This document shows, in pieces, positions 1 through 28,528 of a DNA stretch of 28,528 bases. The position numbers and the translations under genes were made by a program. The notes beneath the pieces were generated by a model. That model saw only the letters and a program-made list of their open reading frames with translations. It searched no databases and was not told where the DNA came from. Origin of the DNA: a virus; the IMG/VR virus record IMGVR_UViG_3300044547_000059, positions 1 through 28,528 of that record; one strand, written 5' to 3'. How positions within the stretch are numbered: the first letter of the stretch is position 1; each line of letters opens with the position of its first letter.

Positions 1-151
1 CCTCTACTGGTGCTGCTACGTTTTTATCTTCTGTAACGGCTCAAAATGATGGTGCTTTTTATAGACTTAAAAGAACATCTGGAACTGACCTTGGATACAT
101 TACTGATTCTACAACTTGGGGTGCATCTGGAACTGATTTTGCAATAGGTGC
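1..151. repeat. Terminal direct repeat (circular-genome overlap)
   Basis: Bases 1-151 recur as 28378-28528, the very end of the window, with a single difference: T at 25 against C at 28402. The repeat stops exactly at the window edge, and the fibre reading frame continues correctly from the right end into the left end (offset 28377). This is what a circular or circularly permuted genome looks like when linearised. The implied unit length is about 28,377 bp. A true terminal repeat inside a fibre gene is less likely. The mismatch changes residue 672 of the fibre from Ser (right copy) to Leu (left copy), so it is a population variant or an assembly error. Confidence 0.9.
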
Positions 152-980
152 TTCATCTGCTAATATGGTATTTTACACTAATAATAGTGTTGCAGAACGT
201 ATGCGTATCACAAGCGGTGGTAACGTTGGAATCGGAACGAGTAATCCAATCAGGTTATTAAGTTTAGGTTCTTCTTTTGGGCCATCTGGTGGTTTGTCTA
301 CAAACATAAAGTTAGCGGTTTATGATAACGGAACTTCTGGAGATACATACGGATTAGGAATAAGTGGTGGAATGTTTGAAATACAATCTGCAGAAAATAT
401 TGGATTTTATACTGGTGCTGGTACAACTCGTACCGAACGAATGAGAATCGCCTCTAACGGGAATGTCGGTATTGGACAAACTCCTAATGCTGATTGTAGA
501 TTTAATGTAAGAGGTGTTGATAGTAGCGGAAGCAATATTGCATTATATGTTAGCAATAGTAGTGTTCAAAATTTATTTTATGTTAGAAATGATGGATTAA
601 TAATGACTGGAACTGCTGGAGCAAGTCCATATAATAACACCACCGCCGTTGCTGCAAATGTGCAAGTAGATGCAAATGGTTTTTTAGCTCGTTCAACATC
701 TTCATTAAAATATAAAACTGATGTTAGTAATTATGACAAAGGACTTGATATAGTAAATCAATTAAGACCTGTTTATTATAAAGGGATTAATGATGGGAAT
801 AAGGTTTTTGCAGGTTTAATAGCAGAAGAAGTACACGAATTAGGATTAACCGAATTTGTACAATATGCAGAAGATGGTAGTCCAGATGCATTGGCTTATC
901 AAAATATGGTTGCTTTATTAGTAAAAGCAGTACAAGAACTAACACAAAAAGTAAACGAATTAGAAAGTAAAATAAAATAA
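3..980 (+). CDS. Tail fibre protein, C-terminal part with S74 autoprocessing chaperone domain (partial)
   Basis: This frame is open from base 3 with no start of its own. It continues the gene that starts at 26388, and together they give a 989-residue fibre. Two repeats of the type E-R-M-R-I-x-S-x-G-N-V-G-I-G (around 201-240 and 438-475) are typical of phage fibre shafts. The last about 95 residues match the intramolecular chaperone domain of peptidase family S74 (endosialidase type). The Ser (codon 693-695, residue 895) sits five residues before the Lys (708-710, residue 900) in S-T-S-S-L-K, the spacing of the self-cleavage Ser/Lys pair. It is followed by I-V-N-Q-L-R-P-V-Y-Y, A-G-L-I-A-E-E-V and a C-terminal helical coiled coil. 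In this family the domain helps the trimer fold and then releases itself by cleavage. Confidence 0.9.
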   Translation, partial: STGAATFLSSVTAQNDGAFYRLKRTSGTDLGYITDSTTWGASGTDFAIGASSANMVFYTNNSVAERMRITSGGNVGIGTSNPIRLLSLGSSFGPSGGLSTNIKLAVYDNGTSGDTYGLGISGGMFEIQSAENIGFYTGAGTTRTERMRIASNGNVGIGQTPNADCRFNVRGVDSSGSNIALYVSNSSVQNLFYVRNDGLIMTGTAGASPYNNTTAVAANVQVDANGFLARSTSSLKYKTDVSNYDKGLDIVNQLRPVYYKGINDGNKVFAGLIAEEVHELGLTEFVQYAEDGSPDALAYQNMVALLVKAVQELTQKVNELESKIK

Positions 981-981
981 T

Positions 982-1308
982 ATGAAATACTGGTTTATTA
1001 ATCAAATGGCTTGTGTACCTAAAGATGGGGAATTAACTGACTTTGTAATTACTGTTGATTGGTCAAGAATTGCAAAAGAAACAATTAATGAAAAGGAATA
1101 CTCTTATTATGTTTATGGCAGTCAATCATTCTCAAAGGATGATGTTGCTAACTTTATCCCTTACATGGACTTAACCTATGACATCGTTTGTTCTTGGCTT
1201 GATGCTGGTCTTGATGTTCCAGCTTTAGACCTTAATTTAGACCAACAAATAGAGAATCAAGTTAATCCACCTATTGTGGTACTTCCGCTACCTTTTACTA
1301 ATCCATAG
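982..1308 (+). CDS. Hypothetical protein downstream of the fibre
   Basis: A 108-residue acidic protein that starts one base after the fibre stop, so it is almost certainly cotranscribed and translationally coupled. It is rich in aromatic and Asp residues, with Y-Y-V-Y-G-S-Q-S-F followed by a helical stretch around residues 50-75 and a proline-rich end. I see no signal peptide or membrane segment. Genes in this position in tailed phages often encode fibre-assembly helpers, but there is no motif here to prove that. I do not recognise the family with certainty. Confidence 0.75.
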   Translation: MKYWFINQMACVPKDGELTDFVITVDWSRIAKETINEKEYSYYVYGSQSFSKDDVANFIPYMDLTYDIVCSWLDAGLDVPALDLNLDQQIENQVNPPIVVLPLPFTNP

Positions 1309-1327
1309 GAAAATTAAAGTATTTAAC

Positions 1328-1335
1328 TATATTTG
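1328..1335 (+). promoter_or_regulatory. Candidate Bacteroidota promoter -7 box
   Basis: TATATTTG fits the Bacteroidota -7 consensus TAnnTTTG and lies 18 bases before the first start codon of the lysis-type operon (1353). No good TTTG -33 element is visible at the usual spacing, so the call rests on the -7 box and its intergenic position. Confidence 0.4.
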
Positions 1336-1352
1336 TATATAAAATTAAAACT

Positions 1353-1496
1353 ATGATACAATTAACGACAGAACAAATCAAAGAATTAGAAGCCTATTTA
1401 ATGGAGATTCCAGCAAAATTTGCTAATCCAATTTTAGGTTATTTGGGCAAAATTGCACAAGAACAAAATCCACCACAAGAATCAACTGAAGCGTAA
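1353..1496 (+). CDS. Small hypothetical protein, 47 residues
   Basis: A short ORF that begins M-I-Q-L-T-T-E-Q-I-K-E-L-E and ends P-P-Q-E-S-T-E-A. The first half looks like an amphipathic helix, followed by a Pro/Gly-containing stretch. It is the first gene after the putative promoter at 1328. Its stop overlaps the next start (TAATG at 1494-1498), which supports translation as a coupled unit. No function can be assigned. It is well placed for a small lysis-region or virion accessory protein, but that is inference. Confidence 0.6.
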   Translation: MIQLTTEQIKELEAYLMEIPAKFANPILGYLGKIAQEQNPPQESTEA

Positions 1497-1669
1497 TGGT
1501 ACATAATAGCAATCAATCGGACTTATTAACTATTGTTAGCGGAACATCCGCATTTATTAGTGTTGCAAATGTGCAACCCATAGTTTCACTTATAGCGAGT
1601 TTGATTGCTATTGTTTCTGGTATTTTAGCTGCAAGATATTACATTAAAGCTACCAAAAGATTCAAGTAA
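1496..1669 (+). CDS. Small membrane protein, holin candidate, 57 residues
   Basis: The N-terminus is polar (M-V-H-N-S-N-Q-S-D). A moderately hydrophobic stretch at about residues 11-28 is followed by a strongly hydrophobic one at about 29-46, and the C-terminus is basic (Y-I-K-A-T-K-R-F-K). One or two membrane spans and a positive tail are usual for small phage holins. It overlaps its neighbours by one base on both sides (starts at 1496, stop shared with the start at 1669), so it belongs to the same coupled cassette as the endolysin. Holin function is inferred from topology and location only. Confidence 0.6.
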   Translation: MVHNSNQSDLLTIVSGTSAFISVANVQPIVSLIASLIAIVSGILAARYYIKATKRFK

Positions 1670-2202
1670 TGAAAGAGATAGTAATCGTTCTATTAACGGC
1701 GGTTCTAATCTTTTTTATCGCAAGTGAGGCACGATACACCAAAAGTGAACCTGTAATCATAACTGACACAGTTTACCAACAGAAAACTTTTACTAAGTTT
1801 ATAAAGGGAAATTCTATCCCTTTTGTAGTTTTAGACACAATTTACATAGTTGAAACGGACACAATTACAATCGTTAAGGATTATAACCAAGTAAAGGTTT
1901 ATTCCGATACTATGCGCATAGATTCTTTAGGATACGCATACATACAAGACACAATCAGTCAAAACAAGATACAAGGCAGAGGTTTTAGTGCCAATTTTAA
2001 CCTTCCTACGATAACAATTACCAAACTAATAGAGCCAAAGTCAAAGAACCAACTTTATTTGGGATTTATAGGCGATTTAAAGCACTCAAACGGACAAATT
2101 GGGATAGGAGGTTCAATTGCTCTTAAAACGGCTAAAAACACCTTATATACGGCAACGGCAACAATGAACGGATATTCTTTTGGATACTATAAAAAGTTTT
2201 AA
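1669..2202 (+). CDS. Membrane-anchored lysis-region protein, possible spanin-like, 177 residues
   Basis: Residues 1-20 form a hydrophobic N-terminal segment after M-K-E, a signal-anchor type membrane span. The rest is a Thr/Ile/Tyr-rich, probably beta-structured region. Near the C-terminus are short alternating strands (residues about 125-177) that end in Y-Y-K-K-F; a terminal Phe resembles an outer-membrane strand end. The gene lies between two small membrane proteins and upstream of the endolysin. An N-terminal inner-membrane anchor with a periplasmic body would fit a spanin-type role in disrupting the outer membrane, but I see no lipobox and no known family motif. Treat the role as a hypothesis. 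Confidence 0.65.
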   Translation: MKEIVIVLLTAVLIFFIASEARYTKSEPVIITDTVYQQKTFTKFIKGNSIPFVVLDTIYIVETDTITIVKDYNQVKVYSDTMRIDSLGYAYIQDTISQNKIQGRGFSANFNLPTITITKLIEPKSKNQLYLGFIGDLKHSNGQIGIGGSIALKTAKNTLYTATATMNGYSFGYYKKF

Positions 2203-2203
2203 T

Positions 2204-2398
2204 ATGAAAAAGTTTATAATTTCAATGTTTAGTGATGAAGTTGGTGCTATGAGCCATAAAAGGATTTTAGCTTTTATTGGTGCTATTTGTTTATATACAA
2301 CTTTTGTAATTACTAAAAGCGACCATTTAGGCGATTTAGTTTTTTATATGAGTATGGCATTTGCAGGTTTAACAACTATTGATAAATTTAGTAAATAA
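2204..2398 (+). CDS. Two-span membrane protein, holin candidate, 64 residues
   Basis: I chose the ATG at 2204, two bases after the upstream stop, over an in-frame ATG at 2180 that lies inside the previous gene. The protein has a polar N-terminus (M-K-K-F-I-I-S-M-F-S-D-E), a hydrophobic span at about residues 20-36, a short polar turn (K-S-D-H) and a second span at about 42-58, then a charged tail. This two-helix topology and size fit a phage holin. The endolysin follows within 90 bases. The stop overlaps the next start (ATAATG, 2395-2400). Confidence 0.7.
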   Translation: MKKFIISMFSDEVGAMSHKRILAFIGAICLYTTFVITKSDHLGDLVFYMSMAFAGLTTIDKFSK

Positions 2399-2484
2399 TG
2401 GAAAACAACGAAAAAAGAGCATTTGCAATTGGTTTTGTATTGTGGGTAATTGGATTAGTTTACTTTATAAATCAAGTGTTATGA
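2398..2484 (+). CDS. Tiny single-span membrane peptide, 28 residues
   Basis: A 29-codon ORF: a charged head (M-E-N-N-E-K-R) followed by a single hydrophobic segment (residues about 8-24) that ends I-N-Q-V-L. Its start overlaps the previous stop, and its end overlaps the endolysin start by four bases (ATGA at 2481). This gapless coupling on both sides is the main evidence that it is translated. It could be a lysis regulator or an accessory to the neighbouring holin candidate. It is too short for any family assignment. Confidence 0.5.
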   Translation: MENNEKRAFAIGFVLWVIGLVYFINQVL

Positions 2485-3086
2485 TTAGTAAATCTGCAAT
2501 AGACCTTATAATAAAGCACGAAGTGGGCGGTCGTGATGTATATACTCGTAGGTATCAAAAACCAATATGGGCTGGTGGGGATAGTGGAATTACTATTGGG
2601 ATAGGTGCTGATTTAGGCTATATGAAGGAAAAAGAATTTTTAGCCGTATGGAGTCCAAATCTTAATCTTAATTTTATTAATGCATTAAGACCAGTTGTTG
2701 GATTAAAAGGTCAACAAGCCAAGTTAATGTTAAGAGGTGAGATTTTAAATGTTAAAGTGCCTTTCAATGTAGCATACGAAGTATTTATAAATTATGACAT
2801 TCCTAAATATTATAAGTTGACTAAAGCCATTTATCCAGAACTTGACACCTTAAACGAGGACACAAGAGGTGCGTTGGTTTCAATGATCTATAACAGGGGA
2901 AACAAGTTAGATGGCGATAGGCGCAAGGAAATGAGGGCAATAGTTAATCTTGTGGCAAAAGCTGATTACGAGGGGATAGCTGACCAAATAGAAAGGTCTA
3001 AAAGACTTTGGGAAAATGTTGGATTGGATGGACTTGTAAAAAGAAGGGAGGAGGAAGCAGATTTGATTCTAAACTCACTAACCTAA
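2481..3086 (+). CDS. Endolysin, lysozyme-like (T4/pesticin-type fold)
   Basis: The start is the ATG at 2481, coupled to the preceding stop, which gives 201 residues; longer in-frame starts would run through the upstream gene. Near the N-terminus an invariant-looking Glu (E14 in I-I-K-H-E-V-G-G) is followed by G-G-D-S-G-I-T-I-G-I-G (residues 32-42) with D34 and T38. This layout resembles the catalytic Glu-Asp-Thr arrangement of T4/pesticin-class muramidases. Later segments (A-L-V-S-M-I-Y-N-R-G, residues about 132-141) fit the lysozyme core. It should cut peptidoglycan glycan strands. No signal peptide is visible, so export should depend on a holin, consistent with the small membrane proteins just upstream. 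Confidence 0.8.
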   Translation: MISKSAIDLIIKHEVGGRDVYTRRYQKPIWAGGDSGITIGIGADLGYMKEKEFLAVWSPNLNLNFINALRPVVGLKGQQAKLMLRGEILNVKVPFNVAYEVFINYDIPKYYKLTKAIYPELDTLNEDTRGALVSMIYNRGNKLDGDRRKEMRAIVNLVAKADYEGIADQIERSKRLWENVGLDGLVKRREEEADLILNSLT

Positions 3087-3095
3087 AATAAACCT

Positions 3096-4133
3096 ATGGC
3101 AACAACAAAAAAAGGCGGAAGCAAAACCACAATGAGTGGTCAAATAGTCTTGGACTATTTAGCTAAATATCCTCAATGGATGCCTTCTAATACTTTAGCT
3201 TCTTTGATTATGAAGGAGCAATCAGCACACTTTGACAATCAAGAAAATGTACGTTATTTGGTACGTTATTATAGGGGTAAGACAGGTGAAAGCAAAAGTG
3301 TAAAAGGAACTAACAAACAATTTATAGAAGATTTTAAACGTACTGCTTCAAACTTTGCTCAGCCACCTACTTGGGTAGAAGAAAAGGTTGTTTATTGTTT
3401 GCCGATAGGAATTAAGAAGATGGGTTTTATAAGTGATCTACAAGTTCCATTTCACGACCCTAAAGCTATTGAGGTTTGCTTTAAATACTTACAGGAACAA
3501 AAGATTGATTCATTATTTATCAATGGTGATTTGGTTGACTTTTACCAATTAAGCGATTTCCAGAAAGACCCAAGAGTTAGAAAGTTTGATGAGGAACACG
3601 AGGCTATAATTGAGATGCTTGGATTTATAAGAGCATCATTTCCTTTGATACCGATTTACTACAACTTAGATGCGAATCACGAATTTCGTTATGAAAGGTA
3701 TATGAGAACCAAAGCACCAGAGTTATTAGGGTTAAGTGGTAAGTTTGACATTGAGGAAATTTTAATGCTAAATACTTTTAACATTATTCCGATTAAAAAC
3801 ATAGATCACGTTAAGTTCGGCAAATTACCTATCATTCACGGCGATACTACATTTAGAAGGGGAAGCGGTGTAAATCCAGCAAAGACTTTATACGATAGGG
3901 TTAAGCAGTCGGCAATTGCTTCGCACGTTCATCAGGTGCAATCTTACACAACAAAGAATCAATTTGATGAGGAAGTCTTTACTTGCTGGACCACTGGACA
4001 TTTGATGCATCCTAACGTGGAATATTGTAAGCACGTTGATAATTACTCACAAGGATTTGCTATATTAGAAAAAGATGTTGAAGGTTACTATTCGGTACAA
4101 AATAAAAGAATCTATAAAAACAAAATTTTCTAA
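3096..4133 (+). CDS. Calcineurin-like metallophosphoesterase with N-terminal helical domain
   Basis: A 345-residue protein. Residues about 110-340 carry the metallophosphoesterase series: D114-x-Q116 (usually D-x-H), G-D at 144-145, N-H at 194-195, H249 in I-I-H-G-D, and H277-x-H279. The usual G-N-H-D is degenerate (D-A-N-H-E), and His-to-Gln in motif I is unusual, so metal use may differ. Residues about 15-70 look like a winged-helix-type domain (T-M-S-G-Q-I-V-L-D-Y-L). The protein lies just after the endolysin, nine bases downstream, and before the terminators. The substrate could be a nucleotide, nucleic acid or phosphoprotein; the sequence does not decide. Confidence 0.8.
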   Translation: MATTKKGGSKTTMSGQIVLDYLAKYPQWMPSNTLASLIMKEQSAHFDNQENVRYLVRYYRGKTGESKSVKGTNKQFIEDFKRTASNFAQPPTWVEEKVVYCLPIGIKKMGFISDLQVPFHDPKAIEVCFKYLQEQKIDSLFINGDLVDFYQLSDFQKDPRVRKFDEEHEAIIEMLGFIRASFPLIPIYYNLDANHEFRYERYMRTKAPELLGLSGKFDIEEILMLNTFNIIPIKNIDHVKFGKLPIIHGDTTFRRGSGVNPAKTLYDRVKQSAIASHVHQVQSYTTKNQFDEEVFTCWTTGHLMHPNVEYCKHVDNYSQGFAILEKDVEGYYSVQNKRIYKNKIF

Positions 4134-4134
4134 T

Positions 4135-4326
4135 ATGAGATACCCTAAAAACTTTGCAAAATTGACACCAATACAACAAGAGCAATGGTTAGTTACTAAA
4201 CTAATTGAACTGCACAACTTAGAGCAAGAGATCAAATTAACCTTAGGCAAAATAAGAGGTGGTGAGAAACTTATATTTAAAGAAATAGACAGACCAGATT
4301 TAGCTTTAATGAAAGATGAAGATTAA
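4135..4326 (+). CDS. Small hypothetical protein, 63 residues
   Basis: The start at 4135 follows the phosphoesterase stop by one base. An in-frame ATG at 4075 would lie inside that gene and is rejected. The protein has Y-P-K-N-F-A-K-L-T-P-I-Q-Q-E-Q-W-L near the N-terminus and then a charged helix that could be a coiled coil (residues about 20-40). It ends D-L-A-L-M-K-D-E-D. It overlaps the next gene by 11 bases. Function unknown. Confidence 0.65.
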   Translation: MRYPKNFAKLTPIQQEQWLVTKLIELHNLEQEIKLTLGKIRGGEKLIFKEIDRPDLALMKDED

Positions 4327-4585
4327 GATCATATATAAAAAGTTAGGTAGGGAACAGGCTCACGGCATTGCTGAAAGTGATGGTGTAGTTTATATTGACT
4401 CACGGCTAAAGGGGAAAAAATTGCTTGAGATACTTCTACACGAGCTGATGCACCTTCAAAATCCATTAGATGATGAAGAAACGATTATTGAGAAAAGTGT
4501 AACTTTATGTAAGATTCTCTGGAAAGAAGGTTACAGGAGAGTTGATAATTCTAACGATACACCATTACAAGATGGTTCTAAATAG
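4316..4585 (+). CDS. Small HExxH protein, putative zinc metallopeptidase
   Basis: An 89-residue protein. Its centre reads L-L-E-I-L-L-H-E-L-M-H-L-Q-N-P, with H42-E43-x-x-H46 forming the HExxH zinc and catalytic motif on a hydrophobic helix, as in ImmA/IrrE- and SprT-like minimal peptidases. Downstream E54, E55 or E59 could supply the third metal ligand. A short beta-rich N-terminus precedes it (I-K-I-I-Y-K-K-L and V-V-Y-I-D-S-R). It is the last gene before two terminators. Target unknown; a role in cleaving a host regulator or in virion or lysis maturation is speculation. A chance HExxH is possible but unlikely in this helical context. Confidence 0.7.
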   Translation: MKIKIIYKKLGREQAHGIAESDGVVYIDSRLKGKKLLEILLHELMHLQNPLDDEETIIEKSVTLCKILWKEGYRRVDNSNDTPLQDGSK

Positions 4586-4603
4586 TTGTTCGTTCATAGT
4601 TCC

Positions 4604-4630
4604 TCACCCCTAAAAAGGTGGGGTTTTTTA
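4604..4630 (+). terminator. Intrinsic terminator 1
   Basis: A C-rich arm (CACCCC, 4605-4610) and a G-rich arm (GGTGGGG, 4617-4623) form a short GC hairpin around an A-rich loop, followed by six T bases. It lies 19 bases after the last gene of the block. Confidence 0.75.
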
Positions 4631-4632
4631 TA

Positions 4633-4640
4633 TATATTTG
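4633..4640 (+). promoter_or_regulatory. Weak candidate -7 box between terminators
   Basis: TATATTTG fits TAnnTTTG, but it sits directly after terminator 1 and before terminator 2 with no gene in between. If active it would make only a short RNA of about 55 bases that ends at terminator 2. Confidence 0.25.
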
Positions 4641-4666
4641 CAGTTCATATTGGAGAATTTAGGTTT

Positions 4667-4700
4667 AAGCCACCCTTTTAGTCTTATTAGGGTGGTTTTT
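4667..4700 (+). terminator. Intrinsic terminator 2
   Basis: CCACCC (4670-4675) pairs perfectly with GGGTGG (4690-4695). Weaker A-T pairs extend the stem outward, the loop is about 14 bases, and a run of T follows. Together with terminator 1 it makes a double stop that isolates the lysis-side operon from the early region. Confidence 0.8.
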
Positions 4701-4751
4701 ATGTGTCATAAAACGCACTATTTGACACATATTTGTTGCATATAAGTCAAA
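4700..4751. repeat. Overlapping inverted repeats in the control region
   Basis: TATGTGTCA (4700-4708) is perfectly inverted at 4723-4731 (TGACACATA) around a 14-base spacer. TTTGAC (4721-4726), which shares bases with the second arm, is also inverted as GTCAAA at 4746-4751. The two hairpins cannot form together. The site lies between the terminators and the early promoter at 4837, so it could be an operator pair for a dimeric regulator or an RNA/DNA structural element. The rest of the gene-free stretch from 4586 to 4868 holds the terminators and promoter described separately; I see no ORF in it. Confidence 0.5.
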
Positions 4752-4810
4752 TTATACCATTTACCCTTATTATTTGCCGTTCATCACATTTATTTAAAAT
4801 AATTGGCTTG

Positions 4811-4844
4811 TTTGATAAAGTTATAAGGTTTTACCCTATCTTTG
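4811..4844 (+). promoter_or_regulatory. Early-region promoter candidate (TTTG-N22-TATCTTTG)
   Basis: TTTG at 4811-4814 and TATCTTTG at 4837-4844 resemble the Bacteroidota -33/-7 promoter elements, with a slightly long spacer of 22. The box is 25 bases before the first early gene and follows a double terminator, which is the expected place for the early promoter. Confidence 0.55.
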
Positions 4845-4868
4845 AATCCTAAACCAAAAACAACCAAT

Positions 4869-4997
4869 ATGAACAGACTAAAAACTCCACAAGAGAAAGC
4901 AAAAGAACGCTACAAAGCTGAAAGCATCAAACCACTTTACGCATTTATTATTGTATGCGTGGCATTTTTAATTACCGCAATCCTTCAAAACATTTAA
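4869..4997 (+). CDS. Small single-span membrane protein, 42 residues
   Basis: First ORF of the early operon. It has a highly charged N-terminus (K-T-P-Q-E-K-A-K-E-R-Y-K) and one hydrophobic span at about residues 24-39. Its leader (CAACCAATATGAAC around the start) is shared with the Bet gene at 6463. The next gene starts three bases after its stop. Early phage membrane peptides often target host envelope or defence functions, but nothing here is specific. Function unknown. Confidence 0.6.
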   Translation: MNRLKTPQEKAKERYKAESIKPLYAFIIVCVAFLITAILQNI

Positions 4998-4999
4998 CT

Positions 5000-5230
5000 A
5001 TGAAAACACCAATGCAATTACTATTAGAGTACATTAAAACTGCTCACACCTTTACATTCCTTCCGGAACAATTAGCTAAAACTATTGAAGAAAAGTATTT
5101 GCCAATGGAAAAAGCTGATCTAAGAAATGCGTTTGACAATGGCGAAATTAACGTATGGAACGGCAAAAGAGATGAATCTTTTGAATTTGAAGGTGGTATG
5201 GACTATTATAACAAAACCTATAAAAACTAA
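5000..5230 (+). CDS. Hypothetical early protein, 76 residues
   Basis: The start at 5000 is two bases past the previous stop; an in-frame ATG at 4955 lies inside the previous gene. The protein is acidic and helical: M-Q-L-L-L-E-Y-I-K-T-A, then L-P-M-E-K-A-D-L-R-N-A-F-D-N-G, and ends in an aromatic-rich tail (M-D-Y-Y-N-K-T-Y-K-N). The K-A-D-L-R-N-A-F-D-N-G stretch is of a kind I associate with small accessory proteins of Bacteroidota phages. No catalytic motif. Function unknown. Confidence 0.7.
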   Translation: MKTPMQLLLEYIKTAHTFTFLPEQLAKTIEEKYLPMEKADLRNAFDNGEINVWNGKRDESFEFEGGMDYYNKTYKN

Positions 5231-5233
5231 ATT

Positions 5234-5401
5234 ATGAACGCAATAGAAACATTTATTTATACATTAGAAACTCAATTAAAAACAATGCCAGATGGATACA
5301 CAAAGCAAACAGTTGTAGCTTGTAAAGAACTTGCAGAAGGCATAAAAGAAATTTATGAAAACCCTAATAACAACATTAGTAACGAATCAAATCAAGACTA
5401 A
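5234..5401 (+). CDS. Hypothetical early protein, 55 residues
   Basis: A short helical protein, M-N-A-I-E-T-F-I-Y-T-L-E-T-Q-L, with a middle P-D-G-Y-T-K-Q-T-V-V-A-C-K and an Asn-rich end. It starts three bases after the preceding stop. Its last 47 bases overlap the next ORF in another frame. Function unknown. Confidence 0.6.
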   Translation: MNAIETFIYTLETQLKTMPDGYTKQTVVACKELAEGIKEIYENPNNNISNESNQD

Positions 5402-5573
5402 CCTACAAACCGAAGCCGACAATAAAGGCATAACATTAAGTAAGTTAGTTTATAAAATCCTAAAACAATATGAGCAAACTAATCTATCAAGAGAAACAAC
5501 TAAAGTTGCACAAAAGAGCAACAATCCTACTGGAACTGCTAAAACAAGCACAGGGAAGGCAAAATCTATTTGA
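5355..5573 (+). CDS. Possible ribbon-helix-helix DNA-binding protein, 72 residues
   Basis: Residues 1-41 fit the Arc/CopG ribbon-helix-helix pattern: a short strand (L-I-T-T-L-V-T-N-Q-I), a helix (K-T-N-L-Q-T-E-A-D-N-K-G), then I-T-L-S-K-L-V-Y-K-I-L-K-Q-Y-E. The remainder is a low-complexity Ser/Thr/Lys tail that overlaps the next ORF. It overlaps the upstream gene by 47 bases and the downstream gene by 104 bases, each in a different frame. If real, it could be a transcription regulator acting on the control region just upstream. The long overlaps lower confidence. Confidence 0.5.
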   Translation: MKTLITTLVTNQIKTNLQTEADNKGITLSKLVYKILKQYEQTNLSRETTKVAQKSNNPTGTAKTSTGKAKSI

Positions 5574-5766
5574 GGCTGATCTTGCTGAATGGAGGCGAGG
5601 CTTGGATGACACAAGGACAATGATTAGCGAGGAAGATTTACTAATCAAGATTGCAAGGATGAATGACATCCAGCGCAGAATCCTTAAAAGCTACCATTAC
5701 TTGATTCTGGACCTTTATACCTTAACCGAAGACTTTATGTTACCAATAAACCTTTTACACTTTTAA
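5470..5766 (+). CDS. Hypothetical helical protein, 98 residues
   Basis: Begins M-S-K-L-I-Y-Q-E-K-Q-L-K-L-H-K-R and is almost entirely helical and charged, with a coiled-coil look up to about residue 75 (A-D-L-A-E-W-R-R-G-L-D-D-T). It ends with a hydrophobic stretch. The start context (aatATG) is the same as at several other genes here. The first 104 bases overlap the ribbon-helix-helix candidate. Function unknown. Confidence 0.6.
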   Translation: MSKLIYQEKQLKLHKRATILLELLKQAQGRQNLFEADLAEWRRGLDDTRTMISEEDLLIKIARMNDIQRRILKSYHYLILDLYTLTEDFMLPINLLHF

Positions 5767-5767
5767 T

Positions 5768-5977
5768 ATGAATCCAAAAGAAACCGCAGAATACTTAATA
5801 GCCAAATTTAATTTTATACCAATTAATAATGGATATTCTTACAATGATTTACTTGAAATTAGAAAACAATGTGCTTTGGTATGTGCTTATGAAGTACAAG
5901 GTGAATATCAAATAGAACACGATCCTATAAAATATTTACTTTGGGAAAAAATAATAAAAGAAATAAAAGCATTATGA
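5768..5977 (+). CDS. Conserved-type hypothetical protein, 69 residues
   Basis: M-N-P-K-E-T-A-E-Y-L-I-A-K-F, then R-K-Q-C-A-L-V-C-A-Y-E-V and a final amphipathic helix. This is a pattern I recognise from many Bacteroidota phages (K-E-x-A-x-x-L-x-x-K-F ... Q-C-A-L), always of unknown function. It starts two bases after the previous stop, and its stop overlaps the next start (ATGA). Confidence 0.75.
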   Translation: MNPKETAEYLIAKFNFIPINNGYSYNDLLEIRKQCALVCAYEVQGEYQIEHDPIKYLLWEKIIKEIKAL

Positions 5978-6411
5978 AAGAAGTCCACAAGACATATATG
6001 GCAGAACTTGAAATTGAGGTTTTGCGAGATAAGAACAAAGAACTAAAAAAAGAAATAAACAGGTTAAAAGACCTATTAGATCAACATTTAAACATAAAAA
6101 CAACAAGAATGGACAAAGAACAACAAAAAGAGTATGCTATTGAAATAGCCGAAAAAGTATGTAATTACTATCAAATTAAATATGGACAAATGATGTCCAA
6201 ATATAGAGGCGAGGAAGTTACTTTGGCAAGGCAGATGACTATGTACTTAACTAAGGAAAAAACCGAATTAAATGGAGAGGAAATAGCACAAATCTTCAAT
6301 AGGGATAGGACAACAGTTTTGCACTCAATCCAAAAGATTAGGGGTCAATTGTCAAACAAGTTTGATGATACCATAAAAAAGGATGTTTTCAACTTAAATG
6401 TGCTTATTTAA
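5974..6411 (+). CDS. Stand-alone DnaA domain IV-like DNA-binding protein
   Basis: The start is the ATG at 5974 (ATGA overlap), giving 145 residues; an earlier in-frame ATG lies inside the previous gene. Residues about 8-40 form a charged coiled coil. Residues about 58-125 match the DnaA C-terminal DNA-binding domain: V-C-N-Y-Y-Q-I, A-R-Q-M-T-M-Y-L, E-I-A-Q-I-F and the signature N-R-D-R-T-T-V-L-H-S-I-Q-K-I (109-122). The AAA+ ATPase and domain I of DnaA are absent. It could bind DnaA-box-like sites on phage or host DNA, either to help phage replication or to compete with host DnaA. It lies directly upstream of the Bet recombinase. Confidence 0.8.
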   Translation: MKEVHKTYMAELEIEVLRDKNKELKKEINRLKDLLDQHLNIKTTRMDKEQQKEYAIEIAEKVCNYYQIKYGQMMSKYRGEEVTLARQMTMYLTKEKTELNGEEIAQIFNRDRTTVLHSIQKIRGQLSNKFDDTIKKDVFNLNVLI

Positions 6412-6462
6412 TTAGGTTATTAACACTAAAAGTATTAATTTTAAACTCTAAAACCAACCAAT

Positions 6463-7179
6463 ATGAACGAACAACAACTGGCTAAAAAGCCACAACTTTC
6501 GTACACGAAAGATCAAGTAGAGTTAGTAAAATCGCAGATTGCTCCAGAGGCAACAGTTGATGAACTAAAGCTATTTCTTTATCAAGCACAAAGGACAGGA
6601 CTTGATGCATTATCAAGGCAGATTTATTGCATCCACAGGAACGTTAAAACGCAAAACGGATGGTCTAAAAAAATGACCATTCAAACAAGCATTGATGGAT
6701 TCAGAGTAATCGCTGAACGTAGCGGAAACTATGGTGGACAAAGCGAACCTGTATTTGTAGAACAAGATGGTAAGTTAATTTCTTGTAAGGTATCAGTATT
6801 TAGATTTCACGGCGATTTAAGGTATGAAGCAGCCGTTGGAGTAGCTTATTGGGATGAATACTGCCAAAGAACAAACGAAGGCAAACCAATGGGATTATGG
6901 GCGAAAATGCCACATACAATGTTAAGTAAAGTTGCAGAAGCATTAGCTTTAAGAAAGGCTTACCCACAAGATTTAAGCGGACTTTATACAGGTGATGAAA
7001 TGGCGCAAAGTGATGAAAAACCAGCCTATATTAAAACGCACGATAATCTTGATGATTTAGAGTTAGCTATTGATTTATGCATTAGCACAAACGAATTGGC
7101 TGAACTTTACACATTGAATCAAGAATTAGCCGATAAAGAAGTAACTAAATTATTTACCAAGAAAAAACAAACTTTATGA
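6463..7179 (+). CDS. bet: Phage recombination protein Bet (Red-beta/RecT family single-strand annealase)
   Basis: A 238-residue protein with the Bet family hallmarks: E-L-K-L-F-L-Y-Q-A-Q-R-T-G-L-D-A-L, S-R-Q-I-Y, the I-D-G-F-R-V-I-A-E-R-S-G-N-Y-G-G segment (residues about 79-94), and L-S-K-V-A-E-A-L-A-L-R-K-A-Y-P. It anneals complementary single-stranded DNA in phage recombination and replication repair. The start at 6463 follows a 51-base AT-rich gap and has the AACCAACCAATATGAAC context shared with the gene at 4869. No partner exonuclease is recognisable nearby. The last four bases overlap the next gene. Confidence 0.93.
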   Translation: MNEQQLAKKPQLSYTKDQVELVKSQIAPEATVDELKLFLYQAQRTGLDALSRQIYCIHRNVKTQNGWSKKMTIQTSIDGFRVIAERSGNYGGQSEPVFVEQDGKLISCKVSVFRFHGDLRYEAAVGVAYWDEYCQRTNEGKPMGLWAKMPHTMLSKVAEALALRKAYPQDLSGLYTGDEMAQSDEKPAYIKTHDNLDDLELAIDLCISTNELAELYTLNQELADKEVTKLFTKKKQTL

Positions 7180-7421
7180 CACCATTAAATAAATTATGGG
7201 ATTTAAGAGAAGCAGTTAAGTTCTGGAATTACAAAGTAGATACAAGCTATCCTCAAAACGCAAGTGAAATGATTCATCAATTAAATTTAGCTAAGTATAA
7301 ACTTAAACTACATAAACAAAAGCACTTCCCAGAGTTATTAGATCAACCTAAAAGGGATTATGTTCCTTATCAAATGTTAGCTGATAAATTTGAAGTATTT
7401 GAAAACTTATTAAACGATTAA
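7176..7421 (+). CDS. Hypothetical protein, 81 residues
   Basis: ATGA overlap with the Bet stop. A helical protein rich in Lys, His and Trp (L-W-D-L-R-E-A-V-K-F-W-N-Y-K-V-D) with a C-terminal Y-Q-M-L-A-D-K-F-E-V-F-E-N-L-L. It is coupled to Bet, so a recombination or single-strand DNA handling role is possible but unproven. No motif recognised. Confidence 0.7.
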   Translation: MTPLNKLWDLREAVKFWNYKVDTSYPQNASEMIHQLNLAKYKLKLHKQKHFPELLDQPKRDYVPYQMLADKFEVFENLLND

Positions 7422-7423
7422 CT

Positions 7424-7594
7424 ATGCCTTATTCAACTTGCTGCGGAGCATATACCACCTTTGATGAAATTGGAATTTGTCCAGATTGTTTAGAACATTG
7501 CGACTGGGAAGAAGAAGAAGAAGATGAGGAAGAATTAGAACAAGATAGACAAAACGAAATAGCATTAGAACAAGAACAATTAAATAAACATTAA
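7424..7594 (+). CDS. Small Cys-rich protein with acidic tail, 56 residues
   Basis: The N-terminal half carries C6-C7, C19-P-x-C22 and C26 plus H25, a probable zinc-binding knuckle (S-T-C-C-G-A-Y and I-C-P-D-C-L-E-H-C). It is followed by a run of Glu/Asp (residues 29-39) and a charged helix. It starts two bases after the preceding stop. Zinc knuckles with an acidic tail often mediate protein contacts. Function unknown. Confidence 0.65.
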   Translation: MPYSTCCGAYTTFDEIGICPDCLEHCDWEEEEEDEEELEQDRQNEIALEQEQLNKH

Positions 7595-7604
7595 ACTAAA
7601 AACA

Positions 7605-7877
7605 ATGATTGTATTAAACATTTGCAAAGAGGAAATTAACTGGAAAGAAGCTAAAAACGGCAAACACTACGCAAACGTAGCTACCGACTTTTTAAAGCAA
7701 CCAGATGACAAAGGAAACACTCACACAGTATGGAATAACCAAACAATGGAGGAACGAGCAGAAAAAGCAAAGAAAAACTACTGTGGCAGAGGTAAGCAAG
7801 TTTCTTATAATGCACCAACAGGTAAAAAGGAATTTTCGGTAAACCAACAGGAATCAGAAGACGATTTACCATTCTAA
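7605..7877 (+). CDS. Small protein with SSB-like C-terminal tip
   Basis: 90 residues that end E-S-E-D-D-L-P-F, which closely matches the acidic C-terminal tip (D-D-I-P-F type) by which SSB recruits replication and repair partners. The body is too short for a full classical SSB but includes beta-like stretches (H-Y-A-N-V-A-T-D-F and H-T-V-W-N) that could form a reduced OB-like fold or another small domain. It sits just after the Bet annealase. Likely a single-strand DNA-associated accessory protein, or one that captures host SSB partners. The tip is seen; the function is inferred. Confidence 0.7.
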   Translation: MIVLNICKEEINWKEAKNGKHYANVATDFLKQPDDKGNTHTVWNNQTMEERAEKAKKNYCGRGKQVSYNAPTGKKEFSVNQQESEDDLPF

Positions 7878-7929
7878 AACAACCCCTCGTTGGGCGATAA
7901 CGTAAAGCGCAAATTTAAAACCTACAACT

Positions 7930-8166
7930 ATGAAAGCAACATTAACATTTGATTTATCAAATAAAGATGAAAAATTAGAATATGAAAATATAATGGCTTC
8001 AAAAGATTTTATTAAAGCTATTACTGAATTATATAATAAAACACATAAAGTATTAGAGTATCCTAATTCTTCAGATAGCAATTTACAATATGCAAATACT
8101 ATAAATAATGCTTTACATTGTGCATTATCAGATTATAATTTAGATATAAGACAATTTCAAAAATAA
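7930..8166 (+). CDS. Hypothetical protein, 78 residues
   Basis: Starts M-K-A-T-L-T-F-D-L, an N-terminal strand seen in many small Bacteroidota phage proteins, followed by a charged helical region (E-K-L-E-Y-E-N-I-M-A-S-K-D-F) and a polar C-terminus. It is preceded by a 52-base gap (7878-7929) containing a weak hairpin (CGTT 7888-7891 with AACG 7899-7902). Function unknown. Confidence 0.7.
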   Translation: MKATLTFDLSNKDEKLEYENIMASKDFIKAITELYNKTHKVLEYPNSSDSNLQYANTINNALHCALSDYNLDIRQFQK

Positions 8167-8182
8167 CTTAAAACTTAAAATT

Positions 8183-8377
8183 ATGAGCCAAAACCAACAA
8201 ATCGCAAACTACCTAAATAAAGGTAGAAAATTAACCCCTATTGATGCTTTAAACAAGTTCGGATGCTTTAGATTAGCAGCACGAATAGCTGACCTTAGGA
8301 ATGATGGAATGAATATTAAAACTACCATTGTTAAGCTAAAAAATAAGAAGCAAATAGCACAATATTCGGTTAATTAG
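8183..8377 (+). CDS. Helix-turn-helix protein (HTH_39-like), 64 residues
   Basis: I-A-N-Y-L-N-K-G-R-K-L-T-P-I-D-A-L-N-K-F-G-C-F-R-L-A-A-R-I-A-D-L-R is a compact winged-helix pattern. The L-T-P-I-D-A-L and R-L-A-A-R-I-A-D-L-R motifs are typical of a small phage DNA-binding family (Pfam HTH_39 type). The C-terminus forms the wing (I-K-T-T-I-V ... I-A-Q-Y). It is the last gene before the replication promoter and structured leader, so it could regulate them; that link is positional only. Confidence 0.8.
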   Translation: MSQNQQIANYLNKGRKLTPIDALNKFGCFRLAARIADLRNDGMNIKTTIVKLKNKKQIAQYSVN

Positions 8378-8379
8378 TT

Positions 8380-8387
8380 TAACTTTG
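8380..8387 (+). promoter_or_regulatory. Promoter -7 box of the replication leader
   Basis: TAACTTTG, identical to the boxes at 12568, 14100 and 17157, lies two bases after the upstream stop. With the usual distance, transcription would start near 8391, exactly at the first hairpin of the structured leader. No clear TTTG is seen at -33. Confidence 0.5.
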
Positions 8388-8390
8388 TAC

Positions 8391-8474
8391 AAAGGTGTCG
8401 GATACCTTATACTAACTTATTGGCTCAAAGCTGAAACCCTAATCCGACTGGGGTGGAAGCCGAGAGCCTTTTTT
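8391..8474 (+). ncRNA. Structured leader or small RNA with predicted kissing loop and terminator-like end
   Basis: Hairpin 1 is AAGGT (8392-8396) with ACCTT (8404-8408) and a seven-base loop GTCGGAT (8397-8403). Hairpin 2 is a long stem of matched segments, 8422-8426 with 8464-8468, 8430-8432 with 8458-8460, and 8436-8439 with 8451-8454, separated by symmetric 3x3 purine-rich internal loops. Its apical loop holds ATCCGAC (8442-8448), the exact complement of loop 1. Six T bases follow (8469-8474), as in an intrinsic terminator. The unit has its own promoter box and precedes the replication gene (8481), so it may be a free small RNA, an attenuator, or both. The structure was read by eye and matches no known class I can name. 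Confidence 0.6.
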
Positions 8475-8480
8475 ATTTTT

Positions 8481-9206
8481 ATGGCAAAGAGATTTACTGA
8501 TACAGAAAAGTGGAAAAAGCCTTTTATAAGGTCTTTAAAAGCCCCTTACAAGCTCCTTTGGTTATATATTTGTGATGACTGCGACCATTCTGGAATATGG
8601 CAAGTTGATTTAGAAGTAGCTGAAATAAGGATTGGCGAAAAGTTAGATGAGAAAAAAGCAATACAATATTTTGCGGAAAAAATAATTCCTTTAAATAATG
8701 GGACAAAGTGGTTTATACCAAGTTTTATTGAGTTTCAATATCCAAGCGGTTTAAGTGAAAATAACAAAGCGCATACTGGAATTATTAAAAGTTTAGAAAA
8801 GTATAAAAACGAAATAGACAACTTTAAGCCCCTTGAAAGCCCCTTGCAAGGGGACAAGGATATGGTTATGGATAAGGTAATGGTTAAGGATAAGGTTAAG
8901 GTAATGGTAACAATGCCATTTGAAAGCGAAGAATTTATAAATTATTGGGAAATGTGGAAGGAATTTAAAAGAAAACAATTTAAGTTTACATACGCTACTC
9001 CACAAAGCGAACAAGCAGCTTTAAAAGACTTGGTGAAACTATCAAATGGTGATGAACAAATTGCACTACAAATAATTGAACAATCATTAGCAAAAGGCTG
9101 GAAGGGTTTTTTTGCACTTAAAAACGAAACAAATGCAACAGGAATTAGCTACAATCGCAAACCAACTTTTAGTGAGAGAGAATGGGATGCCCTTAGAAAT
9201 CTATAA
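8481..9206 (+). CDS. Replication protein (initiator/primosome-like, two-domain)
   Basis: I chose the ATG at 8481, giving 241 residues, because the 32 codons before it (from a TTG at 8385) are the structured leader. The N-terminal domain (residues 1-100) has K-R-F-T-D-T-E-K-W-K-K-P-F-I-R-S-L, Y-K-L-L-W-L-Y-I and D-C-D-H-S-G-I-W, the form of winged-helix replication proteins in many Bacteroidota phages. A Lys/Asp/Met/Val repeat linker (about 115-145) follows, encoded by a hexanucleotide tract. The C-terminal part (about 150-241) is DnaD/replisome-organiser-like (Y-W-E-M-W-K-E-F ... K-G-W-K-G-F-F-A-L). It probably binds the origin and recruits host helicase. Confidence 0.7.
   Translation: MAKRFTDTEKWKKPFIRSLKAPYKLLWLYICDDCDHSGIWQVDLEVAEIRIGEKLDEKKAIQYFAEKIIPLNNGTKWFIPSFIEFQYPSGLSENNKAHTGIIKSLEKYKNEIDNFKPLESPLQGDKDMVMDKVMVKDKVKVMVTMPFESEEFINYWEMWKEFKRKQFKFTYATPQSEQAALKDLVKLSNGDEQIALQIIEQSLAKGWKGFFALKNETNATGISYNRKPTFSEREWDALRNL
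8826..8853. repeat. Direct repeat plus 14-base palindrome inside the replication gene
   Basis: AAGCCCCTTG occurs at 8826-8835 and again at 8837-8846. The second copy runs into the perfect palindrome CCCCTTGCAAGGGG (8840-8853). It is unusually GC-rich for this genome and sits immediately before the hexamer array, at the domain linker of the replication protein. Confidence 0.7.
8858..8911 (+). repeat. Nine in-register GG-starting hexamers (iteron-like tract)
   Basis: Hexamers start at 8858, 8864, 8870, 8876, 8882, 8888, 8894, 8900 and 8906. All begin GG and are otherwise A/T (types GGATAA, GGTTAA, GGTAAT, GGATAT and GGTTAT), except the last, GGTAAC. They encode the linker as alternating Asp/Val/Met/Lys residues. 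This could be a simple microsatellite or an initiator-binding array as in the lambda O gene. Confidence 0.65.
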
Positions 9207-9858
9207 TAAACTTGAGCCAGAAGAATTAAAAGTTGCAGTTGCTTTAGACACAATGAGTATTTGTAGATGCTCACCAATTGAGGTAAAAGAGCATTTAAAG
9301 ACCTGTATTGCTTTAAGCGGATGTCAAACACCTACAATAGAATTGTTTCAATTTTTATGCGAATTTGTAATTAAAAACTATGGCAACTTTAAACTAAAGG
9401 AATTAGGAGTAGCTTTTGAACTTTACGCAATGGGAAAATTATCAGTTGACAAAGCGATTATGTTTACACCTAAATTCTTTGGGGATGTAATGGCAGCTTA
9501 TAAGCCGATAGCTTTGCAAGTAAGACAAAAGACCTATGTAGAACCGCAACAAGTAGAAGTGCCTAAGATAAATGATGATGAAATTATTGAGGCATTATAC
9601 GAAAATTGGAATAAGTCGGCTAAAAGAGGCTGGGAGTTGCTAAATACAATGGCTTTTGATGTACTATGGAAGCGAAAGGAATTAAACAAGGAAAATCTTA
9701 GTCCAGAAAAAGCAGACCAGATTAAGAAAAAGATAATAGCACATTACAAGGTAACTGCTAAAACACCTAAAGACTTAGAGAAATTAAATAACGAAATATT
9801 TATTAAAAACGAGTGCAAAAGATATACTTTGTACCTATTTTTACAAAACCAATTATGA
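9133..9858 (+). CDS. Hypothetical protein coupled to the replication gene
   Basis: Starting at the ATG at 9133 (M-Q-Q-E-L-A-T-I-A-N-Q-L) gives 241 residues and a 74-base overlap with the replication gene. A later ATG at 9187 would reduce the overlap to 20 bases. The protein is helical. The middle includes a Cys-containing stretch (M-S-I-C-R-C-S-P-I-E-V-K-E-H-L-K-T-C) and F-V-I-K-N-Y-G-N-F-K-L-K-E-L-G-V-A-F, and the C-terminus is charged. The place right after an initiator is where phages often keep a helicase loader, but I see no Walker motifs, so that is only a positional guess. Confidence 0.7.
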   Translation: MQQELATIANQLLVRENGMPLEIYNKLEPEELKVAVALDTMSICRCSPIEVKEHLKTCIALSGCQTPTIELFQFLCEFVIKNYGNFKLKELGVAFELYAMGKLSVDKAIMFTPKFFGDVMAAYKPIALQVRQKTYVEPQQVEVPKINDDEIIEALYENWNKSAKRGWELLNTMAFDVLWKRKELNKENLSPEKADQIKKKIIAHYKVTAKTPKDLEKLNNEIFIKNECKRYTLYLFLQNQL

Positions 9859-9974
9859 AACAATTAACATTTATTTACGAATTGCTAAAGTTTACGATTA
9901 TTAGTGTTCCTTTAGCTTGTTGCATTTATTTAACTGCACATTTATACTTTGAAATAAAACGATTATTGAGATGA
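9855..9974 (+). CDS. Tiny membrane protein, 39 residues
   Basis: Coupled to both neighbours by ATGA overlaps (9855 and 9971). One hydrophobic segment (about residues 11-31, with adjacent Cys at 22-23) is flanked by K-Q-L-T-F-I-Y-E-L-L-K and a basic tail (E-I-K-R-L-L-R). No known family. It could be a membrane tether for replication or simply an accessory peptide. Confidence 0.55.
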   Translation: MKQLTFIYELLKFTIISVPLACCIYLTAHLYFEIKRLLR

Positions 9975-10168
9975 CAGGAATAGACAATAACATTGAGGTT
10001 AAATTAATTTATTTAGATACAAAAGAGGAAATATGGTTTAGGTCAATAGCAAAGGCAGTTAGGTTTTTAGGTACTGACTACAAAACGATTATGGCTTATA
10101 TGAACCCAATAAACAAAAAACGATACAAGCATAATAACCGATTATGTGTTGTTAGATTGAAAAAGTAA
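9971..10168 (+). CDS. Small NUMOD1-like DNA-binding protein, 65 residues
   Basis: The core reads W-F-R-S-I-A-K-A-V-R-F-L-G-T-D-Y-K-T-I-M-A-Y-M and then K-K-R-Y-K-H-N-N-R-L-C-V-V. This resembles the helix-turn-helix repeat found beside homing endonuclease domains (NUMOD1 type: F-x-S-I-x-x-A-x-x-x-L-G), here without a nuclease in the same chain. The next gene is an HNH-like NinG nuclease. Probably binds DNA. The family call is by pattern only. Confidence 0.6.
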   Translation: MTGIDNNIEVKLIYLDTKEEIWFRSIAKAVRFLGTDYKTIMAYMNPINKKRYKHNNRLCVVRLKK

Positions 10169-10171
10169 CCT

Positions 10172-10179
10172 TAATTTTG
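10172..10179 (+). promoter_or_regulatory. Candidate -7 box placing TSS at the ninG start
   Basis: TAATTTTG lies just after the upstream stop, and its last G is exactly five bases before the ATG at 10184. If used as a Bacteroidota -7 box, the transcript would begin at or next to the start codon. Confidence 0.4.
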
Positions 10180-10183
10180 CTTT

Positions 10184-10543
10184 ATGCCATTGATACCTTT
10201 ACCTAAATTGTTAGAAAAGACCCAAAAGGTAGTTAATGCGTATATAAGGAAACGAGATGAAGGATTGCCTTGTATTAGTTGCGGAAGCTACAATGGTAAT
10301 CAAGCTGGACATTACTTTACAGTTAAAGGGTATTCGGCTTTAAGGTTTAACGAATGGAACATCCATTTACAATGTGCTGGATGCAATATGTATAAGCACG
10401 GCAACCAAGCAATGTACCGAATCGGTTTAGTTGAAAGGATAGGCGAAAAAGCGGTTAAGGAGTTAGAGTTTGAAGCGGTTAACAATAGGCTAAAGAAATG
10501 GACAAGATTAGAATTAGAAGAAATAATAGAGAAATATAAATGA
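10184..10543 (+). CDS. ninG: NinG-type recombination nuclease (lambda Rap-like)
   Basis: A 119-residue protein with a zinc-binding C30-x-x-C33 and C64-x-x-C67 pair, G-H-Y at 42-44, A-L-R-F-N-E-W-N-I-H-L-Q-C-x-x-C-N at 52-68, and H-G-N-Q-A-M-Y-R-I-G-L. This matches the NinG (Rap) family, which cuts branched DNA structures during phage recombination and packaging. It is shorter than lambda NinG (about 200 residues) and holds essentially the HNH-like core. It forms a recombination set with Bet upstream. Confidence 0.88.
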   Translation: MPLIPLPKLLEKTQKVVNAYIRKRDEGLPCISCGSYNGNQAGHYFTVKGYSALRFNEWNIHLQCAGCNMYKHGNQAMYRIGLVERIGEKAVKELEFEAVNNRLKKWTRLELEEIIEKYK

Positions 10544-10716
10544 CCTTAGAATCAAACATATTTGAAACGTGCAAAGAGCAAGAAATAGCAGGTTATCCTT
10601 GTTATGTTTTTAAGATTGATGGTACTACGCACTATGTATTTGGCGAAACACAAGAACAAAGATTTGATTTTATGGCAGATTTAATAAATAAATATGGCGA
10701 AAGTAAGCAGCAATAA
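10540..10716 (+). CDS. Small hypothetical protein, 58 residues
   Basis: ATGA overlap with ninG. The sequence has I-F-E-T-C-K-E-Q-E-I-A-G-Y-P-C-Y-V-F-K-I-D-G-T-T-H-Y-V-F, a small beta-hairpin look, then a helix (R-F-D-F-M-A-D-L-I-N-K-Y). The last 23 bases overlap the next gene. Function unknown. Confidence 0.65.
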   Translation: MTLESNIFETCKEQEIAGYPCYVFKIDGTTHYVFGETQEQRFDFMADLINKYGESKQQ

Positions 10717-10813
10717 CAAAGTATCATTTGGCAAAAGAAAGTGTGGCAAGTACAAAAAGACATCTGGTCCAAAGGATAAGCCGGTTAAGCCATATCGTAA
10801 ACAAGGGAAATAA
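10694..10813 (+). CDS. Highly basic small protein, 39 residues
   Basis: M-A-K-V-S-S-N-N-K-V-S-F-G-K-R-K-C-G-K-Y-K-K, then proline/lysine-rich to the end. I recognise this type (M-A-K-V-S ... K-R-x-x-G-K ... K-Y-x-x-Q-G) as frequent in Bacteroidota phages, always tiny and very basic. It is probably nucleic-acid binding. It overlaps the gene before it by 23 bases and the one after by one base. Confidence 0.7.
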   Translation: MAKVSSNNKVSFGKRKCGKYKKTSGPKDKPVKPYRKQGK

Positions 10814-11007
10814 TGAAAAACACTTTAAGTAAAAGAATTTATACCTGTAAGTGCAAATCTATAGTTGAAGGATATGCTTGGGAAAATGAGCTAACTACGA
10901 TTCAATTTAAGTGCAATAAGTGTGGCAATTTTGTAGGCTTTGAGCAAATCAAAAAGAAGCCAATTATACAAATGCCATCAATACGAACACCAACAAAAAA
11001 CCGATAA
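10813..11007 (+). CDS. Zinc-ribbon protein, 64 residues
   Basis: Two Cys pairs, C12-x-C14 (Y-T-C-K-C) and C34-x-x-C37 (F-K-C-N-K-C-G-N), form a short zinc ribbon, followed by a basic Pro-rich tail (P-S-I-R-T-P-T-K-N-R). One-base overlaps couple it to the small basic protein upstream and the ParB-like gene downstream. Likely a DNA- or protein-binding adaptor in the ParB/methyltransferase operon. Confidence 0.7.
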   Translation: MKNTLSKRIYTCKCKSIVEGYAWENELTTIQFKCNKCGNFVGFEQIKKKPIIQMPSIRTPTKNR

Positions 11008-11531
11008 TGAACATCAACGAAATCAAGCCTAACCCAAACAATCCAAGAATTATTAAGGATGATAAGTTTAAGAAGCTGGTAAAGTCAATCCAAGACTTCC
11101 CACAAATGCTTGAGCTTAGACCTATTGTAATAGATGAGAACAATATTGTCTTAGGTGGCAATATGAGGCTAAAGGCTTGTATTGAAGCTGGACTTAAAGA
11201 TGTACCTGTAAAACAAGCTAAAGAACTAACTGAAGATCAAAAGAAAGAATTTATTGTAAAAGACAACGTAGGGTATGGTGAGTGGGATTGGGATGATCTT
11301 GCAAACAATTGGGATGAGCAATTACTTACCGAATGGGGATTAGATATACCAAACTTTGATTCTGGTGGATTTGCAGATCAAAATAAAGAATTAAGCCTTG
11401 ATGATGTAAGTGATTCAATGACTATAACTTTAAAGTATACAGAAGATGAATATCATTTAGTAAAAGAACAATTACATAAAATAGCAGCTACACCAGAACA
11501 AGCTATTTGGAAACTTTTAGGCAATGATTAA
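11007..11531 (+). CDS. ParB-like nuclease-domain protein
   Basis: 174 residues. The N-terminus has the ParB/Srx fold signature: I-K-P-N-P-N-N-P-R (residues 6-14), R-P-I-V-I-D-E-N-N-I-V-L-G-G-N-M-R-L-K-A-C (39-59), and a G-L-K-D-V-P-V strand. The rest is acidic (G-E-W-D-W-D-D-L-A-N-N-W-D) and lacks the HTH of chromosomal ParB. Such proteins in phages commonly sit next to DNA methyltransferases, as here, where they overlap by eight bases. Its role, a helper or specificity factor for the methylase or a nuclease, is not known. Confidence 0.85.
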   Translation: MNINEIKPNPNNPRIIKDDKFKKLVKSIQDFPQMLELRPIVIDENNIVLGGNMRLKACIEAGLKDVPVKQAKELTEDQKKEFIVKDNVGYGEWDWDDLANNWDEQLLTEWGLDIPNFDSGGFADQNKELSLDDVSDSMTITLKYTEDEYHLVKEQLHKIAATPEQAIWKLLGND

Positions 11532-12570
11532 GTACGAATATAATGACCATAAATTCCCTTACAATTGGAATTTATCAGATGGTTATCCTGCAAAAGGAAT
11601 AGAAAAACATAATTTAAAGGTATTTGGTACGTTTATTTGTGGAGGCGGTTCTACAATGGGGTATAAATTAGCTGGATATAACCACATTGGTGGAGTTGAA
11701 ATAGACCCACAAGTAGCTGATATTTATAAAACAAACCACAATCCAAAGCACTTTTATAATGAAGATATTAGGTTATTTAATCAAAGAACTGATCTACCGG
11801 AAGAACTTTATAACCTTGATTTATTAGATGGCAGTCCACCTTGTTCTACATTTTCAATGGCTGGGAGTAGAGAAAAGGCTTGGGGTAAAGAAAAGCAATT
11901 TAGGGAAGGGCAAGCTATTCAAACATTAGATGATCTTGTATTTGAGTATTGTAATACAATTATAAAGCTACAACCTAAAGTCTTTTTATTAGAAAATGTA
12001 AAAGGTATTATTTTAGGTAATGCTAAGGCTTATTCTAAAAAGATTATTCAAACAATGGAACAAGCTGGGTATAAAGTACAAATATTCCTTTTAAATGGAG
12101 CTTCTATGGGTGTTCCTCAAAGGAGGGAAAGGGTATTTTTTATAGGACATAAGAAAGAACTAAACTTTAAGCCTTTAAGATTAGACTTTAACGAAAAACC
12201 AGTATTATATAAGGAAATTGAAGATGGATCAGTAGGTAAGCCAATAACAGCAGAATCTTTAATATTATGGGAAAAATGCCCTGCTGGATATTCTTTATCT
12301 AAAGTACATCCAAAAGGACATTATTTTGGTTCATTTAAGATAAGCCCTAATATAGTTTGTAATACAATTATTGCAACTGATTCAAGTCCAATATTCCATT
12401 ATAGTAAACCAAACTCGCTTTCAAATAGTGATTTTTGTAAAATAGGAACTTATCCTTTAGATTATAACTTTAAAGAATTAAAACCTAAATATCTTATTGG
12501 AATGAGTGTTCCACCGGTAATGACTGCTCAAATTGCACATCAAATTTGGTTGCAATGGTTTAAAAGTTAA
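11524..12570 (+). CDS. DNA (cytosine-5) methyltransferase
   Basis: 348 residues with C5 methyltransferase motifs in standard order: a divergent motif I (F-I-C-G-G-G-S-T-M-G-Y, 37-47), acidic E59-I-D61 after strand 2, the catalytic loop G-S-P-P-C-S-T-F-S with Cys107 (P-C-S rather than the commoner P-C-Q), E-N-V (157-159), Q-R-R-E-R-V-F-F-I-G (199-208), and the C-terminal G-M-S-V-P-P ... I-A-H-Q-I-W-L-Q-W. It should transfer a methyl group from S-adenosylmethionine to C5 of cytosine. The target-recognition region (about 225-300) is short. No restriction partner is present, so protection of phage DNA from host restriction is the likely role. Confidence 0.92.
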   Translation: MIKYEYNDHKFPYNWNLSDGYPAKGIEKHNLKVFGTFICGGGSTMGYKLAGYNHIGGVEIDPQVADIYKTNHNPKHFYNEDIRLFNQRTDLPEELYNLDLLDGSPPCSTFSMAGSREKAWGKEKQFREGQAIQTLDDLVFEYCNTIIKLQPKVFLLENVKGIILGNAKAYSKKIIQTMEQAGYKVQIFLLNGASMGVPQRRERVFFIGHKKELNFKPLRLDFNEKPVLYKEIEDGSVGKPITAESLILWEKCPAGYSLSKVHPKGHYFGSFKISPNIVCNTIIATDSSPIFHYSKPNSLSNSDFCKIGTYPLDYNFKELKPKYLIGMSVPPVMTAQIAHQIWLQWFKS

Positions 12571-12575
12571 CTTTG
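12545..12575 (+). promoter_or_regulatory. Promoter of the packaging/head operon (TTTG-N19-TAACTTTG)
   Basis: TTTG at 12545-12548 and TAACTTTG at 12568-12575 are separated by 19 bases, the best match in the window to the Bacteroidota -33/-7 consensus. The small terminase gene starts 28 bases after the box. Confidence 0.65.
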
Positions 12576-12602
12576 TAAATAATTAGAGGAAATTAAGAAT
12601 AT

Positions 12603-12950
12603 ATGGCAAACGAACATAATTTAATACCAGCACAAAAAGGGGAGGTAAGAAATCCAAAAGGCAGAGGCAAGGGTGTGCAAAATAGTAAAACTCGTTTACT
12701 TAGGTTGCTTGAATTAGTACAAAAAAGAAGGAATCCAATTACAGGTGAAGATGAAGATTTTACTGTACTTGAATTAATGGATATGCAAATGATTAGCAAG
12801 GCATTGAAAGGCGACCAAAGAGCATACGAGGCAGTAGTTGACAGATTAGAAGGTAAACCTAAACAAACAACCGACATAACCGCAGATATTAAGGGTAATG
12901 TGCAAATAACCATAGAACCAGATGCAGATTGTCAACCAATTAAAGATTAA
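12603..12950 (+). CDS. terS: Terminase small subunit (DUF5681-like)
   Basis: 115 residues. The N-terminus K-G-E-V-R-N-P-K-G-R-G-K-G is the G-N-P-x-G-R-P type motif of a small terminase family, followed by S-K-T-R-L-L-R-L-L-E-L and a helical core containing K-A-L-K-G-D-Q-R-A-Y-E-A-V-V-D-R-L-E-G-K-P. It recognises the packaging site and hands DNA to the large subunit. The C-terminus overlaps the large subunit gene by 29 bases. A clear promoter lies upstream. Confidence 0.85.
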   Translation: MANEHNLIPAQKGEVRNPKGRGKGVQNSKTRLLRLLELVQKRRNPITGEDEDFTVLELMDMQMISKALKGDQRAYEAVVDRLEGKPKQTTDITADIKGNVQITIEPDADCQPIKD

Positions 12951-14088
12951 GGCTACTCCAGTATTCTATGCCAATAAAAAGGCATACGAAGAAGGTTATC
13001 CGATAATATGCAATGAAGGTGGCTCAAGATCAAGTAAAAGCTATTCGGTTGTTCAATTGTTAATTCACATAGCTTTAACCAAACCAAATACAAGAATTTC
13101 GTGCGTATCTCATTCCCTACCACACATCAAGCGTGGTGTTTATAGGGATTTCAAAAACATATTAGAGCAATGGAATATATGGGATGAAAAGGATTTCAGA
13201 TACACGGATTTCATTTATACATTTAAGAACGGATCATATATTGAGTTATTTGGATTAGAGGACCCAGACAAAGCAAAAGGACCAGCAAGGGATATATTAT
13301 TCGTAAACGAGGCAAACCTAATTAGCAAGGCTTTGTTTGACCAGCTTTTAATTCGTACTACTGGACAATCATTCTTAGACTGGAATCCAGCTGACTTTAT
13401 TTCTTGGGTATATGAAGTAGCCGACAATCCTAATAACAAGCGCATCCATTCTACATACCTAAACAATATATCAAACCTTAGTGAAAGCCAAATAAAAAAC
13501 ATTGAGCAATACAAGGACTTACCAGATGACTTTATGTGGAAAGTTTACGGCTTAGGTGAACGAGGGTCGGCAAAGGAAATTATTTATACTCAATGGAAAC
13601 AATATGACGAAGCACCAGATGGGGATGTGTTTTACGGATTGGACTTTGGTTACGTTCACCCAGCTGCTTTAGTTAAGGTTACGCACTATGAAGGACAAAA
13701 CTACTTTGAGGAAATAGTTTACCAAAGCGGACTGACTCTTAGTGATCTATCAAGATTGATTAAAGAGAAACTACCAGAACGTGCTACAATCTATGCGGAT
13801 GCTGCTGAGCCTAAATCTATTGAGGAACTTTACCGACAAGGCTTTAACATTAAACCAGCGCAAAAGGATGTATGGGCAGGAATAGTTAAAATGAAATCTT
13901 ATCCAATAAACTTGCACTACAATAGCAAAAACCTAAGAAGGGAGTTTATGTCTTACAAATGGAAAAAGGATAAAAACGATAACGTAATAGAAGAACCTGT
14001 AAAGGCAAATGATGACTTAATGGATGCTTGTAGGTATGCCGTGTTTACACATTTAACCAAGCTAAAATTTGAGGTGTCGGTATTTTAG
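12922..14088 (+). CDS. terL: Terminase large subunit (PBSX/Terminase_3 type)
   Basis: 388 residues. Walker A is G-G-S-R-S-S-K-S (33-40), and Walker B with catalytic Glu is D-I-L-F-V-N-E (124-130), the ATPase that drives packaging. The nuclease domain shows the acidic series D241 (Y-G-L-D-F-G), D293 (Y-A-D-A-A-E-P) and D365/D368 (D-D-L-M-D-A-C-R-Y). It is slightly short for the family but complete. The start overlaps the small subunit. The circularly permuted sequence fits headful packaging but does not prove it. Confidence 0.95.
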   Translation: MQIVNQLKIKATPVFYANKKAYEEGYPIICNEGGSRSSKSYSVVQLLIHIALTKPNTRISCVSHSLPHIKRGVYRDFKNILEQWNIWDEKDFRYTDFIYTFKNGSYIELFGLEDPDKAKGPARDILFVNEANLISKALFDQLLIRTTGQSFLDWNPADFISWVYEVADNPNNKRIHSTYLNNISNLSESQIKNIEQYKDLPDDFMWKVYGLGERGSAKEIIYTQWKQYDEAPDGDVFYGLDFGYVHPAALVKVTHYEGQNYFEEIVYQSGLTLSDLSRLIKEKLPERATIYADAAEPKSIEELYRQGFNIKPAQKDVWAGIVKMKSYPINLHYNSKNLRREFMSYKWKKDKNDNVIEEPVKANDDLMDACRYAVFTHLTKLKFEVSVF

Positions 14089-14099
14089 GATAAATTGTC

Positions 14100-14107
14100 T
14101 AACTTTG
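14100..14107 (+). promoter_or_regulatory. Candidate -7 box before the portal gene
   Basis: TAACTTTG in the 35-base gap between the terminase and portal genes, with the portal ATG 17 bases past the box. A TTTG at 14068 is too far away for the usual spacing. Confidence 0.45.
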
Positions 14108-14123
14108 TTAAAATTCATATATA

Positions 14124-15503
14124 ATGGGATTACTTGACTTTTTTGGTAAAAGACAAAAACTATCTACTGTACTACCACAAATTCCTTTTAACGGACAAGT
14201 TGCAATACAACAAGGGATAATAACTTGGCAAGGTGGCGATAACATTAGTTTCGTAAATGATGGTTATTCAGCAAATGACATAGTTTATTCAATCGTTAAA
14301 TTAATTGCGGATAAAGCAAAACTTGCTCCATTCCACGTTTACAAAGTAGTGGATGAAACTTCTGCAAAGAAATACAAGGCTTTAATGAGCCAACCAGATA
14401 AGATTGAGAACTGGAAAGATGTTGAAAAGCTACATAAGAAAGCATTTGAACTATACACAGGTGATGCACGATTAAACGAGTTATTAAAATATCCTAACGA
14501 AGAAGATACATTTGGAGATTTCGTAGAGGCTTGGTGTACTTTTAAATTAGTTACAGGTAATTCTTTTGTTTACGCAAAGATGATTGAAGGCGGTAACAAT
14601 AATGGTAAGCCATATGAAATGTACGTCTTGCCTTCGCAATATATGTATGTCTTAGCGGACATTCAAAACTTCCCTCCAACGATTAGCGGTTACCAATTAA
14701 ACTATGGTCCACTTTGGAACTTTACTAAACAAGAAGTACTACAAGATAAATACATAAACTTACAATGGAATACAACTGGGAATCAACTATATGGTCAATC
14801 TCCTTTGATGGCTGCTGCGAGAAACTTGACTCGTTCAAACGAAGCCAAGACTGCGGCGGTTGCTTCTTTCCAGAATGGTGGTCCAGCTGGAGTTCTTTTT
14901 ATGAATGATGATAGGTTTGACCCTATTAGTGGAACACAACAAGCACAAGCACTTAAAAGAGCCGTAAGCGAAAAAGGTGGTTCTGCTAACTTTAATTCTA
15001 TTGCGGTTAGTGGTTACAAAGTTGATTGGAAACAAATAGGTTTAAGTCCTGTTGAATTAGACATTATTGAAAGTGAAAAGTGGGATATGAAAGCACTTTG
15101 TAATATTTACGGAGTACCATCTCAATTATTAAATGATGCTGATAACAAAACTTATAACAATCAAAGAGAGGGCGAAAAAGCATTAACAGTTCGTTGTGCT
15201 ATTCCTTTATTAGTTGGTATTAGAGATAACTTGAATAGAAAATTACATTCGGATTGGGGATATCGTGGAACTGATATTTATGTTGACTTTGACCCAACTG
15301 TTTATGGTGAATTAGAAGCAAACAAAGCAGAACAAGTTGAATGGTTGGATAAGGCTTGGTGGATTGCACCAAAGCAAAAGATGGATATTATGGGATTAGA
15401 GATTCCGCCTTACATAGATCAAACTGAAATGGAAAAACTATACATCCCTTCAAGTTTACAAAGTCCAGATGAATTTCAACCATTAACGCTACCAAATGAA
15501 TAG
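14124..15503 (+). CDS. Portal protein (HK97 family)
   Basis: 459 residues, the usual size. It has Y-S-A-N-D-I-V-Y-S-I-V-K-L-I-A-D-K-A near the N-terminus, the central G-N-S-F-V-Y and Y-V-L-P-S-Q-Y-M, and the W-D-M-K-A-L-C-N-I-Y-G-V-P-S-Q-L-L-N motif (about residues 320-337) followed by Y-N-N-Q-R-E-G-E-K, all typical of HK97-type portals. Twelve copies would form the packaging channel at one capsid vertex. The last eight bases overlap the next gene. Confidence 0.94.
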   Translation: MGLLDFFGKRQKLSTVLPQIPFNGQVAIQQGIITWQGGDNISFVNDGYSANDIVYSIVKLIADKAKLAPFHVYKVVDETSAKKYKALMSQPDKIENWKDVEKLHKKAFELYTGDARLNELLKYPNEEDTFGDFVEAWCTFKLVTGNSFVYAKMIEGGNNNGKPYEMYVLPSQYMYVLADIQNFPPTISGYQLNYGPLWNFTKQEVLQDKYINLQWNTTGNQLYGQSPLMAAARNLTRSNEAKTAAVASFQNGGPAGVLFMNDDRFDPISGTQQAQALKRAVSEKGGSANFNSIAVSGYKVDWKQIGLSPVELDIIESEKWDMKALCNIYGVPSQLLNDADNKTYNNQREGEKALTVRCAIPLLVGIRDNLNRKLHSDWGYRGTDIYVDFDPTVYGELEANKAEQVEWLDKAWWIAPKQKMDIMGLEIPPYIDQTEMEKLYIPSSLQSPDEFQPLTLPNE

Positions 15504-15870
15504 CCAAGACATTTTAGATAAGTTATTTGATTTAAAGGTTGACTTAAAAGCCGACCTTAGTGAGGTTATTGATGAAGTTTACGCAAAGTATCACGAAACA
15601 GTAAATATGTCTTACTCGGAGTTAAAGGCTTGGAGTGAAACTAAATGCTCACGTTTAGCTTCATTAGATAGAAGTCCAGTAAATAGGAACTTAAATCTAT
15701 TGAGCAAGAAAAAGGCTGATTGGGGTGCAAATGAAGTTAAGTCTGCAAATAGAACGATTAGCTTTGTTAGTAGAATGAAAAATATGGAGCAAGGTAAACC
15801 TGTAAACAAAGAGTGTCCATCTAAGAGGGATATTTCCTTAAAGAACTGGGCGTACAATCCAAATAAATAA
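15496..15870 (+). CDS. Conserved-type head-region protein, 124 residues
   Basis: A helical N-terminus (residues 1-45), then S-E-L-K-A-W-S-E-T and a basic, conserved-looking segment: L-D-R-S-P-V-N-R-N-L-x-L-L-S-K-K-K-A-D-W, I-S-F-V-S-R-M-K and C-P-S-K-R-D-I-S-L-K-N-W-A-Y-N-P. I recognise the K-R-D-I-S-L-K-N-W-A pattern as recurring in phages and related islands, without an assigned function. It overlaps the portal gene by eight bases, so a virion or head-assembly role is likely by context. Confidence 0.7.
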   Translation: MNSQDILDKLFDLKVDLKADLSEVIDEVYAKYHETVNMSYSELKAWSETKCSRLASLDRSPVNRNLNLLSKKKADWGANEVKSANRTISFVSRMKNMEQGKPVNKECPSKRDISLKNWAYNPNK

Positions 15871-15872
15871 AT

Positions 15873-16265
15873 ATGAATTACGCACAAAAATTCGCAGAAT
15901 TAGCTAATGAGTTAATAAGCGAAATAAAGAAAACAACAGGCATCAATCGTAGTGGTATTACACAAGCTGCTTCATTGATAAGTCAAGGCAAAGTAATCAG
16001 TTCAAGAACTTGGAACAGACCAAGCGCAGCAGAAGAAAACGCATACATTGAGGAAAACGGAATGGCTGCTTATGGTAAATGGTTTTTAGGCATTGATTCA
16101 AACGCTGATATGGACACTAAAGAACATTGGCATTACATTTATACAAGTGATTTTGTAAACGTTGATAGAGCTGGACTTATTGCGATTAGACAAAGAGCAG
16201 GTCAACAAGGTCAAACAGATGTATTTAATGCAGCTGGTAAGTTACTTGAAAAATTAGATGCATAA
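15873..16265 (+). CDS. Hypothetical head-region protein, 130 residues
   Basis: A helical N-terminus, then a compact conserved-looking region: A-A-E-E-N-A-Y-I-E-E-N-G-M-A-A-Y-G-K-W-F-L-G (residues 53-74), H-W-H-Y-I-Y-T-S-D-F and A-I-R-Q-R-A-G-Q-Q-G-Q-T-D-V-F-N-A-A-G-K-L-L. I have seen this pattern in small phage proteins near head genes, but no role is known to me. It starts two bases after the previous stop and shares one base with the next start. Confidence 0.7.
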   Translation: MNYAQKFAELANELISEIKKTTGINRSGITQAASLISQGKVISSRTWNRPSAAEENAYIEENGMAAYGKWFLGIDSNADMDTKEHWHYIYTSDFVNVDRAGLIAIRQRAGQQGQTDVFNAAGKLLEKLDA

Positions 16266-17146
16266 TGATTTGGCAAGATTATAGGAAACTATACTTAAAC
16301 GCAATCAAAACCTATTCGCCAAAGTTCAAGAAAGAACTGCAAAGGCAAGTGGATACTTATTGCGATACCCAAGATTTAAACGCTATAAGCGATAAGAAGA
16401 TAAAAAAGACCATCCAAAACGTTCATATTGCAATGGGCGTTAAGATGGCACAAATTGCCGAGAAAAACGTTTCTAAATCGGTTAAAGGTTATTACGGACC
16501 AGAGGAATTTAAAAGTAAGCAAACGGACTTGTTTACTTATGTGATGTTGACTTATCTTGAATTAAAAGGATTAGATAATATAGCTGCCGAAATAACACAA
16601 ACAACAAAGAACCAAATTCAACAATACTTAATCAAGTCTGTTGAGGAAGGTTTGACAATGCAAGAAACAATTAAGCTATTGAGAACGGCTGGTATAACGG
16701 ACTACCGAGCCGAAATGATAGCAAGAACGGAAACAGGCAGAGCAGCAAACATTGGCTCAATGGTAGGCACGGCTGCAACTGGACTTGTAACTATGAAGGA
16801 ATGGATTGCTGCAAGAGATAACCGAACAAGGCGAGTGCCAAGAGATCAGTTTGACCATTATCATATGGATGGAATAAAAGTACCTTACGATGAAAAATTT
16901 AATGTTAAAACTAAGAATGGCGGTTTTGAGCAAATGTTACATCCTTGCGACCCAAGCGGAAGTGCTGGTGATGTTATCAACTGCCGTTGTACGTTAGGCT
17001 ATGAAGCGGTAAGAGGCGAAGATGGTAAGCCAAAAAGGTTACAGGATAATCCGCCAATGGGCGATATGGGGTTAGTATGGAATTTAATAAATAACGTGGC
17101 TTTGATGCAAATTTCTAATTTAATAAGAGATTTGTTAGCAGATTAA
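16265..17146 (+). CDS. Minor head / head morphogenesis protein (Mu F, SPP1 gp7-like)
   Basis: 293 residues. The diagnostic C-terminal part has I-A-R-T-E-T-G-R-A-A-N, W-I-A-A-R-D-N-R-T-R, H-x-D-G-x-x-V-P-Y-D-E-K-F and H-P-C-D-P-S-G-S-A-G-D-V-I-N-C-R-C-T, the pattern of the phage Mu F / SPP1 gp7 minor head family. The spacing between R-T-R and H-M-D-G is slightly expanded (V-P-R-D-Q-F-D-H-Y). It acts during procapsid assembly or DNA ejection, near the portal. Confidence 0.9.
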   Translation: MIWQDYRKLYLNAIKTYSPKFKKELQRQVDTYCDTQDLNAISDKKIKKTIQNVHIAMGVKMAQIAEKNVSKSVKGYYGPEEFKSKQTDLFTYVMLTYLELKGLDNIAAEITQTTKNQIQQYLIKSVEEGLTMQETIKLLRTAGITDYRAEMIARTETGRAANIGSMVGTAATGLVTMKEWIAARDNRTRRVPRDQFDHYHMDGIKVPYDEKFNVKTKNGGFEQMLHPCDPSGSAGDVINCRCTLGYEAVRGEDGKPKRLQDNPPMGDMGLVWNLINNVALMQISNLIRDLLAD

Positions 17147-17156
17147 AAAAAATTAA

Positions 17157-17164
17157 TAACTTTG
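17157..17164 (+). promoter_or_regulatory. Candidate -7 box placing TSS at the protease start
   Basis: TAACTTTG, with the last G five bases before the ATG at 17169. TTTG at 17131-17134 gives a 22-base spacer. The short distance suggests a leaderless or near-leaderless message for the protease and capsid genes. Confidence 0.5.
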
Positions 17165-17168
17165 TTAT

Positions 17169-17912
17169 ATGAGTAAGATTGAAAACAAAAGCTACAATGA
17201 TATGATTTTGGATATAGAGCCAGAATCAAGAACAGTAAAAGCGTGTTGGTCAAGAATTGGAAACGTTGATTTGGACAATGATATTATCGTTGCTGAAGCG
17301 TTTACCAAGACTATCAAAGAACGTGGACCAAAAGGCAAAAATATGATTTGGTCTTTAGTAGATCACAAAGCTGATATGGCACACACTTTGGGTAAGCCTA
17401 AAGAGTTATACATTGAAGGCGATATGCTTGTTGCGGTTACTGACTTAATAGAAACTGAATGTGGCGAAGATGCTATCAAGTTATATGAAGCTGGTTTAAT
17501 CAATCAACACTCAATCGGATTTAGTACGTTAAAGTCGGATGTAAATCAAAAGACTGGTGTTCGTACAATTACCGAATTAAAACTATATGAAGGTTCTGCG
17601 GTTCTTTGGGGTGCTAATCCAGAAACTCCAACATTGGGTTTCAAGGGTGAGTTCAAAGAAACTAAAGAAAATTTATCAATAAGATTAGAAAACTTAATTA
17701 AGGCATTTAGAGGTGGTACATTCACAGATGACACCTTTGCTTTAATGGAGATTCAAATAAAACAAATACAAGCTGAATTATTGGCTTTGGAAATTACTGA
17801 AACAATCACTCAACCCGCTGAAGCAGTTGAGCCGACACCAGTGGTAGAAGAAAAGAATAATGAAGAAGTATTAAAGGCAATTAAGCAATTTAACAATCTA
17901 TTTAAAAAGTAA
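17169..17912 (+). CDS. Prohead protease (HK97-type, peptidase U35)
   Basis: 247 residues. Residues 15-155 hold the protease fold with H66 (L-V-D-H-K-A-D) and S115 (Q-H-S-I-G-F-S), the expected catalytic His and Ser at the usual spacing, plus the later L-Y-E-G-S-A-V-L-W-G-A-N-P strand. The C-terminal about 80 residues are a charged, Pro/Glu-rich tail (E-A-V-E-P-T-P-V-V-E-E-K) that may act as scaffold or be self-cleaved. It should trim the delta domain of the capsid protein encoded two bases downstream. Confidence 0.92.
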   Translation: MSKIENKSYNDMILDIEPESRTVKACWSRIGNVDLDNDIIVAEAFTKTIKERGPKGKNMIWSLVDHKADMAHTLGKPKELYIEGDMLVAVTDLIETECGEDAIKLYEAGLINQHSIGFSTLKSDVNQKTGVRTITELKLYEGSAVLWGANPETPTLGFKGEFKETKENLSIRLENLIKAFRGGTFTDDTFALMEIQIKQIQAELLALEITETITQPAEAVEPTPVVEEKNNEEVLKAIKQFNNLFKK

Positions 17913-17914
17913 AA

Positions 17915-19009
17915 ATGGAAAATTTAATCAACGAAATGGCTGAGAACCTTAAAGGTTTTCAAGCTAATGCAGAAGCTCAAATTAAAGAGGTATCTGCACA
18001 AGTAACTGTTGTAAAAGACGAGTTACAAAAACAAATTGACTCTCAATTAGCTACACAAAAGAAAGCAGCTAAGAAAGAAGTTAAGTTTATGGATGAAGTT
18101 ATCTTAGAGAAATTAGATGGTAACTTTGAAGCAATGGAAAAGTCTTTAAAGAATAGCGGTAAATTCCGTTTAGACTTATCTGATGTTAAGACAATGACTT
18201 TAAGTGGTAACTTAACTGGTGATTCTCAAGCAACTTATGCTCCAAATCCAGCTATCCAACCATCTCAATCTTTAAACTTTAGAGATTTAATCCCTACTGT
18301 TAGAAGTGAGACTGGATTGTATGTTTACTATCGTGAGAACGCTGGTTTAACTAACAACATTGCTGCTCAAACTGAAGGTTCTGATAAAGGTGAGAACAAC
18401 TACTCTTTAACTGAAGTTAAAGTTGTAAATGATTACCTTGCTGGTTTCTCTACTTTCTCTAAGCAAATGTTGAAGTCTTTACCTTTCTTGACTCAAACAT
18501 TACCAAGAATGTTACAAAGAGATTTCTTCAAGGCTGAGAACTCTGCGTTCTTTACTGCGGTATCTGGTGCTGCAACAGGTTCAACTACAACTGCTGAAAC
18601 TAACGATTTGTTACAATTAGTAGATTATATTGGTAACCAAAAGGCTGCAAACTTTGTACCTTCTTATGCTTTAGTATCTCAACAACAAATGGGTCGCTTA
18701 TTGAAAGCAACTATCGCTGCTGGTTACTATGCTGGTGCTGGTAGTGTTATCGTTAATCCTAACGGCGGTATCACAATCTGGGGTGTTCCAGTTGTATCTG
18801 CTTCTTGGGTAACTGATGACAAAGTATTGATCTTTGATTCAAGCTACTTAGAGAGAGTTGAAGTTGAAGGTTTAGCTATTGAGTTCTCTTATGAGAATGG
18901 AGATAACTTCCAAAAGAACTTGGTAACTGCTCGTATTGAGTGTTACGAAGATATCAACTTAATGTTGACTACATCTGCAATCTATGCTGATATGGGTAAC
19001 GTAGGTTAA
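17915..19009 (+). CDS. Major capsid protein (HK97 fold)
   Basis: 364 residues. Residues 1 to about 75 are a charged coiled-coil delta (scaffolding) region. The mature part starts near the G-D-S-Q-A-T-Y-A-P-N-P region and contains N-F-R-D-L-I-P-T-V-R-S-E-T-G-L-Y-V-Y, S-K-Q-M-L-K-S-L-P-F-L, I-T-I-W-G-V-P-V-V-S and the final E-V-E-G-L-A-I-E-F-S-Y typical of the HK97 P and E-loop folds. Codons differ from neighbours: more C-ending codons (ttc, aac) and uniform gct/ggt/act use, as expected for the most highly expressed gene. A strong terminator follows. Confidence 0.94.
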   Translation: MENLINEMAENLKGFQANAEAQIKEVSAQVTVVKDELQKQIDSQLATQKKAAKKEVKFMDEVILEKLDGNFEAMEKSLKNSGKFRLDLSDVKTMTLSGNLTGDSQATYAPNPAIQPSQSLNFRDLIPTVRSETGLYVYYRENAGLTNNIAAQTEGSDKGENNYSLTEVKVVNDYLAGFSTFSKQMLKSLPFLTQTLPRMLQRDFFKAENSAFFTAVSGAATGSTTTAETNDLLQLVDYIGNQKAANFVPSYALVSQQQMGRLLKATIAAGYYAGAGSVIVNPNGGITIWGVPVVSASWVTDDKVLIFDSSYLERVEVEGLAIEFSYENGDNFQKNLVTARIECYEDINLMLTTSAIYADMGNVG

Positions 19010-19030
19010 TTCTAAGGATTAGTAAATAAT

Positions 19031-19060
19031 GACCCCTGCCAATTTGGTGGGGGTTTTTTA
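19031..19060 (+). terminator. Strong intrinsic terminator after the capsid gene
   Basis: Bases 19031-19041 pair with 19045-19055 (a core of four C-G pairs, extended by wobble and A-T pairs, loop of three), followed by a T run to 19059. It separates the head genes from the connector/tail genes, which have their own promoter box at 19076. Confidence 0.85.
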
Positions 19061-19075
19061 TTGGAATAAATTAAG

Positions 19076-19083
19076 TAATTTTG
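19076..19083 (+). promoter_or_regulatory. Candidate -7 box of the connector/tail operon
   Basis: TAATTTTG after the terminator and 13 bases before the ATG at 19096. The -33 position shows only a T-rich run. Confidence 0.45.
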
Positions 19084-19095
19084 TAAAAAAAGGGT

Positions 19096-19638
19096 ATGTC
19101 TTACAATAATTATATTAATGACTTTAGTGCCGTTCCTATCGCACCAATAGTTGAACCAGTTACTTTAGCAGAAGCAAAATTATATTGCCGTGTTACTACA
19201 ACCGCTGAAGATACTTTGATTACGTTAATGATTACACAAGCAAGGGAAGCTATTGAAGTGGCAACAGGATTGAGTTTAATACCAAAAGACATAACTACTT
19301 ATTTTAACAATGTAAGTGGCAATTTTGAGATTCCTTTCGGACCAATTGACATTGATACGTTTGAGTTGTTTGATATGGAACAAGACGGATTAGAGGTTAC
19401 AACTCCTAATCTACAATTGATAGGCAATGAGTTTCCTAAATTAGTTTCACCAAGATATGCGAATTTAAAGGCTACTTATGAGGCTGGCTATACAACTATC
19501 CCTAAAGACCTTAAGTTAGCCATATTAGACCAAATCTCTTATGACTATGAGAATAGAGGATTAGATGGCGATTCCGGTATTTGTGAGAAATCTTGGAAAG
19601 CGTGCCAGAGATGGACAAGAATAAGCCCAATTTTATAA
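19096..19638 (+). CDS. Head-tail connector (HK97 gp6-like)
   Basis: 180 residues. P-V-T-L-A-E-A-K-L-Y-C-R-V near the N-terminus, then D-T-L-I-T-L-M-I-T-Q-A-R-E-A-I-E-x-A-T-G, is the hallmark of the gp6-like connector family. Later come A-T-Y-E-A-G-Y-T-T-I-P-K-D-L-K-L-A-I-L-D-Q-I and Y-E-N-R-G. It forms a ring under the portal. First gene after the capsid terminator. Confidence 0.9.
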   Translation: MSYNNYINDFSAVPIAPIVEPVTLAEAKLYCRVTTTAEDTLITLMITQAREAIEVATGLSLIPKDITTYFNNVSGNFEIPFGPIDIDTFELFDMEQDGLEVTTPNLQLIGNEFPKLVSPRYANLKATYEAGYTTIPKDLKLAILDQISYDYENRGLDGDSGICEKSWKACQRWTRISPIL

Positions 19639-19639
19639 T

Positions 19640-19981
19640 ATGAAGTTAGGAAAAGCGAAAGCAAATTACGTTGATGCTAACACGATGACTCGTGAGGTTA
19701 AAATCTATGCTGCCACAAGAACAAGTGATGGTCAAGGTGGGTACACAACCACGTTTGCCCTACAAAGCACTGTTTGGGGTGATTTAAGACCAGATAATCA
19801 AGTTCGTGAGATAGGTGAGTCGGAATTGCAATTTGACCAAAGAAATAGGCTTTATATTCGTTTTGGAGCTACTATAACAGATTCGGATGAAGTAGAGGTT
19901 GAAGGCGATAGGTTTACAATACATTCCATTAAGAACGTAGAGAACCAAAATAGGTTCTTGGAGTTAATAATTTACAAGTAA
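19640..19981 (+). CDS. Head closure / head-tail joining protein (SPP1 gp16-like)
   Basis: 113 residues. R-E-V-K-I-Y-A-A-T-R-T-S-D-G-Q-G-G-Y-T-T, then V-W-G-D-L-R-P, Y-I-R-F-G-A-T-I-T-D-S-D-E-V and F-L-E-L-I matches the small beta-barrel head-tail joining family. It starts two bases after the connector stop and overlaps the next start by one base. Confidence 0.88.
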   Translation: MKLGKAKANYVDANTMTREVKIYAATRTSDGQGGYTTTFALQSTVWGDLRPDNQVREIGESELQFDQRNRLYIRFGATITDSDEVEVEGDRFTIHSIKNVENQNRFLELIIYK

Positions 19982-20403
19982 TGGCATTTGGTATTAACTT
20001 AACAGGAATAAAGGAAGTTGAGAATGCTTTAAAAACAATGGATAAACATTTAAGGCAAGATGTAGGCGATGAAATTAATTCATCTGCTTTAAAGATTATG
20101 AGTGATGCAAAGCGACTTGCACCTATTGATTTAGGCTTTTTAAGAGGTCAAATATCTATTGAACCTGTAAATGATTTGACATACGAGGTAGAGGCAAAGG
20201 CTAAATATTCGGCTTATATAGAATTTGGAACAGGTGGTGAAGTTAGGATTCCAGCAGGATATGAAGATTTGGCAAAGATATTTAAGGGTAGAGGGGTAAG
20301 AACTGTAAACATAAGACCACAACCTTTTTTGATACCTTCGTATGAAACGGAAAAGCCAAAATTAATTGACAGACTAAAAAAATTGTTAGATGCTAAATCC
20401 TAA
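19981..20403 (+). CDS. HK97 gp10-like tail component
   Basis: 140 residues. L-T-G-I-K-E-V-E-N-A-L-K-T-M, A-P-I-D-L-G-F-L-R-G-Q-I and Y-S-A-Y-I-E-F-G-T-G-G followed by R-P-Q-P-F-L-I-P-S-Y fit the HK97 gp10 family, a tail-completion/neck component. It overlaps the next gene by 14 bases. Confidence 0.9.
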   Translation: MAFGINLTGIKEVENALKTMDKHLRQDVGDEINSSALKIMSDAKRLAPIDLGFLRGQISIEPVNDLTYEVEAKAKYSAYIEFGTGGEVRIPAGYEDLAKIFKGRGVRTVNIRPQPFLIPSYETEKPKLIDRLKKLLDAKS

Positions 20404-20797
20404 TATTGAAATAAAAAAGTGGTTTTATACTAACTTGACAAGCGCAAGTGGATTGGTTGTTTATGATGGTTTTGCTCCTGAAGGTGCAGGTAATGAGTAT
20501 ATTGTTTTAACTGGTAGGACATCAACACAAGATCAAGGCAAAGAAGGATATACAAATACTATTAGCATCACAGTTGATATTATTACAAAAAATGCTAACT
20601 TTGGTTATAAACGTGCTGAAACTATAAGCGACTTAGTCTTGACTGCAATCAATTCGGACACCAATATTACTTTGGCAAACGGATTTACGGCATCAAGTTT
20701 AAGTGTTGAAAGTGTAAGAAACTTAGACGGCTTAAACCCTTTAGATAACGTTTTTAGAGTATTGATAACTTATAATATAATAATAACTCAAATTTAA
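20390..20797 (+). CDS. Tail terminator/completion protein
   Basis: 135 residues: an N-terminal helix (N-I-E-I-K-K-W-F-Y-T-N-L), then Y-I-V-L-T-G-R-T, I-S-I-T-V-D-I-I-T and K-R-A-E-T-I-S-D-L-V-L-T-A-I, ending F-R-V-L-I-T-Y-N-I-I-I. The fold pattern and the position between gp10-like and tube genes fit a tail terminator (gpU/gp17/DUF3168 class). Confidence 0.8.
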   Translation: MLNPNIEIKKWFYTNLTSASGLVVYDGFAPEGAGNEYIVLTGRTSTQDQGKEGYTNTISITVDIITKNANFGYKRAETISDLVLTAINSDTNITLANGFTASSLSVESVRNLDGLNPLDNVFRVLITYNIIITQI

Positions 20798-20808
20798 AAT
20801 TAAATAAA

Positions 20809-21258
20809 ATGGCAGAAACAAAAGTAAGCGGTAGAGATTATATCCTCTTAGCTGACATAAACAATGATGGTACATTCAAGCCTGTTGCTTGTTTGACTAC
20901 AAACTCTTTAACATCAACTAATGACACAATAGATGCAACTTCTAAATGTGGCAACGAGTACACTCCAGCACCTTCTTTTTCTCAATCTTTTGAGTGTGAA
21001 GGTTTTGCAATTGATGAAACAGGTACACCATCTAAAGATAGCTACCAACAATTATATACGGCTCATGCTGCTAAAACTTTATTCGCAATTAAGATGGGTA
21101 AAGCAACTCCAGTAGCAGGTGATGTTTATTATGGTGGTGCTGGTTCTTTAGTGTTTATTAGCGATTTCGGTGTAACTGCTGATGATAAGGATGATGTTAA
21201 ATTTACTGCAACTTTTGTGGTAAGTGTTCCTCCTATTGCACAAACAGAACAATTATAA
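20809..21258 (+). CDS. Major tail tube protein
   Basis: 149 residues with V-S-G-R-D-Y-I-L-L-A-D, T-N-S-L-T-S-T-N-D-T-I-D-A-T-S-K, F-S-Q-S-F-E-C-E-G-F-A-I and F-T-A-T-F-V-V-S, the beta-sandwich pattern of TP901-1-type tube proteins, which stack as hexamers around the tape measure. Codon use is fairly uniform, as in the capsid gene. The tail chaperone follows 13 bases downstream, the expected order. Confidence 0.88.
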   Translation: MAETKVSGRDYILLADINNDGTFKPVACLTTNSLTSTNDTIDATSKCGNEYTPAPSFSQSFECEGFAIDETGTPSKDSYQQLYTAHAAKTLFAIKMGKATPVAGDVYYGGAGSLVFISDFGVTADDKDDVKFTATFVVSVPPIAQTEQL

Positions 21259-21271
21259 TAAATAAAAAACT

Positions 21272-21625
21272 ATGTACGAATTAAAGACTGACAACAACAC
21301 AATCCACCTAAAGTGGGGAACTTGGGCTATGAAAAGGTTTTGCGAATTAGAGAATAAAAATCTAATGCAGCTAATTGAGGTTTTATCTGGAGGGGTTTAT
21401 GACTTAGATACAATCGTTCATATCGTACAAGCCGCAGCAGAAAGTGGATGCAAGAGCCTTAAAAAGCCTATTGACTTTGATGAATTTGAGGTGTGCGAAT
21501 GGATAGATCAAGTTGGTGGGTTATCTGCAAAAGATGGACAATTGGTTGAGTTTATGAGATATATGCAAGACTCAATGACTCCAGATTTAAAGCCAGAAAA
21601 GGAAACGGACGAAAAAAAAAATTAG
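21272..21625 (+). CDS. Tail assembly chaperone, short form (gpG-like)
   Basis: 117 residues, helical: H-L-K-W-G-T-W-A-M-K-R-F-C-E-L-E and L-D-T-I-V-H-I-V-Q-A-A-A-E-S-G, with a charged Lys/Glu tail. Position between tube and tape measure, size, and the slippery A run at the very end identify it as the upstream partner of a lambda G/GT-type chaperone pair that coats the tape measure before tube assembly. Confidence 0.88.
   Translation: MYELKTDNNTIHLKWGTWAMKRFCELENKNLMQLIEVLSGGVYDLDTIVHIVQAAAESGCKSLKKPIDFDEFEVCEWIDQVGGLSAKDGQLVEFMRYMQDSMTPDLKPEKETDEKKN
21612..21621 (+). other. Slippery site for programmed -1 frameshift (A10)
   Basis: Ten A bases, two codons before the stop of the short chaperone. 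A slip of one base back moves translation into the frame that stays open to 21930. A fusion of about 219 residues results, the G-T equivalent. No obvious strong stimulatory hairpin was identified by eye in the next about 40 bases. Confidence 0.8.
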
Positions 21626-21930
21626 GGTTTTATAGTTGGGACTCAATAATTATTCTCGCTATTGAAGTTGGCTTAACGATTAACGAGTTTTGGCAATTGA
21701 CGTGGCGAGAATTTTTGTTGTATAAAAGGTCTTATGATAATAAACAATTGAAGGAATGGGAACGAACAAGGATGATTAGTTATTTAATTTATAAAGCTAA
21801 TACAACCGATAAAAGTCCAAAGAGTTTAAAATCATTCTTTCCTTTACCAAGTGATGAACAAGAGGAAGATAAGCCAAAACTGACACAAGAACAATTGGCA
21901 AGGACATTAAAGTTGTATGGAGTAAAATAA
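21619..21930 (+). CDS. Tail assembly chaperone, frameshift extension (gpT-like part)
   Basis: Reached by the -1 shift on the A run. This frame is open upstream of the run as well and has no good start before 21697. It encodes K-L-G-F-Y-S-W-D-S-I-I-I-L-A-I-E-V-G-L-T-I-N-E-F-W-Q-L-T-W-R-E-F, then K-E-W-E-R-T-R-M-I-S-Y-L-I-Y, a pattern familiar from the T-part of siphovirus tail chaperones, and a charged C-terminus. The T part recruits tube subunits in lambda. An ATG at 21697 exists but would lose the conserved first 26 residues, so frameshift is the better model. Confidence 0.82.
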   Translation, partial: KLGFYSWDSIIILAIEVGLTINEFWQLTWREFLLYKRSYDNKQLKEWERTRMISYLIYKANTTDKSPKSLKSFFPLPSDEQEEDKPKLTQEQLARTLKLYGVK

Positions 21931-21934
21931 TAAA

Positions 21935-23464
21935 ATGGCACAAGAAACGTTAAAAATTACGATAACCGCAGACAATCAACAAGCGGTTAAAAATATACAA
22001 GAAACAGTAACTGCAACAACAAAGTTAGGTACTGCGTTTAAAACGTTGCCAAGTACAAGCAATCAAGCTACAAATGCTTTAACAAACTTATCAAGAGTTG
22101 CGCAAGATGCTCCTTATGGATTTATAGGTATTGCAAATAACTTAAATCCTTTATTAGAATCTTTTCAAAGATTAAGTAAAGATGCTGGAGGTGCAGGTGG
22201 TGCTTTAAAAGCAATGGCAAGTGGCTTAATGGGTCCAGCAGGTATTGGTTTAGCTTTGGGTGCAGTTTCATCTATTATTGTCGCATTTGGTCCTAAAATA
22301 GCCGATTTTATAAATGGCACAAACGAAGCTACAAAAGCAGAAGATAAATTTGCACAAAGTTTAAGTGATGCAAGAGCAGAAGCAAGTGAGACAGGAATAA
22401 GATTACAAGCATATTTGACAATTACGCAAAATGCAAGTGTAAGTGATGAAAGAAGGGCGGAGGCATTAAAAGCGGTTAAAAACGAATTAAGTAAAGTAAA
22501 TTCTGCGTATGCTTCAACAATTACAAATGTTGACCAAGCAAGAGCAGCGGTTGATCTATATACACAAGCATTGGTTGCACAAGCTATTACATCAAGATAT
22601 ATTGATGAAATTGCTAACAAAACAATTGCTTTAGCAGATGCAAATAAAAAGATAGTTCAAACAGGTAGAGAATATTACAAGACTTTAGAGATGGCATCTA
22701 AAATGTCTAATGCATATTCTGATGCTTCAATTGTTCAAGCTGGTTCAATAAATAAAGCAAAGGAAGCTAACTTAGATGCTCGTAATGCTGCATTAGCATT
22801 AAGGAGTGGAATTATTGGTTTAAATTCGGAGTTAACAAGTACAATTAGTTTAGCTTTAAATAATCCATTTTTCTTATTGGATAAGGGTGCAAAGCAATTA
22901 GCCACATCAACAAAACAAGTTGCTGATAATATCAAAAAAATAGGTGGTGAGGCAAGAGGAATAAGTACAGATATGACTGCACCTGTATTATTACAAAGAG
23001 GAGCAGCACCATCAATAACAAGTCCAACAGGAGCTGCACCTTTAGGTGGCAGAACAAGCGGTTATGATGCAATTCAAATTACTCGTGATATAAATGAGCA
23101 AACTAAAGCACAAGAATTATTTAATTTTCAGTTACAGCAAACACAAGCAATAACTGGTTTACTTGCACCTGCATTTGATAGTGTAATTCAAGCAATGGTA
23201 ATGGGTGAAGATGTTGGTAAGGCTTTACAAGCAGCATTCCAACAAATAGTTATTCAATTGATTTCAATGGTAGCACAAGCCTTATTATTTAAAGCTATTA
23301 TGGCAGCAATCACTGGTGGTACAAGTGTAGCTACAGATGCAGTTGGTGGTGGTGTTGGAAGTGGAGCAGGTAATTTCTTAGGGGAATTCTTATTAAAGGG
23401 TTCTGATTTAGTTTTGGCAACTCAAAGAGCAAACAATAACTTAAATATTAGACGAGGCAACTAA
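21935..23464 (+). CDS. Tape measure protein
   Basis: 509 residues, short for the family: long Ala/Thr/Gln-rich helices, a hydrophobic Gly-rich segment at about residues 89-118 (G-L-M-G-P-A-G-I-G-L-A-L-G-A-V) and a C-terminal hydrophobic helix (about 430-475) before a Gly-rich end. It sets tail length; at about 0.15 nm per residue a tail near 75 nm is expected (family rule of thumb). It lies right after the chaperone pair. One base overlaps the next gene. Confidence 0.9.
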   Translation: MAQETLKITITADNQQAVKNIQETVTATTKLGTAFKTLPSTSNQATNALTNLSRVAQDAPYGFIGIANNLNPLLESFQRLSKDAGGAGGALKAMASGLMGPAGIGLALGAVSSIIVAFGPKIADFINGTNEATKAEDKFAQSLSDARAEASETGIRLQAYLTITQNASVSDERRAEALKAVKNELSKVNSAYASTITNVDQARAAVDLYTQALVAQAITSRYIDEIANKTIALADANKKIVQTGREYYKTLEMASKMSNAYSDASIVQAGSINKAKEANLDARNAALALRSGIIGLNSELTSTISLALNNPFFLLDKGAKQLATSTKQVADNIKKIGGEARGISTDMTAPVLLQRGAAPSITSPTGAAPLGGRTSGYDAIQITRDINEQTKAQELFNFQLQQTQAITGLLAPAFDSVIQAMVMGEDVGKALQAAFQQIVIQLISMVAQALLFKAIMAAITGGTSVATDAVGGGVGSGAGNFLGEFLLKGSDLVLATQRANNNLNIRRGN

Positions 23465-25671
23465 TGGCATACGAAATTAAATATAGAATTACGGCAGCAA
23501 CTAAATCGGATGTAACAAGTATAGTTAATATTTATGAGGATGGTTACGATGGCGATATTATAGAATATCCTTGCATAAGTTTACAAATACAATACATTCC
23601 AAGAAGTGATGATACATTTGAGCCTATTTATGTTAGTCAATTAAACGTTGCAATAGATGTTACTGACAATGTAGAAGATATGCCTGACTTTACTACATTA
23701 GATGATAGAAAATATTTTGTAAGAGTTTTAAGTGGTGCAAATTTAGATTGGCAAGGATGGATTTTAAGTGATAACGTTCAATATGTTTTTTCAACAGGTA
23801 GAAAAGAATTAGCTTTTAATGCTATTGATTCATTGGGTATGTTAGAAAAGATACCTTTTTTTATTGATGATGAAACAACTTTAGTTGATATTTTTACGGC
23901 TATATTTTACATAAAGACTGCTTTATTAAACTTAGAATATCCATTAGATTATTATATAGTTAGTGGTGTAAGTTTTTATTCGGAGGATATGGATAATAGA
24001 ACGGATGACCCAGCTGCGGATACATTAGGTCAATCATATATAAATTATGCAACATTTATTAATGATAATCAAGTTGCAACAAATTGTCTTGAAGTATTAA
24101 CAAAGATTGTAAGATCAGTTGGTTCAAGATTATTTCAAGCAAAAGGAAACTTTTACATAGTTCCTTTAACTCAATTTGCACAAGATTCTTATTATGTTAC
24201 TATTTACAATAGTAATGGAACAGTATTTGATGATGCAATCTATGAATCAACAGGCAATATTGAAGGGTTTAACTCAAATACAAGTGGATTGTATTTTGTA
24301 GATAATAGCCAATTTAAGATAATTAGAAAAGGATATAATAAGATTAGATTTGACAAAATAGTTGAATATCCTAATAACTATATTACTAACTGGGACTTAA
24401 AGAATTATACAGTTGTAAGTCCAACAGAAGGCAATGCGTTTTCTTGGGAAGAAGAAAGATTTGTTGATGGAATAATTTATGTAAAGCCATATCCAAATAG
24501 AAGATACAATTCTTTTATTATGGAGTATTCGCTTTCAAATCCTTATACTGCATTAGTTAGACCTATAAATTTACCTAAAGTAAACACAAGCGATGTATTA
24601 ACTTTAAATATGGATGTGGTTGGCTTAGGAGTTCCTGCAAGTGGACCAGATGCTTTATTTATTCTTAAAATAATAATAGATGATGGCATAAATTCGGTTT
24701 TTTTAGATGAAAATAAAGAATGGGTAAATACAAGTTTCAATGACCATTATTATTTTTATCCTTTTGATTCAGAAAATCCAAGAGTTAATTTAGATTTGGT
24801 TATGCCTTTAATACCATTTGGAGGCGATTTAAGTATTGAACTTATCTTGTGTGATAATGCTGCTCCTTATTGGAAATCAACTGTTGGCTCTATTGAAGCT
24901 GGTAATTTTCAATTAGTAGTTGAAACATACTTTAGGCAAGTAACAACAGAAAGTTTTATCAATGATACAAATGAGTATGTTTTAGAAATTGACCTTCCTT
25001 TAGGATTTAATGATGTTAATGATGGATTCTTTTCATATAGAGGATTTTTAAGCGATTCAACAGGTTTAAACTTAAAGAATTGGTACAGACAAGAATATCC
25101 TACCGACATTTATAGAAGTTTAAGTGAGTTAGTAGTTAAGCAATATTCAAACTGCTTAAATAAGAACATTATTAACTTGGATGCTTCTTTTATGGGTATG
25201 GAAACAACTGACGGAAGATTTAGCGGTGCAATGAGAATTACCGCTTCCGATACTGACCCAGCACAAATAACTGTTCAAAATAAAAGTTACATAATAGGTA
25301 ATTCAACAATGGATTTACCAAATGATGTAATAATGGCTACTTTATTAGACATCAATCCAGAGAATGTAGAAACAACAATGACTACTATTTACGATAGTAA
25401 TAACTTGCCATCAGAGGTTACAGGATATTCACATTTTAGATCAAATGGTTATTTGACTAAGGAGGCTGCTCTCGCTGCGCCTTTAACTGGCAACGTTGTT
25501 TACTTAGCAGATATTGGAGTTCCTTCAGTTGGGGATTTCTTTTATGCAAGTGAGTTCTTAACAGTTGGATTTAATGGTGCGAATATTTGGTGGAAGGTTT
25601 TGGTTACAGATACTTATTCACAAGCATATAGAATTAGCGGAGCAGGTGAAATATTAGAAACATTCGGATAA
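23464..25671 (+). CDS. Tail-tip / baseplate hub protein (Dit-Tal-like)
   Basis: 735 residues, mostly beta. The N-terminal about 130 residues (Y-R-I-T-A-A-T-K-S-D-V-T, then Y-I-P-R-S-D-D-T-F-E-P-I-Y-V-S-Q-L-N-V) look like a distal-tail domain. L-D-D-R-K-Y-F-V-R-V ... W-Q-G-W-I-L-S-D-N-V-Q and E-L-A-F-N-A-I-D-S-L-G-M-L-E-K are of the tail-hub type I know from Bacteroidota siphophages. The central and C-terminal parts carry Trp/Tyr/Asp-rich, carbohydrate-module-like stretches. No peptidase or lytic motif seen. It follows the tape measure directly, as tip proteins do. Confidence 0.78.
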   Translation: MAYEIKYRITAATKSDVTSIVNIYEDGYDGDIIEYPCISLQIQYIPRSDDTFEPIYVSQLNVAIDVTDNVEDMPDFTTLDDRKYFVRVLSGANLDWQGWILSDNVQYVFSTGRKELAFNAIDSLGMLEKIPFFIDDETTLVDIFTAIFYIKTALLNLEYPLDYYIVSGVSFYSEDMDNRTDDPAADTLGQSYINYATFINDNQVATNCLEVLTKIVRSVGSRLFQAKGNFYIVPLTQFAQDSYYVTIYNSNGTVFDDAIYESTGNIEGFNSNTSGLYFVDNSQFKIIRKGYNKIRFDKIVEYPNNYITNWDLKNYTVVSPTEGNAFSWEEERFVDGIIYVKPYPNRRYNSFIMEYSLSNPYTALVRPINLPKVNTSDVLTLNMDVVGLGVPASGPDALFILKIIIDDGINSVFLDENKEWVNTSFNDHYYFYPFDSENPRVNLDLVMPLIPFGGDLSIELILCDNAAPYWKSTVGSIEAGNFQLVVETYFRQVTTESFINDTNEYVLEIDLPLGFNDVNDGFFSYRGFLSDSTGLNLKNWYRQEYPTDIYRSLSELVVKQYSNCLNKNIINLDASFMGMETTDGRFSGAMRITASDTDPAQITVQNKSYIIGNSTMDLPNDVIMATLLDINPENVETTMTTIYDSNNLPSEVTGYSHFRSNGYLTKEAALAAPLTGNVVYLADIGVPSVGDFFYASEFLTVGFNGANIWWKVLVTDTYSQAYRISGAGEILETFG

Positions 25672-25676
25672 TTGAT

Positions 25677-25684
25677 TAAATTTG
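25677..25684 (+). promoter_or_regulatory. Candidate -7 box placing TSS at the tube-like gene start
   Basis: TAAATTTG with its last G exactly five bases before the ATG at 25689, the same spacing as at 10184 and 17169. Confidence 0.4.
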
Positions 25685-25688
25685 TAAT

Positions 25689-26381
25689 ATGGGAGCAGTA
25701 ATAGGAAATAATGTGATGCTTTATTGGCATAGAACAGATGTTGACCCAGAGGTTGATGTCGCTTTTGCGTGTAGTACAAATTGTACGTTTAATGTAAACG
25801 TAGACCAAAAAGAGGTTACAAGCCAATCAAGTGCTTGGTTTAGAGAATATAAAAATGATGTGGCTACTTGGAATGTAACTTGTGATGGATTGATTACTTT
25901 GACTGGATTTTCATATTTGTTTATGTTAGAAAAGCAGTTAGCAAGAGAACCAATAGAGATTAAGTTTGTAGTGGATAACGGAGTTGATGGTTTAACTATT
26001 ATTAACGGAACTTGTAATATATCAAGTTTAGCAATAAACGCACCACAAAAGGATGTGGCTACTTACAATATTAGCCTACAAGGTACAGGTGCATACAATA
26101 CAACAGGAACGGAGGTTGACCCAAGCGGTGTGATTATAGTAGGTTCAAATCCTGTTAAGACAAAAGGTTACACGGCAAGTGGTGGCGAAACATCAATTAC
26201 TTTTGCGGACACAATCGGTTATGCTTGTTTGTACGTTTCAAGAGGTGGTGTGGATGCGCAAAACATTTTAACAACAGGAACTCCAACTGGTGATGATGTT
26301 AAGTTTATAAGTTCAACTGGGGTTCTTACTTTTGGTAGACCTTTAGAAGCTGGGGAGTATATTCGTGGATTATTTCAATAA
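25689..26381 (+). CDS. Tail-tube-like protein at the distal tail
   Basis: 230 residues. Residues 1 to about 140 carry the TP901-1-type tube pattern: V-D-Q-K-E-V-T-S-Q-S-S-A-W-F-R-E-Y-K, then A-T-W-N-V-T-C-D-G-L-I-T-L and a closing strand region (D-V-A-T-Y-N-I-S-L-Q-G-T-G). About 80 further residues (V-I-I-V-G-S-N-P-V-K-T-K-G-Y-T) form a second domain, possibly Ig-like. This is a second tube-fold protein besides the one at 20809, placed between the tip and fibre genes, so it may form a distal ring or fibre base rather than the main tube. The role is inferred. Confidence 0.7.
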   Translation: MGAVIGNNVMLYWHRTDVDPEVDVAFACSTNCTFNVNVDQKEVTSQSSAWFREYKNDVATWNVTCDGLITLTGFSYLFMLEKQLAREPIEIKFVVDNGVDGLTIINGTCNISSLAINAPQKDVATYNISLQGTGAYNTTGTEVDPSGVIIVGSNPVKTKGYTASGGETSITFADTIGYACLYVSRGGVDAQNILTTGTPTGDDVKFISSTGVLTFGRPLEAGEYIRGLFQ

Positions 26382-26387
26382 AATATT

Positions 26388-28528
26388 ATGAGTCAATTAC
26401 AAGTTACAGGCGAAGCAAAGATTAGGGATATACAAGGTCCAGTAGTGGCTAATAGTGGTGTAATAACTGCTTTAGATGGTGCTGCAAATCAATATGTACG
26501 AGGTGATGGTACTTTGGCTATTTTTCCATCTTCAAGTGGTGGTGGTAGCTCGGTTTCTTATTATTTAAATGGAAGTGTCAATCAAGGCACTTTTGGTGGC
26601 TCTACTTATTACCAAATGAGTAGAAACGCAATAGTAGGTACGGGAACAAACTTTTCAACTTCTGCTAATGGTTTGATTGCTCAATTTATTACGGATGCTA
26701 ATGACCCAGATGTGGTGTCTATTCCAAGTGGTAACTGGAACTTAGAGTTCTTTATGAGTGTAAGTGCATCAAGCGGTTCTTTGGCTTCTTTTTATGTAGA
26801 ATTTTACAAGTACAATGGTTCTACTTTTACTTTATTAGCAACAAACGTAGCTACTCCAGAGTTCTTAACAAACACAACAACTGTTGATGCTTACTTCACA
26901 AGTGTGGCAATGCCTTTATCGGCAATGGCGGTTACGGATAGATTAGCGGTTAGAATATTTGCAAACGTAGCTTCAAAGACTGTAACTCTTTATACTGAAG
27001 ATAATAGACTTTGTCAAATCGTTACTACTTTCTCAAATGGTTTGACTTCTTTAAATAACCTAACTGACCAATCACAATACTTAGCGGTTGGGACAAGTGG
27101 TACTGATTTTAACATTGCTTCAAGTGGGGATACACATACATTTAACATACCAAGTGCAAGTCTTACAAATAGGGGATTAGTAACAACAGGCAGTCAAACA
27201 TTTGCAGGTGCAAAGACTTTTGAAAATAATCTAAATATAAATGGTCAATTATTTGTATTTGGTGCTACTGGTTATGGTGGCGGTGTTAGTTATCGTCAAG
27301 GAAATATTTTAGCAACAAGTGATGGTAGTACTACTCTTGAATTTCCAGATGAAAGCAGTATTAAATATTATGTAGGTCAAGGAAGTAATACTTATAAGAA
27401 TTTCATATTTGATGTTGCTAATATAACTATAGGCGCAACAAGAACATATAATCTACCAGATTTAAGTGGCACTCTTGCTTTAACAAGTGATTTAAGTTCG
27501 TACGTTCCTTATACAGGAGCGACAGGAGATGTTGATTTAGGTGTACATAGTTTAACTGCTTTTGGTGTTACTGCAAATAGTTTTTATGCACAAGGAAATG
27601 GTACGCAAGGCGGTTATTTATATTTAAAACAAGGAACAATTCCTTATGGTACTTTAGCAGGTTCAAATTCTATATCGGCAGATGGAACAAAATATATATA
27701 TCTTTCTGATGCTGGTTCTAATAATTCTAAAACTGCAATATTTCAATTAGGTTCAATAACTAACAATACTGAAAGAACTTACACCCTGCCAGACCTATCT
27801 GGTACTTTAGCACTTTTAGAAGGAACGCAGACATTTACAGGAGCAAAGACTTTTGGCAGTAGTGTTAGTATAAATACAGGAGGTCAAGCATCTTTATCAA
27901 TATTATCATCATCTGGAAATAGTGCATTAATATTGGGTTATGTAAATAGTGTATTAAGAGGTACAATAGATATTAGTGCAACAGAGTTTAAGTTAATTAG
28001 TGCTATTGATAATATCTTAAAATTCCAATCAAGTACAAACTTTAGAGCATCATTAATATTTAGTAATTCGGCTGATTATAGTTACACATTTCCAAATGCA
28101 ACAGGTACTTTAGCCCTTACAAGCAATCTATCTGCTTACCTACCTTTAACAGGTGGAACACTTACTGGTGCTTTAAGTGGTACAAGTGCTACGTTTAGTG
28201 GTGCAGTTCAAGGTGATTTTTTAGTTGTTGGTACAACTGCTGCTACAAGCGGTGGTTTAAGATTAGGCACTCAAGTAGCTATTAGAGCAAGAAACGTTGC
28301 TAATACTGCTAACATTCCATTAATAGAAAGTACTGCAAGTGATGGTGTTTCAGTTTCAAATGGTGCTTTAATATTAGCCTCTACTGGTGCTGCTACGTTT
28401 TCATCTTCTGTAACGGCTCAAAATGATGGTGCTTTTTATAGACTTAAAAGAACATCTGGAACTGACCTTGGATACATTACTGATTCTACAACTTGGGGTG
28501 CATCTGGAACTGATTTTGCAATAGGTGC
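26388..28528 (+). CDS. Tail fibre protein, N-terminal and shaft part (runs off the window)
   Basis: Begins M-S-Q-L-Q-V-T-G-E-A-K-I-R-D-I-Q-G and is open to the window end (713 full codons). It joins the reading frame at base 3 for a total of 989 residues. A virion-anchoring N-terminal region (1 to about 60) is followed by a globular domain (about 70-220) and a repetitive shaft. A motif of the type Y-[TN]-[LF]-P-x-x-x-G-T-L-A-L recurs three times (near 27450, 27781 and 28084), with T-F-x-G-A-K-T-F and L-T-G-G-T-L-T-G-A-L repeats between. These are characteristic of trimeric fibres with a C-terminal chaperone. It presumably contacts the host surface. Confidence 0.9.
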   Translation, partial: MSQLQVTGEAKIRDIQGPVVANSGVITALDGAANQYVRGDGTLAIFPSSSGGGSSVSYYLNGSVNQGTFGGSTYYQMSRNAIVGTGTNFSTSANGLIAQFITDANDPDVVSIPSGNWNLEFFMSVSASSGSLASFYVEFYKYNGSTFTLLATNVATPEFLTNTTTVDAYFTSVAMPLSAMAVTDRLAVRIFANVASKTVTLYTEDNRLCQIVTTFSNGLTSLNNLTDQSQYLAVGTSGTDFNIASSGDTHTFNIPSASLTNRGLVTTGSQTFAGAKTFENNLNINGQLFVFGATGYGGGVSYRQGNILATSDGSTTLEFPDESSIKYYVGQGSNTYKNFIFDVANITIGATRTYNLPDLSGTLALTSDLSSYVPYTGATGDVDLGVHSLTAFGVTANSFYAQGNGTQGGYLYLKQGTIPYGTLAGSNSISADGTKYIYLSDAGSNNSKTAIFQLGSITNNTERTYTLPDLSGTLALLEGTQTFTGAKTFGSSVSINTGGQASLSILSSSGNSALILGYVNSVLRGTIDISATEFKLISAIDNILKFQSSTNFRASLIFSNSADYSYTFPNATGTLALTSNLSAYLPLTGGTLTGALSGTSATFSGAVQGDFLVVGTTAATSGGLRLGTQVAIRARNVANTANIPLIESTASDGVSVSNGALILASTGAATFSSSVTAQNDGAFYRLKRTSGTDLGYITDSTTWGASGTDFAIG

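Follow-up and report, generated by a model that had tools for sequence, protein, structure and literature searches.

Directly upstream of a candidate replication gene in an uncultured virus genome lie two hairpins with complementary seven-base loops, and the locus raises the questions of whether they belong to a real structured RNA and what such an RNA would do to the gene behind it. The window, meaning the whole 28,528 nt stretch analyzed here, comes from an uncultured virus record (IMG/VR IMGVR_UViG_3300044547_000059, positions 1 to 28,528). The closest relatives of its terminase are found in Bacteroides phages (39% identity), and its genes start in an A-rich context without a Shine-Dalgarno sequence, as is the style in Bacteroidota; because of these two features, the host is most likely a member of the Bacteroidota.

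All features of the locus are on the plus strand. A gene for a 64-aa winged-HTH protein (8183-8377; Pfam HTH_39, E 1.2e-14) is followed by a promoter box of the Bacteroidota -7 type (TAnnTTTG), TAACTTTG, at 8380-8387, a position that is conserved in relatives. By the box spacing of Flavobacterium, transcription is predicted to start (+1) at 8392, the first paired base of hairpin 1 (H1, 8392-8408); an earlier note on this DNA had also put the start at H1, but at base 8391. H1 has a 5 bp stem (AAGGT, 8392-8396, paired with ACCTT, 8404-8408) and a 7 nt loop, GUCGGAU (GTCGGAT in DNA, 8397-8403), which is the 5' half of the proposed kissing helix. A conserved, single-stranded linker, AACUUAUU (8414-8421), leads to hairpin 2 (H2, 8422-8468), which is built from an outer helix of five pairs (8422-8426/8464-8468), a middle helix of three (8430-8432/8458-8460) and a top helix of six (8436-8441/8449-8454). 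These are separated by a lower 3x3 internal loop, AAA/CGA (8427-8429/8461-8463), and an upper one, GAA/GGA (8433-8435/8455-8457), of which the GAA is conserved in relatives. The 7 nt loop of H2, AUCCGAC (ATCCGAC in DNA, 8442-8448), supplies the 3' half of the kissing helix and is the exact reverse complement of the H1 loop. A U-tract resembling that of an intrinsic terminator, TTTTTTATTTTT (T6AT5, 8469-8480), fills the space between H2 and the ATG at 8481, where the gene for a 241-aa replication-initiator-like protein (P0001, 8481-9206) begins. The hairpins, loops, promoter box and U-tract are thus at the positions the earlier note had claimed from the letters alone, including the three-helix H2 with its two 3x3 internal loops and T run, and the location directly before the replication gene.

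The minimum free energy fold reproduces H2 exactly as described and gives H1 with extra, non-kissing pairs inside its loop; its stability corresponds to a z-score of -2.7, with 3 of 200 shuffles folding equally well. A search of the window for exact 7 nt kissing pairs within 60 nt, each stem having 5 bp or more, gives a single case, H1/H2, against a chance rate of 0.035 per window (200 dinucleotide shuffles). The TAnnTTTG motif alone is frequent in the window (50 matches, 47 expected), so the promoter box carries weight only because its position is conserved.

More than 300 IMG/VR loci were gathered by a protein search with the downstream gene and by DNA patterns. The totals from the pattern scans are lower bounds, the leader class being larger than counted, and since IMG/VR contigs are redundant, copy counts do not equal independent events. 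Hundreds of these contigs show the same order of promoter, H1, linker, terminator-like H2, U-tract and AUG. Because a kissing pair is complementary on either strand, the kissing scan can report one set of hairpins again on the opposite strand, and such matches (e.g., before 'MANLQ..') were discarded. About 20 loop allele pairs were found in all, among them GTCGGAT/ATCCGAC, GTCGCAT/ATGCGAC, GTTGCAG/CTGCAAC, GTAGGAT/ATCCTAC, GTCGTTT/AAACGAC, GTACGAG/CTCGTAC, GTACCAG/CTGGTAC and ATGCGAC/GTCGCAT. A covariance model of the nested helices only, with the kissing pairs left out, was used to search 88 sources and gave 65 distinct aligned rows of the architecture seen in the window (class I). Linker columns 43-53 of this alignment are identical in 62-65 of the 65 rows, a count biased by the fact that part of the loci had been picked with the DNA pattern ACTTATTR; most class I leaders found via protein homology also have the ACTTATTR linker, the exceptions being AACTTTTT and AAAATTTT.

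In the 65 class I sequences, all 455 kissing cells are standard pairs and six of the seven kissing pairs have changed on both sides, with a covariation score of 0.576, where shuffles score 0.113 and slid partners no more than 0.057. Two-sided changes are seen in 24 of the 26 pairs of the whole structure: in 4/5 pairs of the H1 stem and in all pairs of the outer (5/5) and top (6/6) helices of H2. The middle helix is weakest, with pairing in 65.6% of its cells among relatives. G-U pairs are absent from the kissing helix, occupy one cell in H1 and are numerous in the H2 helices. Since many of these sources had been chosen by the kissing scan, two sets blind to the loops were counted separately. 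The class I set comprised 117 copies found by linker plus tail, among the matches listed, and every one keeps an exact loop complementarity of 6-8 nt (at least 7 nt in 104; 6 nt in 13, with CCGTAC/GTACGG and GTGCAA/TTGCAC as types that have 6 nt).

A second architecture (class II; GTGTTTAGTGGTTAAATAAT) has a longer H1 stem and a larger H1 loop, and its H2 lacks both internal loops, yet the H2 loop is again 7 nt long and complementary to the H1 loop. In the corresponding loop-blind set, 112 copies retrieved with only the linker and the 3' strand of H1 as the pattern, among the matches listed, 110 keep a loop complementarity of 7-8 nt and the other two have one mismatch each. The kissing helix is the most variable helix of class II, with five of seven pairs changed on both sides. 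The motif TAnnTT[TC]G precedes all 112 loci, and all 112 copies end in a U-rich tract plus ATG at a nearly fixed distance; H1 lies further downstream of the predicted start than it does in class I, and the genes that follow are of the same sorts. The two class II leaders with a mismatch (L262, L333) look as if their hairpins came from different alleles, either as recombinants or as assembly chimeras. The compensatory changes in both loops that the earlier note had proposed to look for are therefore present in both classes, and the loss of complementarity without compensation, which it had named as refuting evidence, did not occur (117/117 class I and 110/112 class II). Such compensatory change is what a kissing-loop RNA should display, and is blind to whether pairing occurs in cis or in trans. 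The comparison supports a genuine kissing interaction in a real structured RNA; the leader structure is well supported, and its function we infer.

The sigma-A box of Flavobacterium psychrophilum lies at -12 to -5 (PMC9723704). Of 109 distinct class I loci, 105 have TAnnTT[TC]G, and among the four without it, L032 simply has a truncated flank; in 103 of the 105 loci with a box, the first H1 pair is located between -3 and +1 relative to the predicted start. H1 would therefore form the extreme 5' end of the class I transcript. The end of the HTH_39 gene usually stands just before the leader in relatives as well, and a conserved protein end, '..QYSVN*', recurs in many of the stretches upstream. 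Two other explanations of the region were rejected. A coding leader was suggested by the P0001 frame, which in the window has no stop codon across the RNA (TTG at 8385), yet the same holds for only 7 of 75 distinct leaders; and a replication origin at the leader finds no reflection in GC skew, the cumulative skew climbing without a turn at 8400.

At its 3' end, the leader differs from the other gene starts of the phage. The H2-to-AUG spacing is nearly fixed in both classes, the U-tract adjoins an AUG in every case, and the U-rich tail plus ATG is also present in 17 loci found with a pattern that leaves out the tail. Almost all leaders have U at positions -1 to -4 and -7 to -9, 104 of 105 have no A at -3, and there is no A-tract; among the other 37 predicted starts of the phage, A occurs at -3 in 21, and at -10, -11 and -12 in 24, 28 and 21, respectively. 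In Flavobacterium johnsoniae, translation is favored by A at -3 and at -12/-13, and replacing A-14 to A-11 by UUUU cut expression by 60% (PMC6847099). A departure from the A-rich rule of the phage is expected if the leader is an attenuator, because its tail must then be a terminator. The alternative is that the 5'-terminal kissing fold guards the mRNA against decay or gates ribosome access to the AUG, with H2 not a working terminator. This would suit the location of class I H1 at the very 5' end of the predicted transcript, the nearly constant spacing between H2 and the start codon it adjoins, and the imperfect tail of some members, in which H2 is followed first by TA, AC or TC and not by an uninterrupted run of U. 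We regard it as unlikely: the tail is U-rich where other phage genes are A-rich, a change that in the UUUU swap lowered expression (PMC6847099), and a GC-rich hairpin foot followed by 8-10 U is what a terminator needs. Imperfect tails also count against attenuation, since TA, AC or TC after H2 would weaken a terminator, as does the failure of a simple terminator scan to call H2, which is explained by the internal loops that break its stem. Furthermore, no competing (antiterminator) helix was seen in a non-exhaustive look; the complementarity of the loops ends where the stems begin, and the two hairpins are conserved as a pair.

On balance, we think that the leader is probably a promoter-proximal attenuator acting in cis, in which a kissing 5' hairpin engages the terminator and an RNA of ~80 nt is a by-product. 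The order expected of an attenuator (promoter, terminator-like hairpin with U-tract, gene) is present and conserved, and this reading is favored because that order and the near-fixed distance to the AUG are kept before many unrelated genes, and because the kissing helix covaries in both architectures and loop-blind copies keep the pairing. Transcription starting at the TAnnTTTG promoter would place H1 at the 5' end of the RNA in class I. The polymerase would next make the linker and then H2, whose GC-rich foot and U-tract would constitute an intrinsic terminator at a distance of 11-12 nt from the AUG. On emerging, the H2 loop would pair with the H1 loop (7-8 bp), and since the complementarity does not run into the stems, both hairpins would stay intact, unlike in a classical antiterminator switch. 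The kissing fold may then set the ratio between stopping in the U-tract, which would release the ~80 nt RNA, and read-through into the gene. Read-through mRNA would be poorly translated, because the U-tract displaces the A-rich context used elsewhere in the phage, and expression of the gene would stay low as long as no signal or factor, with AACUUAUU and the purine-rich loops of H2 as conceivable binding sites, shifts the balance. The promoter position in homologues, the two hairpins, the kissing pairs, the fusion to the AUG and the exchange of downstream genes are readings of aligned sequences; termination, the direction of the kissing effect and the signal are what the attenuator model would add to them.

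The genes behind the leader comprise replication initiators, HNH and GIY-YIG nucleases and methyltransferases, with most copies preceding replication genes. The C-terminal half of P0001 matches a 'DNA replication domain protein' of Klebsiella phages, and the protein has no match to a Pfam family above its cut-off; sister genes in the same place match Lin1244_N and HTH_36, and weakly DnaD_N and DUF1376. Several leader-borne replication genes share the C-terminal tail SEREWDALRNL, or a variant of it, and have unrelated N-terminal parts, which suggests an exchange of origin-binding domains. The leader RNA can be 93-99% identical where the first 100 nt of the gene are only 20-39% identical. HNH or GIY-YIG genes sit exactly between the leader and the replication gene at many loci (L006, L013-L015, L017-L020, L024-L026, L033-L035 and L040-L046), so that the nuclease takes over the leader, and NUMOD4/HNH genes elsewhere in the genome have their own leader. 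Some relatives of the replication gene lack a leader (e.g., L047, L048 and L063-L070), a further point against the attenuator, and in Pseudanabaena phage Pan5 an HNH/replication gene pair has none.

Such exchange could mean that the leader is a recombination joint, its RNA structure being secondary to a shared stretch of DNA. The same 96 nt RNA does border on many different genes, the change being abrupt at the ATG, the replication genes combine common C-terminal tails with swapped N-terminal parts, and HNH and GIY-YIG genes lie exactly at the joint. DNA alone, however, would not keep 24 of 26 pairs by compensatory change, nor loops that vary and are always complementary, which makes a mere joint very improbable; module exchange is likely a consequence of the conserved leader and not its purpose.

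Additional leader copies are found before NUMOD4/HNH genes (L100:7438-7527; L104:6267-6356, minus strand; L117:3932-4021; L123:8532-8621, minus strand; and L340), and their loop is mostly GTGAGAT, unlike the loops of the copy at the replication gene. Contig L210 carries two distant leaders on the minus strand (440-680 and 6900-7120), one followed by a GIY-YIG-like gene and the other by an HNH-like gene; their H1 stems are long (TATTATAGAT..ATCTATAATA), both have the same AACTTATT linker, and the kissing loops differ.

The variety of loops raises another possibility, that the ~80 nt terminated RNA acts in trans, kissing the leaders of other phage copies and so increasing termination and reducing replication, for copy number control or superinfection immunity. 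Loop alleles would then define groups without cross-reaction, similar to the CI RNA of satellite phage P4, a phage that blocks the expression of its own replication genes by RNA-directed premature termination (PMC4825925). Consistent with this are the roughly 20 allele pairs with strict Watson-Crick pairing and no G-U, while the H2 helices tolerate G-U; the preponderance of copies before replication genes; and the differing loops where one contig has two copies (L100, L104, L117, G045 and L210). We nevertheless give trans action only a modest chance. With both loops in one RNA, pairing in cis should be favored, and leader-borne HNH and methyltransferase genes need no replication-control story. 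The five of five two-copy contigs with differing loops are weak evidence, the second copies belonging mostly to one lineage (GTGAGAT before HNH), and for the same reasons, too few and mostly one lineage, they were set aside as proof of orthogonal loops. A bolder form, which seems to us quite doubtful, is a phage-wide RNA code, in which every lineage has one of ~20 alleles and its terminated leader RNA would act in trans against the replication genes of any phage sharing that allele, the leader having also been adopted by homing endonucleases. If true, it would provide copy number control and superinfection immunity without a protein repressor.

Among known systems, the P4 leader is close in outline, a short RNA before phage genes through which the replication operon is terminated early by RNA-RNA pairing, and IsrK of Gifsy-1 is alike in having short terminated and long read-through forms from one promoter (PMC4825925). 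In P4, however, the processed RNA pairs with separate sites in a long leader, whereas here the two loops belong to one ~80 nt RNA, the hairpins are intact and directly before the AUG, the host phylum is different, and there is no match to an Rfam phage RNA. Structured 5' regions downstream of TAnnTTTG promoters are also found in F. psychrophilum, where 64 structured 5' leaders were reported; these precede host genes, and the available part of that study describes no kissing-loop leader (PMC9723704).

The earlier note had compared the locus to ColE1-type plasmids. In ColE1 RNAI/RNAII and pT181-type antisense control, 7 nt loops with fully complementary kissing control replication. Their partner RNA comes off the opposite strand, whereas here both loops are on one strand, so the analogy fails in its defining feature: no antisense partner is evident, as a minus-strand promoter box lies downstream in only 1 of 95 distinct loci. 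Riboswitches with loop-loop contacts, such as the purine riboswitch, are likewise 5' leaders in which a tertiary loop-loop contact accompanies an expression platform beside the gene. The present leader differs in having no closed three-way junction and no Rfam match, and in that the kissing partner is the terminator loop itself; its conserved linker could be a binding site.

The earlier note could name no class for the RNA, and Rfam gave no match at the gathering threshold over the whole window, the best weak match (E 2.7) being on the other strand and irrelevant. A DNA search of isolated phages returned nothing for class I, and for class II only chance matches in the tape-measure genes of Cutibacterium phages. 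Four pattern matches in sampled GTDB contigs were also due to chance, and one weak model match in 395 Bacteroidota genomes lay inside a coding region without kissing loops; this last search used stricter filters and the class I model only, and absence from isolates and sampled genomes may reflect sampling. In the open literature, no report of a kissing-hairpin leader was found, nor any described regulatory RNA of uncultured Bacteroidota phages. The leader, an RNA without a match in Rfam, precedes replication and homing-nuclease genes in hundreds of uncultured Bacteroidota phages and most likely serves as an on/off leader for transcription. These phages gain with it a widespread RNA class whose covariation is unusually clear, and if a 5' kissing hairpin holds the loop of a terminator-like hairpin, the arrangement would make a regulator of simple and small design. 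Its loop alleles offer a ready experiment on whether RNA specificity underlies phage copy number control or immunity, and in annotation it can be used to place the exact start of replication and homing-nuclease genes.

Two minor observations concern the surroundings of the leader. In L172 (9979-10070) and L341, a hairpin with the same tail (AGCCCCC..GGGGGCTTTTTTATTTTATG) and no H1 stands before a small ORF ~400 bases upstream of the full leader. At the contig ends of G022 and G036, and in many other loci, the leader lies near the end of the contig; assemblies often break there, probably because co-occurring phages share it.
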